Origin: Acidimicrobiaceae bacterium
GTDB lineage: Bacteria > Actinomycetota > Acidimicrobiia > Acidimicrobiales > RAAP-2
Direction of reading: 5' to 3'
DNA: 62,359 nucleotides
Assembly (NCBI GenBank): GCA_003155915.1
Contig: PMFA01000014.1
Coordinates: forward strand, 12,061 to 74,419
The position numbers and the translations under genes were made by a program. Every line of letters begins with the position of its first letter. The first letter of the stretch is position 1. The notes under the pieces were generated by a model. That model was not told the origin of the DNA. It searched no databases and worked only from the letters and a program-made list of their open reading frames with translations. Positions 1-62,359 of the stretch are shown piece after piece.

Positions 1-1455
1 ACGACGACCAAAGCCGGCGCCACAACGACGACCAAACCAGTCACGACCACCACGAAACCGGTCACAACGACGACACTCCCCACCTCGAGTGTCGCGGTGG
101 CGAGTGACCCAATCGTTATTCCGGGACCGGTCGCTTCGTTTGTGACCACGTCCAACGTGGGCGATCTTCTCGTCTATACCAATACCGGTTCGACGCTGAA
201 TTCCTGGTCGGTTCTCGACGTCTCCACCTTGACCCTGGCCCCGAAGGTCGCCGGAACGCTCTCGATGGCCTACAACGCGTCTGGCGTCGACATCGCGGCC
301 CTCACGAGCAACGGCGACGTCGAACTCTTCACCTCCCCGATCACGGCGAGTCCGAGTGCCCTCAGCGACCATGCAGTGACCGCTCCAGTGTGGTCGGCGC
401 TCAACGTGACCAGCGTCGCAACCGGGGCGCCGCCGCTCAGCGGCTCGATCTTCGTGAGCGCGACGCCGACACAGACCTCCATTGACGGCCAGGCCGCCAA
501 TTGGGGCGACCTCTTCTCTCTCTCGAACACTCCCGGTTCATCGACTTGGTTAACCACCGACGTCTCAGCGACGGGCGGCAGTTCTGCGCGCACCGTCGGA
601 GACGCCGTGACGGGTATTCAAGTGGGCACGACGCTCACGCTCTACGCCGCGGGCGTGGACTCTCCTCCGCCCCAGGGTGTCGGCGTCTACGCGATCCCCT
701 CGTCGAAGTGGAGCCAGGCCATCACCGACGGCTGGCCCATCGTCAGTGAAACCGGTGGACTCGGCACACAGAGTTCGCCCTGGGTTGGCTTCACGTCCGC
801 CACTACCGTCGCCAACTCCCCCGATTTCCTCATGGGTCAGAGCATCTACAACTCGCATAAACGCGTCACGTGGCTCTCCTTTTGGACCGTGAGTGGACCC
901 CTGAAGGGCCAACCACAGACCACGACGAACTACTACAACCACGGTTTTGCCGCGGGGGCGTGGGTGGCGACGCAGATCGACCAGTACCGTTCGCTCGGCG
1001 TCGGACTGAAACCGGACTGGGTCATCTTCGACCCCGAGGGATACCCCGACAACCATTCCGGTTTGGACGCTCCGGGCGGATCGTCCAACGCCACGCTCGC
1101 TGTGTACGCCACCTACTGGAGTGCGATGTTGAAGGGCTGGGCGAGCGGCATGGCGTCGGTCGACCCGTCACTCAACGCCGGGGTCTACGCCTCGCAGTCG
1201 GAGTACCGCAATTACAACCTGGTCACGCAGTCCATGCCGGTCTTCGTCGCCATCGCCTTCGGGAACGGCGGCCCGACGCCGATCGGCGGCGCGACCGGTT
1301 CGAATATTCGCGGCTACATATCTTTCGCCGCCGCCTGCACCCCGGCCTCAACCCTGGCCCAAGAAGAGTCCACCCTCCTGAACCCGCCCTGGTCGGGTCA
1401 GTTCAACACGTTGCAGTTCAACGCGGGCGTGTACTGCGCACCGACCACGCCGTAG
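1..1455 (+). CDS. Secreted or wall-associated protein, C-terminal part (5' end outside window)
   Basis: The frame is open from base 1, so the gene enters from the left edge; the GTG at 97 is only the first possible start inside the window and is probably not used. The first ~30 visible residues form a Thr/Lys/Pro linker (TTTTKPVTTTT type), and the rest is Ser/Thr/Gly-rich and low in charge, as in exported proteins. Near residue 307 (counted from 97) DWVIFDPEGYPD looks like an acidic strand end of a TIM-barrel, glycoside-hydrolase-like domain (GH25 or DUF1906 type), followed by YWSAMLKGW and GVYASQSEY. The fold assignment is inference; the catalytic role is unknown. The same kind of Thr linker recurs in other surface proteins of this window. 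Confidence 0.6.
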   Translation, partial: TTTKAGATTTTKPVTTTTKPVTTTTLPTSSVAVASDPIVIPGPVASFVTTSNVGDLLVYTNTGSTLNSWSVLDVSTLTLAPKVAGTLSMAYNASGVDIAALTSNGDVELFTSPITASPSALSDHAVTAPVWSALNVTSVATGAPPLSGSIFVSATPTQTSIDGQAANWGDLFSLSNTPGSSTWLTTDVSATGGSSARTVGDAVTGIQVGTTLTLYAAGVDSPPPQGVGVYAIPSSKWSQAITDGWPIVSETGGLGTQSSPWVGFTSATTVANSPDFLMGQSIYNSHKRVTWLSFWTVSGPLKGQPQTTTNYYNHGFAAGAWVATQIDQYRSLGVGLKPDWVIFDPEGYPDNHSGLDAPGGSSNATLAVYATYWSAMLKGWASGMASVDPSLNAGVYASQSEYRNYNLVTQSMPVFVAIAFGNGGPTPIGGATGSNIRGYISFAAACTPASTLAQEESTLLNPPWSGQFNTLQFNAGVYCAPTTP

Positions 1456-1464
1456 TCTGGGCCC

Positions 1465-1776
1465 ATGAGCGACTCCACCGAAACGTCTGACGCCAACGAA
1501 AGCGCTGAACCCACGCAGTCCAAGGAATCGAACGATTCTTCGGACGCTTTTGGCGAGAAGGTCCAAGACCTGCGCAATCGAATCAAGCACCTCACCCAAC
1601 CGCTCGTTGACTCGCTCGACTCTCGGCTGCGCGATCAGATCGACCGTCGCGTCGATGACCGCGTGGAGGAACGAGTCCAAACACTGGTCGACGAGGCCCT
1701 CGCCGCGCGACTCTCGGTGATCGAACGCGCTATCGCCGACATCGACCGCGCACTGAAAGAACTACAGGGCAAGTAG
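1465..1776 (+). CDS. Small acidic coiled-coil protein of unknown function
   Basis: 103 residues starting at ATG, 9 bp after the preceding stop, so possibly co-transcribed with it. The first ~30 residues are Ser/Glu/Asp/Asn-rich and likely disordered. Residues ~32-103 are a charged heptad-like helix (DQIDRRVDDRVEERVQTLVDEAL) without membrane segment or signal peptide. No family is recognised. The strong Arg/Asp/Glu alternation suggests an oligomerising helix, perhaps a partner of a membrane or DNA protein, but this is inference. Confidence 0.6.
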   Translation: MSDSTETSDANESAEPTQSKESNDSSDAFGEKVQDLRNRIKHLTQPLVDSLDSRLRDQIDRRVDDRVEERVQTLVDEALAARLSVIERAIADIDRALKELQGK

Positions 1777-1778
1777 CC

Positions 1779-1907
1779 CTAGGGGGTCTTCTCGTTCGAC
1801 GCCTGCGAATCGCGACGTTCGCGGTCACGGCGAACGGCCCAGCGCAGCGTCAACACGACGAGCACCAGCGTCGCCGCAATGAAGACCGAGAAGACCGCGA
1901 TGAACAC
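1779..1907 (-). CDS. Possible 42-residue single-pass membrane protein
   Basis: A short minus-strand frame from GTG at 1907 to TAG at 1779-1781. An in-frame TAG sits four codons upstream of the GTG, which fixes the start. The product begins MFIAVFSVFIAATLVLVVLT, a ~20-residue hydrophobic helix, followed by a basic then polar tail (LRWAVRRDRERRDSQASNEK). This is a good single-spanning topology with the tail inside. No clear ribosome binding site is seen, so expression is uncertain. It fills an otherwise empty gap between two plus-strand genes. Confidence 0.4.
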   Translation of the reverse strand: MFIAVFSVFIAATLVLVVLTLRWAVRRDRERRDSQASNEKTP

Positions 1908-1952
1908 GTCGTCACGCTACGACGTGTCACACCAGGGCGCAAAAGTGGATGC

Positions 1953-2750
1953 ATGACCACGACGCTCGATTCCTCTCCCCTCAGTGTGGTGGAGGCATTG
2001 CGCGGCGACCGGTCTAAGCGTCCACTGATCGATATCGCGAGCGCCGGCGGTCTCCGGTCGCTCCTCGAAGACGGGATCTTCGAGATCATCGGAGCCCAGC
2101 GCCTTGCGACACCGCTCGTCGTGCGGACCTCGTCACTGCACCAGCGCTTGGCCACGATCGATCTCGCCATGTCGACGCCCGGACGTATCCGCGGCGTTCT
2201 GATCGGACAGCTCCTTCGACTCCTGAGTGTTGGGATGTCGATCGATCACGCGTTCGACGACGCCGTCGCGACGTGGCGCGCTGAGGTCGGCGCCAACGAA
2301 CTGATCCAACAGCTCGACGCACTCGATGACGACGACCGCGCTCGACTCGCGACCGACGTTGCCGCCCACTGCGTCACGTTGACGCGCGCTCTGGGAGAGA
2401 TTCCGGCGCGCTGGATGCCGCGCAGCGCAGTTCGCGCGACCCAACGGCTCGCGGGCGGCAACGTCGTGCTGCGCGACGTCGTTGACCTCATGATCGGCGC
2501 CTCGACGAGTGATGTGGCGTCAATCGCCCTCTTTGACGTCACCACCTCCCCACTCGGCGAGGGCGCCGAACGTTCCATGCGCTTTCACGCGCTGATGCAC
2601 ACGCTGCGAACGTCGGTGATGCCGTTGCGCACCTGCACGTTCTCGAGCGCCACCGGCGAGATGTGGATTCGAGACGTCGACTACGAATTGCTGGCGCGAA
2701 GCGTGCAGGACGTACTTAATAGCGTCCGCGACCAGTGGAGCGCAAAGTGA
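1953..2750 (+). CDS. Conserved-looking hypothetical protein (265 aa)
   Basis: Soluble 265-residue protein with no signal peptide or membrane helix and no motif I recognise. It is Arg/Asp/Ala/Leu-rich with mostly helical character; residues ~190-215 (DVASIALFDVTTSPLGEG) look like a beta strand and turn. It overlaps the next gene by 4 bp (GTGA at 2747-2750), so the two are translationally coupled and likely work together. Codon use matches the surrounding core genes, and typA follows, so this is probably a lineage-specific resident pair rather than recent DNA. Function unknown. Confidence 0.7.
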   Translation: MTTTLDSSPLSVVEALRGDRSKRPLIDIASAGGLRSLLEDGIFEIIGAQRLATPLVVRTSSLHQRLATIDLAMSTPGRIRGVLIGQLLRLLSVGMSIDHAFDDAVATWRAEVGANELIQQLDALDDDDRARLATDVAAHCVTLTRALGEIPARWMPRSAVRATQRLAGGNVVLRDVVDLMIGASTSDVASIALFDVTTSPLGEGAERSMRFHALMHTLRTSVMPLRTCTFSSATGEMWIRDVDYELLARSVQDVLNSVRDQWSAK

Positions 2751-3547
2751 CGTTGATGCATCGCCGTCTCACCAGGTCCGATCTCAACGAACTCGTCAGC
2801 GCGGCGCCGGCGGCACCCGTTCAGTTGCTCGATGCGCACCGTGCGTCGCTCACCACGCGATTTCGCGCCGTGAGCGTGCCGGGCCATCGTCGACTCGACG
2901 CGTGGAGCGTCGAGCGCGCCGGTCGAAGCAGCAACGTGTTTCGTTGGTCGCCCGCCACGGCCCGACGAGTCCTCGGGAACGCCTCGCTTCGACGCCTGGC
3001 GACCCAGCCCGCGTCGGTTCGCGACGCCGTACGCGACGAATTGGGCGATCAGATGCTGCGCGCCGCGTCGGGGTACTCGAGGAGCGGCTCACTTTCGCAC
3101 TGGCTGGCTTCGGCGCCTCATCCGGTCATCGGACTCGTCACGGCCGAAGCCGTGAACTGGGCGACGCAACTCCAAGAGATTGCCGAGTGGCTGGACGCGA
3201 CGTGGGAGGTCCCGACGAGCGACGCCTACTACGACGTCGCCTCGGCGCGAACGACGCTTCGAGCCCGTCGAGACCTCGTCGTGCGAACCAGTGAATCTCG
3301 GACCATCGTTCGCGTTCGTAGTGGATCACCGGGCAAGAGTGCCGGACCGGGGTTGCGCGCCGATCTCACGATTGAGGCCCTGGCCGACCACGACGGCGTA
3401 GCTCCGGTGCGCTACATCGGCCTATGGCCCGAGGCCGGGGTCTGTCTCTCGGTCGACGGCACGATGAGCGACCTGCGCAGCGGCGCGCGTGATTTGGTGC
3501 GCACCGCCGTCGCCCAGCGACGTCGAGGGACCCTCCTGGCCGCCTAG
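2747..3547 (+). CDS. Hypothetical protein coupled to the preceding gene (266 aa)
   Basis: Start chosen at GTG 2747, which overlaps the stop of the upstream gene in GTGA and has a GGAG motif at 2737-2740 six bases ahead; GTG 2735 and ATG 2756 are alternatives. The protein is basic and soluble. The C-terminal half (residues ~165-250) contains beta-rich stretches (RRDLVVRTSESRTIVRVRSG and RYIGLWPEAGVCLSVDG). No known family is recognised. Coupling to the 265-residue neighbour suggests a two-subunit unit of unknown role. Confidence 0.65.
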   Translation: MTLMHRRLTRSDLNELVSAAPAAPVQLLDAHRASLTTRFRAVSVPGHRRLDAWSVERAGRSSNVFRWSPATARRVLGNASLRRLATQPASVRDAVRDELGDQMLRAASGYSRSGSLSHWLASAPHPVIGLVTAEAVNWATQLQEIAEWLDATWEVPTSDAYYDVASARTTLRARRDLVVRTSESRTIVRVRSGSPGKSAGPGLRADLTIEALADHDGVAPVRYIGLWPEAGVCLSVDGTMSDLRSGARDLVRTAVAQRRRGTLLAA

Positions 3548-3586
3548 GTTCTGAATCAAGGGGCTCCCGAGTAGCCTTTATGGGTC

Positions 3587-5404
3587 ATGACCTTGAGAAC
3601 TTCCCTTAGAAATATCGCCATCATCGCCCACGTGGACCACGGAAAAACCACGCTCGTGGACAAAATGCTGCGTCAAACCGGTTCATTCACGGCCCACGAG
3701 GAGCTGACCGACCGGGTCATGGACTCCGGCGACCTCGAGCGCGAAAAGGGCATCACCATCCTCGCCAAGAACACGGCCGTCAAGTGGAACGACCTCACCA
3801 TCAACATCATCGACACGCCTGGTCACGCCGACTTTGGCGGCGAGGTCGAACGGGGACTCGCCATGGTCGACGCGGTCATCTTGTTAGTCGACGCCGCCGA
3901 GGGTCCCCTCCCGCAGACTCGGTTCGTGCTGCGAAAGACGCTCGAGAAGCGTCTGCCGGTCGTCCTCGTCATCAACAAGGTCGACCGTCCCGACGCCCGT
4001 ATCAAGGAGGTCGTCGAAGAAGTGGAGAACCTCTTCCTCGACTTAGACGCCGACGAACACCAGATCTCCTTCCCGATCCTCTACGCGAGCGCCCGTCAGG
4101 GCTGGGCATCGCTCGACGTCAACGACACGTCGGGTGACCTCACGCCGCTCTTCCAGACCATCGCGGACTACGTGCCGGCACCGGAATACGAAGAGGGCCA
4201 CGGACTCCAGGCACTGGTCTGCAACCTCGACGCCTCCCCGTACCTGGGACGTCTGGCGCTGTGTCGAGTGATCAATGGCAACTTAGAGCGCGGTCAGCGC
4301 GTCGCGTGGTGCCGCATCGACGGAACGATCGAACACGCCAAGATCACCGAACTCTTCATCACCGAGGCGCTCGAACGCGTCCCCGCCCAGAGCGCGGGTC
4401 CCGGTGACATCGTGGCGGTCGCCGGATTCGAGGACATCACCATCGGTGAGACCCTGGCCGACCCGGAGAACCCGATCGCGCTCGAACCGCTCCACGTGGA
4501 CGAGCCGAGCCTCTCGATGACGATCGGCATCAACACGTCCCCGCTCGCCGGCACCGAAGGCAAGTTGCTGACGGCACGAATGGTGAAGGACCGACTCGAC
4601 CGCGAACTCGTGGGTAACGTCGCTTTGCGGGTGCTCAACACCGAGCGTCCCGACGCCTGGGAGGTTCAGGGACGAGGCGAGCTGCAGTTGGCCGTGCTCA
4701 TCGAGACAATGCGCCGCGAAGGTTTTGAACTCACGGTCGGCAAGCCCCAGGTCGTCACGAAGATCGTGGACGGCAAGGTGCACGAACCGGTCGAGCACGT
4801 CACGATCGACGTGCCCGAGGAGTTCGTGGGCAACGTGACGACGCTCCTCGCCACGCGCAAGGGCACCATGACCGACATGGTCAACCACGGCACCGGTTGG
4901 GTTCGTCTCGAATGGCGAATCCCGGCGCGTGGACTGGTGGGGATGCGTACCGAATTCATGACCGAGACCCGCGGCTCGGGCATCATGCACTCGAACTTCG
5001 ATGGCTACGCCCCGTGGTTTGGTGACATCCGGCTCCGTCAGAACGGCGTGCTCGTCGCCGACCGGCGTGGTGACACGACCGGCAACGCGCTGCTCGACCT
5101 CGAACAGCGCGGCGTGCTCTTCGTCGGTCCCGGCGTCGAGGTCTACGAGGGGATGATCGTCGGCGAGAACGCGCGCTCGGACGAGATGAACGTGAACCCC
5201 ACGAAGGAAAAGAAGCTCACCAACATGCGCGCCTCGGGCAGCGACAACACCGAGCGGATCGCGCCGCCCACCATCTTCTCGCTCGAACAGGCCCTCGAAT
5301 TCATCGCCGATGACGAGGCCGTCGAGGTCACGCCCCAATCGGTTCGTCTGCGCAAGGCCGTTCTCGACGTCGCGGCGCGCCACCGCCTCCATAAGAAGAA
5401 GTAG
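3587..5404 (+). CDS. typA: TypA/BipA, ribosome-associated translational GTPase
   Basis: 605 residues, the normal length for TypA/BipA. N-terminal GTPase domain: P-loop [10 protein letters not shown] (~residues 14-23), switch [30 protein letters not shown] (G3) and NKVDRP (G4). Domain II beta barrel, EF-G-like domain V region ([14 protein letters not shown]) and the BipA-specific C-terminal domain ([22 protein letters not shown]) follow. It binds the ribosome and is linked to 50S assembly and stress or cold adaptation (family knowledge). ATG start, followed after 21 bp by a tRNA gene. Confidence 0.97.
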
Positions 5405-5425
5405 TCGTCAAGTAGCATCTTCCCC

Positions 5426-5513
5426 GGAGGGATGACAGAGCGGCCGAATGTACCGGTCTTGAAAACCGGCGTGGGCTTGCCCACCGTGGGTTCAAATCCC
5501 ACTCCCTCCGCCA
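5426..5513 (+). tRNA. tRNA-Ser (anticodon UGA)
   Basis: 88 nt with encoded CCA. The acceptor arm GGAGGGA (5426-5432) pairs with TCCCTCC (5503-5509), followed by discriminator G and CCA. The anticodon stem CCGGT/ACCGG encloses loop CTTGAAA, giving UGA. A long variable arm (GTGGGCTTGCCCAC) and T-loop GGTTCAAATCC are present, as expected for a class II serine tRNA. Confidence 0.97.
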
Positions 5514-5562
5514 TTCATCATTCGCGTGACAACGGGATTGCCTGGAGGGTACTGTTCATCTC

Positions 5563-6162
5563 GTGGATGACGCCGAGCTCCTGAAGAGTCTGCTCGGTGG
5601 CGACGAATCGGCCTTCAGCGAATTGGTGCGGCGCTACCACTCGACGCTGGTGAAAGTGGCGCGCTACTACGTGGCGAGTGCGGCGAGCGCCGAAGACGTC
5701 GCCCAGGACACGTGGATCGCGGTTCTCAAGGGCATCGAGAAGTTCGAAGGGCGAAGCACCTTCAAGACCTGGTTGCTGCGTATCTGCGTGAACCGCGCCC
5801 GCACGTCCGGCGTGAAAGAGCATCGATCGATTCCGGTAGACCCGAATGAGTCTGGTCCGACGGTGTCGGCGCACCGATTCGACCAGGGCGGCTTCTGGAG
5901 TGACCCGCCGGTTCCCTTCACCGAGGCCATCGACACGCGACTCGACAACACCGCGGTCCTCAATGCGGTGCGTGACGCGATTGATGCGCTCGCTGAGCCC
6001 CAACAGGCCGTCGTAACGCTTCGCGACGTTGAGGGACTATCTACTCAGGAGGTGGCCGCACTTCTCGGACTCAGCGAGGCGAACGTGCGCGTGATCGTGC
6101 ACCGCGGTCGAGCCCGCGTTCGAGAGATCGTCGAAGAGGCCATGAAGGGATCGAAGATATGA
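5563..6162 (+). CDS. ECF RNA polymerase sigma factor
   Basis: 199 residues from GTG 5563; a GGAGG lies at 5544-5548, a rather long 14 bp ahead. Sigma-70 region 2 spans ~residues 15-85 (SAEDVAQDTWIAVLKGIEKFEGRS... with TWLLRI) and region 4 ~135-190 (LAEPQQAVVTLRDVEGLSTQEVAALLGLSEANVRVIVHRGRARVRE), with region 4 forming the helix-turn-helix. Its stop overlaps the start of a zinc-finger anti-sigma gene (ATGA at 6159), the classic ECF/ZAS arrangement, and a redox gene follows. A role in redox or envelope stress (SigR/SigE-like) is inferred from that neighbourhood. Confidence 0.92.
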   Translation: MDDAELLKSLLGGDESAFSELVRRYHSTLVKVARYYVASAASAEDVAQDTWIAVLKGIEKFEGRSTFKTWLLRICVNRARTSGVKEHRSIPVDPNESGPTVSAHRFDQGGFWSDPPVPFTEAIDTRLDNTAVLNAVRDAIDALAEPQQAVVTLRDVEGLSTQEVAALLGLSEANVRVIVHRGRARVREIVEEAMKGSKI

Positions 6163-6413
6163 AGTTGCTGCCGTCACCGCTGGTGTGTCGCGACGCCGTC
6201 GAACTGGTGAGCGACTATCTCGACGGCACCCTGTCACGTCGCCAGCGCCGACGTCTCGAAAAGCACCTGGCCCAGTGCGACGCGTGCAGCGCCTACCTCG
6301 ATCAGATGCGCGCGACCATCGCCGCGAGCGGCACGGTCGGTCCCGAGGACCTCCCGAGCGAGGTCGTCGAGGGCCTCGTCAACCTGTTCCGTCAATACCG
6401 AGCCGACGAGTGA
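6159..6413 (+). CDS. Zinc-finger anti-sigma factor (zf-HC2/ZAS type)
   Basis: 84 residues, translationally coupled to the sigma factor by ATGA. It carries the zf-HC2 signature: Cys10 followed by the H-x3-C-x2-C motif in HLAQCDACSAYL (~residues 36-47). There is no membrane helix, so it is a cytoplasmic anti-sigma factor like RsrA rather than a membrane-anchored one. In RsrA-type proteins the Cys/His centre senses disulfide stress. The thioredoxin reductase gene immediately downstream fits a thiol-redox feedback loop (inference). Confidence 0.88.
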   Translation: MKLLPSPLVCRDAVELVSDYLDGTLSRRQRRRLEKHLAQCDACSAYLDQMRATIAASGTVGPEDLPSEVVEGLVNLFRQYRADE

Positions 6414-6422
6414 AGGGCCCCC

Positions 6423-7634
6423 ATGGCTTCGTCTGACTCTCCAATCACCGTCTACGGCGCCAGTTGGTGCCCGGACTGTCGCCGCGCCAAGCAGTTCCTC
6501 GCGTCCCACCGCGTGGCCTATGAGTGGATCGATCTCGAGGAGTTCCCCGAGAAGACGACCGAGGTGGAAGCGCGCAACGACGGCAAACGGATCATCCCGA
6601 CGATCGTCTTTCCCGACGGCAGTTTCCTCGCCGAACCGTCGAACGACGAACTGGCCGATCGCATCGGCCTGTCGCGCGTGACCTCGGAGAAGGAGTACGA
6701 CCTCGTCATCGTCGGTGGGGGTCCCACGGGACTCACGACGGCGATCTACGGCGCTCGAGAGAACGCCAAGGTGTTGATCGTCGAGAAGTCAGCGCCCGGC
6801 GGCCAAGCCGGCGTCACCGAGCGTTTCGACAACTACCCCGGATTCCCCGATGGCGTGGGCGGCGCCGAACTGGCCGAGCGCATGACCCAGCAAGCGTTGC
6901 GCTACGGCGTCGAAATCCTCGAAGCCGTGGGGGCCACAAAAATACGACGCGACGGACCGATGATGCGCGTCGAACTCTCGACCGGAGACTTCGTCCTCGC
7001 GCCGGCCGTACTCGTCGCGACCGGTTCGACCTATCGACGCACGGACGCCGAGGGCGAAGCGGACCTCATCGGTGCCGGCGTCCACTTCTGTGCGACGTGC
7101 GACGGACCGTTCTACCGCGGCGCCAAGGACCTCACCGTCGTCGGCGGCGGCAACAGCGGCCTCGAAGAGGGACTGTTCCTCACGCAGTTCGCCGACCACG
7201 TCACCGTCGTGCAGGCCCTGTCAAAACTGACGGCCAACAAACTCCTTCAAGACAAGGTCGTGAACCACGCGAGGATGTCGGTACTCCTGGACACGTCGGT
7301 CACATCATTCAACGCGAACGAGTCCGGCAAGCTGGAGTCGATCACCGTGTCCTGTGACGGAACCGAGTCGATACACGAGACCGCCGGCGCCTTCATCTTC
7401 ATCGGTCTCGATCCCAATACGAGTTTCCTCGAGAACTCGCTGGACGTTGACGCGCGTGGATTTATCGTCACCGACACAAATTTTCGCACGAGCGTCGACG
7501 GAGTTTTCGCGGCGGGTGACGTGCGCTCCGGTTCGACCAAACAGATCGCGTCGGCCGTCGGCGAGGGCGCGGCGGTCGCAATTCAGATTCGCTACTACCT
7601 CGACTCGTTGGACCGCGTCGACGTCAATAGTTGA
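6423..7634 (+). CDS. Glutaredoxin/mycoredoxin-thioredoxin reductase fusion protein
   Basis: 403 residues. Residues ~8-82 form a glutaredoxin-like domain with active site CPDC (16-19) and the cis-Pro region RIIPTIVFPDG. Residues ~91-403 form a complete thioredoxin-reductase-type flavoprotein: FAD-binding GGGPTG (98-103), redox CATC (223-226), NADPH-binding GGGNSG (241-246) and FAD-binding GD (365-366). The reductase module is near normal length (~310 aa), so this is a true N-terminal fusion. It likely passes NADPH electrons through the flavin and CATC to the attached glutaredoxin and then to protein or mycothiol disulfides. It lies 9 bp after the anti-sigma gene in one operon. Confidence 0.92.
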   Translation: MASSDSPITVYGASWCPDCRRAKQFLASHRVAYEWIDLEEFPEKTTEVEARNDGKRIIPTIVFPDGSFLAEPSNDELADRIGLSRVTSEKEYDLVIVGGGPTGLTTAIYGARENAKVLIVEKSAPGGQAGVTERFDNYPGFPDGVGGAELAERMTQQALRYGVEILEAVGATKIRRDGPMMRVELSTGDFVLAPAVLVATGSTYRRTDAEGEADLIGAGVHFCATCDGPFYRGAKDLTVVGGGNSGLEEGLFLTQFADHVTVVQALSKLTANKLLQDKVVNHARMSVLLDTSVTSFNANESGKLESITVSCDGTESIHETAGAFIFIGLDPNTSFLENSLDVDARGFIVTDTNFRTSVDGVFAAGDVRSGSTKQIASAVGEGAAVAIQIRYYLDSLDRVDVNS

Positions 7635-7883
7635 CATTTGATGTAGTCGCGCGAGCTCGCGCGTCGCGTTGCGCAATTTTTCGCAACGCACCCACACGCG
7701 CGTAACTTTTTTCTGACGTGGCGTGATCGCATCGTTGCGCGCGCGTATTCACAGCAGATACTAAAGAAGTAATTCAAGTATCGCCAGTAACGTCTTAATA
7801 GCGGCCGCAAATTTCTCACGTAATACACGTGCGTTCTTGCTAATCGCATCACACACAAATGTTTGCCGAACGGAGCGTTGTAG
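7635..7883. other. AT-richer intergenic region with two perfect inverted repeats
   Basis: 249 bp without a convincing gene. It holds a 14-bp perfect palindrome GCGCGAGCTCGCGC (7649-7662) and, directly after it, a hairpin GCGTTGCG / CGCAACGC (7666-7673 and 7682-7689) whose loop is CAATTTTT. Together these could end transcription of the sigma/redox operon, although no T run follows the stem. Base composition falls markedly towards the histidine kinase start, so its promoter is expected at about 7700-7870; I cannot assign boxes with confidence. Confidence 0.5.
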
Positions 7884-9833
7884 ATGCCAAGGAAAAGTTT
7901 CGACGCCTCAGTGCTCGGCGAGTTCTTTTGGAACTCGACCGACCTGTTGTCGATCCTGGGCAGCGACGGCACGTGGAAGATCGTCAACGCGGCGTGGCCC
8001 GAGCACATGGGCTGGTCCCTCGAAGACCTGCAGAGTAGCCCCTTCATTGACCTGGTTCACCCGGATGACGTCGCGGCGACCGTGCGCGAGTTCGACCGTA
8101 TGGTCGCGGCACCGGACGCCACCTTGATCGAGTTCCGCAACCGCCAACGTCACCGAGACGGAACGTACCGATGGATCGAGTGGAGTTGTCAGGGCCGCAA
8201 CGGCATGGTCTTTTCCGCCGGGCGCGACGTCACGAGCCAAGTCGAAGGACAGATGGAGTTGGCGGGCAGTCTCGAGACCACGCGCGCGATCCTCGACGCG
8301 GTGGTCGATTCGATCATCACCATCGACGAACAGTTCCGGGTGCTCGACGTCAGTCCCGGTACCGACCGAATCTACGGCGTTTCGCACGACGAGCGACGAG
8401 GTACGAACTCGCTCAACATTGTCTTGCCCGATGACCGCGATCACGTCGCAACGGAGTTGCGACGTCTCTTCCGCGGTGAAGATGGGTCGATCACGAGTTA
8501 TCGCTTCCGAGCGCACAACGTCGACGGCACAACGCTGACGATCGAGACCCGCGGACGACTAATTCGCGATGAGGCGGGCCACGAACCTCGAGCCGTACTG
8601 GTCTCGCGCGACGTCACCGAAGCCGTCGCCGCCGAAGCGGTTCTGAAAGAGGCGAAGGAAGCGGCCGAACGCGCCAACGCCGCCAAGAGCGAGTTCATGT
8701 CGCGCATGAGCCATGAATTGCGCACGCCGCTCAATTCCGTGCTCGGATTCGCCCAAATACTCGAAATGGAGTTGACGTCACCCGACGCGCTCGAGATGGT
8801 GGGCTTCATCCACAATTCGGGCGCGTACTTACTGGAACTCATAAACGAAGTACTTGACATCTCGCGTATCGAAGCAGGTCACATCAGCGTCCTGATCGAG
8901 CCGATCGCACTGAAGGATCTCGAGAGCGAGTGCATCGAGCTGGTCACGCCCCAGGCCAGTGAGCGCGGTATCACGATCTCCTCCAAGTCCAATTACGACT
9001 ACCACGTGCTCGGCGACCAGCAGCGACTCAAGCAGGTCCTCCTGAACCTGTTATCCAACGCCATCAAGTACAACCGAACACACGGCACGGTGACGCTTTC
9101 GTGCGAATCCAAGAGCGACAAAGTCCGATTCTCGGTCAGCGACACCGGCCCCGGCATCAGTCCGGACCTGCTCTCGCGGTTGTTCACGCCGTTCGACCGT
9201 TTGGACGCCGAGATGACCGGCATCGAGGGAACCGGTCTCGGACTGGCGCTCTCCAAGGGCCTCATCGAGGCGATTGGCGGCGCCCTCGGCGTCGAGAGCA
9301 AGGTCGGCAAGGGTTCGACGTTCTGGATTGAACTCCCGGCCGCGGAGTGCCTGGCGTCGTGCCCCACCGCGAGTCAGCCAAACTTGGCCCTCTCGGCCTC
9401 GTGCCACGCCGCGACGTCGAACGTGCTCTACATCGAAGATGACCTCGCCAACGTGCAACTGGTCGAACGGCTCTTGCTGCAGCGACCGAACATCAACCTG
9501 ATCACGTCGCTGCTTGGTGGCCTGGGCGTCGAACTGGCTCTGCAGTATCGACCGGACCTGATTTTGCTTGACGTGCACCTCACGGATATTCACGGGTTCG
9601 AAGTACTCGAGCGTCTCCAGGGCGATTCACGCACCGTCGACATTCCGGTCGTGGTTCTCTCGGCCGACGCCACGACGTGGCAACGCCGGCGCTTCCGCAA
9701 CGCCGGCGTCTACAACTATCTGTCGAAGCCGCTCGACCTCCATATGTTGCTCGATGTCATTGACCAGCACGTCGGTGCCGGCGCCGCGTCGCTCGTGATC
9801 GCGAACGCCCGCGAGCACGTCACCGCAACCTGA
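7884..9833 (+). CDS. Hybrid sensor histidine kinase (PAS-PAS-HisKA-HATPase-REC)
   Basis: 649 residues with no transmembrane helix, so a cytosolic sensor. PAS 1 (~10-118) ends in SAGRDVTSQVEGQ; PAS 2 (~130-250) ends in VSRDVTEAVAAEAV. A coiled linker leads to HisKA with H277 in SHELRTPLN. The HATPase domain has N box residues N388/N392, G1 DTGPGI (420-425) and G2 GTGLGL. A C-terminal receiver domain (~513-630) has acidic pair E518/D519-D520, phospho-acceptor D563 in LLDVHL, S593 and K615. No partner response regulator with an output domain is adjacent, so the phosphoryl group must go to a distant partner. The signal is unknown. Confidence 0.93.
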   Translation: MPRKSFDASVLGEFFWNSTDLLSILGSDGTWKIVNAAWPEHMGWSLEDLQSSPFIDLVHPDDVAATVREFDRMVAAPDATLIEFRNRQRHRDGTYRWIEWSCQGRNGMVFSAGRDVTSQVEGQMELAGSLETTRAILDAVVDSIITIDEQFRVLDVSPGTDRIYGVSHDERRGTNSLNIVLPDDRDHVATELRRLFRGEDGSITSYRFRAHNVDGTTLTIETRGRLIRDEAGHEPRAVLVSRDVTEAVAAEAVLKEAKEAAERANAAKSEFMSRMSHELRTPLNSVLGFAQILEMELTSPDALEMVGFIHNSGAYLLELINEVLDISRIEAGHISVLIEPIALKDLESECIELVTPQASERGITISSKSNYDYHVLGDQQRLKQVLLNLLSNAIKYNRTHGTVTLSCESKSDKVRFSVSDTGPGISPDLLSRLFTPFDRLDAEMTGIEGTGLGLALSKGLIEAIGGALGVESKVGKGSTFWIELPAAECLASCPTASQPNLALSASCHAATSNVLYIEDDLANVQLVERLLLQRPNINLITSLLGGLGVELALQYRPDLILLDVHLTDIHGFEVLERLQGDSRTVDIPVVVLSADATTWQRRRFRNAGVYNYLSKPLDLHMLLDVIDQHVGAGAASLVIANAREHVTAT

Positions 9834-9852
9834 GTTCTCGCCTCCGCACGTC

Positions 9853-10764
9853 TCAGGGCGTGATACGAGAACGAATCTCTTTCATCCACTGATCCGCCGA
9901 TCGTCGAGCCTCAGCGACCTCTTCTCGTCGACCCGTGGCTTCCACCCCGGTGACCGGATACGAGCCGAGGAACTTCACGCGAGCGAGGTGGGTCTGGAGA
10001 TCGGCCAGGCAATCGGCGACGACGTCGTCGGCGACGTGACCTTCGAACTCGATCACGAAGCAGTAGTCGCCCAGTCCGCGCTTCGTCGGCCGGCTCTCCA
10101 ATTTCGTAAGGTTGATGTCGCGCGCGGCGAAGCGACCGAGAATCCCGTAGAGCGAGCCGGGACGGTCGGAGTCCTGGAAGCAGACAATGGTTGTTCGGTC
10201 GTGACCCGTGGGCGCCGCGACGCGCTCGCGGGCGACGACAACGAATCGTGTGGCGTTGTCGGGATGGTCCTCGATGTCGGTCGCGAGCGCGACCAGACCG
10301 AACAGTTCACCGGCCAGGGTCGACGCGACCGCGGCCCACGGTTCGCTGGACTGCGCGACCTCTCGGGCGGCTTGTGACGTGGAGGTGGTCTGTTCGATCG
10401 TGACGTCGAGTCCGTGCAAGTAGCCGCGGCACTGCGCCAACGCGTGCACGAAGCTGCGAACGCTGGTCAGGTCCTCAATCGCGACGCCGGGCCGGGCGAG
10501 CAAGTGCAGTCGTATCGGGATGACGATCTCTTGCACGATCACCAACTCGTGATCGAAGACCAGTCCGTCGATCGTGGCTGACACCGTCCCCTCGATTGCG
10601 TTTTCGATCGGCACCAGTCCCTGGTCGAGCGAGGAATCGGCGACCGACGAAAGAAGATCGGCCAGCGTGTCGCACGCGATGCTCTCGACGTTGTCCATCG
10701 TGGAGACGGCTTCGTGAGAGAACGAACCCTCCGGTCCGAGGTAGCCAATGCGCAGCGTTCCCAT
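9853..10764 (-). CDS. pheA: Prephenate dehydratase
   Basis: 303 residues using ATG 10764 (product begins MGTLRIGYLGPEGSFSHEA); upstream starts would add sequence unrelated to the family and run into the divergent gene. The periplasmic-binding-like PDT domain (~1-185) includes GPEGSFS, PIENAIEGTV and the catalytic NATRFVVV motif; an ACT regulatory domain (~195-275) with the GSLYGIL and ESRP motifs follows. It converts prephenate to phenylpyruvate and is normally feedback-inhibited by Phe through the ACT domain. There is no chorismate mutase domain, as in actinobacterial PheA. Confidence 0.95.
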   Translation of the reverse strand: MGTLRIGYLGPEGSFSHEAVSTMDNVESIACDTLADLLSSVADSSLDQGLVPIENAIEGTVSATIDGLVFDHELVIVQEIVIPIRLHLLARPGVAIEDLTSVRSFVHALAQCRGYLHGLDVTIEQTTSTSQAAREVAQSSEPWAAVASTLAGELFGLVALATDIEDHPDNATRFVVVARERVAAPTGHDRTTIVCFQDSDRPGSLYGILGRFAARDINLTKLESRPTKRGLGDYCFVIEFEGHVADDVVADCLADLQTHLARVKFLGSYPVTGVEATGRREEVAEARRSADQWMKEIRSRITP

Positions 10765-10868
10765 CACGTGAGGATAGTTCCACGACCCCGGGGGCCTCGC
10801 CGCACCGGGTCTGGTGAGGTCGTTTGAGGTCGTACGATAGACAGGGATCAATTTCGAAAGGCCGTGCA

Positions 10869-12239
10869 ATGGGGCACCCGATGTTTGAGTATGACGCCAC
10901 GCTGGCGGACGAGGTCTTTGACTACTGTCGAGACCGCCTTTCGATGGACCCGGTACCACTCGACTTCGGGAGTTTGAACGCGACGGCCCCGGGCGATATG
11001 AAGGGATTCATCCGTCCCGAGGGTCACGACGCCGACGAGATTCTCGAGTTCTTCAAGAACGATTTGGCCCCGGCGGTCGTCTCGATCGACTCACCCGGCT
11101 TCCTCGCCTTTATTCCGAACGCGCCCACCAAGAACTCGTTGCTGTTCGACATGGTCGTCGCCTGCTCGGGCCTCAACGGCACCAGTTGGTTGGAGTCGAG
11201 CGGCGTCGTACTGGCCGAGAATCTGGCCCTCGAGTACCTCGCGGAGTTGGCCGGCATGCCCGAGGGCTCCGGCGGCGCGTTTGTCTCCGGGGGATCGTTG
11301 GGCAACCTGTCGAGCCTCACCGTGGGACGCGACATCGGACGCGCCAAACATCCGAACCTGTTGCCGCACGAAGTGCGCTACGCGATCTCCGCGGACGCCC
11401 ATTCGAGCATCGGTAAGGCCCTGCACGTACTCGGCGTCCAACCGCTCATCGTGACGACCGACGACCACCGCTTCACGCGGGCCAGCCTCGAGCAGGCGAT
11501 GGCGGATGACCCGAACACCGAGAACGTGATCGGTATCGTCGCGACCTCGGGAACGACGAACGCCGGCATCGTGGATGACTTAGAGGGCCTTGGCAGCTAC
11601 GCGCGCGAACACGATCTGTGGTTCCACGTCGACGGTGCCTACGGCGGGGCCGCGCTGTTCTCACCGACCGAACGACACCTCCTCGCGGGGTTGCGACACG
11701 CCGACAGCTTCATCGTCGACCCGCACAAGTGGCTCTTCGGGCCGCTCGACTGCTGCGCGCTGATCTATCGCAACCCGACCGTCGCGCGCAAAGTCCTCGC
11801 CCAACAGGCCGGCTACCTCGACATCTTGCACTCGAGCGACGACGAGCACTACGAGTGGAACCCGTCGGACTTCGCGATCCACCTGTCGCGCCGAGCCCGT
11901 GGTCTCCCCTTCTGGTTCTCGCTCGTCACCAACGGCACGGCGGCCTACGAGAGCGCCGTGCAGAGCGCGGTCGACATCGCCCATCGCACGCAGCAGAAGA
12001 TCGCAGCACTCGACTACGTCGAGATGGTCCGACCCATCAGCCTCTCGATCGTCCTATTTCGCCGTAAGGGCTGGACGAGCGAGCAGTACACCGAGTGGAG
12101 CCATCAACTCCTGCGTGATCAAATCGCCTTCGTGACGCCCACGAAGTGGGAGGGCGAGACGGTCGGTCGTCTCGCGTTCCTACATCCCAACACGACGGAC
12201 GAACTCGTGGATCAGATCCTCGAGTCGATGAGGGACTAG
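10869..12239 (+). CDS. PLP-dependent group II amino-acid decarboxylase
   Basis: 456 residues from ATG 10869, preceded by GAAAGG seven bases upstream. Fold-type I decarboxylase with the hallmarks FVSGGSLGNLSSL (phosphate binding), SADAHSSIGKALHVLG (His stacking on PLP), HVDGAYGG (Asp to the pyridine N) and the Schiff-base lysine in VDPHKWLFGPLDC. This is the aromatic-L-amino-acid/glutamate/tyrosine decarboxylase family; the exact substrate cannot be told. It diverges from pheA and overlaps tail-to-tail by 4 bp with an agmatinase-family gene, so a role in amine metabolism is possible. Confidence 0.88.
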   Translation: MGHPMFEYDATLADEVFDYCRDRLSMDPVPLDFGSLNATAPGDMKGFIRPEGHDADEILEFFKNDLAPAVVSIDSPGFLAFIPNAPTKNSLLFDMVVACSGLNGTSWLESSGVVLAENLALEYLAELAGMPEGSGGAFVSGGSLGNLSSLTVGRDIGRAKHPNLLPHEVRYAISADAHSSIGKALHVLGVQPLIVTTDDHRFTRASLEQAMADDPNTENVIGIVATSGTTNAGIVDDLEGLGSYAREHDLWFHVDGAYGGAALFSPTERHLLAGLRHADSFIVDPHKWLFGPLDCCALIYRNPTVARKVLAQQAGYLDILHSSDDEHYEWNPSDFAIHLSRRARGLPFWFSLVTNGTAAYESAVQSAVDIAHRTQQKIAALDYVEMVRPISLSIVLFRRKGWTSEQYTEWSHQLLRDQIAFVTPTKWEGETVGRLAFLHPNTTDELVDQILESMRD

Positions 12240-13246
12240 AGCCCTTCCAACAACGGATCGCTGGGCGTTCGTGCGGCTTCGCCCCGTTGCGACTTCCGTC
12301 GCCAGGCGATGCCGCCCAGCGCCTCGAGCACGATGCGGTTGCCCAAATAGGCCGTGATCTCGGCGTGATCGTACGGCGGGGAGACTTCGACGACGTCGAG
12401 GCCACCGACGTCGGTCTCCATCGCGATTCGGCGTACGGCGTCGAGCAGTTGGCGACTCGTCAGCCCGCCCGGTTCGGGCGTGCCGGTCCCGGGAGCCGAG
12501 CCCGGGTCGACGACGTCGACGTCGACCGACAAGAAGACGGCATCACAGTCGCTCGTTGCGATCGCGATCGCTTCGTGGAGAACGTCGTCGAGCCCGCGCG
12601 ACACGATCTCGCTCATCTCGAATGAGCGCATCCCCTGCTCGGCCATCCACGCCAGTGTCGCCGGTTCGGGCCAGTAGCCGCGCAGTCCGATCTGCAAGAA
12701 GCGGTCACCGCGACAGGCCCCGGATTCGATGAGTCGGCGCATGGGAGTGCCGTGTCCGTACAACGAACCCATCTGCGTGTCGCCGGTGTCGGCGTGGGCG
12801 TCAAAGTGAATCACCGAGACCCGTCCCCAGCCAACGTGTCGAGCCACGCCCGTGACATCCGGTAGAGCGATGGTGTGGTCGCCACCGAGCACGATCGGGA
12901 TGACGCCGGCTGCGGCGACCGCGCTTACTCTCTCTTCCAGCAGACGAAGCGACTTCACGGTATCGCCCGAGGGCATCTCGACGTCCCCGAGGTCGACCAC
13001 CGCAAGGTCCTTCAGCGCGTCGACCCCGAGGGCGAGGCTCGGCCGCATCCCGTCGTGCGGCAAATAATCCGTGACGCGAATCGCTTGGGGACCGAAGCGG
13101 CAACCGGGTCGGTGCGACGTCCCCCCATCGAAGGGTGCGCCAATGATCGCCGCGCCCGACGTCGACCATTCAGCCGGTACGTCGGGGTCGGCCGCGGGCA
13201 CGCCGAGGAACGTGGCGTCCGGCCCGTAGAGGTTGCCTATGCGCAT
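12236..13246 (-). CDS. Agmatinase/ureohydrolase family protein
   Basis: 336 residues with all metal-binding motifs of the ureohydrolase fold: GGDH (121-124), DAHAD (149-153) and SVDVDVVDP (D242, D244). The two-manganese site hydrolyses guanidino groups to urea. Substrate selection motifs do not let me separate agmatinase from guanidinobutyrase or formiminoglutamase, but the N-terminal length and GAPFDGGTSHRPGCRFGPQAIR favour agmatinase-like enzymes. Its 3' end overlaps that of the decarboxylase by 4 bp on the opposite strand. Confidence 0.9.
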   Translation of the reverse strand: MRIGNLYGPDATFLGVPAADPDVPAEWSTSGAAIIGAPFDGGTSHRPGCRFGPQAIRVTDYLPHDGMRPSLALGVDALKDLAVVDLGDVEMPSGDTVKSLRLLEERVSAVAAAGVIPIVLGGDHTIALPDVTGVARHVGWGRVSVIHFDAHADTGDTQMGSLYGHGTPMRRLIESGACRGDRFLQIGLRGYWPEPATLAWMAEQGMRSFEMSEIVSRGLDDVLHEAIAIATSDCDAVFLSVDVDVVDPGSAPGTGTPEPGGLTSRQLLDAVRRIAMETDVGGLDVVEVSPPYDHAEITAYLGNRIVLEALGGIAWRRKSQRGEAARTPSDPLLEGL

Positions 13247-13285
13247 GATTCGACCCGCCTACGGCGTGCGATTGTCAAACTCGCT

Positions 13286-14170
13286 TTACGCATACGTCGT
13301 CTTGATCGCCGCGGACAGTTCGTCGAGGTGGTTGACGACCAACGAGACGTGCCCGTCTCCGGCGAAGAAGCGCTTGCGCGCCGTCGGCAGACTCTTCGCC
13401 AACCACTCCCCGTGCGTGCGCGGGACCATGAGGTCCTGATCGCCGAACCATACGGAAACGGGGACGGTGATCGTGGTGGGGTCGAAGCCCCACTCCTTCA
13501 TGATCGCCTGGTCGTCGTCGTAGAAGCCGCGCCATCCGAACTCGAAACCTTGTCGCATCGACGCGGCGAACTCCTCGCGTGCGGACTCGGGTTCCAAGAC
13601 CGCCTTGTCGGGCTCTGAGAGCAAACCGCCGAACATCTCGACGACATTGTCCTTGGTCGCTACGGCGAATGCGTCGCCGTACATCGCCATACGGGCTTCA
13701 TATTCGGGACCGCCTTCTTTGGCGAGCGCGAACTCCTCGACGTTCTCCGGGCCCATCCCTTCGGTCCAGTCGAAGTTCAGGTTTGTGGGCACGACACTGG
13801 CGAGCGACCACGCCGCGAGACAGCGCGGCGCGTCGAGCGCCGCGCAGGCGAGCGCGTGTGGTCCGCCGCCGGACCAACCGACGACGACGTAGTCGCCTCG
13901 ACCGAGCGAATCCAACGCCACACGAACGTCACCCACGACCGAGGCCACGTCACGACCTTCGAGACGCGATGATTTGCTGTAGCCCGCGCGTGACGAGGTG
14001 ACAATGAACAAACTGCCGTCTTCGGCGAGCGGCGCGAGCATCTTCACCAGATTCGCCGAACCCGGGGTTCCGTGATGAAAGAGGACAGTGTGACCGGACG
14101 GCTCCCCGAGGGTGGCCACTTCCAGGTATCTGCCATCAGGCAGTTCGATCAATACTTCGTTGTAGTGCAT
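13286..14170 (-). CDS. Alpha/beta-fold hydrolase
   Basis: 294 residues using ATG 14170 (MHYNEVLIELPDGRYLEVATLG), which leaves a 44-bp divergent gap to the next gene; an earlier start would overlap that gene. HHGTPGSANL gives the oxyanion-hole HG region, GWSGGGPHALA is the nucleophile elbow with catalytic Ser, and a late DGHVSLV supplies the catalytic His, with Asp in WFGDQDLMVP. Substrate unknown; proline-iminopeptidase-like or esterase-type hydrolase. Confidence 0.88.
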   Translation of the reverse strand: MHYNEVLIELPDGRYLEVATLGEPSGHTVLFHHGTPGSANLVKMLAPLAEDGSLFIVTSSRAGYSKSSRLEGRDVASVVGDVRVALDSLGRGDYVVVGWSGGGPHALACAALDAPRCLAAWSLASVVPTNLNFDWTEGMGPENVEEFALAKEGGPEYEARMAMYGDAFAVATKDNVVEMFGGLLSEPDKAVLEPESAREEFAASMRQGFEFGWRGFYDDDQAIMKEWGFDPTTITVPVSVWFGDQDLMVPRTHGEWLAKSLPTARKRFFAGDGHVSLVVNHLDELSAAIKTTYA

Positions 14171-14214
14171 GGTATTTCCGATCGCCGTTTCAACTCCCAC
14201 CCTACGCTGGCGAG

Positions 14215-14646
14215 ATGTCGTCGTCACGTTCGGTTTCGGTTTCGCAGTTGATCCACGCCCCGGCGTCGCGGATCTTCGATCTCCTGGCCGATCCGCGTCA
14301 ACACGCTCGCCTGGACGGATCTGGTTCGGTCTCGTCGGTGAAGAACGCCCCCGAACGTTTGACGCTCGGCTCGACCTTTTCGATGCACATGAAGATGGGG
14401 TTCGGCTACATGACGCGCAATCGGGTCGTCGAGTTCGAAGAGAACCGTCGCATCGCGTGGCACCACTTCGCGCAGTTCGTTTGGCGCTACGAGCTCGAAG
14501 AGGTCGAGGGTGGCACGATGGTCACCGAATCGTTCAACTACGACAAGCCGTGGGCTTTCGTCATCATCGCGATGGGCTTCCCCGAGAAGAATCGACTCGC
14601 CATGCAAGCGACGTTGCGGCGACTCGAAGAGCTCGTCACCTCGTGA
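14215..14646 (+). CDS. SRPBCC (START/polyketide-cyclase-like) family protein
   Basis: 143 residues. Begins with the typical strand and helix of the family (SVSVSQLIHAPASRIFDLLADPRQHARLDGSG) and ends with a long C-terminal helix (EKNRLAMQATLRRLEEL). These helix-grip proteins bind hydrophobic ligands in a central cavity; the ligand is unknown. It is divergent from the alpha/beta hydrolase and its last 11 bp overlap the 3' end of the DUF3048 gene on the other strand. Confidence 0.85.
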   Translation: MSSSRSVSVSQLIHAPASRIFDLLADPRQHARLDGSGSVSSVKNAPERLTLGSTFSMHMKMGFGYMTRNRVVEFEENRRIAWHHFAQFVWRYELEEVEGGTMVTESFNYDKPWAFVIIAMGFPEKNRLAMQATLRRLEELVTS

Positions 14647-15652
14647 CGGTGAGCGTCACGCCGACGTCCAAGAGTTCGACCCAGGTCTGACCGGGCGTCA
14701 TCAGGGCCGTTTTCCCGTTTGCCGTCTTGTACTGGATGACGTCGGACTTCGACGGACCTCGCGACCACGTACCCGTCGTCTCCAGGCCGTCGACAAAGAA
14801 GGCCGCGGTCCCCGATCCCTGCAGGTTCGCGTAGGAGGCCTCGGTGCCGATGCCGTTCACGTAATTCACATACATGACGATGACGTTCTTGGGCGACTCA
14901 CGAACACCGGTGCCGGTCACGTCAGCCTTGCCGAAGAGCGTTCGATCCCACGACATCGAAGCTGTATCCCACGTCCACGTCACCGGGTAGATGCTCGGGA
15001 AGGGGACGATGAAACTCACGACTGGCCTACCACCCGCGATCTCCTTGGGCGTCCGGTAAGAGAACAGTGCCGGCGGCGGCACCGGGGCGCCCCCGAAGGC
15101 GAAGAGCTGGGGCGCGATCGCGAAAAGGTTGTGAGGCGCGTAGAGGTTGGGGTCGCGGAACATCGCGGTGCCGGCACTCGACTCATCAATCAACTTCAAG
15201 CCCGGTACCGTCGAGATACTCGCCACGGCGTAAGGCGCGCCTCCGGAGTAGGCAAAGATCCCGCCCAGGGGCCACACGACCTGAGTATCGGTGGGACGCA
15301 CCGAACGCACTGGTCCAACTTTCGCGGGTGCGTGCGAATTGAAGATCGCCGCTAATCGCGTGATGCCGCCGTTCACGATTTCTTCGTAGACAACGTCGGC
15401 CTGATCAATACCCCATTGGGGCAGCGCTTCCGGTGTGTTCTCGATCTTGACGGTCAACGCCGGTCGCTTCACCGAGAGGCCAGTTGGATCGGGCAGGCCG
15501 CTCAATGGCGCGGTTGGGTACTGCAGCAACGTCGTGGTCGTGGTCGGTGCCGTGGTCGGCGTCGTCGTGGTCTTATGAAAGTGAAGGAAGGCCAGTCCCC
15601 CGATCGCGGCGAGCACAACGACGACGACGATCACGGGGAGTGTCTTTCGCAT
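14636..15652 (-). CDS. DUF3048 (YerB-like) membrane-anchored extracellular protein
   Basis: 338 residues. N-terminal membrane anchor (VIVVVVVLAAIGGLAFL, ~residues 7-23), then a Thr-rich linker (TTTTPTTAPTTTTT), then the DUF3048 domain: PLSGLPDP, RPALTVKIENTPEALPQWGIDQADVVYEEIVNGGITRLAAIF and the Arg-Ser motif VGPVRSVRPTD. A C-terminal part with VIQYKTANGKTALMTPGQTWVEL matches the second half of the family. Family function is unknown; proteins of this type sit outside the membrane. Confidence 0.9.
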   Translation of the reverse strand: MRKTLPVIVVVVVLAAIGGLAFLHFHKTTTTPTTAPTTTTTLLQYPTAPLSGLPDPTGLSVKRPALTVKIENTPEALPQWGIDQADVVYEEIVNGGITRLAAIFNSHAPAKVGPVRSVRPTDTQVVWPLGGIFAYSGGAPYAVASISTVPGLKLIDESSAGTAMFRDPNLYAPHNLFAIAPQLFAFGGAPVPPPALFSYRTPKEIAGGRPVVSFIVPFPSIYPVTWTWDTASMSWDRTLFGKADVTGTGVRESPKNVIVMYVNYVNGIGTEASYANLQGSGTAAFFVDGLETTGTWSRGPSKSDVIQYKTANGKTALMTPGQTWVELLDVGVTLTVTR

Positions 15653-15665
15653 TCTCCAAACCTAC

Positions 15666-16160
15666 TTAACGATGCTGACCGTCCTGTGCCAGTCCTTCGT
15701 CGAGAAATAAACGCTTGAAGATCACAGTGTGCGGCAACATTGTCTCAGGACTGAGGTGCTCCGAACCCTCGACGCGAAGCCATCCCACGGATTCATAGAA
15801 GCCCAGCGCCGTATCGCGACCGTTGGCCCAGAGTTGCTCGGCGCCGAGTGCGCGTAGGTCCTCCTCGGCGAAGGCGAGTACGCGCGCGCCGTACCCGCGT
15901 CCTTGGACGTCGAAGTCGGTCGCCATGTAGCGCAGTTGGAACGTGACGAGCGAGGGGTTCATCGGTGGCGCGGATGGGAAGAACGACGCGCTCACGACCA
16001 GCCGAGCACCGAGGAATCCGCCGTAGTGGAAGGACGTCTCATCCCCGTCACGCGGATCGGGACGATAGATCGCGGGGTCGTCGTTGCGCAAGATCCGTCG
16101 ACGAAGACCGTGGAGTTGGTCGGCCGAGACGCGCTCGACGTGAAAGTCGTCGTCAGTCAA
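15666..16160 (-). CDS. GNAT family N-acetyltransferase
   Basis: 164 residues. Acetyl-CoA binding motif A is present as DFDVQGRGYGARVLAFAEEDLRALGAEQLWANGRDTALGFYESVGWLRV (Q/R-x-x-G-x-G/A signature QGRGYG), followed by the strand of motif B. The N terminus (LRRRILRNDDPAIYRPDPRDGDETSFHYG) resembles ElaA-like or phosphinothricin-type GNATs. Overlaps the next upstream GNAT gene by 8 bp, forming a small operon. Substrate unknown. Confidence 0.88.
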   Translation of the reverse strand: MTDDDFHVERVSADQLHGLRRRILRNDDPAIYRPDPRDGDETSFHYGGFLGARLVVSASFFPSAPPMNPSLVTFQLRYMATDFDVQGRGYGARVLAFAEEDLRALGAEQLWANGRDTALGFYESVGWLRVEGSEHLSPETMLPHTVIFKRLFLDEGLAQDGQHR

Positions 16161-16650
16161 GTTGCTGCACCATCGTGATCAAGGTCAATGAATGATCGCG
16201 CTCCATTTGGAAACTCTCTCCGTTCGGTCGAAAGCCCACCTTCTCATAGAAGGCGCGCGCCCGCAGAACCGACGAACCCACGTGCAAGTACACCTCGTCG
16301 ACCCCATGTCCCTTGGCCCATTCCCCGATCGAACGGACCAGGAGTACGGCCGTGCCCGTTCCTCGTTCGCTCGGCGTCACGTACATGGCGTAAAGCCACC
16401 GCGTTCCGGGGTAGGCGTCATTGAAGCCCCCCGACACCATGCCGACCACGCGACCGTCCCGATCGGCCAAGTAGTACAGTCGGGTCGAAGCCGCGTTCTT
16501 CCACTGCGCGTCGGACCAGCGCAGCGACTCCTCGTAGGTGGATCCGTAGGCGTCGGGGGTGTCGCTCAGCGCTTCGAGGCGAATCACGCGCAGGTCCTCC
16601 CAGTCATTGGTCCCGCACAGTCGGATGGTTAGCGTCGACTCACTCGTCAT
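16153..16650 (-). CDS. GNAT family N-acetyltransferase
   Basis: 165 residues with complete GNAT core: motif A LYAMYVTPSERGTGTAVLLVRSIGEWAKGHG (R-G-T-G-T-A) and motif B VYLHVGSSVLRARAFYEKVGFRPNGESF. The N-terminal IRLCGTNDWEDLRVIRLEALSDTPDAYGSTYEE is typical of the ribosomal-protein or small-molecule GNATs of actinobacteria. Overlaps the PaiB-like gene upstream by 11 bp and the next GNAT by 8 bp, so the three are probably translated together. Confidence 0.88.
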   Translation of the reverse strand: MTSESTLTIRLCGTNDWEDLRVIRLEALSDTPDAYGSTYEESLRWSDAQWKNAASTRLYYLADRDGRVVGMVSGGFNDAYPGTRWLYAMYVTPSERGTGTAVLLVRSIGEWAKGHGVDEVYLHVGSSVLRARAFYEKVGFRPNGESFQMERDHSLTLITMVQQLD

Positions 16651-17257
16651 CGGTCATACGCGCGGCCACGTTGCGTTCGGCGGGAGTTCCCTCGGCCAGA
16701 TTGTCACGCACCGCGTCGTGATCGACGTCCGGTCGATTCTGTGACAGCTTGGCCTTGCCCTGGATCGCCTCGACCGCGATCTCGATACCGACGATGGCCT
16801 TCACTTGTCGTTCGACGTACTCCGCCGACGCGTCCTCGACGTGCCACTCGGGCGATCGGCCGAGCTCGAACTGGTCGGTGACCAAGCGCACCTGTCGTTG
16901 CAGCCATTCGGAATCGTCGTGCACCGTGAGGTGACCGCGGACTTCGGTCGCGACGTAATTCCAGGTCGGCACGACACCGGGGTTCTCGAAGCGGCTCGGA
17001 TAGTTCGACGGCGACACGTAGGCGCTCGCGACGAGGAAGAGGGCGAGGACCTCGTCACCGTCGTTCAGCGAGCGCCACCACGAATTGGCCTTCGCGACGT
17101 GAGTGAGGATCTTTGTGCGGTCTTCACTGACCACGACGGGCACGAAGACGCTCTGGAGTCCGTCGGGCGTGGCGACAATCAACATCCCGGCGCCGGCCTC
17201 GCGGACGATTTTCCACGCCGCCTCTTCGTCGAGTGCGTGCTTCGGGGGAACGTACAC
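16640..17257 (-). CDS. PaiB-type FMN-binding negative transcriptional regulator family protein
   Basis: 205 residues from GTG 17257, giving MYVPPKHALDEE, the usual start of the PaiB family; starting earlier would overlap the CLC gene and add a non-family stretch. Contains SVFVPVVVSEDRTKILTHVAKANSWW (flavin-binding split barrel), ALFLVASAYVSPSNYPS, VPTWNYVATEVRGHL and IVGIEIAVEAIQGKAKLSQNRP, all hallmarks of the family. Acetyltransferase PaiA and PaiB are paired in Bacillus; here too GNAT genes follow directly. Whether it is a regulator or a flavin oxidoreductase is not settled. Confidence 0.9.
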   Translation of the reverse strand: MYVPPKHALDEEAAWKIVREAGAGMLIVATPDGLQSVFVPVVVSEDRTKILTHVAKANSWWRSLNDGDEVLALFLVASAYVSPSNYPSRFENPGVVPTWNYVATEVRGHLTVHDDSEWLQRQVRLVTDQFELGRSPEWHVEDASAEYVERQVKAIVGIEIAVEAIQGKAKLSQNRPDVDHDAVRDNLAEGTPAERNVAARMTDDE

Positions 17258-17303
17258 GCGACCATTCTTCCACGCGGCCCGGTGGCCACGTCCGAGAACC
17301 GCC

Positions 17304-18710
17304 TTACGTACCTTCGGGACTCGCCAACATCGTCGGGCCCTCTTGGCGAGGCAATCGGGCCGAATAGATGCTGTACCCGTCAATCTGACGCACGATGAAC
17401 GTCGCGATTGCGGTAGCGGCCATCATGGGTATCCCCAACGAGAAGCCACTGTGCGTGAACTCGAGCACCAGTACCAGGCCGGCGAGCGGGGCCTGCATCG
17501 AGGCGCCGATCATCGCCGCCGCGCCGACGAGGGCGAACGCGCCGACGGGCGTACCCGGCCACAGGTGAATCCAGAGCGCCCCGAAGAAAGCGCCGAAGAG
17601 GGCGCCCGTCGCGAGGAACGGTGTGAAGACGCCACCTGCGGCACCGCTGCCGAGCATCATCGCGGTGACGAGCGGTTTGAGGGCGAAGAGTGCGAACAAG
17701 AGTCCTACGCCACCGACGCCGAGGAACGCTTCGTGCGCCATGTCCTTGCCGTTACCGAAGAGTTGCGGATACCAGATTCCGATGACGCCGAGGACACCGA
17801 AGGCGACCGGCATCATCCACAAGATGTTGGCGCCCTTCGCGCGAAAGTGCGAGGCCCATCCGATCAGTCGAACGTAGAAGATCGCGAGGAGACCGATAAC
17901 GACGCCGGCGAGAATCGACCACACCATCAGCGAAGCGCTGAAGCGATAACCGGGAATGTCCGCGTACGTGGCACCCGACGGCAGGTACAGCCACGCCACC
18001 AGCGTCGCAATCAATGAGGTCGCGAGTGCCGGCATCACGACCGGCAACGCGAAACTGCCGTAGAGGACTTCGGCCGTGAAGATGGCCCCGCCGAGTGGCA
18101 CGTTGTACACGCAGGCGAGTCCCGCGCCGCCGCCACAGGCGACGAGCAGGCGCTTCTGGGCGGGGCTCAGATTGAACCAGTGCGAGAGCACACTGCCCGA
18201 CGCGCCGCCCATCAACTTCGGTGCCGCTTCTCGTCCGATCGACGCGCCGAGGCCGATCACGATCTCCGAGACGATCGACGTCAAAAAACTCCGGCGCAGC
18301 GAAAGCTCGCCCTCACCGTTCCAGACGGCGTCGTCGATGTCGGACTTCTCATGCTTGAGATAACGCCTGATCAAATACCACGACACCGCACCAATAACGC
18401 CACCAATCAACAGGACCACGATCCGACGAGTCGAGCTCACGGCGGCCACGGCGTTCTGGAAGTACCCGGAGTGGTAATGGAATCCAGCGCGTTCACACTC
18501 GGCGAGGATCCACATTAAAAGGTCGCCGAACAGACCCGTCGCGACACCGGTCAACGCCACGGCGAGCCAGAATTTCGGAGTCAGTCGCGCTTCGCCGTCG
18601 TGCGTGACGTTCGGTTGCTCCATCGCGCCGCGACCCGATGCGATTCGCCGCTTGATCATTGGCGGAGGAACGCGAAGGCGTTCACTCTCGGAGTTGCGCT
18701 TTCGCACCAT
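17304..18710 (-). CDS. CLC-family chloride channel or Cl-/H+ antiporter
   Basis: 468 residues and about ten to twelve hydrophobic helices. CLC selectivity motifs: GASIGREAAPKLMGG (gating glutamate in GRE), AGLACVYNVPLGGAIFTAEVLYG and GSGAAGGVFTPFLATGALFG. The central Ser motif near the start (GVATGLFGDLLMWIL) and the C-terminal Tyr region (GYSIYSARL) are present. An acidic residue at the proton-glutamate position (FTAEV) allows antiport, but this is not proof. No CBS domains. GTG/ATG alternatives exist near the start (Met18, Met30). Confidence 0.92.
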   Translation of the reverse strand: MVRKRNSESERLRVPPPMIKRRIASGRGAMEQPNVTHDGEARLTPKFWLAVALTGVATGLFGDLLMWILAECERAGFHYHSGYFQNAVAAVSSTRRIVVLLIGGVIGAVSWYLIRRYLKHEKSDIDDAVWNGEGELSLRRSFLTSIVSEIVIGLGASIGREAAPKLMGGASGSVLSHWFNLSPAQKRLLVACGGGAGLACVYNVPLGGAIFTAEVLYGSFALPVVMPALATSLIATLVAWLYLPSGATYADIPGYRFSASLMVWSILAGVVIGLLAIFYVRLIGWASHFRAKGANILWMMPVAFGVLGVIGIWYPQLFGNGKDMAHEAFLGVGGVGLLFALFALKPLVTAMMLGSGAAGGVFTPFLATGALFGAFFGALWIHLWPGTPVGAFALVGAAAMIGASMQAPLAGLVLVLEFTHSGFSLGIPMMAATAIATFIVRQIDGYSIYSARLPRQEGPTMLASPEGT

Positions 18711-18812
18711 GGACCTCTCAAAGCAATGGCTGAATCAATGGTAGTGCTCGCCTTATTGCAACTTTCTCTCTGGAAAAAGTGCGGAGCTACCTCGGACTAT
18801 CGATGACGGTGC

Positions 18813-19700
18813 TCAGTGCAGCGCCATGAGCCACGGCGGTGGACTCACTTCGATGCGCGCGAACGGCGAGGCGACACGACCAAAACGATCGTCACCCGCA
18901 GCCCAGGCGCGCCACGCGTCGGAGATCTCGTCTTGGGACCTCGCCACAAAGTTCCACCACATGAAGAGGCGTTCGTCGAAGGGAACGCCCCCGATGAGCA
19001 TCGCCCGACTCGGAGCATTTGAATCGAAACGGCACTCGTCTCGTCCCGCGCCGAGGTACGCCAGCGCCCCCGGTTGCACGACGGTGCCGTCGACCAACAC
19101 CGAGCCGTTGGCGACGATGAGCGCGTACTCGCAGTTCGGCTCCAGTGCGACTGTGACGGGACCCCCGTGAAGATTGAGTTCGACGCCGACCAGAGCGCTG
19201 TCTCGACGGGCCGGTGAACTCGTCTCTGCGAAGGAACCGACGAGGACCGTCGCCGAGAGGTTCGACGTCTCGATCGTTGGCATGGTGTCAAAGTGTTCGA
19301 ATTCGGCGCCACCGTCACGCGTCGTCGAAGGTTGCGCGACCCACAACTGCATTCCGTGCATCTCGCCCGATCGCAGTCCGGGATTCTCTTCGGAGTGGGC
19401 CACGCCGTGACCTGACGTCATGAGATTCAACTGTCCGGCTCGGATGAGTTGCTCCGACCCGAGGCTGTCACGGTGCAAGAACTCTCCGGCGAAGAGCCAC
19501 GTCACGGTTTGCAGCCCCATATGCGGATGAGGCGCGACGTCAATCGATCGATCTGGCGTCAACGACATTGGTCCCATGTGATCGACAAAACACCAGGCCC
19601 CGACGGTCCGTCGACCTCTCGTCGGCAGCGCTCGTCGAACGCGCAGTTCCCCCACTTGCGCTTCTCGGCTCTCGTAGATTTCGACATCGTGGTCAGTCAC
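18813..19700 (-). CDS. Pirin family protein
   Basis: 295 residues, bicupin. The N-terminal cupin has the metal ligands of pirins: VAPHPHMGLQTVTWLFAGEFLHRDS (HxH) followed by MTSGHGVAHSEENPG (H and E). The second cupin (~160-280) carries GGPVTVALEPNCEYALIVANGSVLVDG. Pirins bind a single iron; some act as quercetinases, others as transcription cofactors. The role here is unknown. Single gene, start at 19700. Confidence 0.9.
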   Translation of the reverse strand: MTDHDVEIYESREAQVGELRVRRALPTRGRRTVGAWCFVDHMGPMSLTPDRSIDVAPHPHMGLQTVTWLFAGEFLHRDSLGSEQLIRAGQLNLMTSGHGVAHSEENPGLRSGEMHGMQLWVAQPSTTRDGGAEFEHFDTMPTIETSNLSATVLVGSFAETSSPARRDSALVGVELNLHGGPVTVALEPNCEYALIVANGSVLVDGTVVQPGALAYLGAGRDECRFDSNAPSRAMLIGGVPFDERLFMWWNFVARSQDEISDAWRAWAAGDDRFGRVASPFARIEVSPPPWLMALH

Positions 19701-19756
19701 GATCCGACCTTCCTTTCCGCCTCGACACAGCGCTTCGTTACGATCGGATCACTGGC

Positions 19757-20224
19757 TCACTCGTCGTAGGCGGCCTGTAACTTGTCGACCTCGATTTTGC
19801 TCATCACCATCATGGCGTCGCGAACGCGACCGGCCTTCATCGCGTCGGGGTCGCCCAAGAGCACGGTGAGAAGCGTCGGAATAATCTGCCACGAGAGGCC
19901 GAATCGATCCTTCAGCCAGCCGCACGGTCTCGGTTCACCGCCGTCACCGAGGGCCGACCAGTAGTAGTCAACTTCGGCTTGGTCCTGACACGAGACCACG
20001 AGTGAGAAGGCCTCGTTCAGCGAAAAGGAGGGGCCGCCGTTCATTATCGAAATCCTGAGATTCTCGAGGCGAATTGTCCCAATGACGAAACCGCCATCGG
20101 GCATCGTCGGTACGTCCATCCGGGTGACGTCGATGATCTCGGAGTTAGCGAAGACGCTGGCGTAAAATTCCAGCGCCTCCTCCGCGTTGTCGTTGAACCA
20201 AAGGAAGGGAGCGACGTCCACCAC
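19757..20224 (-). CDS. VOC family protein (PhnB/3-demethylubiquinone methyltransferase-like domain)
   Basis: 155 residues. Begins VAPFLWFNDNAEEALEFYASVFANSEI and carries NEAFSLVVSCQDQAEVDYYWSALGDGGE followed by CGWLKDRFGLSWQIIP, the signature of the PhnB-like subgroup of the vicinal-oxygen-chelate fold. No methyltransferase activity is implied by the family name. Function unknown. Confidence 0.9.
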   Translation of the reverse strand: MVDVAPFLWFNDNAEEALEFYASVFANSEIIDVTRMDVPTMPDGGFVIGTIRLENLRISIMNGGPSFSLNEAFSLVVSCQDQAEVDYYWSALGDGGEPRPCGWLKDRFGLSWQIIPTLLTVLLGDPDAMKAGRVRDAMMVMSKIEVDKLQAAYDE

Positions 20225-20355
20225 CGCTTCATGTTAATGACGAGTGCCACGCGAGACCCCGTCCAAAAGCGCCTGAAATTGGCCGCGCCGAACATCGAAA
20301 CTGCGCAGTTGCTCTGTACCGTCCTGATTTTCGCGCCAGCCATATACTGCGATTT

Positions 20356-20799
20356 ATGGTTGCAATTCTGTTCTGGGTCGTCATTGTCGGGTTCTCGTTC
20401 GTCCTCGAACTTCACTCCAACGCCTTCATCGCCGTCTTCATTGGCTTCGGTGCCGCGATCTCCTTCGTCCTGGCGTTGGCCGGCCTCCCCTTCACCTTCC
20501 AGGCCGGCGCATGGCTGGTCGTGTCGGCAGTCTCGCTCGTAACCCTGCGACCGTTCGCGATGAGAAAATTTCACCATCACCGATTCGAAATCGACATGTC
20601 ACAACCGACCAATACCGCAATGACCGACATGCGCGGAACCGTTGAAATGCCGGTGGGCGACGCCACTCATCCGGGGAGAGTCAAGATTCAAGGCGAGTCC
20701 TGGAAAGCGGTCACCGACTGGCCGGCGCAACTGCCCGACGGCACGCTCATCGTTGTCAAGAAGGCCTACGGCACCACACTCTGGGTCGATCCCGTCTAA
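20356..20799 (+). CDS. NfeD-like membrane protein with OB-fold domain
   Basis: 147 residues: two or three N-terminal hydrophobic segments (residues ~2-18, 23-42 and 47-67), then a soluble C-terminal domain with MRGTVEMPVGDATHPGRVKIQGESWKAVTDWPAQLPDGTLIVVKKAYGTTLWVDPV, matching the NfeD OB fold (GR-V...G..W.A). NfeD-like proteins pair with SPFH/stomatin proteins. Such a gene lies 1.2 kb away on the opposite strand (22017-22943), with transposon debris between, suggesting an original neighbour pair that was disrupted or rearranged. Confidence 0.82.
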   Translation: MVAILFWVVIVGFSFVLELHSNAFIAVFIGFGAAISFVLALAGLPFTFQAGAWLVVSAVSLVTLRPFAMRKFHHHRFEIDMSQPTNTAMTDMRGTVEMPVGDATHPGRVKIQGESWKAVTDWPAQLPDGTLIVVKKAYGTTLWVDPV

Positions 20800-20999
20800 C
20801 AGCGTGTGTCCTAATTGGACCCACCGGATTGCCTTGACCAACTGAACCACGTGGCTCAGAATGTGCTTGCTCGCCGTCCGAGTTCTCAGATGACTTTCTG
20901 TCTGGGTTCTCGATTCCGACCCAAGGCCCTCATCACGTTGCCGTGATGTTTGTGCGGGTGACTATCGGCTCATCCCGCGTGCTTCGCGGTGCAGATCCT

Positions 21000-21317
21000 T
21001 TAGAGATCAGACTGTGGAGAGAAGCAATTGGCGAGTCGGGACCTCGCTCGCTCGCGTCCTTTGGACCCCGGGGTGGTTCTGGCCAGGGCCTGGTTGGCCG
21101 CCTTGAGCGTGCGCTGCGCTTCTCTGAGTGTTTTCACCCCCTCGAAGATTTCGAAGGGAGTACCGTTCGCGTCGGCGGCGACGCAAAGGGACATGATCCC
21201 ACGATCGACACCAACGGGAACGGGGTGGCGAATACTGCGACTGCGCTCGGCCTGGTGCAGTTCAGCGGCCACGCCCGTCAGCGAGACAATCCAACGTGCC
21301 GCGCGCTGGGTCAGTGT
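21000..21317 (-). pseudogene. Fragment of a TnpB (IS200/IS605) gene, central/C-terminal part
   Basis: Reading the minus strand from 21317, the product is TLTQRAARWIVSLTGVAAE... then GVDRGIMSLCVAADANG (the RuvC-I Asp motif), FEGVKTLREAQRTLKAANQAL and TTPGSKGRERARSRLAN, the well-known central block of TnpB. It ends at a stop at 21000-21002, before RuvC-II and the zinc ribbon. It is fused in frame to the decayed IS5 transposase, with the join at about 21317/21318 (RLSA then TLTQRAARW). A small hairpin CCGCG-TGCTT-CGCGG lies just 3' of it (near 20980). Non-functional remnant. Confidence 0.8.
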
Positions 21318-21959
21318 GGCCGAGAGTCGATGTGCCGCCGACGGCGCGGTGCCGCGGTCCATGAGCACGAGTTCGATGCGTTTGTCAGAACCCTGCGGGA
21401 AAGGTCTTCGAGTATCAACTCGATGGCTTTTGCTTCGGACGTCGATACGGGAACCGCACGCACGCAAAGCGGCAGACCAGTGACGTCCACGCAGACGATT
21501 CGCTCGGCGCCCTTGGTTCGGCCATAGGGATCGCCCTGGTTATGGAACGTTGCTCCGCCATTGGAGACCCCTCTCGCCAGATGCGTGTCGATGACCACCA
21601 TCGAGGGCAATGGTTCCTTTCGACCGAGGTTGGTGCGCAACAACGCGTGCAGCGCCACAAGCACCTGAGTCCACGTTCCGTTCCTCGACCACCGGCGAAA
21701 CTGAGACCAGACCCTCTTTCAGGGTCCGAACTGCTCGGGTAAATACCTGCACTGGCACCGGGTGTGCGAGATGTAGAGCATCGCGTCGGCGACGTGTCGA
21801 ATGTCATCTCCGTGCTTTGGTCCTCGTTTGGAGGGAAGCACGAGCAAAGGTTCCAGCATCTTCCACCTGGGCGTCAGTCAGATCACTCGAATAGGCCACG
21901 TCTTGATGGTGCCGATCAACGCTCTTAGCGCACTCGCCAAATAGAACACAGCCTCTAAG
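21318..21959 (-). pseudogene. Decayed IS5-family transposase, N-terminal two thirds
   Basis: The remnant starts at the equivalent of the GTG (21899) of the intact copy at 40839-41645 and shares the end sequence CTCTAAG...GAACACA (21953 down). MVVIDTHLARGVSNGGATFHN (first Asp of DDE), CVDVTGLPLCVRAVPVSTSEA and ELVLMDRGTAPSAAHRLSA (second Asp) are readable but lie in at least two different frames, with further breaks near 21840 and 21415. The C-terminal third with the catalytic Glu is replaced by the TnpB fragment. Confidence 0.85.
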
Positions 21960-22016
21960 CAACACGCCGCAGTTGCGTATCGAGGCGCGATTGCTCCGTG
22001 GTACTACTCAGAGTGT

Positions 22017-22943
22017 CTACGACTGAGTACTGGGAACGTCGGCCATCACGCTCTTGATGGCCTGAGCCGCACCCAAGAGCGCCGCACTCTCGGCGGGGAT
22101 GATCAACTTCGTGTTAGGACTCTCAGCGAACTTCGACAAGGTGTCGAGCTGCAAGATCGCCACCAGCGTTGGGTCGGGCTGTTGCAACTTGATCGCCGCG
22201 TACACCGAGGCGATGGCCTGGGCGCGTCCTTCGGCTTCGAGGATGAGCGCCTGTCGTCGACCTTGGGCGCGCAGGATGTCAGATTGCTGAGCACCTTCGG
22301 CTTCTTTGATCGCCGCTTGGCGTTGTCCGTCGGCGACGTTCACCGCGGACTGCTGCTGTCCTTCGGATTCAAGGATCCGAGCGCGCTTCTCCTGGTCGGC
22401 CTGCTTCTGCAGGGCCATGGCCTGAAGAATCTGTTCCGGCGGCGTGATCTCTAAGACCTCCACACGGTTGATGCGAACGCCCCACTTGTCGGTGGCCTCT
22501 TCCATCTGGGTCTGGAGCATCGTGCCGATTCGCTCGCGCTGGGAGAACGCCTCGTCCAAGGTGATGCTGCCGAAGACCGCTCGCACCGACGTGCGCGCCA
22601 AGTTGTCGACGCTGACCAGGTAGTCCGAGTTGGTGAAGAGGGCGAGGCGAACGTCCACCACTTGGCTGAATATCGTTGCGTTGACGATGACCGCCACGTT
22701 GTCACGGGTGATGACCTGTTGGCGGTCGCCGGTGCGCGGCGTCTCGCGGACGTCGACGATCTTCATGACTTCGATGAAGGGAATGATGAAGGTCAGGCCA
22801 GGGTTCTTGATGTCCTTGAACTCACCGAAGCGAGTGATGACACCGACGAACCCCTGCTGGACGATTCGTACGGCCTTCAATATCGCTGACAAGACGAGCA
22901 GGACGATGATCCCCGCCACCACTGCTAACACAATTCCAACCAT
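22017..22943 (-). CDS. SPFH/band-7 (stomatin/QmcA-like) membrane protein
   Basis: 308 residues from ATG 22943, preceded by GAAGGGA at good spacing. N-terminal transmembrane helix (GIVLAVVAGIIVLLVLSAI), then the band-7 domain (VRIVQQGFVGVITRFGEFKDIKNPGLTFIIPFIE ... DNVAVIVNATIFSQVVD ... RTSVRAVFGSITLDEAFSQR), then a long Glu/Ala/Gln coiled coil (EKRARILESEGQQQSAVNVADGQRQAAIKEAEGAQQ) and a helical end. It forms large membrane rings or microdomains (family knowledge). The partner NfeD-like gene lies convergently at 20356. Confidence 0.93.
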   Translation of the reverse strand: MVGIVLAVVAGIIVLLVLSAILKAVRIVQQGFVGVITRFGEFKDIKNPGLTFIIPFIEVMKIVDVRETPRTGDRQQVITRDNVAVIVNATIFSQVVDVRLALFTNSDYLVSVDNLARTSVRAVFGSITLDEAFSQRERIGTMLQTQMEEATDKWGVRINRVEVLEITPPEQILQAMALQKQADQEKRARILESEGQQQSAVNVADGQRQAAIKEAEGAQQSDILRAQGRRQALILEAEGRAQAIASVYAAIKLQQPDPTLVAILQLDTLSKFAESPNTKLIIPAESAALLGAAQAIKSVMADVPSTQS

Positions 22944-23060
22944 CTGAATCCCTTCACTACGGCCCATAACGAATCGATTGGCCGCTATTTAGCCCGTTGT
23001 TCGGAGTGTACTTGTCCTCTTCCGCGTCGCTTCAGGTGAATGGGCAACGCGGTGGTTGGC

Positions 23061-24779
23061 TCAACCAAACGTGAAATCGAAGGCCTGCACGCCCGGAGTA
23101 AACGTCAGCACCATCGTGCCGGTCGACGACGACTTGGCGTGAAAGAGCGTGTAGAGCCGAGGAACGCCACGCACGTGAACCGTGGTGGGCGCCGTGCCAT
23201 TGCCCGCCGAGACACTCACCGTGCCGGTGCCGCCCATCACGAGATAGACGTCCTGGGCAACGTAATTGATCTCCAACTTCGAGTCCTTGATCGACGTCGC
23301 CTCTTCAGCGTGTTCGTTCCACTCACCCGAGAACGCCCACGTGGTCGACGAGAGGTGCGTCGGGAAGTGGAACTCGGTCGCGACGTTCTTCGCCGGCTCC
23401 ACGTCGGAGTCCATGTAGGTCAGGCCGTACTTGTAGCCGATGTAGGACTCGGGGCTCGTCTCTTCGAACGGCGTGCGATTCGCCACGGACGTCGGCGGGG
23501 GCAGCTTCAGTCCCGGGTGCGCGGCGACCAGGAGCTTGCGGATGAGACTCTCGGTCAATGCATAGTTACCTTCGCCGAAATCGACGTGTCGCACGACACC
23601 CTGGGCGTCGATGAGGTACTCGGCCGGCCAGTACTCGTTGTCGTAGGCGTTCCACGTTCCGTAGTCGTTGTCAACGGCGATCGGATACTTAACGCCCAGC
23701 GCCTGGGCCTGGGCCTTCACGTTGCTCACGACGTGCTCGAAAGCGAACTCGGGCGTATGCACGCCAACGATTTCCAGTCCGTACGGGGCGTAGCGCTTGT
23801 ACCACGCTTCGACGTGCGGCAACGATCGTTGGCAGTTGATACACGAGTAAGTCCAGAAGTCGACGATGACGACCTTGCCTCGCAAGCCCTTCATCGTGAG
23901 CGCCTTGTCCTGTGACGTGTTCAGCCACGTGGTGACGTCGGTGAAGTTGGGCGCGAGACCACACGACACCAAGCCGGGCGAGGAGGACGGACACGACACG
24001 AGCGACCCCGAGACGGCCTTGGATCCCTGATGGCCCTTCAAGGTGTTGAGCTGCTTACGAATGCTGGTGGAGCCTTCGATCTTCTTTTGCAGGACGCTCG
24101 TGTATCCGGGCACGTCCCTTTGCAAGAAGTCGAAGGAGTTGGTCGCGATGCCGATCGCCATCAACAGCAGCACCACTCCACCGATCTGTCGATAGAGCGG
24201 TGCGCGTTGGCGTACTGCCTGCACCCGACGGACCAGGCCCCCACCGGCCAGAGCGATGAAGAGCAACGGCACGACCGCACCGACGGCGAACGCGAGGGTA
24301 ACCACGACGGTTTCAAAGTGGATGTCGCGCGTCGCACCCAGTACGGTGATCGCGGCGAGCACCGGTCCGGCACACGGCACGAACACCAGACCCAACGCCA
24401 AACCGATAACGAAACCGCCGCTCGAACTACTCGGTTGGCGTCCAACCAGTCTGGCGAACGGCCGTTCCAGCCACTCCCCGATCACGGGAATGACGAAGCC
24501 GATTCCGACGAGACCGAGGAGGCCCACGCCGATCCACATCAACGTGTTCTGAGGGAGATCCAATCCCGACAGAATTTCCGATCCGACGAGCACCAGGAGA
24601 CTGAAACTGAGGACCAGGCCAAGGACGATCGCCACCGAACGACGCCACGAACCCTTCGGAGTCTCCTCGGCACCCGGTGCCGCCACGCCGGCTACAAAAA
24701 CAATCGGAAGAACTGGCAAGATGCAGGGCGATATTCCCGCAATCAGTCCTGCCGCCAGCGCGACAACGATGAGCGTCAC
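23061..24779 (-). CDS. dipZ: DipZ: CcdA-type membrane domain fused to an extracytoplasmic thioredoxin-like domain
   Basis: 572 residues. Residues ~1-225 are the CcdA/DsbD-like six-helix domain with the paired Cys motifs ISPCILPVLP and FVPCAGPVLAA. After a linker, residues ~280-420 form a TlpA/thioredoxin-like domain with active site SCINCQ (in FWTYSCINCQRSLPHVEAWY) and EYWPAEYLID. The final ~140 residues (FPTHLSSTTWAFSGEWNEHAEE ... TVHVRGVPRLYTLF) match the carbohydrate-binding-like C-terminal domain of mycobacterial DipZ. It carries reducing power across the membrane to cell-surface disulfides. Confidence 0.93.
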   Translation of the reverse strand: MTLIVVALAAGLIAGISPCILPVLPIVFVAGVAAPGAEETPKGSWRRSVAIVLGLVLSFSLLVLVGSEILSGLDLPQNTLMWIGVGLLGLVGIGFVIPVIGEWLERPFARLVGRQPSSSSGGFVIGLALGLVFVPCAGPVLAAITVLGATRDIHFETVVVTLAFAVGAVVPLLFIALAGGGLVRRVQAVRQRAPLYRQIGGVVLLLMAIGIATNSFDFLQRDVPGYTSVLQKKIEGSTSIRKQLNTLKGHQGSKAVSGSLVSCPSSSPGLVSCGLAPNFTDVTTWLNTSQDKALTMKGLRGKVVIVDFWTYSCINCQRSLPHVEAWYKRYAPYGLEIVGVHTPEFAFEHVVSNVKAQAQALGVKYPIAVDNDYGTWNAYDNEYWPAEYLIDAQGVVRHVDFGEGNYALTESLIRKLLVAAHPGLKLPPPTSVANRTPFEETSPESYIGYKYGLTYMDSDVEPAKNVATEFHFPTHLSSTTWAFSGEWNEHAEEATSIKDSKLEINYVAQDVYLVMGGTGTVSVSAGNGTAPTTVHVRGVPRLYTLFHAKSSSTGTMVLTFTPGVQAFDFTFG

Positions 24780-25097
24780 GTCAGATTCTTGACGATCGGA
24801 TCACTCCACCTTCGCAATCGAAGACCCATGGACTGAACTCTAAGTGTCGACGTTCCGTCAGGCTCCACAACGAACAGTCTTGAGGGGCGCCAAAACGTTA
24901 CACCGGTCAGCTTTATCCAATTCTTAATGTGGCTCGCACAGGCCGACCCGCTTCGACGCGGTCGACCGAGCGTGAATCTCCTCGACGCGAGATACGAGCG
25001 TGTTTCGCGCAGCGGGACCGCTGGGTATTGGATTCACGGCTCATTTTCGAGTCACGACATACTCGTTGTTCACAATGCCCTCTTCTACACTCAGGAC
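24780..25097. other. Divergent intergenic region dipZ / DJ-1 gene
   Basis: 318 bp between two divergent genes. No convincing small gene; an open plus-strand stretch from 24927 is in frame with the DJ-1-like gene but its translation (MWLAQADPLRRGRPSV...) is not family sequence. It should hold promoters for both genes. AT-richer spots occur at about 24900-24925 and 25055-25075. I see no clear repeat or operator. Confidence 0.5.
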
Positions 25098-25703
25098 ATG
25101 CTCGCCGACATCGTGGTCTTTGACGGACTCGACGAGCTCGACGCCTTGGGTCCGTACGAGATTTTGAGGCGAGCGGGACAACTCAGCATCGATTTCTCCG
25201 TGCGCCTCGTCACCCACACTGGTCAACGCTCGGTGTGTGCGGCGAGTGGGCTGACCTTTGAGACCGACGGAACCTTCATTCCCGGCGAGGCGGAGATGGT
25301 CATCGTCGCCGGTGGCGGCTGGAACGCCCGCTCGAAACAGGGAGCGTGGGCGGAGTACCAAAAGGGTGAACTGGCGCCACTGCTCGTCGAAGCCGCGAAG
25401 AGTGCGACGGTGATGGCCGGCGTCTGCACCGGAACCATGTTGTGGGCCCACGCCGGCGTCATCACCGGTCGCCGCGCGAACACGCACTACACGGCGCATG
25501 AGGAACTCGCCGAGTTGGGTGTCGTCGTCGTCCCCGATCGAGTCGTCGACGATGGTGACCTGGTTACCAGCGGCGGCGTCACGAGTGGACTCGACCTCGC
25601 GTTGTGGTTGGTGGCGCGCGAACTGAGCGATCTACTCGCCCAACAGATCGCGAAGAGCATCGAATACAAATGGTTCCGACCGAATCGTTCGATAAGCGCG
25701 TAG
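25098..25703 (+). CDS. DJ-1/PfpI family protein
   Basis: 201 residues from ATG 25098 (MLADIVVFDGLDELDALGPYEILRRAG), matching the usual family start; longer in-frame versions add unrelated residues. Nucleophile elbow Cys in VMAGVCTGTMLWAHAGVI, with YTAHEELAELGVVVVPDRVVDDGDLVTSGGVTSGLDLALWLV behind it, as in isonitrile-hydratase/ThiJ-like members. The reaction is unknown; this subgroup includes isonitrile hydratases and AraC-type regulators that lost their HTH. Confidence 0.9.
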   Translation: MLADIVVFDGLDELDALGPYEILRRAGQLSIDFSVRLVTHTGQRSVCAASGLTFETDGTFIPGEAEMVIVAGGGWNARSKQGAWAEYQKGELAPLLVEAAKSATVMAGVCTGTMLWAHAGVITGRRANTHYTAHEELAELGVVVVPDRVVDDGDLVTSGGVTSGLDLALWLVARELSDLLAQQIAKSIEYKWFRPNRSISA

Positions 25704-25722
25704 GGCCACCGTCCGGCGTCGA

Positions 25723-26307
25723 CTACTCGGCGAATTCAAACTCCGTGGCCGGACCGCGCATGGCTCGCCACTCCGGGGCCAGAACCGCGTAGACCAGTTC
25801 GTCGGTCCACTCGCCCTTGACATATTCATTCTCGAGGAAGTGGGCCTCTCGTCGCATACCTAACTTCTCGAGCACCCGAGCCGAGGCAGTATTTCGCGCG
25901 TCGAGGCGCCCACTCACGCGATGCGCGCCAAGTCCCGAGAAGGCCAATTCGACGATCATCGCTGCACCTTCGGTGGCGTATCCGAGACCGGCGTAGGTCG
26001 GGTCGAACACGTAGCCAACTTCAAAGTGCGCGTGGGTCGAACTGATGAATCCCATCGCCAGTTCGCCGATGAGGACCCCCTCACCCTTCGCTTCAACGCC
26101 GAAATTGATCCATCCACCTTCGCCGGGCAACTCGACGATGCTTCGACGCGCGAGATGATCCTGCGCGGCGGGGCGATCGAACGGCCCGAAATAGAGATAG
26201 CGCACGACGTCAGGATCGGAGAACAACGCGTGGTGGCGTTCCACGTCATCAGGAGTGAGCGCGCGAATGATGAGACGATCCGTGGTGAGTGGATAGACCA
26301 GTCGCAT
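25723..26307 (-). CDS. RimJ/RimL-type GNAT acetyltransferase
   Basis: 194 residues beginning LTTDRLIIRALTPDDVERHHALFSDPDVVRYLYFGPFD, the typical entry of RimJ/RimL GNATs. Acetyl-CoA motif GYVFDPTYAGLGYATEGAAMIVELAFSGLGAHRVSGRLDARNTASARVLEKLGMRREAHF is complete. The start ATG (26307-26305) shares one base with the stop of the TetR gene (TGATG), so translation is coupled to the regulator. Substrate unknown. Confidence 0.9.
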   Translation of the reverse strand: MRLVYPLTTDRLIIRALTPDDVERHHALFSDPDVVRYLYFGPFDRPAAQDHLARRSIVELPGEGGWINFGVEAKGEGVLIGELAMGFISSTHAHFEVGYVFDPTYAGLGYATEGAAMIVELAFSGLGAHRVSGRLDARNTASARVLEKLGMRREAHFLENEYVKGEWTDELVYAVLAPEWRAMRGPATEFEFAE

Positions 26308-27023
26308 CAGACTCCTCTCCTCAGGGACTCACTCGGAGGTAACACCAGATTGGCGGCTTCGTCGACGACGATTCCGAAGAATCGATTGGCGTTTCGTACC
26401 GATCCCTTGTAGTGACCGAAAAGTTCGAAACTGATGCAACCAAAGATCTGGGACCACACCATCAACGAGAGCGTCCTCACTGACTCGGGGACCCCAGGCA
26501 TCGCCCCATCCAGATTGCGCGTTTCGAGTAGCCCCTTCATCGTCGACTCGTCGTCGTCGTTCGCCTCAGAGTTGGACTGCTGCCACGCGTCGGCGACGAT
26601 TGAACCGAGAACCAGCGCGACTCGGGCGGCCGGTTCGACCGTGAACTGCGGCGCTTCGTAGCCTGGAACGGGCGAGCCGTAGAGCAGGGCGTACTCGTTG
26701 GGATTGGACTTCGCCCATTTGCGAATGGCCGACGCAGCCGCGTGCAGTCGGCGTCGAGGTTCCTCACGAGGCACGCGAAGGGCCGCGCGCTCGGCGAACT
26801 CCCCGAGGTCGTTGTAGGCGTCGACGATCAGCGCCGTTAGAAGGTCATCGCGGGTCGGAAAGTATCGGTACAGGGCCGAGGACACGACGCCCATTTCGCG
26901 AGCGACCTCGCGCAGCGACAGACCGGGAGCGCCTTTTTCGGCCATCAACCTCCGCGAGGTCGACTTGATCCTGTCGATTTGGCGCAGTCGCGCCTCGGCG
27001 CGGGTGACTCTCACTTCACTCAT
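26307..27023 (-). CDS. TetR/AcrR family transcriptional regulator
   Basis: 238 residues from ATG 27023 (MSEVRVTRAEARLRQIDRIKS). The HTH is at ~residues 12-60: ARRLMAEKGAPGLSLREVAREMGVVSSALYRYFPTRDDLLTALI. The C-terminal ligand domain (~80-225) with KSNPNEYALLYGSPVPGYEAP and VWSQIFGCISFELFGHYKG matches the TetR_C WHG-type. It is divergent from an SDR-like gene with two palindromic operator candidates between them, and co-transcribed with a GNAT gene. Likely an autorepressor that also controls the SDR gene. Confidence 0.93.
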   Translation of the reverse strand: MSEVRVTRAEARLRQIDRIKSTSRRLMAEKGAPGLSLREVAREMGVVSSALYRYFPTRDDLLTALIVDAYNDLGEFAERAALRVPREEPRRRLHAAASAIRKWAKSNPNEYALLYGSPVPGYEAPQFTVEPAARVALVLGSIVADAWQQSNSEANDDDESTMKGLLETRNLDGAMPGVPESVRTLSLMVWSQIFGCISFELFGHYKGSVRNANRFFGIVVDEAANLVLPPSESLRRGV

Positions 27024-27065
27024 CCGACCAGTATCGCAGGTCAGCATCGCTTTTGCACGAGAAAT

Positions 27066-27128
27066 GAGAGCGGTGCTCTTGCACTATTGATTGGCGTGTG
27101 CGATACTGTTTGAGAGAGCAGTGCTCTC
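27066..27128. promoter_or_regulatory. Promoter of the SDR gene with two TetR-type operators
   Basis: Two related inverted repeats: GAGAGC-GGT-GCTCTT (27066-27080) and GAGAGCA-G-TGCTCTC (27114-27128, perfect arms), centres 48 bp apart. Between them lies a good plus-strand promoter, TTGCAC (27079-27084), 17 bp, GATACT (27102-27107). Site 1 touches the -35 box and site 2 covers the predicted start of transcription. The divergent TetR gene starts at 27023. Binding by this TetR is inferred from position and symmetry. Confidence 0.75.
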
Positions 27129-27145
27129 CCAGAAGAGGAGGATTC

Positions 27146-28066
27146 ATGGGTACCTATTTGATCGTCGGAGCCGGAGCGATCGGCACAGTGGTCGCCGAAG
27201 AGCTCGCCCAGCAGGGGCACGCCGTGCGGCTCCTCTCTCGGCGCGGCACGGGACCCGAGCACTCGCTCATTGAACGAGTGACGGGCGACGCCTCGGACTC
27301 AGCGACGGTGACGCGCCACGCGACGGGCACGGACGCGGTATTCAATTGCGCCAATCCCCCCTACCACCGCTGGCCAACGGACTGGCCCCCCATCGCCAAC
27401 GCGTTGCTCGCGGCCGCGGAAATCAGTGGCTCGAAACTCGTCACCCTCAACAACCTCTACGCCTACGGACGTCCGACCGGGCCGATGACGCCGCACGACC
27501 CGCTCAGTGCCGACTACGAAAAGGCTCAGGTGCGCGCCACGATGTGGCTCGACGCCAAACGAGCCCACGACGACGGCCGTATCAGGGCGACCGAGGTACG
27601 CGCGTCAGACTTCATCGGTCCCCGTTCGGAGAGCTATCTCGGGCTGTTCATCCCGCGCATCATCGCGAACAAGAGTTGCCAGGTCATTGGCAACATCGAC
27701 GCACCGCACAGTTGGAACTACACGAAAGATGTCGCGCACACCCTGGTCACCTGCGCCCAGGACGAGCGATCTTGGGGTCGCGCCTGGCACGCACCGGCCA
27801 ATCCCGCGTGTACCGTGCGCCAGGCCATTGACGACATCGCACGTATCGTAGGCGCCACGAACGTCAAGATCACCAAGGTCCCGACGCTGGCGCTGCGCGT
27901 GTTGGGGTTGTTCAATACCGACATTCGCGAACTGCCCAAGACGTTGTACCAGTTCGAGGTCCCGTTCATCATCGACGACTCCGAGACACGAACTACCTTC
28001 GGTCTCGTGCCGACTCCCTGGGACGAAGTCTTGAAGTCGTCCATCGCGTTCTATTCCAAGGACTGA
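27146..28066 (+). CDS. NAD(P)-dependent epimerase/reductase (extended SDR-like)
   Basis: 306 residues from ATG 27146 with a strong AGAGGAGG ribosome site. Rossmann motif YLIVGAGAIGTVVAEELAQQG, then DAVFNCANPPYHRWP, TLNNLYAYGRPTGPMTPHDP and ASDFIGPRSES. The classical YxxxK is not obvious (YEKAQVRATMWLDAKR), so it is an atypical member of the extended SDR group. Controlled by the divergent TetR according to the operators. Substrate unknown. Confidence 0.85.
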   Translation: MGTYLIVGAGAIGTVVAEELAQQGHAVRLLSRRGTGPEHSLIERVTGDASDSATVTRHATGTDAVFNCANPPYHRWPTDWPPIANALLAAAEISGSKLVTLNNLYAYGRPTGPMTPHDPLSADYEKAQVRATMWLDAKRAHDDGRIRATEVRASDFIGPRSESYLGLFIPRIIANKSCQVIGNIDAPHSWNYTKDVAHTLVTCAQDERSWGRAWHAPANPACTVRQAIDDIARIVGATNVKITKVPTLALRVLGLFNTDIRELPKTLYQFEVPFIIDDSETRTTFGLVPTPWDEVLKSSIAFYSKD

Positions 28067-28155
28067 CGGACACGAGGTTCGCCACTACGCCGTGAGAGGT
28101 CCGTTTTGGTTCGCGACGGGGGACAGATATGTTGGTACCAACGTGAGGAGGTTCA

Positions 28156-28746
28156 ATGTTCAACGACCTGAGCGCTGACGTGCTCGAGGTGATGCACGAA
28201 CTCGAAGCGCGTGACAAGCGAGACCGTGACGACGGCACGCCACATCTGGAGCGTCTACGACAGATCACCCCGGACACGGGACGCTTCATCGCCCTGTGGG
28301 CCGCATCGGTACCGGCCGGGGCGATGATCGAGATTGGGACGAGCGCCGGCTACTCCGCGCTGTGGCTCGCCCAGGCCTGCCGAGTCAGCGGTCAAAGCCT
28401 CACCACATTCGAGATACTTCCCGAAAAAGCGCGCCTGGCTCGCGAGACCTTCGATCGAACGGGCGTCACTGACGTCATACGTCTTGTCGAGGGCGACTAT
28501 CTCGACCACGCCGACGAGATCCGGGAGGTGGCGTTTTGCTTCCTCGACGCCGAAAAGGACGTGTACGAGTCCTGTTACGACGTGATCGTCCCGAAGATGG
28601 TGCCCGGAGCGATCCTCGTGGCCGACAATGCCACGAGCCACCGCGAGCACCTGCAATCCTTTCTCGAGCGCGTACTCGCCGATGACCGGGTCGACGCCAT
28701 GGTCGCCACCGTCGGCAAGGGTGAACTCGTGTGTCGCCGACGCTGA
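28156..28746 (+). CDS. Class I SAM-dependent O-methyltransferase (family 3 type)
   Basis: 196 residues with SAM motif I MIEIGTSAGYSALWLAQAC, followed by FEILPEKARLARETF (motif post-I), EGDYLD and FLDAEKDVYESCYDVIVPKMVPGAILVADNATSH, the metal-binding block of catechol/caffeoyl-CoA-type O-methyltransferases. GTGAGGAGG precedes the ATG. Substrate unknown. Confidence 0.9.
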   Translation: MFNDLSADVLEVMHELEARDKRDRDDGTPHLERLRQITPDTGRFIALWAASVPAGAMIEIGTSAGYSALWLAQACRVSGQSLTTFEILPEKARLARETFDRTGVTDVIRLVEGDYLDHADEIREVAFCFLDAEKDVYESCYDVIVPKMVPGAILVADNATSHREHLQSFLERVLADDRVDAMVATVGKGELVCRRR

Positions 28747-28797
28747 AGCAGCCTCGTCAATGGATAGGAGCGAATTCGCTCGCGCCCTGAGCGATGC

Positions 28798-29259
28798 CTA
28801 AACGTCTTTGAACATCGACGTCGCGAGGACTTCGTAGCCGAGCGAATCGTATAAGGATCGCGCGGTCAGATTCGGTCCGAAGACGTTGAGGGCGACGCGC
28901 GTCCCACCACGCTCACGAGTCCACTTTTCCGCGGCTTCCATGGCCGCTCGGCCAAAGCCACGACCACGCACGTCCTTCGCTATCTCGATGTCATAAATAA
29001 ACCAGGTAACGCCGTCGCCCGAGAACGGGCGGCCCATCCAGAGCGTCCCAACAATCTCCTCTTCGGCAACGACGTTCATCACGTATTGACCTTCGGCCGG
29101 ACTTTCGTTGGGGAAGAGTTCTGCGAATTGAGAATCAGACAACTTGCGGGCGACTTCGGAGTCTTCGCCAGCCTTTATGCGCTCGGCGATGTAGTGCTCT
29201 TTCATGTTCGGCATCCACGACGCCAGTTCCTGGGATGTCTTTGCTTCCAATTTGACCAT
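28798..29259 (-). CDS. GNAT family N-acetyltransferase
   Basis: 153 residues. Motif A: IYDIEIAKDVRGRGFGRAAMEAAEKWTRERGGTRVALNVFGPNLTARSLYDSLGYEVLATSMFKDV. The N-terminal ~60 residues (MPNMKEHYIAERIKAGEDSEVARKLSDSQFAELFPNESP) are the helical start seen in actinobacterial single-domain GNATs. Monocistronic, substrate unknown. Confidence 0.9.
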   Translation of the reverse strand: MVKLEAKTSQELASWMPNMKEHYIAERIKAGEDSEVARKLSDSQFAELFPNESPAEGQYVMNVVAEEEIVGTLWMGRPFSGDGVTWFIYDIEIAKDVRGRGFGRAAMEAAEKWTRERGGTRVALNVFGPNLTARSLYDSLGYEVLATSMFKDV

Positions 29260-29368
29260 TTGACGACTTTAATAGCGCCGTCATCCGTCGCTTGACCCAG
29301 TCGAGCGCCGCGACGTGCCGGGAGACGAATCGCGCGGTGTTATCCTCGGCCTCGTTGAGGGAGCATCC

Positions 29369-30850
29369 GTGACGCTGTCGAGTCGAGAACTCTGTACATC
29401 ATCGGCGATTGAACTCGCCGACGCCCTTGCCTCTGGTGCGACCTCGTCGGTGGAGATAGTCACGTCCTTGATGGAACGAATCGCGGACATTGACGCGCCC
29501 GGCAGTGAGATCGAACTGCGAAGCGTGTTGGCCCTCGCGCCCGACGCGCTCGGCGAGGCACCGCGTCTCGATGACGAAAGGGCGCTCGGGACACTGCGAA
29601 GTCGATTGCACGGTGTACCGATTCTCATCAAAGACAACATCGAAGCCGTGGGACTGCCGGGCAGTGCCGGATCGACGGCGCTACTGGGTCGACCCGTCCC
29701 CCATGACGCGCCGCTCGTCAAGAGACTCCGCGATGCCGGCCTCGTCATTCTCGGTTCCACCAACCTCTCACAGTGGGCCAACATGCGTTCACCCTTTTCG
29801 ACGAGCGGGTGGTCGGCCGTTGGGGGTCTCACCCTCAATCCGTATCGCCTGGACCGTTGCGCCGGAGGCTCGTCTTCAGGTTCTGGCGCGGCACTCGCGG
29901 CGCGGCTCACACCGCTGGCAATCGGTACTGAGACCGACGGCTCGATCACCTGTCCGGCGTCGCTTAATGGCGTCGTGGGCATCAAGCCGGCCGTCGGCAC
30001 GGTGCCGGGAGAAGGGATCGTCCCGATCTCGTCGAGTCAAGACAGCGCCGGCCCGATGGCGCGAACGGTCCGTGACGTCGCCGCCCTCTACGAAATCCTC
30101 ACCGGTCTCGATCAGGTACTCGAACGCGTCACGCGAGGATTCGACGGCGCGCGCGTCGCCGTCGCCACGAACTTCACGACCGGACATCCCGCCACCGATC
30201 AACTGTTCCTCGAGGTGGTCGACGCAGCCCGGCATGCCGGGACATCAATGCCCGAGATAACGGTTCTCGAAGCCGACTCGAGCGTCGACGCCGATGAACT
30301 GACCGTCCTGCTCAGCGAAATGAGTGACGACTTGACGACTTTCTTGAGGCGCCGAGGCGGCCACGGACCATCGACACTCGCGGAGTGCATCGACTTCGAA
30401 AACGAGCACCGCGACGTCGAACTCCCATTCTTCGGTCACGAATTCTTCGATCAGGCGCTCGCCTCGGGAGGGCGCGGGGGCGAGAAATACCGCGACGCGA
30501 GGTCGAGGAACGTGGCGTGGGCGATCGACCAGTGTCTGACGCCGGCGCTCAGCGACATCGATTGCTTCATCGCACCCTGTTACAGCCCCGCCTGGAAGAA
30601 CGACCTCGTCTTGGGCGGCAGCGGGAGTGCTCACTGGTCACAGGTCACCCAAGCACCGGCAATCGCCGGATGGCCAATCGCGACGGTGCCAATGGGAGTG
30701 ATCGACGGCCTCCCCGTCGGACTCTCGATCGTCGGTCGACCGGGCTCGGAGACGATCATGCTCGCGGTCGCCGCCGGATTCGAAGGCATCCTGGACCTGG
30801 CACGAGGTGACGCCCTTCGACCCACGTTCATTCGTCCTCAGAAGGGTTGA
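29369..30850 (+). CDS. Amidase (amidase-signature family)
   Basis: 493 residues from GTG 29369, which has AGGGAG five bases ahead; an earlier GTG at 29315 would add 18 residues. Ser-cisSer-Lys triad: Lys88 in PILIKDNIE, cis-Ser168 in AGGSSSGSGAA and nucleophile Ser192 in ETDGSITCPAS. The C terminus PAIAGWPIATVPMGVIDGLPVGLSIVG is typical. The TETDGSITCPAS variant is that of peptide amidases and related hydrolases rather than GatA; the physiological amide is unknown. No gatB/gatC nearby. Confidence 0.92.
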   Translation: MTLSSRELCTSSAIELADALASGATSSVEIVTSLMERIADIDAPGSEIELRSVLALAPDALGEAPRLDDERALGTLRSRLHGVPILIKDNIEAVGLPGSAGSTALLGRPVPHDAPLVKRLRDAGLVILGSTNLSQWANMRSPFSTSGWSAVGGLTLNPYRLDRCAGGSSSGSGAALAARLTPLAIGTETDGSITCPASLNGVVGIKPAVGTVPGEGIVPISSSQDSAGPMARTVRDVAALYEILTGLDQVLERVTRGFDGARVAVATNFTTGHPATDQLFLEVVDAARHAGTSMPEITVLEADSSVDADELTVLLSEMSDDLTTFLRRRGGHGPSTLAECIDFENEHRDVELPFFGHEFFDQALASGGRGGEKYRDARSRNVAWAIDQCLTPALSDIDCFIAPCYSPAWKNDLVLGGSGSAHWSQVTQAPAIAGWPIATVPMGVIDGLPVGLSIVGRPGSETIMLAVAAGFEGILDLARGDALRPTFIRPQKG

Positions 30851-30948
30851 CGCTCCTCTGGGTGGCGCCCGCCTCGGGCCGGCGACGTAGTGAACGTCGT
30901 TGCGACCTCGACCAAAATCGGGTCACAGGCTTTTGCTACGTTGAGCAC

Positions 30949-31311
30949 ATGTCAACTCCACTGCGCGGTCTTCGCACCCTCATCTATCCGGCATCCGACC
31001 TCGCCGCGGCCAAGGCGTGGTGGACGGACTACCTCGGATTCCCGCCCTACTTCGATGAGCCGTTCTACGTCGGCTTCGAAGTCGCGGGCTACGAACTCGG
31101 CCTCGTGCCAACGGACCAAACCGGCGCGAGCCCCACGACCTACTGGGGCGTCGACGACGTGGCCCAAGCCGTAGAAGACGCTGAGGCCAACGGTGCGGTA
31201 CTCCTCGAGGCGCCCCAAGACGTGGGCGATGGCATCATCGTCGCCTCGGTCGAGAACCCGAGTGGACATGTGGTGGGGCTGATCTACAACCCCCATTTCG
31301 TCGCGAAGTAA
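30949..31311 (+). CDS. VOC (glyoxalase-fold) family protein
   Basis: 120 residues from ATG 30949 (STPLRGLRTLIYPASDLAAAKAWWTDYLGF). Two beta-alpha-beta-beta-beta units are readable, the second as TYWGVDDVAQAVEDAEANGAVLLEAPQDVGDGIIVASVENPSGHVVGLIYNP. Metal ligands are not certain. Function unknown. Confidence 0.88.
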   Translation: MSTPLRGLRTLIYPASDLAAAKAWWTDYLGFPPYFDEPFYVGFEVAGYELGLVPTDQTGASPTTYWGVDDVAQAVEDAEANGAVLLEAPQDVGDGIIVASVENPSGHVVGLIYNPHFVAK

Positions 31312-31374
31312 TCGGACTACGAACCGACCGCCATTTCGTCTCGGCTTCGTTTTCCGAGAACCGGTACTGCGCGA

Positions 31375-32181
31375 CTATTTGCGCGCCAGCACTTCTTCGT
31401 GGACGACGACGAAGATCCCGTCATCGCTATCCGACCATGCCCGAAAGGCGTCGCTGATCGCACTGAGTTCCTCACTCGTGGTGAGTCCGTATTCCAGACC
31501 TTGGCGGGCGAATTCGCTGTACAGGACACGGTCGGCCCATAGGTCGGCCCACCATTCACGCTCTTCGACGCTCTCGTACGTCCAGTCGGACCTCGAGCGC
31601 TCAAGCGCAGTGAAATCGGCGGCTTCGACCCACTCGGCGAGATAGCGACCGGCGTCAGCTTCGGCGTCATTCTTTCGGGTGATCTGGTGATACAACTCCA
31701 TCCATCGAGTCAGTCCATCGCTCGGTGGCGACCAGGTGAACTCGCCGTAATCCCCGTCGCGCACCGCGAGCCATCCTCCATCTCGAAGTACGCGCCGCAT
31801 CTCCATCAGAGCGCGCGTCGGATCGCTCAGGTGTTGGAGGACCTGGTGGGCGTAGACGACGTCGAATGATGAGTCCTCGAATTCGAGATTGTAGACATCC
31901 CCGACCGCGAACGAGAGGTTCGACAGCGCTCTCGCTTCGGCCGCTTGCCGGGCCCGTTCGATCACTTCGGGTGAACGGTCAATGCCAACGACGTCACCCG
32001 GGGCGACGAGTTCGGCGAGATCCATCGTGATCGTCCCCGGTCCGCATCCGACGTCGAGCAGGCGGTCACCCTTTTTCAGATGTGGGAGTAGAAATCCGGC
32101 CGAATTCCGCGCCGTGCGCCACGTGTGGCTGCGCAGAACCGACTCGTGATGACCGTGGGTGTAGCGATCGAGTTGAGCCAT
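31375..32181 (-). CDS. Class I SAM-dependent methyltransferase (UbiE/COQ5-like)
   Basis: About 268 residues using ATG 32181 (MAQLDRYTHGHHESVLRSHTWRT), the usual start for this group; ATG 32196 is five codons upstream. Motif I DRLLDVGCGPGTITMDLAE, acidic post-I GIDRSPEVIERARQAAE, motif II FDVVYAHQVLQHLSDPTRALMEMRRVLRDGGWLAVRDGDYG. Substrate unknown. It runs divergently from the monooxygenase-domain gene at 32262. Confidence 0.9.
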   Translation of the reverse strand: MAQLDRYTHGHHESVLRSHTWRTARNSAGFLLPHLKKGDRLLDVGCGPGTITMDLAELVAPGDVVGIDRSPEVIERARQAAEARALSNLSFAVGDVYNLEFEDSSFDVVYAHQVLQHLSDPTRALMEMRRVLRDGGWLAVRDGDYGEFTWSPPSDGLTRWMELYHQITRKNDAEADAGRYLAEWVEAADFTALERSRSDWTYESVEEREWWADLWADRVLYSEFARQGLEYGLTTSEELSAISDAFRAWSDSDDGIFVVVHEEVLARK

Positions 32182-32261
32182 GTCGTCAAGATACATTCGA
32201 ACACGGCGCCGCGTCAACGCCTTCGCTCCGGTCACCTTTTCGCCGACGATACGATGCGACG

Positions 32262-32582
32262 ATGAGCTCGCAACCGCACGCTGTCTGCATATTCCGGTCC
32301 GTTCGAACGAACCATTCAACCAACGAATACGAGGAGTGGTCGAGTCGAATGGACCACATGGTCGCCACGATGCCGGGCTACATTAGCCACGCCAGTTTTC
32401 GTGATGACACGTCCGGCCGAGGGGTGACGATCTCGTACTTCGAGTCCATGAAGGACCTCGTGGCATGGAAACAAGTACCCGAGCACCTCGAGGCCCAAGC
32501 GCTGGGTCGAGCGACGTTCTATAGCGAGTACGAGATTGAAGTGGCCGAGATTGTTCGCCACTACGAATGGACGTTGGAGTAA
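32262..32582 (+). CDS. Antibiotic biosynthesis monooxygenase (ABM) domain protein
   Basis: 106 residues, single ferredoxin-like ABM domain: AVCIFRSVRTNHSTNEYEEWSSRMDHMVATMPGYISHASF, then GVTISYFESMKDLVAWKQVPEHLEAQALGRATFYSEYEIEVAEIVRHYEW. Members are heme-degrading or quinol-oxygenating or simply stress-related; the one here is undefined. ATG 32262 chosen because upstream frame encodes the divergent gene region. Confidence 0.88.
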   Translation: MSSQPHAVCIFRSVRTNHSTNEYEEWSSRMDHMVATMPGYISHASFRDDTSGRGVTISYFESMKDLVAWKQVPEHLEAQALGRATFYSEYEIEVAEIVRHYEWTLE

Positions 32583-32863
32583 CTGCAGTGTCGTTTGCTC
32601 GACACCTTGTGCCATCTGGACCCCAAGGACGACCAGCGACGAACCAGTCGCCTACGACAACATGACTCCTGCGAGTCATCAGCCGTCGAGATTCGTTCAG
32701 TTTGCGCACCAACCCGGAGCCCACGGGACCGGACTCGTCTCGAAACATATACGCGCAGCGATCGAGGTCGAAAAAAGTCAGCGCAACGCTCGTCGAGGAG
32801 AGCTCTCGTGTTTCTGAGTTTTGGGACGGTAGGTTTCTTATGGAACAGTTGCGAGGAGGGTCG
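32583..32863. other. Intergenic region with an 18-bp inverted repeat
   Basis: 281 bp upstream of the nitrilase gene with no convincing gene. It contains ATGACTC-CTGC-GAGTCAT (32662-32679), perfect 7-bp arms with a 4-bp centre, too short for a stable terminator without a T run but good for a dimeric regulator. An AT-rich stretch (about 32745-32775) could hold the promoter. Confidence 0.5.
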
Positions 32864-33706
32864 ATGAAGCTCGATGTGGCGGCGGTGCAACTGTCTTCGG
32901 GCTCAGACGTCTCGCGCAATCTCGAAGAGGCGGTGCAACTCGTCAACGTGGCCGCTGACCGAGGTGCCCAGTACGTCCAGCTACCCGAGTACTTCAACTT
33001 CCTCGGTCCCTTCGCGGGATTTGCCAACGCTGCTGAATCGGTCCCGGGGCCAACCACCATTCGAATGGCCGAGCTCGCCCGGTCACGCGCCCTGACACTG
33101 CACCTGGGAAGTCTCTTGGAGGTGTCACCGATTGAGGGCAAGTTCTACAACACGAGTGTGGTGATCGGACCGGATGGCGAGATCGTCGCCACGTACCGCA
33201 AGGTCCATCTCTTCGATGTCAACGTGCCGGGCGCGATCGTCCATCGCGAGTCTGACGTCATCGCGCCCGGCGGGGAGATCGTCGTCGCTCGCTTCGAAGG
33301 GTTTGGACTCGGGCTGTCGATCTGCTTCGACGTGCGGTTTCCCGAGTTGTATCGAAATCTGGCGCTCGCCGGCGCCGACGTGATCGCGATACCGGCCGCC
33401 TTCAACGTCATCACGGGACGCGCCCATTGGGACCTTCTGGTTCGGGCGCGCGCGATTGAAAATCACGCCTTCGTCGTAGCCGCGGCGCAGGTCGGCACGA
33501 CCGCCGAGGGGATCGCGACCTACGGACACTCACTCATTGTCGACCCGTGGGGAGAAGTCCTAGCCGAGGCAACAAGTGACGCCCCGGAGGTCGTGACGGC
33601 CACCTTGGACGTGAGTGAAGTTGCGCGGCGCCGAGCTCAGATCGCAGTGATGGACTTTCGTCGACCCGACGTCTATGACCGAGAGACCCGCGTCACCGAT
33701 TCGTAA
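32864..33706 (+). CDS. Carbon-nitrogen hydrolase (nitrilase superfamily, Nit2-like)
   Basis: 280 residues from ATG 32864 with GAGGAGGG directly ahead. Catalytic triad Glu42 (LPEYFN), Lys113 (YRKVHLFD) and Cys154 (SICFDVRFPELYR). The YRKVHLFDV and CFDVRFPELYR signatures are those of the Nit1/Nit2 omega-amidase/deaminated-glutathione-amidase branch. A metabolite-repair role is likely by family; the exact amide is not proven. Confidence 0.92.
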   Translation: MKLDVAAVQLSSGSDVSRNLEEAVQLVNVAADRGAQYVQLPEYFNFLGPFAGFANAAESVPGPTTIRMAELARSRALTLHLGSLLEVSPIEGKFYNTSVVIGPDGEIVATYRKVHLFDVNVPGAIVHRESDVIAPGGEIVVARFEGFGLGLSICFDVRFPELYRNLALAGADVIAIPAAFNVITGRAHWDLLVRARAIENHAFVVAAAQVGTTAEGIATYGHSLIVDPWGEVLAEATSDAPEVVTATLDVSEVARRRAQIAVMDFRRPDVYDRETRVTDS

Positions 33707-33716
33707 CGTTCCACGC

Positions 33717-34691
33717 TCACTCTCGTCCCGCAAGTTCCTGGTGAAGTTCGGTGATCGAAACGGTTCCCGGAGCGAGACCCCGGCGCGCCATCTCGTTGGC
33801 GCGGCGTTGCAGCAGTTCGTTCACCGGCGTGGCAATGTCGTAGCGCCGTCCGAGCTGGGCGATCTCACCGTTCAGATAGTCGGTCTCGACGTTGCCCGTT
33901 CCACGAAGCACGCTCTGCCACGAAGAGCTCCCGACGCGTCGAATCGATCCAATCGAGTGGTAGTTAACCAGCTTCGAGCGCTTCTCCGCCAGTGTGGTCG
34001 CCCGCACGACGTCGACTTTGTGGGCTGTGAGGCAGGCGACGGCTTCGTTGCGGACTCGGCCGGCTAGTTCGTCACTCATCGCGCTCGGACCACACAACAC
34101 CTCGAGGGCGTTTAGGACGTTCGAGAGCAGCTTGCCCCATTTCAACGTCTCGATCTCCTCGGTCGCCAACGAGGCGAATCCGGAGTCACCGAGCAGCCTC
34201 GACATCTCGAGTGCGGTCTCGTCGACGCCGCTCGGCCACCGACCGACGTCGAGGACCCCGATGACCGGCGCGGAGAAGACCTCGACGCGTCCCGCTTCGA
34301 GGTACGACGCCGGTGACATCACGCACACGCCGTAGGTATTGGCGAAGTGCCGTGACACCAGTCGCTCGTTCGCCACACCGTTCTGCGCGCAAAAGACCGC
34401 GAGCGACGCCGGCGCGATACTCGCGAGCTCCTCGAGCACGCCCGCGGTATCCTGACTCTTTACACAGAGCACGACGGCATCACCTGGTTCGAAGGTCAAC
34501 GATGAAATGCCATTGACGACGTCAATCCTTGACCGGCTCGTCGTGTCCGGAGTAGCAATCGTAACGCCGCACTTTTCAATGACCTCATAATTTGCTCCGC
34601 GCGCGACGAGCACGACGGGGTGACCGTGTTCATGAAGTCGCGCGGCGATCGGCGCGCCAATGGCGCCCGCTCCGATGACGATGACTCTCAC
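33717..34691 (-). CDS. 2-dehydropantoate 2-reductase family protein (ApbA/PanE-like)
   Basis: 324 residues. N-terminal Rossmann motif VIVIGAGAIGAPIAARLHEHGHPVVLVARG; catalytic Lys region CVKSQDT; C-terminal helical domain with KWGKLLSNVLNALEVLCG, where the Lys and Asn match ApbA_C. Ketopantoate to pantoate reduction is the classical reaction, but many actinobacteria carry several paralogues of other function, so the name is kept at family level. Confidence 0.9.
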   Translation of the reverse strand: MRVIVIGAGAIGAPIAARLHEHGHPVVLVARGANYEVIEKCGVTIATPDTTSRSRIDVVNGISSLTFEPGDAVVLCVKSQDTAGVLEELASIAPASLAVFCAQNGVANERLVSRHFANTYGVCVMSPASYLEAGRVEVFSAPVIGVLDVGRWPSGVDETALEMSRLLGDSGFASLATEEIETLKWGKLLSNVLNALEVLCGPSAMSDELAGRVRNEAVACLTAHKVDVVRATTLAEKRSKLVNYHSIGSIRRVGSSSWQSVLRGTGNVETDYLNGEIAQLGRRYDIATPVNELLQRRANEMARRGLAPGTVSITELHQELAGRE

Positions 34692-34769
34692 GATTCGATA
34701 CTTACACGACGGGACAGGAGTCGAATCCGATCACGTAGCCACCAATGACGTGTGACAATCGCACGGCGT

Positions 34770-35513
34770 TCAGTCGGTAAAGCAGAGCTGGCGGAAACGA
34801 CCGCCCAACTCCTCGGCGCGCTCGTCGCTCGCGAGCTCGATGCGCGAATACAACCAGAGCAAGATGTCTGAGCTGGAACCGGTGATAAGCGGCGTGCCGG
34901 CTTCGATGCCGTCCACGAATCTCACCGTGCTCGGAGCATCGCCCTCGAGCACGGTCCAGCTTCGATCAACGTCGGTACACTTCAGCCCGAGTGACCCACC
35001 GAGCACCGTTCCCGGTGGGTCGATGGGATCATTGTCGTTCGATATCGAAAAAGTGAGGAACTCATCGATCGAGTCGGCCGCCACTGCGGGATCGACGGTG
35101 AAGTCCACGCCGGCGGCGTGCGCCGCATCCCAATGGTGCACGACGACTTCTTGCACCTGATGTCGAGTAACGAACGCGACGTTCTGCTGTTGGGGAGCCC
35201 ACGTGTAGACCCGAGTCTTCTGATCACTGTCTCCCAGCACGTGTGCGAGATGTTCGGAGCCTCGCACAAATCGATCGACGAGCTCTGATCGGTCAATTCC
35301 TGTCGGTCGACCATCTCGCGGGCGCTCCAGCAGTCGCTGCTCGACGACGGTCGCCCAGAACCACTGCACCTCGGTGAGATGTTGGACGAGGTCGGCCATC
35401 GTCCAGCCGGGGCAGTGTTCGATGGGTTCATCGAGATGAGCGCTCGCCGCGGCAGCGATTCGAGCGCTGTGGTCGGCGATGGCTTCGGTATAGGTTGCGA
35501 GCTCCACGGTCAT
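34770..35513 (-). CDS. Maleylpyruvate isomerase family mycothiol-dependent enzyme
   Basis: 247 residues. DinB-like four-helix N domain with HSARIAAAASAHLDEPIEHCPGWTMADLVQHLTEVQWFWATVVEQ and the metal-binding His in HQVQEVVVHHWDAAHAAG; a C-terminal sterol-carrier-like domain follows (TVLGGSLGLKCTDVDRSW...). Members use mycothiol as thiol cofactor. A second, divergent paralogue lies at 38159-38905. Substrate unknown. Confidence 0.9.
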   Translation of the reverse strand: MTVELATYTEAIADHSARIAAAASAHLDEPIEHCPGWTMADLVQHLTEVQWFWATVVEQRLLERPRDGRPTGIDRSELVDRFVRGSEHLAHVLGDSDQKTRVYTWAPQQQNVAFVTRHQVQEVVVHHWDAAHAAGVDFTVDPAVAADSIDEFLTFSISNDNDPIDPPGTVLGGSLGLKCTDVDRSWTVLEGDAPSTVRFVDGIEAGTPLITGSSSDILLWLYSRIELASDERAEELGGRFRQLCFTD

Positions 35514-35595
35514 TGCATGAGACTACCGAGGGGCTGTTCGAATCCGTAAGAGCCGTGATTCTTGTCGGCCGTGAACCCTTCTAGAGTCGGATGCT

Positions 35596-36489
35596 GTGAG
35601 ATGGCCCAACGCCGAGGTCCAAGTGAGCGCGACCCTCGTAGAAGAGCTCGTGCGCAGCCAACACCCCGATCTCATCAGAGGCAGAATCCGAGGGTTGTCG
35701 ACAGGATTCGACAACACGATCTGGCGACTCGGCGATGAATTGGTGGTCCGGTTGCCCCGGCGCCAAGTAGCGGTGAAGTTGATCGAGAACGAACAGCGAT
35801 GGTTACCCGAGTTGGCACCACGACTACCACTGTTGACTCCAACGCCCGTCCGCGTGGGCCTTCCCAGCGACGCCTTTCCCTGGTCCTGGACGATTGCGAA
35901 ATGGATCGAGGGAACGCCCGGCAATGAGGCCGACCCGCGTGCACTGAGCGGCGCGGCCACGCTCCTCGGACACTTCCTTAAGGCACTGCATCACGACGCG
36001 CCCGCGGACGCGCCGATCAACGAATTCCGGAGCGGACCCTTGGTCTCGCACGATGTCAGCTTTCAGGGACGTCTCGATCACGTCGGCGCCGCGATTGATC
36101 GAGACCCGGTGCTAGCGATCTGGCGAACGTCGCTCGACGCTGAACCGTGGGTCGGGGCTCCTCAGTGGATCCACGGAGATCCGCACCCGGCGAACCTGAT
36201 ATTCCGCGACGAGCAACTCACTGGCGTGATTGATTTCGGCGATCTATGTGCCGGCGATCCGGCAACCGATTTGGCGGGGGGCCTCCTCGCCCTTCCGCGC
36301 GAATCCCTAGAAGAGTTTTTCCGCGCGTACGGTGCCACTGACGACGCGACGATCCGGCGAACCCTCGGATGGGCCGTCCACTTCGGTCTCATGTTCGTTC
36401 TCCTCGGAGAATCTGATGAACCGACGTACGGCCCGATCGGACATCGGGCAATTGAGAACGCTGTCGCCTTCGCGCGCCGACCTGTCTGA
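35596..36489 (+). CDS. Aminoglycoside phosphotransferase (APH) family kinase
   Basis: 297 residues. Kinase-like fold: GFDNTIWRLGDELVVRLPRR with the ATP-binding Lys region, then the Brenner motif WIHGDPHPANLIF (catalytic Asp195) and IDFGDLCAGDPATDLA (Mg2+-binding Asp214 region). The family phosphorylates aminoglycosides, macrolides, homoserine or choline. No resistance claim can be made from sequence. Confidence 0.9.
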   Translation: MRWPNAEVQVSATLVEELVRSQHPDLIRGRIRGLSTGFDNTIWRLGDELVVRLPRRQVAVKLIENEQRWLPELAPRLPLLTPTPVRVGLPSDAFPWSWTIAKWIEGTPGNEADPRALSGAATLLGHFLKALHHDAPADAPINEFRSGPLVSHDVSFQGRLDHVGAAIDRDPVLAIWRTSLDAEPWVGAPQWIHGDPHPANLIFRDEQLTGVIDFGDLCAGDPATDLAGGLLALPRESLEEFFRAYGATDDATIRRTLGWAVHFGLMFVLLGESDEPTYGPIGHRAIENAVAFARRPV

Positions 36490-36505
36490 CGGCGACGACG
36501 ATCCC

Positions 36506-37072
36506 TCAAGTGGTGGTGGCCTCTTCGAGGAACTTTCTTACGTCACGTGCGCTGGAGAGGACGACGACTCGGTCGGGTCCGACGTACTCGCGGGCCTCGT
36601 GCGGAACGACATCGTGATATTTCGAGTGTGAATTCCAGGACCACAAGATGATGTTGCGCATCGGGTCCCGCGACAACGCATTGCGCAGTGACTCTCGATT
36701 GCCGTTCCACAGTTGTTCGCGCTTGACGATACGCAGAATCGTTCTCTGGATCACCCGTGTCATCACGACACGTTTCGGGAGATCAATGAAGAGAATCGTT
36801 GTGGACCTCGGCCAGAGAATGTCACGAACACGGCTGTAGTTCCCGACCACGACCCAGCGGGTTTGTTCGACGAATGATCCGACGCGGGCTCGAAACTCCT
36901 TAACCTCGAGCCGATTCCAGTTGGGTTGTTGGTAGAGCCCGTCAAGTTCGAGGCACGAGATACCCAAGGCGTCAGCGAGGGCGTTGGACAGCGTCGTCTT
37001 CCCACTGCCCGACGTGCCTTGGACGACCACGCGCGTCAATCGACCTTCCGTCGTTCCACGATCGTCGGACAC
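36506..37072 (-). CDS. P-loop nucleoside/adenylate kinase-like ATPase (topology-modulation-protein type)
   Basis: 188 residues. Walker A VVVQGTSGSGKTTLSNALADALG, then ELDGLYQQPNWNRLEVKEFRARVGSF, WVVVGNYSRVRDILWPRSTTILFIDLPKRVVMTRVIQRTI and a basic lid region RIVKREQLWNGNRESLRNAL. This pattern matches the FlaR/topology modulation group of small NMP-kinase-like proteins of unclear function. Confidence 0.87.
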   Translation of the reverse strand: MSDDRGTTEGRLTRVVVQGTSGSGKTTLSNALADALGISCLELDGLYQQPNWNRLEVKEFRARVGSFVEQTRWVVVGNYSRVRDILWPRSTTILFIDLPKRVVMTRVIQRTILRIVKREQLWNGNRESLRNALSRDPMRNIILWSWNSHSKYHDVVPHEAREYVGPDRVVVLSSARDVRKFLEEATTT

Positions 37073-37231
37073 CGCAGCAGCCTACAAATCAGACGTCGCT
37101 CCGGCGTCAACGCTCGCTTCGAACGAACGTCGCGAGCGTGGAGTCGATCGCCTCGTGACCCGCGAAACACCCTGTCTTTTGGAATCGTCGGGTTACAATC
37201 CGGACTGGGTCTAGACGAGGGCCACACGTGA

Positions 37232-37981
37232 GTGGTCCGGTGGTGGGAGATAGTGACGACAATGGGACTTCTGACACCGATTGTTGGATTCGCCACCGCG
37301 GTGTCCATCGGAACATGGATTCAGCTCCTCATTGCGATTGGCGTGGTCGCTTTGATGTACCTGGCCACGGGCCGGATCATTACCCAGGCCGGATACTCAG
37401 CCTTGTGGATACTCCTGCCCATCGCGCCGCTCGTATTCACCACGATTTGCTTCTTCATTTTTTGGCACGACCTCAACACGATCATCTTTGGTGGATCCAT
37501 CGGATTCATCGGGATTTCCACCGTCGGCCTTTTTTGGCACTTGGACCAGATCAGTTTTCTCGCAAACTTCGCATTCTTCATCGTGTTCGCCTTTATTCGT
37601 TGGCCAGTATCCGGGGGACAACACTCGCCGGATACTGACGGGCCTCGTCAACAAGGTTTCATTGGTCGGGGCCCGAGCGCGCCAGCGTCCGGCCCAATGA
37701 CGCCATCGGACCCGGTCAACGTTGTTCGAAGCATGCCCGCATCGCCTGGCGGACCCGGACCCAGACCCATACCTGGGGACGGCCCAGCCGTCGTTGCGAG
37801 TGCTCCGCCGGCGAAGAGACCAGTCGGCAAGTCTTGCGCGTGGTGCGGTGAGGCACTTCCGGGGAACCGCGCACTCTTCCACGATTGCGGACCAAAGGAT
37901 CGACCAGAAGTATTCTGCAAGAAATGTGGCAACGCACTCAGCGCGGGAACCTCACAATGCAGTTCGTGTGGTGCCGCCTAA
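37232..37981 (+). CDS. Membrane protein with C-terminal double zinc ribbon
   Basis: 249 residues: four hydrophobic segments (about 12-30, 32-50, 58-77, 83-101 and possibly 107-122), a Pro/Gly/Ser linker (~127-195) and a Cys-rich end with CAWCGEAL...FHDCGPKDRPEVFC and CKKCGNAL...CSSCG. Two zinc ribbons are likely, the first an unusual C-x2-C...H-x-C...C arrangement. ATG 37262 (MGLLTPIVG) is an alternative start. Function unknown; the architecture resembles membrane sensors with cytosolic zinc ribbons. Confidence 0.8.
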   Translation: MVRWWEIVTTMGLLTPIVGFATAVSIGTWIQLLIAIGVVALMYLATGRIITQAGYSALWILLPIAPLVFTTICFFIFWHDLNTIIFGGSIGFIGISTVGLFWHLDQISFLANFAFFIVFAFIRWPVSGGQHSPDTDGPRQQGFIGRGPSAPASGPMTPSDPVNVVRSMPASPGGPGPRPIPGDGPAVVASAPPAKRPVGKSCAWCGEALPGNRALFHDCGPKDRPEVFCKKCGNALSAGTSQCSSCGAA

Positions 37982-38158
37982 CACTCCTCGGGAAAACCGC
38001 TGCGAAGGGGTAGGAAGATCACGCGTCAACGAGTATTGCTCGCTCTCTTGGAGAATAATGAACCTGACCCGGCCGTAGTGTTGCTGACAGCGCTCAACCT
38101 CGACCGAGTCCAGGTGCGCAACGACTCGAAGGGGGGCACCGTTCTCGAGTAGATCGAA

Positions 38159-38905
38159 TCAATCGAAGTCAGAGTGGGCCAACCAAAAGTCGACGAGTTG
38201 TCGATCGCCAATCTCCTCGACGTTCCCTTGATCCACTCTTCGACGTCGAAGAATGACGAGCAGCAAGTCGACGGGTGAACCGACGAGTTCGGCATTGAAG
38301 TTGCCGTCGGTCTTCGACACGCTGAAACCGCCCTCACCAAAGGTGATCGACCAAGGCGTCTCAGAATTGTTCACTCGAAACGCGAGCCTCTCACCGCGAC
38401 CATAGAGCAGCGCCAGTTCCGGCGAGTAGTTCCCACTTTTCTCGATGTTGGAGAGAAATTCGTCAATTGCGTCAATGGCAATCGCCGGCTCGGCCTGCGG
38501 TATCACTTCGGCCGCGAACTCGAGGTCCATGCGGTGAACCAGTGTTTCGTGAAGTTGACGGCGTGACCAAAATCGAACGTGTTGATCGCGCCCCCACGCC
38601 CACATTTCATCATCGGGATCTGCCGCGAGCAGGGTCGCGACCAACTTCATCCCACCTTCTCTGATCCACTCCGGACTCACGGCATCTCGAATCTCAACGG
38701 ACGTCTCGCGAGCGATTCGCACCGGCGAGCGAAGCCGGACCAACTCTTCAGCCCAACGGTGAATTACTCCCAGATGCTCGGCCAGGTCCCCCACGCTCCA
38801 TCCGGGACACGTGGCGACCTTTTGATCCATCGGGAGCGTCGACAGAACGCTCGCGAAACGCGCCACCTCGATTTCCAGCGCCCTGCAGAATTCAACGTGG
38901 TCCAC
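38159..38905 (-). CDS. Maleylpyruvate isomerase family mycothiol-dependent enzyme (second copy)
   Basis: 248 residues from GTG 38905, preceded by GGAGGG five to ten bases ahead; a start further up (38986) would add 27 non-family residues. DHVEFCRALEIEVARFASVLSTLPMDQKVATCPGWSVGDLAEHLGVIHRWAEELVRL is the DinB-like N domain, RRQLHETLVHRMDLEFAAE carries the metal His, and a C-terminal domain follows. Only distantly similar to the gene at 34770. Confidence 0.88.
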   Translation of the reverse strand: MDHVEFCRALEIEVARFASVLSTLPMDQKVATCPGWSVGDLAEHLGVIHRWAEELVRLRSPVRIARETSVEIRDAVSPEWIREGGMKLVATLLAADPDDEMWAWGRDQHVRFWSRRQLHETLVHRMDLEFAAEVIPQAEPAIAIDAIDEFLSNIEKSGNYSPELALLYGRGERLAFRVNNSETPWSITFGEGGFSVSKTDGNFNAELVGSPVDLLLVILRRRRVDQGNVEEIGDRQLVDFWLAHSDFD

Positions 38906-39055
38906 GGTTCCCTCCAAGTGCTCGTCACCTGGGGCGTCGTCGACGTTGAAGTCGCCTCGCGCGCCATCGTAGTGGCGAGACGCCACGTTGTTGTAGTGAC
39001 CATCATTGAAACGAGAATCATTGGATAAACAATCCGAGAGAAGAGTTGCGTGGCG

Positions 39056-39574
39056 CTATCTACGAATGATGCGAAGCAGATCCACGTCAGACGCGCTCGC
39101 CAGCCAGCCACCGGAGTACTCATTCGACCCGCTCACTTCGGCCAGCGCCGACTCCGGGCCACTCACTCGAGGGACGCCCTCGCGCAACTCAATCTCAGCG
39201 AGCACGAGACCCGAGTGTCGACCCTTGAACTCATCAACGGCGTACGGCACGCCGTTTGACACCGCGGTCCAACGGCTCTTCGAAATTATTGACGCCCGCG
39301 TCACCGAAAGAACCTGGAACTCACTCTCGCTGAGATAGATGTTGGTGATCTTCACCAGTTCCGGATTGTCTTCGTCGAGTCGAACTTTCTGACAGAGTTT
39401 GTAGACGACCTCGCTGCGATTCTGAATCATTCGAAGCCGCAGTGACGTGCCCGTCCAGTAGTGGTCGACGATTACTCGCTCGTCCGTGATACCGGGTGGC
39501 AGTTCCTCCAACAGCCACCGCTGTTCACGTTCGAGTTGGGCGTACCGACCCTCACCGGGGCGACGACTGGTCAC
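39056..39574 (-). CDS. CYTH-like triphosphate tunnel metalloenzyme
   Basis: 172 residues. EREQRWLLEELPPG at the N terminus matches the ExExK-type opening of CYTH proteins, though here it reads E-R-E-Q-R. The tunnel strands follow as VDHYWTGTSLRLRMI, YKLCQKVRL and VDEFKGRHSGLVLAEIEL. Family members hydrolyse triphosphates or make cAMP; the modified opening motif makes activity uncertain. Confidence 0.82.
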   Translation of the reverse strand: MTSRRPGEGRYAQLEREQRWLLEELPPGITDERVIVDHYWTGTSLRLRMIQNRSEVVYKLCQKVRLDEDNPELVKITNIYLSESEFQVLSVTRASIISKSRWTAVSNGVPYAVDEFKGRHSGLVLAEIELREGVPRVSGPESALAEVSGSNEYSGGWLASASDVDLLRIIRR

Positions 39575-39638
39575 CCCACGAGTTTAAGGACGGACTTCGA
39601 CGCCTGGCGGGGCGAACATGCGGCACTTCGCTAACAGC

Positions 39639-40052
39639 ACCACTGCGCTCGCCCCGCCTCGACGCAGAGAAGTTCTCGAGCGCCCGGGCCGCGTCCACGC
39701 TCGCGCACTCGAAAATGTCATTTGACAACTCGTGCCGCCATGCCAGGCCGCGACTGCCATCTTCGTTGACGAGTGAGTCAACGGACTGCCCATTTTTCCA
39801 GGCATTGACCTCGTTGATGAAGGAGAACCCCGACCAGGACAAGGAAAGTGTTGACGGTTCGCACGTATCACCACTTTCCGAGAGAACTTCTCGCTCGGCC
39901 GATCGGGCATCCAAGTTGGTTTTCACTCAAGCCAGGTGGTGGTTGACCGTGAAGCGGCGAGCGCCCGCACACTTGGCGAAAAGGAACCTCTGCTGCGCGT
40001 TCGGATCGAGGGCGAACTGGAACGTGACGGCTCGCGAGAGAACTTCGCCCAT
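39639..40052 (-). pseudogene. Broken tnpB (IS200/IS605 family), N-terminal part
   Basis: Minus-strand translation from 40052 gives RAVTFQFALDPNAQQRFL, the conserved TnpB N terminus, followed by CAGARRFTVNHHLA, an in-frame TGA at 39927-39929 where TnpB has Arg, then VKTNLDARSAEREV, PSTLSLSWSGF and a DAARALENFSASRRGERSG block typical of actinobacterial TnpB. Homology stops near 39639, so RuvC and zinc-ribbon parts are missing. The rest of 39575-40244 contains nothing I recognise. Confidence 0.8.
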
Positions 40053-40244
40053 GTGCGAGAAGATCGGGATCGTCGGTCGTGAGGCCACTGCGCCCAGTAA
40101 GGGGACGAGGTGTGACACGGGTCGCGAAACGATCAGTGATGGGGATACACCGGTTCAGCGATTGGCCGAGTACGACAACTCCGTGAGCGACTGAGTTGAT
40201 TCGTGCAACGGGCGCGAGGATGAGTTCGGGGCACAATGAGGGGT

Positions 40245-40778
40245 ATGGAACTTTGGACCGAACGTCTCATGCTTCGAGAGTTCCGGCTCGACGACGAAGT
40301 CGCAGTTCACCGGTATGGATCAGACGAAGAGGTCACCCGCTACCTCACGTGGGGACCAAACTCGCCGACCGACACCACGGCGTATCTCAAGCGGGTCGCT
40401 CGCGAGACGGCCCGAGAGCCTCGAACTTCATTCACCCTCGCCGTGGCGACTCTCGACGATGAGCTGATCGGCGTCGCCAACCTCGCCATCACCGGGGAAG
40501 CGTCGATAGGCGAACTTGGCTACGTTCTGGCGAGGGAATCGTGGGGACATGGCTACGCCACCGAAGTAGCCCGTCGACTCATCGTCTTCGGGTTCGACGA
40601 GCTGAGACTACGCCGGATAACGGCGACGTGTCATCCCGATAACTTCGCTTCGGCGCGAGTCTTGGAGAAGGCGGGAATGCACTTCGAAAAGACTCCGCGA
40701 GACCACCTCCGAGTTCGTGGAGGGTGGCGAGTCTTCGCCGTCGCGGCCAGCGACGAAGGTGCTGTCCACGCGGACTGA
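40245..40778 (+). CDS. RimJ/RimL-type GNAT acetyltransferase
   Basis: 177 residues from ATG 40245 (MELWTERLMLREFRLDDEVAV); an in-frame start three codons earlier exists. Motif A GELGYVLARESWGHGYATEVARRLIVFGFDELRLRRITATCHPDNFASARVLEKAGMHFE is complete. Its stop is only ~60 bp from the IS5-family transposase, so the insertion may lie in its 3' flank. Substrate unknown. Confidence 0.9.
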   Translation: MELWTERLMLREFRLDDEVAVHRYGSDEEVTRYLTWGPNSPTDTTAYLKRVARETAREPRTSFTLAVATLDDELIGVANLAITGEASIGELGYVLARESWGHGYATEVARRLIVFGFDELRLRRITATCHPDNFASARVLEKAGMHFEKTPRDHLRVRGGWRVFAVAASDEGAVHAD

Positions 40779-40779
40779 A

Positions 40780-41705
40780 GAGCTCCGCCGCGTCCGCGCA
40801 ACGGGGTTGTCCACTGCGGTGTCGCAAGACCTACGAGTTCAGCACAGCGCCCGAAGGAGCTCGCTGATGGAAGCGACGTGCAGCCATCCGGTGGCTGAGG
40901 TCACGGTGTTCTCGAAGCAGCGCGCCAGGCGTCGCCGTCGCACGAGGTGGCCGTGGGCAACCTCAACCCGCCAGGCATGGCGGATGGGGCGAAAGACCTT
41001 GGCGCCGTGCTCGTTGCGCGGTGGCTCGTCCCATCCAACACGGCGAACCTCGTAGTTGAACTTCGCTGACAACCGCGTGGCGCCAGACCGCGCCGTGCCG
41101 CGGTCCATGAGCACGAGTTCCAGCCGTTCGTCCTCACCCGTGAGGACCAGGTCGTCGAGTATCTGTTCGACGGCGCTGGCTTCGGACGTCGAAGCGGGCA
41201 CCACGCGCACGCAGAGCGGCAGGCCCGTGACGTCCACGCAGACGAAGCGCTTGGCACGATTGGTTCGACCATAGGGACCGCCCTGGTTGTGGAAGGTTGC
41301 GCCCCCATTGGAGGCTCCTCGTGCAAGGTGGGTGTCTATGACCACCATCGAGGGCCGCGGGTCCTTTCGACCTAGGGCGATGCGCGACGAGGCGTGCAGC
41401 GCGACAAGAACACGGGTCCACGTTCCGTTCCTCGACCACCGACGAAACTGGGACCAGATTCTCGTCCACGGTCCGAACTCCTCAGGCAGGAAGCGCCATT
41501 GGCACCCGGTGTGCGAGATGTAGAGCATCGCGTCCACGACGCGGCGCAGGTCGGCTCCGTGTTTCGGGCCCCGTTTAGTGCAATGCGCAAGCAGGGGTTC
41601 GAGGAGGCTCCATTGGGCGTCGGTTAGGTCACTTGAATAGGCCACGACTTGATAGTGACGGTCGTGGCGCTTGGGGCACTCGCCAAATAGAACACACGCT
41701 CTAAG
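40780..41705 (-). mobile_element. IS5-family insertion sequence (ends approximate)
   Basis: The element surrounds the transposase gene at 40839-41645. The right end is placed near 41705 because the sequence from CTCTAAG (41699-41705) inwards (GAACACA...CGCCAAATAG) is shared with the decayed copy at 21953-21959. The left end is guessed near 40780; I could not find a convincing matching inverted repeat or target duplication by eye. Confidence 0.6.
40839..41645 (-). CDS. IS5-family transposase (DDE)
   Basis: 268 residues from GTG 41645 (VAYSSDLTDAQWSLLEPLL). DDE residues: Asp in MVVIDTHLARGASNGGATFHN, Asp in ELVLMDRGTARS and Glu in WRVEVAHGHLVRRRRLARCFE, the YREK-like block. The N-terminal DUF4096-like part with DAMLYISHTGCQWRFLPEEFGPW is intact. 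The frame is uninterrupted, so the gene may be functional. The decayed relative at 21318-21899 belongs to the same subgroup. Confidence 0.9.
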   Translation of the reverse strand: MAYSSDLTDAQWSLLEPLLAHCTKRGPKHGADLRRVVDAMLYISHTGCQWRFLPEEFGPWTRIWSQFRRWSRNGTWTRVLVALHASSRIALGRKDPRPSMVVIDTHLARGASNGGATFHNQGGPYGRTNRAKRFVCVDVTGLPLCVRVVPASTSEASAVEQILDDLVLTGEDERLELVLMDRGTARSGATRLSAKFNYEVRRVGWDEPPRNEHGAKVFRPIRHAWRVEVAHGHLVRRRRLARCFENTVTSATGWLHVASISELLRALC

Positions 41706-41738
41706 ACCAGAGCAGATGTGCACGATCGCGAACAGTCG

Positions 41739-42131
41739 TCACGCGGCGCCAAGGAGGTCCCACTTGTTGCCGTACAGATCCTTGAAGACCGCGACCTGAC
41801 CATAGGACTCGGCCCGTGGTGCCGTCAGGAATTCGACGCCACGCTCGGTCATGTGCTTGTACGACGCAAAGAAATTGTCGACGCGCAAGAAGAGTCCCAC
41901 GCGACCGGCGAATTGCCGCCCGATCAGAGCCACCTGCTCATCACCTCGAGCTTGGGCGAGCAAGATGCCACAGCCGGCGCCGGGCGGGCGAACAACGACC
42001 CATCTCTTAGGTTGGCCGTCGCCGTCGAGCGATGGCGAATCATCTTCCACGACACAGCCGAGCACGTCCACGAAGAACTCAATCGCCTCGTCGTACTCCC
42101 TCACAATGACACTGACCAGTTCAAGACCCAT
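41739..42131 (-). CDS. VOC (glyoxalase-fold) family protein
   Basis: 130 residues beginning LELVSVIVREYDEAIEFFVDVLGCVVEDD and ending SYGQVAVFKDLYGNKWDLLG, the standard single-domain VOC layout, with glyoxalase I-like terminal F-x-D-x-x-G-N-x-W. Putative metal ligands are incomplete (no early His). Function unknown; extradiol or resistance roles cannot be told. Confidence 0.9.
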   Translation of the reverse strand: MGLELVSVIVREYDEAIEFFVDVLGCVVEDDSPSLDGDGQPKRWVVVRPPGAGCGILLAQARGDEQVALIGRQFAGRVGLFLRVDNFFASYKHMTERGVEFLTAPRAESYGQVAVFKDLYGNKWDLLGAA

Positions 42132-42190
42132 GGGGTCAGACTATTTCCTCGAACCGTCTGATCCGATGGTCCGTTCACTATCGTGGCGTC

Positions 42191-42544
42191 ATGAGTTCTG
42201 ATTGGGCGCGACCGGTCGTCCACTGGTCAATCGTCGCGCTCGACCCGGAGCGCCAACGATCCTTCTACGCCGACCTGTTCAACTGGGAGATTGGCGACGG
42301 ACCCATCATGGCGATCCCGGCTGGAATCGGGGGGCCGGAGCCGGGACCCGAGGGCCACATCCAGGCCGGCGCGAATCCCGGGGTATCGCTCTACGTGCAG
42401 GTGGGCGACTTACGATCGACGATCGCCAAGGCGATAGCGCTCGGAGGGAAGGAGACGATCCCACCCTTTGACCTGGAAAACGGTCAGACCCTGGCCGCCA
42501 TCGAAGACCCGGAAGGCAACTTCGTCATGCTGGTGCAGCAGTAA
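42191..42544 (+). CDS. VOC (glyoxalase-fold) family protein
   Basis: 117 residues: PVVHWSIVALDPERQRSFYADLFNWEIGDGPIMAIPAGIGG, then GVSLYVQVGDLRSTIAKAIALGGKETIPPFDLENGQTLAAIEDPEGNFVMLVQ. This is the hydroxylase-type VOC subgroup often found as paired domains in streptomycetes. Divergent from the preceding VOC gene by 59 bp. Confidence 0.9.
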   Translation: MSSDWARPVVHWSIVALDPERQRSFYADLFNWEIGDGPIMAIPAGIGGPEPGPEGHIQAGANPGVSLYVQVGDLRSTIAKAIALGGKETIPPFDLENGQTLAAIEDPEGNFVMLVQQ

Positions 42545-42549
42545 GAGCC

Positions 42550-42840
42550 TTATCCGGGCAGTTCTTTGAAGTATTCGGTCGCGATCGAAGGCGCGTGTAA
42601 CCGTGACGAGAACTCGAGTGCGACCGGCGACGTCAATGCCTCGGCGGCGGATCGTCTCGCGTCCTCCATTGACCGCCACCACGTAATCGACATCCACTCA
42701 CCATCGAGGCCGTTCGCGACGGTCCGGCGAAGCAGTCCCTCCTGGCGGTAGGCGAAGTGCTGTTGAAACTCGGCGTTCTTCTCCAAGAAATCCTCTGAGC
42801 TGACGTCGTTCGTCAATCGAAACTTCGTAATTTCAATCAT
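42550..42840 (-). CDS. Small ABM-superfamily (ferredoxin-like) protein
   Basis: 96 residues from ATG 42840 (MIEITKFRLTNDVSSEDFLEKNAEFQQHFAYRQEGLLRRTV). GEWMSITWWRSMEDARRSAAEALTSPVALEFSSRL matches ABM/Dabb-like dimeric alpha-beta barrels. No catalytic residue assignment is possible. Convergent with the VOC gene, six bases apart. Confidence 0.78.
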   Translation of the reverse strand: MIEITKFRLTNDVSSEDFLEKNAEFQQHFAYRQEGLLRRTVANGLDGEWMSITWWRSMEDARRSAAEALTSPVALEFSSRLHAPSIATEYFKELPG

Positions 42841-42900
42841 GCTTGGCACATTACAAGCGACGCCCAGCCGTCAAATGTTCTACGAACCTGAATGATTCGA

Positions 42901-43476
42901 TCAGTCGTTTTCGACGGTGTAGTCCCAGTAGGCCACGACGTGCCGGTGATCGGGTGCCCATTGCATCATCCCCTCGCCGACGAGCTCGTAGGCCCGTAGT
43001 TGGAACGAGAGGGTCTGACCCGGGTGCAAGACGCTCGGCAATGCCTTCGCGCCCGGCACGAGTCCCATCAAGAACACCGCGCCGAGGTGGTCGACCGAAT
43101 GGAAGTCGGCGACGGACACCGGCACGTCGGCGCTCGCGTCCTTCATCGTGACGGTCCACGTGCACGTCGTGCCTTGGGGCTGATTCGGCAATCCCTCACC
43201 GGGGACGATGGGCCCACTTACCGTCACGCGCACGTGAAACGCGGTGGTGGTGACGGCGACGGGCAGCCCCTCGATCTGGAGCGCCGGCTTGGCCATCGTG
43301 CCGATCATCACCTGGTCGACGTCAGGCGTCAACGTCTTTTTCGGCAGGAACGACGGATACGACGTCGCCGTCGCGCACCCCGCCAACATCACGCCAGACA
43401 TCGTCAATCCGACGAGCAGCGCGAGGCCGGGCCCGAAGGCCCGTCCTCGCGTACTTCTCGTTGTCGGTGTTTTCAC
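42901..43476 (-). CDS. Putative lipoprotein of unknown function
   Basis: 191 residues. Signal peptide with lipobox GVMLAGCAT, acylated Cys34. The mature part is beta-rich: VAVTTTAFHVRVTVSGPIVPGEG, TTCTWTVTMKDAS and LHPGQTLSFQLRAYELVGEGMMQWAPDHRHVVAYWDYTVEND, like an immunoglobulin-type fold. It lies 24 bp downstream of a large secreted phosphoesterase, so the two may be exported together. Confidence 0.8.
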   Translation of the reverse strand: MKTPTTRSTRGRAFGPGLALLVGLTMSGVMLAGCATATSYPSFLPKKTLTPDVDQVMIGTMAKPALQIEGLPVAVTTTAFHVRVTVSGPIVPGEGLPNQPQGTTCTWTVTMKDASADVPVSVADFHSVDHLGAVFLMGLVPGAKALPSVLHPGQTLSFQLRAYELVGEGMMQWAPDHRHVVAYWDYTVEND

Positions 43477-43500
43477 GGTCGCCGAAAAGTGCGCGTCGCG

Positions 43501-46443
43501 TTAACCGTTCGCGCCATTGGCTCCGTCCGCCCCGCGTTTGCCGGGCGTACCGTTGCCGCCGTTGCCACCGGGTTGTCCCGGCGTCGAATGAACGCCGTTA
43601 CCGCCGTTGCCACCGCTGCCGCCGTCGCCCCACGTCCCGTTGCAGGGAGGTGTGTCGTACGGCGTCGTTGCGGCACCCGAGGCGCTCAGCCACATACCGT
43701 TACTCCACTCTTCGGGAGGACACGCGCCGTTGCCGCCGTTACCACCGTTGCCACCGACGCCGGCCGAGTTCACGCCAGCGCCGCCACCCCCGCCGTTGCC
43801 GCCGTCCGTACCACAACCGGGTGCGCCGCCAGTCCCGCCGGTGCCACCATGACTACCGAATCCGTTTTGGCCGTTCGATCCACTTCGACCGAGCCGGAAG
43901 TACGCCGGGCAGTACACGGTGGACGAACCGTTGCCACCGACGGGGAAGAATCCCGGAGGGGACGAAAGCGTCGTGAAGGACTGTGCGGTAAAGACGTCGG
44001 TGCCGAAGGTCGCCAGCCCCGCTTGCGCGGCGTAGCCCAGGTGACCCTTCCCGTCGAGGCCCCCGCAGACCGTTCCAGCGGCCAGCGGAGTATCGGCGTT
44101 GGACGGTTCGTTGCAGGTCTGACCGGTGAGAAGCAGGTCCTCCATTGTCCGCAGGGTGCTGTAGTGGTTGTAGTACGTGCTCGACACGGTGCCGGGCTTG
44201 ATCAGCGGACTGATCAACACCGTGCCGGTGTCGCCTCCGCCCGGCGTGAAGTCAGTTGGGTCGTAGAGCGGGTCGACCGTGACACATCCGGAGGTCGTTG
44301 CCGCTTCGCTCCCACTGGGACAGCCCGCAGTACCAACCGTCGAGACGGCTCCCTCGGCACCCAAGGTTATGTTGCCGATGAAGCCCGACGTCAAGGTAAC
44401 CGGCTGACCACTGTCGTTCAAGAGCTGGAAGCTACCGAGCCACGGCTTGGCGTAGTTGTTCGACGCGGTGGTGGTGCTCGCGTTACTCGAGAGAGCGACC
44501 GGTCCCGTGTCGCTCACCGCGCCGACGAAGGTATCGGCGGGGATCCCCGTACCCGAAACAAGTCGCCCGGTGTCGTCGGCGTTGATCTTGGAGTCGAGCA
44601 CCATGCTCGAACCTGGCGCCACGAGCGCCGGCTCCGTCGCGGTTCCGGGCGAGCCGCTGAGGTTCGGGCTCTCACCGGCCAGGCCCGTCGGTCGATCGAT
44701 GAAGCCCGAAGCACCCGGGCCGGGTTGGAGTTGCTGACCGGTGGCGTTGGTGACTTCAGGGTCATTCGGACCGGTCGGCTCGATCGAGACGTTTTTGCCG
44801 TTGATGTTCTCGCCCGCTGCGTCAGCTAAGACGCCGTAGGCGCCGTAGAGCGAATTGGCGCCCGGGGCCGTCGTGCCCGCCGATCCGAATGTTGGCTGGT
44901 CCGCCGGAGCGCCGGAGGTCGTGACGTCTCCTGACGCTGGCACGTTGTTGAAACTGTTGCCAATGGTGAAGGGGGGGTTCGCCTCGTCAAAGGTCACGTC
45001 GATGAGACCACCATCTGCGAACGCCTTGGACTGCTCGATGAGGGGAATGTAGTAGCGAAGGAACAGGTCCGCCGCGTACAGACCACCGGTGTAATTGATC
45101 GGCGTCGTCGCCTCGGGGTCGTTCGCCGGGAGACCGGCCGGTGTGTAGTTCGGCGTGCCGTTGGCGTTGAACGCACCCGACAAGTTGTTGCCTTGACAGG
45201 TGGCGTCGTGCGCGTCGCTGCAGTTGTTCGGCGTGATCCAACTGAATGCCGGTACCTGGTTGGACGGAAGACCGAGGTCGTGCGCGAGTCCGTAGGTCGG
45301 GTCGTCCAGGTTCGTGACGTGATTGGCGTCACAGTTGGTATCAGCCGTGCCGGACGTCGGTGCTCCGGGGCCGTCATTTTCCGGCGTGGTCGGCTCATTC
45401 AACGCTGACTGCGCGGAATAGGTCACGCCGTTTTGCGTGCCCGCGGACTCCCCGGTAAGGGCCGTGAACCATCCGGTTGGGAAGTGTTTGGCGACGTACT
45501 GGTCCGCGGGGTCACCGTTGCTATTGGCGTTGGCCGGCTGGGCCCCGGTGTAACTCGTCACGTCGCCGCTCGGCGCGACGAGGTTCGTCGGGTTCGTGAC
45601 GGGATTGGCGGTCGTCGATCCCGGGTACCCGCACACGCCGTCGTCGCGACCGGGCACCGTATCAGAGATCCCCGGGGTAGCACCGGTCACGTACGTGGCC
45701 GAACCGACGGGCTGGGCGCCGCCGAGGTCCTGCGCGTAGGCCTTCCACGACACGCCCGCCGCGTTGTACTGATTGAAGAGTGTCGCGACATCGGTGGGAT
45801 ACACGCAGCCGTTATTTCCGAGGGCCGCGTCGACACCACCGTGGACGAGAAGTTGTCCGTAGTTGCCGTTGCCAGTGCCCGACGGGTTCGGGGCGGTCGT
45901 GTTGGTGCCGCTACCATCAGTCGTCCCGTCGGTGTCGGTCGACGTGCCCACGGTGCCGGTCGTGATGATGCCGCTGTTGTTGTTGGTCATGTTGGCCGTC
46001 GTAGAACAGTCGTCCTGCACGCCGTAGGAAGGAGACTGGCCCGAGACCATCGAGATGTAGTTGTCCATGCTGAAGTGACCCGTGCCGTAGTAGTTCGTCA
46101 ACAACGCGCCCTGCTGCGGGAGCGTCTGCCACAGGTAACTGTTCTGGTTAAGTCCGGTGAAGGTCTCGTCGTACGACTTGTTCTCGAGGATGATCAGCCA
46201 AACGTGCTTGATGCCGCCCACCGGGGTGCCGGTCGAGGTGATGACACACTGAACGTCGTTCGGCGATCCGCCACGGGCCGCCTGCAGCGTGCTGCCCACC
46301 GGACAGGTCGTCGGTGACGCAGCCGACGGCGTAGTGCCGACGAAGGACGTCGCGACGCCCACACCGGAGACCGCGGCCAGGACTAAGACGAACGACATGG
46401 TGATCGTCCGAAGTCGGTACTTGGATGAATGTATGAGTTTCAT
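43501..46443 (-). CDS. Secreted phosphoesterase (acid phosphatase/phospholipase C family) with glycine-rich C-terminal repeats
   Basis: About 980 residues. Signal peptide (RTITMSFVLVLAAVSGVGVATSF). Phosphoesterase domain (PF04185 type) with HVWLIILENKSYDETFTGLN, GTGHFSMDNYISMVSGQSP, PAFSWITPNNC and GGLIDVTFDEANPP, which supply the metal and catalytic residues. A long Ser/Thr/Gly-rich insert (~560-800) follows. The last ~125 residues are Gly-Asn-Gly repeats (GGNGGNGGNG type), similar to PGRS or collagen-like tails, interrupted by one Cys-bearing block (GACPPEEWSNGMW). A second start lies three codons upstream (46452). Likely cell-surface phosphate scavenging; the tail may attach or span the wall. 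Confidence 0.88.
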   Translation of the reverse strand: MKLIHSSKYRLRTITMSFVLVLAAVSGVGVATSFVGTTPSAASPTTCPVGSTLQAARGGSPNDVQCVITSTGTPVGGIKHVWLIILENKSYDETFTGLNQNSYLWQTLPQQGALLTNYYGTGHFSMDNYISMVSGQSPSYGVQDDCSTTANMTNNNSGIITTGTVGTSTDTDGTTDGSGTNTTAPNPSGTGNGNYGQLLVHGGVDAALGNNGCVYPTDVATLFNQYNAAGVSWKAYAQDLGGAQPVGSATYVTGATPGISDTVPGRDDGVCGYPGSTTANPVTNPTNLVAPSGDVTSYTGAQPANANSNGDPADQYVAKHFPTGWFTALTGESAGTQNGVTYSAQSALNEPTTPENDGPGAPTSGTADTNCDANHVTNLDDPTYGLAHDLGLPSNQVPAFSWITPNNCSDAHDATCQGNNLSGAFNANGTPNYTPAGLPANDPEATTPINYTGGLYAADLFLRYYIPLIEQSKAFADGGLIDVTFDEANPPFTIGNSFNNVPASGDVTTSGAPADQPTFGSAGTTAPGANSLYGAYGVLADAAGENINGKNVSIEPTGPNDPEVTNATGQQLQPGPGASGFIDRPTGLAGESPNLSGSPGTATEPALVAPGSSMVLDSKINADDTGRLVSGTGIPADTFVGAVSDTGPVALSSNASTTTASNNYAKPWLGSFQLLNDSGQPVTLTSGFIGNITLGAEGAVSTVGTAGCPSGSEAATTSGCVTVDPLYDPTDFTPGGGDTGTVLISPLIKPGTVSSTYYNHYSTLRTMEDLLLTGQTCNEPSNADTPLAAGTVCGGLDGKGHLGYAAQAGLATFGTDVFTAQSFTTLSSPPGFFPVGGNGSSTVYCPAYFRLGRSGSNGQNGFGSHGGTGGTGGAPGCGTDGGNGGGGGAGVNSAGVGGNGGNGGNGACPPEEWSNGMWLSASGAATTPYDTPPCNGTWGDGGSGGNGGNGVHSTPGQPGGNGGNGTPGKRGADGANGANG

Positions 46444-46619
46444 AAGGCGCACGGTAACGACCTCGAGTTACGCGTAGCCATCAAACAGCACACGAAATTG
46501 CAACTCTTGCGTGACTACTCTGTGCAACAACGAAGGTGAGCGTTCCGTTCGACAGAGATGAAATGGTGACGAACACGAGTCGATGAATCTCCGGCAATGA
46601 AGACCGAATGTTCGGATCT

Positions 46620-47162
46620 TCAGTTTGGCGCAACAGCCAGCGCGGCTCCCAGTTTGCGAATCTTGGCCAGGTCCGGTGAAGGGACAACCGACTGGAGTGA
46701 CGGACAGAGCGAGAGGAGAGCTACAGAGTCGACTGAGTTGAACGTGGTGACCGACATCGGTAGGTGGGTCTGCGACTCGACCTGTCGAGCACCAACCGCC
46801 ACCGACACCATTGCCGTGTCGATGTCCCGATCGCGATTCAAGAACGCACAGAACGCTGAGCCGTCAGTAATGAGCGCTCGTAGAGCCACATTGCCCGACT
46901 GTTTCTCGTAGCTCTTGAGCGCGGGATCGACGTCAGTGACTTCGGTCAAGAACTGCGCGACGTCGGCCACCGATGCCTGGGGTGCCTTCAGTGGCCTTGA
47001 TGACGTCAACGCTGTAGTGGGAGTCGTAGCTGACGTCGTGGTCTTCGGAGTCGAGATCGTGTGATCACCGGCGCTCCAGGCCCATGCGGCCGCTCCCATC
47101 GCAATGATCAAGAGCACCGCCGTGCCCGCGAGAAAGCGGTGGGGGCGTGGTCGGCTTGTCAT
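46620..47162 (-). CDS. Membrane-anchored extracellular protein of unknown function
   Basis: 180 residues from ATG 47162 (MTSRPRPHRFLAGTAVLLIIAMGAAAWAW). One N-terminal helix, then a Thr-rich linker (TTTSATTPTTALTSS) and a mostly helical domain with two Cys (GSAFCAFLNRD and LSLCPSLQS) that may form a disulfide. The overall shape recalls DUF732-like secreted proteins, but I do not assign it. Confidence 0.7.
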   Translation of the reverse strand: MTSRPRPHRFLAGTAVLLIIAMGAAAWAWSAGDHTISTPKTTTSATTPTTALTSSRPLKAPQASVADVAQFLTEVTDVDPALKSYEKQSGNVALRALITDGSAFCAFLNRDRDIDTAMVSVAVGARQVESQTHLPMSVTTFNSVDSVALLSLCPSLQSVVPSPDLAKIRKLGAALAVAPN

Positions 47163-47365
47163 AGTCTCCACTTCATTCACTTCGCTGCGGCAACATTGCT
47201 TCTAACTCCAATACGACGACGACTTGTTCATAGCAGCGGCGCGACGTGACGTGCGGGTGACGATTCTGTGTCCGGCGTCGAACTACCTAGTCCGGATGTA
47301 CGTCAACAAGAAATTGATACCCGCATTCGGCCGCCTTGAACCGACACCTGCTACTTCGTAACGAG

Positions 47366-48454
47366 CTAGGAAATCGGAAGCGCCCGCCTCGCCGCAACCG
47401 CGAGATAGAGGGGGTCGTTTGTTTTCTCCCACAGTCGCCGCGCGGTGTAGACCAGTTTCGAGACGTGCTCGTCATTATTGAACGCAGCAATCGACGCCAC
47501 TTCTAACGGATCGCTTTCATTGAAGCCGTCGAATTGGTCGAGTCGGTCCCTTGACCACAGGGGCGGTGCTCCGATCGAGAGATAGGCAGCGGTGAGCGCC
47601 TGGAAAGCGAATCGACTTAGTAACTCATCGTCGTCAATCCAGGGACGAATCGAAGAGATCGCCTCCGAGCCAGTTACTCCATGAAGAGCCGTGAAATCGT
47701 CCGTTGATACGTACAGCACAAGCGCTGCCTGAGCCAACTTCTGATCCGTATCGTCAGTGATTTCAAGCGAGGACACCGCAGCGTCGAAGAGCTCACTTTG
47801 GGCAACTTCGCGCATCTCTTCGTCAATGTTTTTCAGTTTCGGCGGCCCCGGCACATCGGGGGACGCTGACAAGTCGGAGAGAATCTCCAAGGGGTCCTCC
47901 GACGTGACGTCACCAACTACCAACGGTCTCAACGGGCTTGCGACTTCTGCGAGGTACGCCAAGGCGGCCGCGATACGTGAAGGCGACGAGACCTCAATGG
48001 CGTACGCGAGTCTGATGACGCCATGAAAGGCCGCACCACCAATACCCGAAATGAGAGCCGGGAGATGTGTCCTTAGGGTTTCGTCCGGTCCCACTTCGCC
48101 AACCTGTCTGACGAAATAACTTCTGAGATCCGCGGCGGCGCCGTAGTTGCCAATCGCTGAGCGCCAAGAGTTTTCGTCCAGGCGCGTCGAGGACTCTTCG
48201 AGGGCGGTGTTGCGCGTGGAGTACAAAGCGGCGAAGCGCGTGAGTTCATCATCGTCGGCGCCGAGGCCCGCCTTCGCCACGAGAGCCATCGGGAGGTGAT
48301 TGGTGAGGCCGCGCACGGTTGTCGGGTCGGTTCCAAGCTCCTCGTCGAGTAGCTCTTGCAATACCTGGCGAGTATTTTGACTCACATCGACGACGCTATC
48401 GGTGCCCATCTCAGACGAGTCACGCGCTCTGACGTTTACTCGACCAATCCCCAT
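47366..48454 (-). CDS. Questin oxidase family protein (PF14027-like)
   Basis: 362 residues (ATG 48454; ATG 48409 is a possible later start). Signature stretches: LTNHLPMALVAKAGLGADDDELTRFAALYSTR, AAFHGVIRLAYAIEVSSPSRIAAALAYLA, FTALHGVTGSEAISSI and an all-helical C terminus. Questin oxidases are cofactor-poor Baeyer-Villiger-type enzymes of fungal polyketide pathways; bacterial members are common but uncharacterised. The histidines in NHLPMAL and AAFHGVIR are likely functional (inference). Confidence 0.8.
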   Translation of the reverse strand: MGIGRVNVRARDSSEMGTDSVVDVSQNTRQVLQELLDEELGTDPTTVRGLTNHLPMALVAKAGLGADDDELTRFAALYSTRNTALEESSTRLDENSWRSAIGNYGAAADLRSYFVRQVGEVGPDETLRTHLPALISGIGGAAFHGVIRLAYAIEVSSPSRIAAALAYLAEVASPLRPLVVGDVTSEDPLEILSDLSASPDVPGPPKLKNIDEEMREVAQSELFDAAVSSLEITDDTDQKLAQAALVLYVSTDDFTALHGVTGSEAISSIRPWIDDDELLSRFAFQALTAAYLSIGAPPLWSRDRLDQFDGFNESDPLEVASIAAFNNDEHVSKLVYTARRLWEKTNDPLYLAVAARRALPIS

Positions 48455-48508
48455 ATTTGGTCAAACACTCCCACGACGCTTTCGTCCCCTTGGGCAACGG
48501 CCGAGGGC

Positions 48509-48949
48509 CTATTCCTGAAGCCATCGTGAGAGAACCTTGACGTCGTTCGTCTCGTAGCCAATCCGTTCATAGAAATTGAACGCTGACTCGTTCTCGTTCC
48601 GAACCATCAGTTGGACTTTCACGGCACCTTTTCTGCGCAGCCATTCTTCGGCGGCTTTCATAAGCTCCGATCCGAGACCCGCGCGCCGATGAGCGTTGCT
48701 CACCGAGAGGTAATAGACCCAACCTCGATGACCGTCGTTGCCCACCATCACCGTACCCAGAAGCACATTGTCACGCTTGAACCCCAGGATCGCGGAAGTC
48801 GCGCCTTCCAGAGCGCGCTCGAAATCTGCTGTCGGGTCATTCCACGGCCGCGTCAGTCCGGTCTCGGCCCAGAGAGCAATGGCGGACGCACAATCCTCAC
48901 GGACGAGCTCGACTATTTCCATCGGGCAATCGTAATTGGCGAGAGTCAT
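48509..48949 (-). CDS. GNAT family N-acetyltransferase
   Basis: 146 residues. VYYLSVSNAHRRAGLGSELMKAAEEWLRRKGAVKVQLMVRNENESAFNFYERIGYETNDVKVLSRWLQE is a full RimI/YpeA-like motif A-B region. The N terminus PMEIVELVREDCASAIALWAETGLTRPWNDPTADFERAL is the YpeA-type opening. Substrate unknown. Confidence 0.9.
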   Translation of the reverse strand: MTLANYDCPMEIVELVREDCASAIALWAETGLTRPWNDPTADFERALEGATSAILGFKRDNVLLGTVMVGNDGHRGWVYYLSVSNAHRRAGLGSELMKAAEEWLRRKGAVKVQLMVRNENESAFNFYERIGYETNDVKVLSRWLQE

Positions 48950-49109
48950 TCACTCCTACAGGCTGAACCGAAACACGATTTTTGACAGATTCTTGGTGGC
49001 AATGGTTGGGGAGACCGACCGACTTCTTCGCGTCCGTGGACGGCTTTCAATGAGAGTGAAGGCGATGATTCGTTGATTCACCGTCAATCGAATGCGTCGC
49101 TACTCGCGC

Positions 49110-49604
49110 CTAGTCATCATTCGAGTGCTGCGAACCAGCGAGTGCAGTGAGGGCATCGCCAGTGAGGCGAAACTCTGTCCACTCGTCCAACGTCTCAGCA
49201 CCCAAAGAGCGATAGAAGTCGATCGACGGTCGATTCCAGTCGAGCACCGACCATTTGAGGCGGTGGTAACCGTTCGCAACGCATTCCTTCGCGAGGTGGA
49301 CCAAGAGGTCCGTGCCGTATCCACGACCGCGGAACTCTGGCTTCACATAAAGATCCTCGAGGAAGATGCCGTGTGTTCCGGTCCACGTGGAGTAGTTGAG
49401 GAACCACACGGCGAAACCAGCCACCTCTCGTTGGTCGGACTCCACCAAGTCACAAAAGACGTTGGGTGCGGCAGAGAAGAAACTCTCGCGGAGTTGTTCG
49501 GGCGTGGCTCGCGCCATTTCCAGTGCTCGCTCGTAGAGTGCGAGGTCTCGAATGAGTTGGTGGATGGTTGGCACGTCTTCGGCAACCGCCCGGCGGATTC
49601 TCAT
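49110..49604 (-). CDS. Diamine/spermidine N-acetyltransferase-like GNAT
   Basis: 164 residues. IRRAVAEDVPTIHQLIRDLALYERALEMARATPEQLRESFF and GFAVWFLNYSTWTGTHGIFLEDLYVKPEFRGRGYGTDLLVHLAKECVANGYHRLKWSVLDWNRPSIDFYRSLGA strongly resemble SSAT1/2-type polyamine acetyltransferases, including the NYSTWTGxxGIxLEDL block. Nine bases separate it from the O-methyltransferase gene, same strand. Confidence 0.9.
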   Translation of the reverse strand: MRIRRAVAEDVPTIHQLIRDLALYERALEMARATPEQLRESFFSAAPNVFCDLVESDQREVAGFAVWFLNYSTWTGTHGIFLEDLYVKPEFRGRGYGTDLLVHLAKECVANGYHRLKWSVLDWNRPSIDFYRSLGAETLDEWTEFRLTGDALTALAGSQHSNDD

Positions 49605-49613
49605 TTCGACGGC

Positions 49614-50288
49614 CTACCGAGTGACAACGAGCAGAGCGAAACCGTCGTAGCCCTTGCTCCCAACAGTTTGGATCGCGGTTCCTTCGACTCGGTCACTTGC
49701 GGCCGCCATCTCCAGAAACGCACGCACGCCGTTGACTCGTTCGTCGGCGCTCGTCGAATTGGCCACCTCTCCGTCGCGAATCACATTGTCGGCAACAATG
49801 ATCGTGCCCGGTCGCGACAGCTGCAGCGACAACACCAAGTAGTTCGGATATCCCTCCTTGTCGGCGTCGATGAAGATGAAGTCGAAAGACTTCGTGTCTC
49901 CGTCGATCAGCCCTTGCAACGACTGCGTCGCCGGACCAACACGAATGTCAACCAACGCCCCAAGTCCCGCTCGATCGATGTTCTTGCGCGCGACTTCGGC
50001 GTGCAGAGACTCCAGTTCAAGTGTCACCAGCGTGCCGTCACTGGGCAGTGCGCGAGCCAACCAAATTGTGCTGTACCCGCCGAGAGTTCCGATTTCCAGA
50101 ATTCGTCGGGACCCCTGCATCCTGGCGAGAAGTTCCAGTAGTTTCCCCTGATTCGGAGCAACGCTTATCGGAGGGAGTTCCGCTGCCGCACTTTGGGCCA
50201 GGGTCTCCTCGAGCGCACCATCAGAGGGCAAGAAGAGGGATTCAAGGTACTCGTCGACAACAGTCCATTGGCTTTCGGTCATGCCCAC
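49614..50288 (-). CDS. Class I SAM-dependent O-methyltransferase (family 3)
   Basis: 224 residues. ISVAPNQGKLLELLARMQGSRRILEIGTLGGYSTIWLARALP (motif I), TLELESLHAEVARKNIDRAG, DFIFIDADKEGYPNYLVLSLQLSRPGTIIVADNVIRDGEVAN (metal-binding Asp and Asn) and the C-terminal YDGFALLV are diagnostic of catechol-type O-methyltransferases. Co-directional with the SSAT-like GNAT. Substrate unknown. Confidence 0.92.
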   Translation of the reverse strand: MGMTESQWTVVDEYLESLFLPSDGALEETLAQSAAAELPPISVAPNQGKLLELLARMQGSRRILEIGTLGGYSTIWLARALPSDGTLVTLELESLHAEVARKNIDRAGLGALVDIRVGPATQSLQGLIDGDTKSFDFIFIDADKEGYPNYLVLSLQLSRPGTIIVADNVIRDGEVANSTSADERVNGVRAFLEMAAASDRVEGTAIQTVGSKGYDGFALLVVTR

Positions 50289-50316
50289 AGTCTCGCACCT
50301 TGGCCACTGCCCATGA

Positions 50317-50369
50317 TTACGAGAAGTGGAGAGGCGAGAGACCTAGCCTATACACGTTGGTCTATCGCG
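50317..50369 (-). repeat. GNAT 3'-end repeat, copy A
   Basis: Core at 50349-50369 reads on the minus strand CGCGATAGACCAACGTGTATA. The frame through it gives TNVYRLGLSPLHFS and a stop at 50317-50319, i.e. the C-terminal tail of a GNAT protein without the rest of the gene; an in-frame TAG directly precedes it. It sits just downstream of hicB (stop at 50387). Confidence 0.7.
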
Positions 50370-50386
50370 CTTTGATAAAAGTATTA

Positions 50387-50605
50387 CTACTGTGAAGCAA
50401 CGTGGATTGTCTTTACAATGGGCATCGGCTCGAGCAGTTCATCACTGTTGAGCCGCATGCCTTCGAGATGAAACGGAATCGCCTCACGCATATTCTCGAC
50501 TACCTCGTCGACAGTCTTCCCTGTCGTGATGACTCCATCAAGTCCAATTACGTACGCGGCAAAGTTTGTGCCAGCGTCCTCAATCACGATCGTGTACTCA
50601 GTCAT
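50387..50605 (-). CDS. hicB: HicB-family antitoxin (module 1)
   Basis: 72 residues. YTIVIEDAGTNFAAYVIGLDGVITTGKTVDEVVENMREAIPFHLEGM is the partial RNase H-like HicB fold. The usual PDLPGC turn is replaced by IGLDGV, so this copy is diverged. There is no C-terminal HTH or RHH domain. It overlaps hicA by ATGA (50602-50605). It neutralises HicA by direct binding (family knowledge). Confidence 0.85.
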   Translation of the reverse strand: MTEYTIVIEDAGTNFAAYVIGLDGVITTGKTVDEVVENMREAIPFHLEGMRLNSDELLEPMPIVKTIHVASQ

Positions 50606-50799
50606 TGGTTTCGCCTCCTCAATCCGGCTTGTCTCAAGATGTTAGCGAGGGTGCCCTTGGGAACATCGTCGGACGGGTGACCTGGCACCGTTACGCATCC
50701 TGGCTTCGAGCGATGATGAAACTGCCGATGACTTCCTCGCTGCCGACTCAGAAACCAGCCGTCATCCTCAAGCATCTCGAGGATTTCTCGAACCGTCAC
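50602..50799 (-). CDS. hicA: HicA-family toxin (mRNA interferase, module 1)
   Basis: 65 residues from GTG 50799, which gives the same length and N terminus as the other two HicA copies; a TTG at 50808 is upstream. dsRBD-like fold with catalytic His in RQRGSHRQFHH and the C-terminal PSDDVPKGTLANILRQAGL. HicA cleaves mRNAs when released from HicB. Toxin first, antitoxin second, as usual for hicAB. An inverted repeat AACGC-N6-GCGTT (50915-50930) lies in the divergent promoter region. Confidence 0.88.
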   Translation of the reverse strand: MTVREILEMLEDDGWFLSRQRGSHRQFHHRSKPGCVTVPGHPSDDVPKGTLANILRQAGLRRRNQ

Positions 50800-50935
50800 G
50801 ACCCGCAACGGTCGCCGACGATCCCATGGGTTGACGAGTCAAAACTTTCATGACGCTCATTTGTCTCGAGCCTTTTCGAGAGAAGAGCACTTAAGACGCT
50901 CAATCAATTCTTGAAACGCCAGATAGCGTTAAGCG

Positions 50936-51289
50936 GTGAGTAGTTCGCCTATCCGAGCAGTGATGTTCTTCGCCAGCGATCCAGAGATCGTTGCGTCATG
51001 GTGGGCCTCCAACCTTGGAGAAGACGCTCCTGTTGTAAGAGAAGGTGAGTTTTGGTACTTCATTGTGGACCAGATAGAGTTCGGCTTCCACCCAGCGGAC
51101 GACGATCGCAATCCAATTGGCGCCAGTCCCGTTATCTATCTCTCAGTAGCCAACCTTGAGATGACTCGAGCCCATCTCTTGAAACTCGGCTGTACGATGC
51201 ACCGCGGGCCACTCACCATTGACAGCTCTCGTCAAATATGCCAAATGATCGATCCGTTTGGTAATGCCTTTGGCCTCGACGGACCTTAG
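50936..51289 (+). CDS. VOC (glyoxalase-fold) family protein
   Basis: 117 residues from GTG 50936. SSPIRAVMFFASDPEIVASWWASNLGEDAPVVREGEFWYFIVDQIEFGFHPADDD and PVIYLSVANLEMTRAHLLKLGCTMHRGPLTIDSSRQICQMIDPFGNAFGLDG give one VOC unit. It is the only intact plus-strand gene inside the toxin-antitoxin array and diverges from hicA module 1. Function unknown. Confidence 0.88.
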   Translation: MSSSPIRAVMFFASDPEIVASWWASNLGEDAPVVREGEFWYFIVDQIEFGFHPADDDRNPIGASPVIYLSVANLEMTRAHLLKLGCTMHRGPLTIDSSRQICQMIDPFGNAFGLDGP

Positions 51290-51306
51290 GATTATTGCCC
51301 ATCCGC

Positions 51307-51382
51307 CTACTGATCGTTGGAGTAGTGAGATTCATCGGTGTGAAGGTCTTCTAAGAACAAACGATAGACATTGGTCTGCGGA
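51307..51382 (-). repeat. GNAT 3'-end repeat, copy B
   Basis: Core at 51364-51382 (minus: TCCGCAGACCAATGTCTAT). The frame reads TNVYRLFLEDLHTDESHY and three more codons to a TAG at 51307-51309. The core begins 1-2 bp from the stop region of the Clp-N gene (51384), so it closes that cassette. The plus-strand arms GATAGAC...GTCT are partly palindromic. Confidence 0.7.
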
Positions 51383-51383
51383 C

Positions 51384-51896
51384 TCAGTTGTCGGGCGTTG
51401 CCGCAACCAATCGACGCCGAACATCTACCGTGTTCACGCCGAGGGCGCCGAACAATGCCGCCGCAGGATCTGGTGGTTGGAGGGTGAGGATCTGGGCCAG
51501 CACCTGCTGAGCCGTGACGTAGAGCCTGCGACGGTTGGGCTTAGACGCTTGTTCAAGCACTTTCTTTGCCGCGGGCGTTATGCGGAGGCGATCTTTTTGC
51601 GCGACGTCTCTGATTCTCGGCTTCTTCGGCACGGCGCGCATCGCCAATGGGGGTGCGTCGGTGCCGAAACCCAGGCCCAGGGCACCCAGGGCTTCCCGAT
51701 CGAGCGACTCAAGAGCCAGGCGAGCTTGCTGCAGGCTCACGCCCAACAAGGCTTCGATCGAGGGTTCCTCGAACAGGGCGAGCAAGATGTGATCGGTGCC
51801 ATATCGGCGATCACCTCGGCGACGAGCCTCCTCACTGGCCCGCAGACAGATGGCCCAGCCGTGAAGCGTCGCTGGCTCAACGGATTCGGTGGTCAT
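51384..51896 (-). CDS. Stand-alone Clp N-terminal (Clp-repeat) domain protein
   Basis: 170 residues from ATG 51896, whose first base overlaps the stop of the HTH gene. SEEARRRGDRRYGTDHILLALFEEPSIEALLGVSLQQARLALESLDREALGALG and KKVLEQASKPNRRRLYVTAQQVLAQILTLQPPDPAAALFGALGVNTVDVRRRL are two Clp-N repeats of the ClpA/ClpC type. There is no AAA domain, so it cannot unfold proteins itself; it may act as adaptor or decoy for ClpC, or be a regulator like actinobacterial Clp-N/HTH pairs. Expressed from the promoter at 52113-52141. Confidence 0.85.
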   Translation of the reverse strand: MTTESVEPATLHGWAICLRASEEARRRGDRRYGTDHILLALFEEPSIEALLGVSLQQARLALESLDREALGALGLGFGTDAPPLAMRAVPKKPRIRDVAQKDRLRITPAAKKVLEQASKPNRRRLYVTAQQVLAQILTLQPPDPAAALFGALGVNTVDVRRRLVAATPDN

Positions 51897-52105
51897 TACG
51901 ACTCCTTGTTGTATTTGGTGTGCACGGATTGGCGGGTGATGCCCAAGGCGTCTCCGATCTGCTGCCACGACCAGCCCTTTTCCCGGGCCGATTCGACGTG
52001 GTTCGCTTCGACCCTCTCAGCCAGGCGATGGAGCGCCAACGAGGCGCGAAGCCCAATCGCCGGGTCATCCGACGAGAGATTCGCACTCAGTTTCTCGATG
52101 TCCAT
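51896..52105 (-). CDS. Small helix-turn-helix DNA-binding protein
   Basis: 69 residues from ATG 52105. SSDDPAIGLRASLALHRLAERVEANHVESAREKGWSWQQIGDALGITRQSVHTKYNKES ends in a clear HTH (SWQQIGDALGITRQSVHTKY). Start at 52105 is chosen because the consensus promoter leaves only 7 bp between -10 and the ATG, i.e. a leaderless mRNA. Overlaps the Clp-N gene by one base. Likely autorepressor binding the two operators next to its start. Confidence 0.85.
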   Translation of the reverse strand: MDIEKLSANLSSDDPAIGLRASLALHRLAERVEANHVESAREKGWSWQQIGDALGITRQSVHTKYNKES

Positions 52106-52153
52106 GTTTGTCAGTATAGACTGACGTTCTTGATTTGTCAACCCAAACTGACA
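52106..52153 (-). promoter_or_regulatory. Consensus promoter with two palindromic operators (HTH/Clp-N operon)
   Basis: Minus-strand -35 TTGACA (52136-52141), 17 bp spacer, -10 TATACT (52113-52118), ATG at 52105, so the transcript is likely leaderless. Two 18-bp sites of the same geometry overlap it: TGTCAGT-N4-ACTGAC(G) at 52109-52126 over the -10, and TGTCAGT-N4-GTTGACA at 52136-52153, whose right half is the -35 itself. The spacing and symmetry fit repression by a small dimeric HTH protein, most simply the first gene product. Confidence 0.8.
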
Positions 52154-52174
52154 CATCGCACTCGGCGCGGTTCG

Positions 52175-52642
52175 TTACTCTGCTCTCTCGCGTGCAAACG
52201 TCAGGCTCTCTTCAATTAGTCCGAGAGCCACTGAGAGTTCTTCTTCATCTTGTGGGCCGTAGATCATAATTTCCGTACCAAAGTCGCCGTACGGATGAGG
52301 TTCGCCCCATCCCAAGTCGCAAACTTCGCGTGCTCGTTCGAGAGGTAGGCACAAATGCGTACTGGTGTCTTCCATTCCGTGGATGTGAACCGGCTCAAGT
52401 CGATTACCAGGGGAAAGGTTGGTCGATTCGACATAGGCGGTATCGAGGTCATCAAAGAACAATGCAATAGTCGAGGCTGGCGAGATTTGGCTCCGACCCG
52501 TTTCAACGTGCGCCAAAGCGGAGGCTTGTGCTACAAGGCCACGCCACACTTCGGCCGATGATTGCCCATCTAGTTGGCGATGCGGTCCTTCGATCGACGT
52601 TGTTGGACGAGGTCTATTGCGGGGTGCCAGATCTAAGCTCAC
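52175..52642 (-). CDS. DUF5519 (luciferase-family-domain) protein
   Basis: 155 residues from GTG 52642, overlapping the hicB stop in GTGA, so translated with module 2. VHIHGMEDTSTHLCLPLERAREVCDLGWGEPHPYGDFGTEIMIYGPQDEEELSVALGLIEESL resembles the DUF5519/Luciferase (PF17648) domain: His-rich strand, long helix and GWGEPHP. The first 30 residues look disordered. The fold is not bacterial luciferase proper and no light reaction is implied. Function unknown. Confidence 0.62.
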   Translation of the reverse strand: MSLDLAPRNRPRPTTSIEGPHRQLDGQSSAEVWRGLVAQASALAHVETGRSQISPASTIALFFDDLDTAYVESTNLSPGNRLEPVHIHGMEDTSTHLCLPLERAREVCDLGWGEPHPYGDFGTEIMIYGPQDEEELSVALGLIEESLTFARERAE

Positions 52643-52854
52643 GTAGCAACGCGTACCGTAGACACACGCGTGGTAGGTGGCGGCACTTCTTCGCCGTGGA
52701 GCAGCATTCCCTCAATGTGGAATTCAATTGCGTCGCGCATTAACACTTCGATCTCTTCGATGTTGTCAGCTGCGCCAATGCACCCGGGCAAGTCAGGCAC
52801 GTAGGCGGCAAGATTCGCGCCGGCGTCTTCAATGACAATTGCGTATTCGTTCAT
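52639..52854 (-). CDS. hicB: HicB-family antitoxin (module 2)
   Basis: 71 residues from ATG 52854. YAIVIEDAGANLAAYVPDLPGCIGAADNIEEIEVLMRDAIEFHIEGMLLHGEEVPPP is a complete short HicB with the canonical PDLPGC. Overlaps hicA by ATGA (52851-52854) and the DUF5519 gene by GTGA. Confidence 0.9.
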   Translation of the reverse strand: MNEYAIVIEDAGANLAAYVPDLPGCIGAADNIEEIEVLMRDAIEFHIEGMLLHGEEVPPPTTRVSTVRVAT

Positions 52855-53048
52855 TTCGGTCTCCCCGGCAAGCCTGCTTGACGATAAATCTGCCTCAGCG
52901 TTCCTAATGGTAGGTCCTTGCTCATTGCGCCGACAACGGTGACCGTACCCGGCTTTACCGAATGGTGGAATTGTCGATGACTGCCTCGCGTACGGACTTG
53001 ATGCCATCCATTTCGCTCGAGCAATTCAATGATCACTTTCACTTTCAC
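52851..53048 (-). CDS. hicA: HicA-family toxin (module 2)
   Basis: 65 residues from GTG 53048. KVIIELLERNGWHQVRTRGSHRQFHHSVKPGTVTVVGAMSKDLPLGTLRQIYRQAGL has the catalytic His (GSHRQFHH) and the DLPLGTL helix start. Clearly paralogous to modules 1 and 3 but well diverged at the sequence level, so not a recent tandem duplication. Confidence 0.9.
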   Translation of the reverse strand: MKVKVIIELLERNGWHQVRTRGSHRQFHHSVKPGTVTVVGAMSKDLPLGTLRQIYRQAGLPGRPK

Positions 53049-53072
53049 GCACTCCCAAGGGTCGCGCGCGCG

Positions 53073-53141
53073 TCAGCTTTCTACAACCAACCTGTAGACG
53101 TTTGTCTCTCGGTACCCCAGATGGGCGCCAGTAATGACGTC
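53073..53141 (-). repeat. GNAT 3'-end repeat, copy C
   Basis: The longest copy. From just after the HAD stop (53142) the minus strand reads GAHLGYRETNVYRLVVES and a stop (53073-53075), an unmistakable GNAT C terminus. The core at 53093-53112 is CCGAGAGACAAACGTCTACA; AGAC-N4-GTCT is palindromic. Confidence 0.78.
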
Positions 53142-53855
53142 TTACTCTTTCAAAACGTTGACCAATTCTGCGAGCGACGTAATTATGGCTCCGTCCCACG
53201 AGCTCACCGTATCGAAACGATCCGTATCGAGCAAGTTTGGATCAATAAGCATCGTGGCTGCCATCCCCAGTTCCTGAGCTCCATATAACTCATTGCTCCC
53301 GCCATCGCCAATGAACACGCACTCCTCCGGCTGCACGTTGAGACGTCGCGTGGCCGCCAAGTAGATCTCTGGGGTCGGCTTTCGTACGCCGATCTCACAC
53401 GAGAACGTGACAACGTCAATCACGTCATTCAGCCACGATGAGTTCCACGTCAACGGCGTTTCCGCTGAACAGTCCGTGACAATTCCCAATCGGCATCCCC
53501 GCGCCTTCAATTGGGACAAATACGCTGCCGAGTACTTGTCGCTCAATAATTCTCTGGAAAACTCCAGACGCTGATCTGCGGCCAGCGCAACTTGTCGGGA
53601 AGTGGGTGACCCTCCAACGCGTTGCGCCAGTTCCGAAATCGTTTCTGAAAGACCACCCATCGTCCCTCGTACTCGCTCGTCGAATGTATCTCGCACGACG
53701 TCCGCGAGCTTTTTACGATCGACCTCTAAGACATCGGCCATCTGAAACGCAATGGTGTCTCGCCGCAGCCGCGAACCACCCGGCAGCAACGTTCCGCAGA
53801 GATCGAAGATGATTACTCGTGAGCGTCGCACAACGGTCATCCCGTCAAGGCACAT
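53142..53855 (-). CDS. HAD-superfamily hydrolase with altered motif I
   Basis: 237 residues from ATG 53855, placed directly after the hicB stop (TGA-ATG), so part of hicAB operon 3. Motif I is IIFDLCGTLL: the nucleophile Asp18 is present but the usual general-acid Asp at +2 is Cys20. Motif II GIVTDCS, motif III Lys in VRKPTPEIY and motif IV IGDGGSNELYGAQELGM are present. The Cys at +2 should weaken phosphatase activity, so it may bind a phosphoryl ligand or act as a structural partner. Subfamily IA with a helical cap (~22-110). Confidence 0.88.
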   Translation of the reverse strand: MCLDGMTVVRRSRVIIFDLCGTLLPGGSRLRRDTIAFQMADVLEVDRKKLADVVRDTFDERVRGTMGGLSETISELAQRVGGSPTSRQVALAADQRLEFSRELLSDKYSAAYLSQLKARGCRLGIVTDCSAETPLTWNSSWLNDVIDVVTFSCEIGVRKPTPEIYLAATRRLNVQPEECVFIGDGGSNELYGAQELGMAATMLIDPNLLDTDRFDTVSSWDGAIITSLAELVNVLKE

Positions 53856-54071
53856 TCACGATGCAATCTGTATCACTCCAGCCCGAGAATGAGGGACGGG
53901 GACCTCTTCGCCCATTTCACGAAGAATCTCTAGGTGCTCGGCAATGGCTTCTCGAAGGGTAGACGTCACCTCAGCAACGCTCGCGCCCGTGGCGATGCAG
54001 CCAGGAACGTCAGGGGCGTAGGCCGCGTAGTTAGTGCCGGCGTCTTCAATCACGATGGTGAATTCGGTCAT
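53856..54071 (-). CDS. hicB: HicB-family antitoxin (module 3)
   Basis: 71 residues from ATG 54071. FTIVIEDAGTNYAAYAPDVPGCIATGASVAEVTSTLREAIAEHLEILREMGEEVPVPHSRAG matches HicB well, with the PDVPGC turn. Overlaps hicA by ATGA (54068-54071); the HAD gene starts immediately after its stop. Confidence 0.9.
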   Translation of the reverse strand: MTEFTIVIEDAGTNYAAYAPDVPGCIATGASVAEVTSTLREAIAEHLEILREMGEEVPVPHSRAGVIQIAS

Positions 54072-54265
54072 CGTGGTCTCCTTTCGAGTCCGGCCTGTCT
54101 GACAATGTTACCCAGGGTTCCTTTAGGGATATCATCACCCAAATTCCCCGCTACACAAACCGAGCCGGGGAGCGTGGCATGTTTGAAGTGACGATGACTT
54201 CCCGTTTGACGAATCTGAACCCAACCGGCTTGTTCCAGTTCGCTGACTATTTCTCGCACTTTCAC
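54068..54265 (-). CDS. hicA: HicA-family toxin (module 3)
   Basis: 65 residues from GTG 54265 (KVREIVSELEQAGWVQIRQTGSHRHFKHATLPGSVCVAGNLGDDIPKGTLGNIVRQAGL). Catalytic His in GSHRHFKH. The product ends RRPR. First gene of a three-gene operon hicA-hicB-HAD. Confidence 0.9.
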   Translation of the reverse strand: MKVREIVSELEQAGWVQIRQTGSHRHFKHATLPGSVCVAGNLGDDIPKGTLGNIVRQAGLERRPR

Positions 54266-54308
54266 GATTCACAACGGTCGTGACAATCAACCAGGTGAGC
54301 GAGTTGCT

Positions 54309-54362
54309 TTATTCGAGTTCATTCTCTTTTATCAACCGCCGATAGACATTGGTCTATCCCGC
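54309..54362 (-). repeat. GNAT 3'-end repeat, copy D
   Basis: Core at 54342-54362; the palindrome GATAGAC-N4-GTCTATC is perfect here. The minus frame reads TNVYRRLIKENELE and stop (54309-54311), preceded by an in-frame TAG. It separates module 3 from a fossil hicAB. The sequence following it on the plus strand (CGCTTTGATAAAAGTATT) is shared with the flank of copy A. Confidence 0.72.
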
Positions 54363-54460
54363 TTTGATAAAAGTATTGCAACCGTGAAGCAACATAGATC
54401 GTCTTGACAATCATCCTCAAGCATCTTGACGATTGCTCGAACCGTCACGAGCCGAACGGG
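54363..54460 (-). pseudogene. Fossil hicAB (internal deletion)
   Basis: 54411-54450 matches the start of hicA module 1 (50761-50806): the minus strand reads LVTVRAIVKMLEDD. 54363-54405 matches the hicB 3' end of module 1 plus its flank (50370-50414), reading KTIYVAS before the frame runs through. The ~350 bp between are missing, so this is a deleted fourth module of the module-1 type. The remainder of 54266-54605 holds promoter space for hicA module 3 and no other gene that I can see. Confidence 0.72.
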
Positions 54461-54605
54461 CGCCAAAACGGCAATACTTTCAGCTCTAGTCGATGATTAT
54501 TCATCCAACGAGTTCTAGCGGCGCCCGCTATTTCGTTGAATCGAGATTCTCACGGCTAGTTGAATGCGACCGAGAGGTGGCCGTCGATGCATTACCTTCG
54601 GTTCT

Positions 54606-55107
54606 ATGGTGACCGAGATCGAAGTTCGCATGACAGCTCGATTGCGACTTCGTCGGCCGGTTATGGATGACGTCAAATCAATTGTCGCGATCGACTCTGA
54701 TCCGAGGACGAATCTTCATCGTCCCGGTGGAGCACCTAGCCCAGACAAAAACGTGCAGACTTTTAGCGAGTTTGTTCGCGGATGGGAAGAGCACGATGAC
54801 GGTTACTGGATAGTTGAGTTTGATGGCGACATCATCGGGATGGCGGGCGTAGAACCCCAACTCTTCTTGGAAAGAGAATGCTGGAATCTTTACTACCGCC
54901 TGTCTCCCATTGCTTGGGGCAATGGTTTCGCCGTCGAAGCAGCGAAGGAAGCGGTGACCGTGGCCTCTTCTCTCCAACCAAAGTGGCCCGTGGTGGCGCA
55001 CGAGAGGAGCGAATTACGCGGCCGCGCGCACTGCAGAAAATGCTGGCTTACGACGATGCCCAGAACTGGACACCAGTGGTTTCGAGGTCTTTGCGCGTGG
55101 TTGGTAG
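54606..55107 (+). pseudogene. GNAT acetyltransferase gene with a frameshift
   Basis: From ATG 54606 the frame reads a GNAT start (VTEIEVRMTARLRLRRPVMDD) through YWIVEFDGDIIGMAGVEP and WNLYYRLSPIAWGNGFAVEAAKEAV to WPVVA (near 55000). There it leaves the family; the next frame continues correctly with RGANYAAARTAENAGLRRCP, ELDTSGFEVFARGW and a TAG at 55105-55107. One extra base (or two missing) at about 54998-55003 explains this. Either a pseudogene or a sequencing error. Confidence 0.8.
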
Positions 55108-55115
55108 TCCCTGGT

Positions 55116-55156
55116 TCAGGATTCGATAACGGACCTATACACGTTCGCCTTTCGCG
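55116..55156 (-). repeat. GNAT 3'-end repeat, copy E
   Basis: Core at 55136-55156; the minus frame reads SRKANVYRSVIES and a stop at 55116-55118. It begins seven bases after the mazF stop (55163), closing the mazEF cassette. Most diverged copy (GCG for ACC). Confidence 0.68.
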
Positions 55157-55162
55157 AATCAC

Positions 55163-55480
55163 TTAGTTGAGACCAAGCACCAATTCCAGTGCGTCATCGA
55201 TAGCCCACATTGCATCGCCCTGAAGAGTCATGATTCTCTCGCCAAGTCGGCTGACGTCGAGGGCGGAAATCTGCTCAACCAAAACCTTGGTTCGATCGCC
55301 CAGAATCTCAATAATGGGTCGCACGGTCGCCTCGCGCGCTGCCGTCGAGGTGGGAGCAACCAACACCACCGATCGAGGTAGGAGGGCATCCGATTGAACG
55401 ATGACCCCAAATCGTCGTCCTCGTTGCTCACTACCAACACCCTTAGGCAATCGAAGTTCGACGACGTCACCCCTCCGCAC
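55163..55480 (-). CDS. mazF: MazF/PemK-family toxin (endoribonuclease)
   Basis: 105 residues from GTG 55480, giving VRRGDVVELRLPKGVGSEQRGRRFGVIVQSD, the MazF opening; GGAGTGG lies six bases ahead and the start overlaps the antitoxin by 14 bp. SVVLVAPTSTAAREATVRPIIEI and KVLVEQISALDVSRLGERIMTL complete the SH3-like barrel. Family members cleave specific RNA sites. Confidence 0.92.
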   Translation of the reverse strand: MRRGDVVELRLPKGVGSEQRGRRFGVIVQSDALLPRSVVLVAPTSTAAREATVRPIIEILGDRTKVLVEQISALDVSRLGERIMTLQGDAMWAIDDALELVLGLN

Positions 55481-55706
55481 GTAGCCACTCCATGAACTCG
55501 GCAACTTCCGACATTTCTTGTCTGTCGTCTTCGTCAGCTTCAAGAGAAGCCATCTCTCGGCGAAGTGCATCACGCCTACGCGCTTGCTGGGCGCTCTTTA
55601 TGAGGGCCGATCTAATTGCTTCGGAGCGCGAAAGACCAGATGCCTCAAGTTGAGCAAGTGCCCTTTGCGCCTCCTCGTCGAGTCGAACGGAAATAGCGTT
55701 TGTCAC
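55467..55706 (-). CDS. mazE: MazE-type antitoxin (ribbon-helix-helix)
   Basis: 79 residues from GTG 55706. N-terminal ribbon-helix-helix (NAISVRLDEEAQRALAQLEASGLSRSEAIRSALIKSAQQ) and an acidic, helical C-terminal arm (EADEDDRQEMSEVAEFMEWLRAEG) that would wrap the toxin. A near-perfect palindrome lies 9 bp ahead of the start, as expected for autoregulation. Confidence 0.9.
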   Translation of the reverse strand: MTNAISVRLDEEAQRALAQLEASGLSRSEAIRSALIKSAQQARRRDALRREMASLEADEDDRQEMSEVAEFMEWLRAEG

Positions 55707-55714
55707 GCAATCAC

Positions 55715-55735
55715 TGTATCACATATTGTCATACA
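55715..55735. promoter_or_regulatory. Probable MazE/MazEF operator
   Basis: 21-bp near-perfect palindrome: minus strand TGTATGACA, ATA, TGTGATACA (8 of 9 arm positions symmetric). It lies 9-29 bp upstream of the mazE start, within the likely promoter. RHH antitoxins normally bind such sites together with the toxin. Confidence 0.72.
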
Positions 55736-55771
55736 TTACCAGTTCCTCCACCTAACAACGGTTGAGGGTTT

Positions 55772-56224
55772 TCATCGTTCTACCAAAAATCTGTACACAT
55801 TGGTCTCGCGAAGTTCGAATCCGAGTCTCGCGTACAGTCGATTGGCCGCCTCGCGCGAGGGCCTCGTCGTGAGGTCGATCGATCGAACGTTGCGCCGGCG
55901 CGACTCTTCGATCGCCGCGTTCGTCAAGGCTTCGCCGACTCCCATTCCTCGAGCGGCACGGTCCACGACGACGTCTTCGATCCACGCCCGCAGTCCCGTC
56001 GGGATAGGAAAGACCACGAGCGTCAACGATCCGACGATCCGCTCCTCGTCACGAGCGATGAAGACGATCGTTGCCGGCGACGCGACGAGTTCCGCAACAT
56101 CCGCCGAACTAAGCGGGGCGGCGCTCGTTGAGAGTTGAGGCAAGAGTTTGTTCAGACCAGCCACCAACTCTTCGGTCACTTCGTTCGCGATCTCGACCTG
56201 CACGCTCACTGGTCCCCCCTCCAC
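55772..56224 (-). CDS. GNAT family N-acetyltransferase (parent of the repeated 3' end)
   Basis: 150 residues. RAWIEDVVVDRAARGMGVGEALTNAAIEESRRRNVRSIDLTTRPSREAANRLYARLGFELRETNVYRFLVER is the full acetyl-CoA binding region and C terminus. The last 14 residues (ELRETNVYRFLVER) are the element repeated five times downstream; the equivalent core is at 55792-55812. Overlaps the Nudix gene by 19 bp. Codon use is like the core genes, so it probably is the resident gene and the array was built behind it. Confidence 0.92.
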   Translation of the reverse strand: MEGGPVSVQVEIANEVTEELVAGLNKLLPQLSTSAAPLSSADVAELVASPATIVFIARDEERIVGSLTLVVFPIPTGLRAWIEDVVVDRAARGMGVGEALTNAAIEESRRRNVRSIDLTTRPSREAANRLYARLGFELRETNVYRFLVER

Positions 56225-56892
56225 ACCGGCCGACGTAGATCGTCGTAGAAGACGTCGCGATGTTCGCCGTCAATGGCCGCGAAGATCGGATCGGCCCATC
56301 GTTCGGCGCCGATAATGGGCGACGGCAAGTTGTCGCGAGTGAACCACCCGGCGTCGAGGCATTCGAGTGGGTGAATATTGATCTCTCCCCCCACGGCGCG
56401 ACAGAAGAACAACAATGAATACAAGGGGATTCGCGACGAGCCGAGTCGCATGCCGTCGAGGACGCCGATGAGTCGTATCGGCTCAGCTTCGATGCCCGTC
56501 TCTTCCATCACTTCTTTCACCACGACTTCGGGGGCGGAGTAGCCGACGTCGCACCAGCCCGTCGGGTACAGCCACACGCCCGAGTCGGCTCGTTGGATGA
56601 GGAGCAGTTCGCCGCGATCATTCGTCACGGCCGCGCCGACCGCGACCTTGGGCGTCTGGTAACCCGCGACGCCTTTGCCGACTTCCTTCATCCATTCCGC
56701 GACGTACCCGTCGGCGTCGAGGACACCGTCTAAGCCCACTTCCGCCGCCGACTTGATGTCGCCCGCGATCTTCAAGACCTCTTCGAAGCGCTCACGTTCG
56801 TACTGGCTGTCGGTGAATCCGAGACCAGTTCGCGCGACGCCGGCCAATGACTCGGCCCAGCGCAGCAGCGTCTTCTCGGGAATGGGTTCCAC
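56206..56892 (-). CDS. Nudix hydrolase with N-terminal Nudix_hydro_N domain
   Basis: 228 residues. Residues ~5-65 are the helical Nudix_hydro_N domain (TLLRWAESLAGVARTGLGFTDSQYERERFEEVLKIAGDIKSA). The Nudix box is G-x5-E-x7 followed by KEVMEETGIEAE, in which the usual Arg-Glu is Lys-Glu. LYSLLFFCRAVGGEINIHPLECLDAGWFTRDNLPSP completes the fold. Similar proteins hydrolyse ADP-ribose or NDP-X; the substrate here is undetermined. Confidence 0.92.
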   Translation of the reverse strand: MEPIPEKTLLRWAESLAGVARTGLGFTDSQYERERFEEVLKIAGDIKSAAEVGLDGVLDADGYVAEWMKEVGKGVAGYQTPKVAVGAAVTNDRGELLLIQRADSGVWLYPTGWCDVGYSAPEVVVKEVMEETGIEAEPIRLIGVLDGMRLGSSRIPLYSLLFFCRAVGGEINIHPLECLDAGWFTRDNLPSPIIGAERWADPIFAAIDGEHRDVFYDDLRRPVWRGDQ

Positions 56893-56915
56893 TGTGATGA
56901 CGCTACCAACGCGTC

Positions 56916-57599
56916 CTAGGCCAACGTGGCGTCAAGGACTTCGTCGAGCGTGCCCACGAGTCCCGTGTAGAACGCTCCGAACTCGGCGTACAGCGTCGAG
57001 GCCTCGTCGTAACGCATCGTGTACACGCACTCCTTTAGGTCATCGACGTGCACCCCGAAGAGCGTGACGCCCCACTCCCAGTCGTCCAGTCCCGTCGAGC
57101 CGGTGATGACCTGAATGATGCGGCCCTTGAACTCACGGCCGAGTGCGCCGTGTTGACGCATGAGTCGTTCGCGCTCGTCATAGGAAAGGGCGTACCAGTT
57201 GTTCGACTCGTCGCGGCGCTTGGACATCGGGTAGAAGCAGAAGGCTCGCTTTCCGTCCGGCGGGAGCGTCGGGAAGAGACGGTCCTGCAGCATCTTCTCG
57301 GGCATGCCGGCCGCATACTCGCTCACTTCGGTGACTGAGACGTAACTCTCAGCGACGAGGAACCCGGCTGCCTGGATCCTCGATTGCAGTTGGCGTAGGG
57401 CCCAAAGGTCTTCGCCGAGGATCATGAAACACACGTCGGCCTTCGCGCCCATGATGGCGACGCTCACCACCTGGAGTCCGTTGCCGCGGGCGTCATCGAC
57501 GGCCTTGCGCAGCGCACCGGCGTCCACGTCAGCGCCGGGGTGACAGAACAGGTGCAATACGTTGAGTCCACGAGAGGGCGCGAGCGGTTCTGGAGTCAT
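56916..57599 (-). CDS. hemQ: Coproheme decarboxylase ChdC/HemQ
   Basis: 227 residues. KRAFCFYPMSKRRDESNNWYALSYDERERLMRQHGALGREFKGRIIQVITGSTGLDDWEWGVTLFGVHVDDLKECVYTMRYDEAS is the core of actinobacterial HemQ; Tyr136 in the NWY motif corresponds to the catalytic Tyr. It makes heme b from coproheme III, the last step of the coproporphyrin-dependent pathway of Gram-positive bacteria. No other heme genes are adjacent. Confidence 0.94.
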   Translation of the reverse strand: MTPEPLAPSRGLNVLHLFCHPGADVDAGALRKAVDDARGNGLQVVSVAIMGAKADVCFMILGEDLWALRQLQSRIQAAGFLVAESYVSVTEVSEYAAGMPEKMLQDRLFPTLPPDGKRAFCFYPMSKRRDESNNWYALSYDERERLMRQHGALGREFKGRIIQVITGSTGLDDWEWGVTLFGVHVDDLKECVYTMRYDEASTLYAEFGAFYTGLVGTLDEVLDATLA

Positions 57600-57655
57600 G
57601 GCCCAATGCTACGACCTGTCCACAAAGATCAATCTCGCGTGAACCCAAAGAGAAA

Positions 57656-57679
57656 CCGTGGGGCCCGAAGGCCCCACGG
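57656..57679 (-). terminator. Intrinsic terminator downstream of groEL
   Basis: Perfect 10-bp stem CCGTGGGGCC/GGCCCCACGG with, on the minus strand, a UUCG tetraloop, followed by the T-rich tract TTTCTCTTTGG. It lies 28 bp after the groEL stop and serves that gene. Confidence 0.9.
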
Positions 57680-57706
57680 CTCTAGAACGATTGAGAAGCT
57701 GACGCT

Positions 57707-59374
<1,668 letters not shown>

Positions 59375-59401
59375 TTAGCAGTCTAGGGTGGCGAGTGCTA
59401 A
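59375..59401. promoter_or_regulatory. CIRCE element (HrcA operator)
   Basis: TTAGCAGTC-N9-GAGTGCTAA, one mismatch from the CIRCE consensus TTAGCACTC-N9-GAGTGCTAA. It overlaps a possible groEL promoter on the minus strand (TTAGCA, 18 bp, TAATAT), so HrcA binding would block it. No hrcA gene is in the window. Confidence 0.93.
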
Positions 59402-59407
59402 CGGCAC

Positions 59408-59683
59408 TCAGCCGCCGGCCACGGCCGGCACGAGCGAAACGGTCTGGCCCGCCTCGAGCACCGTGTCGAGGCCGTCGAGAAAGCGGACGTCCTCGTCGGC
59501 CACGAAGACGTTCACGAATCGGCGCAGGGCCCCACGGTCGTCAAGGACCCGAAAGGCAATTCCGGGATAGGTGGCGTCCACGGCGAGGATGGCTTCACGC
59601 ACGGTGACGGCCTCGACCGGTACTTCACCGGCTCCCCCGACGAGGGTGCGTAGTTGGCTCGGGAGACGGACCGTGACGCTCAT
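59408..59683 (-). CDS. ThiS/MoaD-like sulfur carrier protein ending in Gly-Gly
   Basis: 91 residues, beta-grasp ubiquitin-like fold: VTVRLPSQLRTLVGGAGEVPVEAVTVREAILAVDATYPGIAFRVLDDRGALRRFVNVFVADEDVRFLDGLDTVLEAGQTVSLVPAVAGG. The C-terminal GG is exposed without processing, the site for adenylation and thiocarboxylate formation. It overlaps the threonine-synthase-like gene by ATGA (59680-59683). CysO, the carrier for O-phosphoserine-dependent cysteine synthesis, has the same shape; here the partner enzyme is a ThrC-family protein. Confidence 0.9.
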   Translation of the reverse strand: MSVTVRLPSQLRTLVGGAGEVPVEAVTVREAILAVDATYPGIAFRVLDDRGALRRFVNVFVADEDVRFLDGLDTVLEAGQTVSLVPAVAGG

Positions 59684-60927
59684 GACGCGGCCACCAGTTG
59701 GTGAAAGCGCAGCGCCTCTTCGGCCGCCTCGAGCGACGGGGTGATCGTTGAGCTCACGGTCGCGGTATCGACGATGGCGTCGAGCGTCTTGAGACCGTGA
59801 CCCGAGATGATCGCGACAATCGATTTGTCACGGTCGATCGTGCCTCGGTTGATCATCTGGCGCAACGAGGCAATCGTGACCCCGCCGGCCGTTTCGGCGA
59901 AGATCCCTTCAGTCTCGGCGAGCAGACCGATGCATTCGAGAATCTCGGAATCGGGCACTGAGCCACAGTCGCCCCCGTAGGCGCGCAACTCGTCAAGCAC
60001 GTACGGGCCGTCGGCCGGGTTGCCGATCGCGAGTGAGCGCGCAATCGTGTTGGGGCGCTGGGGCGTCACGACTTCGGCACCCGAGGCGAACGCGCTCGCG
60101 ATCGGCGAACATCCGCTCGCCTGAGCGCCGAAGAGTACCGGCGCTGGCCCGTCGACGATCCCGAGTTCGATGAACTGCTTGAATCCCTTGGCAACCTTCG
60201 TGAACTGACTGCCCGACGCGAGGGGCACCACGACTTGATCGGGCGTGCGCCAGCCGAGTTGTTCGCAGATCTCGAAGGACAACGTCTTGGAACCTTCGGC
60301 GTAATACGGGCGAAGGTTCACGTTGACGAAGGCCCAGTCGGCGTGCTCGGCGACCAATTCGACGCACAGTCGGTTGACGTCGTCGTAATTGCCCTCGACC
60401 CCAAGTACGGTGCCTCCGAATATCGCCGCCATCGCGATCTTGGATTTCTCGAGGTCGGCCGGGATGATGGTCACGCTCGGCCAGCCGATGGACGCCGCGT
60501 GAGCCGCGACCGACGTGGCGAGGTTGCCCGTTGACGCACAGGCCGCCGTCGTGAAACCGAGGCGTCGCGCGCTCGAGAGCGCCACCGACACCACGCGGTC
60601 CTTGAACGAGCCGGTGGGGTTGCGGGTGTCGTCCTTCAGCCACAAATCGCGAACACCGAGTACGTCGGCGAGGCGTGTGGAGCGACGCAGCGGCGTCCAG
60701 CCGGCCCCGAGGTCGACGGGCTCGACGCCGGGATCGGGTAACAGTGCGCCGTAGCGCCAAATGGAATTCGGACCACTCGCGATGGACTCGCGCGTGAGGA
60801 CACCGCGGGCCGCGTCGAGGTCGTAGTCGACCTCAAGTGGACCGAAGCAGAAATCGCACGAGTACCGCGCCTCACTGGAATAGGTGGCACCGCACTCTCG
60901 ACATAGAAGACCTGTAGCGAAACTCAT
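59680..60927 (-). CDS. Threonine-synthase-family PLP enzyme under SAM riboswitch control
   Basis: 415 residues from ATG 60927, preceded by AAGGGAG. N-terminal zinc ribbon Cys9/Cys12/Cys24/Cys27 (CRECG...CDFC), PLP Lys109 in NPTGSFKDR, then ACASTGNLATSVAAHAASIGWPSVTIIPADLEKSKIAMAAIFGG. It belongs to the long ThrC branch (O-phosphohomoserine to threonine). The SAM-I riboswitch ahead and the coupled GG-type sulfur carrier behind point to sulfur metabolism: it may replace phosphate of O-phosphohomoserine by a protein-borne sulfur to make homocysteine (inference). Plain threonine synthase remains the alternative. Confidence 0.88.
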   Translation of the reverse strand: MSFATGLLCRECGATYSSEARYSCDFCFGPLEVDYDLDAARGVLTRESIASGPNSIWRYGALLPDPGVEPVDLGAGWTPLRRSTRLADVLGVRDLWLKDDTRNPTGSFKDRVVSVALSSARRLGFTTAACASTGNLATSVAAHAASIGWPSVTIIPADLEKSKIAMAAIFGGTVLGVEGNYDDVNRLCVELVAEHADWAFVNVNLRPYYAEGSKTLSFEICEQLGWRTPDQVVVPLASGSQFTKVAKGFKQFIELGIVDGPAPVLFGAQASGCSPIASAFASGAEVVTPQRPNTIARSLAIGNPADGPYVLDELRAYGGDCGSVPDSEILECIGLLAETEGIFAETAGGVTIASLRQMINRGTIDRDKSIVAIISGHGLKTLDAIVDTATVSSTITPSLEAAEEALRFHQLVAAS

Positions 60928-60937
60928 AACTCCCTTT

Positions 60938-61039
60938 TCATCGTTCGGCCTTTGGCACCTGGTGTGATGAGCGGGTTGCTCAGGTATCACACTGGTTGTC
61001 GCGACTTCAACGGGGCCGTCCCTCAGTCGCTCTGGATGA
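60938..61039 (-). promoter_or_regulatory. SAM-I (S-box) riboswitch
   Basis: On the minus strand: P1 TCATC (61035-61039) pairs with GATGA (60938-60942). Between them lie AGAGCGACTGAGGGAC, GGCCC, TTGAAGTCGC and ACAACC (P2 pairing GCGAC/GTCGC), P3 GTGTGAT/ATCACAC with inner GAGC/GCTC, and GGTGCCAA. All match the S-box consensus. A promoter TTGACA (61069-61074), 17 bp, GAGAAT starts transcription at its 5' edge. Only ~10 bp, including the GGGAG ribosome site, separate P1 from the ATG, so control is probably translational (SAM off). Confidence 0.92.
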
Positions 61040-61111
61040 CCCCTCAATTCTCCCCGACGGCACAGTCCGTGTCAAGTTCGAACTCGCGGTTCGTCCCGTA
61101 ACCTCTTACGA

Positions 61112-61888
61112 ATGAGCAGCCCCGACGTCCCGTGGACGCTTAGCCGCGAAGAGTTCAACCTCGAACGCGTCATCAGCCTGAAATCCCAGACCACCGTCGC
61201 GGTCGTCGTCCCGGCCCGCAACGAGTCGGCCACGGTCGGTGCGGTCCTCGACGCCGTGCTCGCCCACCGCGAGTTGGTCGACGAACTGGTGGTGGTGAAC
61301 GACAACTCGGTCGACGACACGTCCACGGTCGCGGACCACCACGGAGCACGCGTGGTTCGCCTCGATGGTCCCAGTGGCAAGGGCGAAGCGATGCGAGCCG
61401 GGCTCGCCGAGACGACCTCGGAGTTGGTCGTATTCCTCGACGCCGACGTCGTCAATACCACCTCGGAATTCGTGGCCCGTCTCATCCAGCCCCTCCTCGA
61501 GCGCCCGGAAACCCAGTTGGTGAAGGGTTATTACGAGCGACCGCTGCACAACATGCCGACCGGCGGCGGACGAGTGAACGAACTCGCCGCTCGCCCAATC
61601 CTGTCGCTGCTCTACCCCGGACTCGGCGAGATCCGTCAGCCCCTCGCCGGTGAGACCGCCGGGCGCCGCAGCGCCTTCGACGTCATCACGCTCGAGAAGG
61701 CCTACGGCGTCGAGATCGCTCTCCTGATCGACATCGCCCGGCAGTTCGGTGTGAGAAGTTTGGCGCAGGTTGACCTTGGTGTGCGTCGCCATCGCAATCG
61801 ACCGCTCGAAGAGTTACGGCCGATGTCAATGGACGTGTTGCGAGCGGCACTGAAGCGTTATTCCGTGCACCTGCCGCCGCAGGCGTGA
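61112..61888 (+). CDS. gpgS: Glucosyl-3-phosphoglycerate synthase
   Basis: 258 residues, GT-A fold (GT81 family). VAVVVPARNESATVGAVLDAVL, ELVVVNDNSVDDTSTVADHHGARVV, VVFLDADVV (DxD metal site), YYERPLHNMPTGGGRVNELAARPILSLLYPGLGEIRQPLAGETAGRRSAF and YGVEIALLIDIARQFG are GpgS hallmarks. It makes glucosyl-3-phosphoglycerate, precursor of glucosylglycerate and of the methylglucose lipopolysaccharides. Somewhat shorter than mycobacterial GpgS. Confidence 0.93.
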   Translation: MSSPDVPWTLSREEFNLERVISLKSQTTVAVVVPARNESATVGAVLDAVLAHRELVDELVVVNDNSVDDTSTVADHHGARVVRLDGPSGKGEAMRAGLAETTSELVVFLDADVVNTTSEFVARLIQPLLERPETQLVKGYYERPLHNMPTGGGRVNELAARPILSLLYPGLGEIRQPLAGETAGRRSAFDVITLEKAYGVEIALLIDIARQFGVRSLAQVDLGVRRHRNRPLEELRPMSMDVLRAALKRYSVHLPPQA

Positions 61889-62359
61889 CTAACCCCTATT
61901 GGCCGAGTTGTGTCCGAGAATCACAATGACGTCGTCGCTCGACGCGCCGGGCACGGGACGTTGACCGTTGAGCGCTTGAATCGAGTGAACGCTCACGTGA
62001 ATTTTGTTCGCGATCTGAATCGCGGCCCACTTGAATCCCGGATTGAAGTACACGATGGTCTTCTTCTCGGTAACGGGTGAGTTGACACCAGGAAGCGTGT
62101 TCCAACCCTGAGTCAATAACTCCTGTGAGTACCCACGAGCCAAGTTCGGAACGTTGGTGCCGTTGGCCACCTGCACGCGAACCGTTGACTTGGCAACGGT
62201 GTGGTGATGAAGTGTCGTCGTAGTTTCAGATGGAGACAGTGTCGTGGTCGAACTCGAGCTCGGAGCAGGGCTCACGTATCGAAGCATGAGGAACGCCGCC
62301 GCAACGAAGAGAACGACAATGATCAACACCACACTCAGAGCGGGCTGGTAGTGAGAGCC
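61889..62359 (-). CDS. LytR C-terminal-domain protein (5' end outside window)
   Basis: At least 156 residues; the frame is open to the right edge (SHYQPALS precedes the membrane helix), so the start lies beyond 62359, although a GTG at 62332 exists. Membrane helix VVLIIVVLFVAAAFLMLRY, Ser/Thr linker with STTTLSPSETTTTL, then LytR_C: VRVQVANGTNVPNLARGYSQELLTQGWNTLPGVNSP, KKTIVYFNPGFKWAAIQIANKI and DDVIVILG. It lacks the LytR-CpsA-Psr catalytic part, as do many actinobacterial stand-alone versions. Stop-to-stop contact (1 bp) with gpgS. Confidence 0.85.
   Translation of the reverse strand, partial: GSHYQPALSVVLIIVVLFVAAAFLMLRYVSPAPSSSSTTTLSPSETTTTLHHHTVAKSTVRVQVANGTNVPNLARGYSQELLTQGWNTLPGVNSPVTEKKTIVYFNPGFKWAAIQIANKIHVSVHSIQALNGQRPVPGASSDDVIVILGHNSANRG

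Follow-up and report, generated by a model that had tools for sequence, protein, structure and literature searches.

A probable SAM-repressed MetM-MetO operon for homocysteine synthesis in an Acidimicrobiaceae genome and its relatives

The window, the whole 62,359-nucleotide stretch of Acidimicrobiaceae DNA analysed here, raises the question of what an enzyme of the threonine synthase family makes when its gene stands behind a SAM-I riboswitch and overlaps the gene of a Gly-Gly sulfur carrier. The initial annotation had proposed that the enzyme uses the thiocarboxylate of the carrier on O-phosphohomoserine to give homocysteine. This is very probably right, judging by homology to the Streptomyces enzyme MetM, which reportedly (work of 2024 by Hasebe and colleagues) converts O-phosphohomoserine with thiocarboxylated MetO as the sulfur donor. 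We consider it likely, with a probability of roughly 0.87, that the locus is a SAM-repressed MetM-MetO operon making homocysteine; the aptamer, the enzyme, the carrier, their conservation and their phylogeny are the part of this reading that we observed directly. The hypothesis is not new, since it has in substance been published as MetM/MetO: according to the account in PMC12172450, Streptomyces yielded a novel homocysteine synthase, named MetM (Hasebe et al. 2024, AEM 90:e01247-24), a SAM riboswitch precedes metM in S. albulus, and the metO of that species is mentioned there in connection with the sulfur-carrier family. What we add here is the very tight association with the riboswitch, the probable filling of a gap that had been named in the literature, and the compact layout of the switch.

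Profile matches confirmed the arrangement that had been read from the letters, namely a SAM-I aptamer, a ThrC-family PLP enzyme and a ThiS/MoaD-like carrier ending in GG, with a 4-bp overlap between the two genes (Table 1). The start codon of the metM-like gene lies 7 nt past the end of the aptamer. This order of aptamer, enzyme and carrier is more than chance, because it recurs across the class and in named loci. The promoter-like element was matched once, against a mean of 0.1 in shuffled sequence, and a transcript initiated from it would begin close to the 5′ strand of P1. By eye, AGAAT- or ACAAT-like letters also precede P1 in several relatives. A CIRCE-like inverted repeat, presumably one letter off the exact consensus, separates metO from a groEL-like gene; an exact CIRCE directly follows metO in Acidimicrobium ferrooxidans (locus L069), and CIRCE is also present in loci L034, L038, L040, L055 and L164.

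Table 1. Positions, in window coordinates, of the features of the metM-metO locus and its downstream neighbours
Feature	Position	Strand	Basis or remark
Promoter-like TTGACA-17-GAGAAT	61047..61075	-	Motif search; just upstream of aptamer
SAM-I (S-box) riboswitch aptamer	60935..61042	-	RF00162
Shine-Dalgarno-like GGGAG	60930..60934	-	Directly 3′ of aptamer end, 3 nt past last standard P1 pair
metM-like gene, threonine-synthase-family PLP enzyme, 415 aa, ATG start	59680..60927	-	ORF and profile matches
metO-like gene, ThiS/MoaD-family sulfur carrier, 91 aa, C-terminus VAGG	59408..59683	-	ORF and profile matches
CIRCE-like inverted repeat	59375..59401		Between metO and groEL-like gene
groEL-like gene	57707..59329	-	Named by eye

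The window enzyme is a PALP protein (Pfam, E 1.3e-70) that scores 264.7 bits against the thrC model TIGR00260 (cut-off 167.1). It has the SFKDR motif common to ThrC, whose lysine we take to be the one that binds PLP, and its N-terminus carries a CxxC...CxxC arrangement (C9, C12, C24 and C27). When named genomes were scanned with a homologue-led alignment, 64 of the best 80 loci came from Streptomyces, with identities of up to 97%, so the 9.2-Mb genome that supplied the leading homologue very probably belongs to this genus. Thirteen named actinobacterial homologues, 5 of them from Streptomyces, share 53-56% identity with the window enzyme and only 31-34% with the ThrC that the window genome itself encodes; the Streptomyces side of this comparison consists of named homologues and not of the S. 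albulus MetM sequence itself. Two more homologues came from plasmid records, that of Nonomuraea gerenzanensis (52.1%) and a distant one (37.2%).

A quick tree built from 90 rows placed the 58 MetM-type and the 22 ThrC rows on one branch each (SH-aLRT 99), although it carries a long-branch warning (L205 meets the MetM side, and L193 and L090 are long). The phylogeny that the initial annotation had called for thus places the enzyme in the clade of Streptomyces metM-type enzymes, apart from true threonine synthases. Ten more ThrC-like proteins made up a third group outside both branches, with one very long row standing beside MetM. The comparison covered 111 rows, of which the ThrC row L175 was omitted from both the tree and the column analysis, and 20 MetM rows, mostly near-duplicates, from the tree. 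We found 27 alignment columns that separate MetM from ThrC (at least 90% on both sides), and the changes from ThrC to MetM include N167 to R206, R170 to Y209, Q174 to S213 and G197-N198-A199 to A237-S238-G239. The CxxC...CxxC start was present in all 78 MetM rows, in none of the 22 ThrC rows and in 4 of the 10 rows of the third group. A search for literature on Thermus ThrC residues found none. We rejected a plain threonine synthase on the grounds of the separate clade, the separate ThrC of the genome and the loss of ThrC-conserved residues, despite the match to TIGR00260. A CysM-type enzyme was also rejected, as cysteine synthases score at most 32.5 bits, against 183.4 bits for the best threonine synthase.

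The carrier ends in LVPAVAGG and matches Pfam ThiS at 48.5 bits (cut-off 22.5). Among solved structures it comes closest to 4n6e_B (67.0 bits) and to 3dwg_C (66.5 bits); we take 3dwg_C to be CysO of Mycobacterium tuberculosis. Of 65 metM loci, 60 have a carrier gene close by, often with the 4-bp overlap, and in one of the other five metM runs to the contig edge. The GG end was found in 40 of the 60 carriers, and the other 20 continue for 1-15 further residues; these tailed carriers would need trimming, which the window carrier would not. Several of the tails after GG are just one residue long (Cys, Ala or Arg). No ThiF-like (E1) protein was found among 10 neighbours around the genome's other carriers and its cysO cluster.

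We then take the distribution of the operon over 148 genomes of the class, in which a MetM match was counted at an identity of at least 50%, MetX at E 1e-40 and MetA by PF04204. A MetM-type match was found in 56 genomes, three of the matches being shorter than 300 residues (G028, G134 and G040). Every one of the 56 has an RF00162 match on the same strand no more than 500 nt upstream, against 0 of the 94 ThrC-type places among those listed with SAM-I within 1 kb upstream, which upholds the earlier argument that a switch turned off by SAM fits homocysteine and not threonine synthesis. The aptamer was likewise present in 30/30 fetched MetM loci of the class and in the 20 named loci scanned out of the best 80. 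Among 20 loci from outside the class, RF00162 reached the gathering cut-off in 15 and was not found in five; a separate ThrC was present in all 12 MetM genomes from outside the class.

MetX is encoded in 25 of the 56 MetM genomes, with SAM-I within 2.5 kb upstream of it in none, and was not found at E 1e-40 in the other 31. MetA (PF04204) was found in none of the 32 genomes queried, which are these 31 and G055; completeness is 90% or more in 25 of the 32, some of the 31 are drafts below 90%, and the homocysteine routes sought there were those of MetX and MetA. A strict anti-correlation of MetM and MetX was not found (MetX in 25/56 MetM genomes versus 47/92 others). In 8 of the 47 genomes with MetX and without MetM, SAM-I stands within 2.5 kb upstream of metX, three times at about 90-100 nt (two of them below the cut-off) and five times at about 1.5 kb, where metY presumably sits between the two. 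The riboswitch census on metM and on metX lends independent support to the MetM assignment of 2024. MetM genomes contain 14 further SAM-I sites, and 59 sites were counted in 38 genomes without MetM. G055, a member of the same genus that is 97% complete, has a canonical ThrC and no MetM, MetX, MetA or SAM-I that we found, and it is possibly a methionine auxotroph. Nineteen genomes of the same order gave no match to the query at E 1e-30, not even a ThrC (for example G002, G027 and G110, each a single contig), and probably use a more distant threonine synthase.

The window aptamer scores 48.5 bits against RF00162 (E 4.6e-8), over the curated gathering score of 44.4 for SAM-I sequence and structure, and is the only match to this family in the 2.5-Mb genome at E 0.001. 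When the leader was folded by itself at minimum energy, the aptamer structure did not appear (z -0.57). Of the 28 loci compared, 13, namely every locus of the window's family (11) and two others from its order, have 7-14 nt between aptamer and start codon, and their Shine-Dalgarno sequence touches or enters the 3′ strand of P1, as in CGATGA-GGAGG; the linker is 21-183 nt long in the remaining 15, start codons having been chosen by a rule that may be wrong in some cases, notably in Streptomyces. The letters that we take to be SAM contacts are kept, by eye, in the RF00162 alignment, and a spermidine-type variant of the aptamer seems unlikely. Spermidine-sensing SAM-I variants are described in PMC10853860. 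Since the aptamer ends at the ribosome-binding site, no terminator-like site was found in 60880-61130, and Actinomycetota tend toward translational riboswitches according to PMC12452182, SAM probably represses the translation of metM through closure of P1 beside the ribosome-binding site, as the layout indicates. The longer linkers of several loci (L041, L043-L048 and L051) contain GAGCGC/GCGCTC segments whose pairing to the 5′ strand of P1 looks possible by eye, which suggests a separate expression platform in those leaders.

The initial annotation had also made its hypothesis depend on the rest of the genome, and here its expectations fared unequally. The window gene is not the only one of the threonine synthase family: the genome has a lysA-hom-thrC cluster whose ThrC scores 311.7 bits against TIGR00260, and a thrB over its cut-off, so that both the supply of O-phosphohomoserine by ThrB and the separate ThrC expected alongside MetM/MetO are in place. 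However, the conventional homocysteine pathway that was expected to be missing is there, as metY (NF005872, 772.8 bits, cut-off 703) adjoins metX (NF047917, 520.2 bits, cut-off 475, but under the cut-off of the broader TIGR01392) on another contig than metM-metO. MetM/MetO would therefore be an extra or alternative route in the window genome and not the only one. The genome also encodes CBS with a cystathionine-gamma-synthase-like gene. No Rfam match at the gathering cut-off was found around thrC, the cystathionine-gamma-synthase-like gene or metY, within about 1.5 kb on each side. Three more ThiS-family carriers are encoded, including a CysO beside a CysM-type enzyme; this Mec-CysO-CysM-like cluster (L019 7070-8824, genome contig C2) comprises a JAMM peptidase, a carrier ending in GGSL and the CysM-type enzyme, and it probably performs the same chemistry for cysteine.

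By homology, an E1-like enzyme and a sulfurtransferase would convert the Gly-Gly end of MetO to a thiocarboxylate, and MetM would hold the O-phosphohomoserine made by ThrB on its PLP, expel the phosphate and add the sulfur of the carrier instead of water. Release would yield homocysteine, which methionine synthase would then methylate. The layout further suggests that at high SAM the aptamer P1 would close next to the Shine-Dalgarno sequence of metM and block ribosomes, and that O-phosphohomoserine would then be left for the true ThrC. In the window genome the MetM route would operate beside a metY-metX pair that has no SAM-I match, and in many relatives it may be the only route, as it is the only one found.

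The gene could instead encode a second genuine threonine synthase that has a carrier neighbour by chance and whose riboswitch tunes the branch point of the aspartate family. The enzyme does pass TIGR00260 (264.7 vs 167.1 bits), and a Microcystis homologue is reported to have activities that fit. According to the description in PMC12172450, this protein is 51.6% identical to MetM and lies beside a MetO-like gene without a SAM riboswitch; in vitro it showed threonine synthase and threonine deaminase activity and an unidentified peak near methionine, and its high expression did not raise methionine in cells. These activities count against a uniform function of MetM relatives. Still, we hold a second threonine synthase to be quite improbable here, given the hom-linked ThrC in the same genome and the separate ThrC in each of the 12 MetM genomes from outside the class, the distinct clade with its changed conserved residues, the SAM-I aptamer on 56/56 MetM against 0/94 listed ThrC-type genes, and the carrier neighbour in 60/65 loci.

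Two other alternatives accept the sulfur chemistry and differ in its donor or its product. MetM might make homocysteine from free sulfide in the cell, with MetO being helpful or serving mainly in other sulfur transfer. Related PLP enzymes accept sulfide, and the three more ThiS-family carriers of the genome, including the CysO beside its CysM-type enzyme, also speak for such a role; the adjacency of the carrier gene in 60 of 65 loci, often with the 4-bp overlap, and the reported role of MetO as thiocarboxylate donor in Streptomyces make it highly improbable. That the product of the pair is some other sulfur-containing amino acid or an intermediate, rather than homocysteine destined for methionine, is barely credible: nothing specific favors it beyond MetX and MetY being already present in the window genome, and it is at odds with the SAM-I control, with the SAM-I sites ahead of metX in 8 genomes that have no MetM, and with the presence of the pair in 31 genomes that yielded neither MetX nor MetA. 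We thus retain the SAM-repressed MetM-MetO operon as our reading.

This reading bears on A. ferrooxidans, a member of the same order whose strain DSM 10331 is described in PMC3035218 as an autotroph on ferrous iron. A study of 2018 named it, alongside Aquifex and Pyrolobus, as an organism without a known homocysteine pathway (PMC5764234). The genome of DSM 10331 (G014; one contig of 2,158,157 bases) is among the 31 MetX-less MetM genomes. Its metM (1934082-1935284) directly follows a SAM-I match of 60.0 bits whose model end reaches the start codon, its metO ends in VVPAVAGG, and it has a ThrC; no MetX (E 1e-40) and no MetA (PF04204) were found. MetM/MetO is the obvious candidate for filling this gap, going by gene content. 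Among the papers listed we found none that assigns MetM/MetO to it, although Hasebe et al. 2024 may do so. Because A. ferrooxidans carries the metM-metO operon, the question that was stated as open is directly testable. We regard it as reasonably probable that three things hold jointly: that MetM/MetO is the missing homocysteine pathway of A. ferrooxidans, that about half of the MetM-bearing genomes of the class have no other route to homocysteine, and that the SAM-I switch of the window's family acts with no expression platform of its own, P1 directly shutting the ribosome-binding site beside it once the ligand has closed the helix. Since family models read metM as a threonine synthase, predictions of methionine prototrophy would go wrong in any organism whose only route is MetM.

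Compared with known systems, the window enzyme shares with ThrC its superfamily, the SFKDR motif and, if our inference is right, its substrate. It differs from the 22 ThrC compared in its separate clade and in the N-terminal CxxC pair, present in MetM only of the two, and SAM-I lies within 1 kb upstream of none of the 94 listed ThrC-type places. In the CysM/CysO/Mec system of Mycobacterium tuberculosis, a PLP enzyme of the PALP superfamily works with a Gly-Gly carrier to turn O-phosphoserine into cysteine. The window pair likewise combines a PALP enzyme with a Gly-Gly carrier and would also act on an O-phospho amino acid, and the carriers are alike (66.5 bits); however, the genome's own CysO is 43% identical to the window carrier and has SL after GG. 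In Wolinella succinogenes, the thiocarboxylate of HcyS is said to serve a MetY-type enzyme acting on O-acetylhomoserine to give homocysteine. The window pair would resemble this route in leading from a protein thiocarboxylate to homocysteine, but it would use a ThrC-type enzyme on O-phosphohomoserine. A Wolinella-type HcyS/MetY route was rejected for the window, as the partner of the carrier is of the PALP/ThrC type and metY lies elsewhere, beside metX. The HcyS route is credited to Krishnamoorthy and Begley (2011) where it is cited in PMC5764234. The closest likeness in arrangement is to S. albulus MetM/MetO, described as a threonine-synthase-like enzyme with an adjoining carrier gene and an upstream SAM riboswitch, and the window enzyme belongs to the same clade as the 13 named homologues from Streptomyces and allied genera, at 53-56% identity. 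Unlike the S. albulus pair, that of the window coexists with metY-metX, has its start codon 7 nt past the aptamer and belongs to a different class of actinobacteria.
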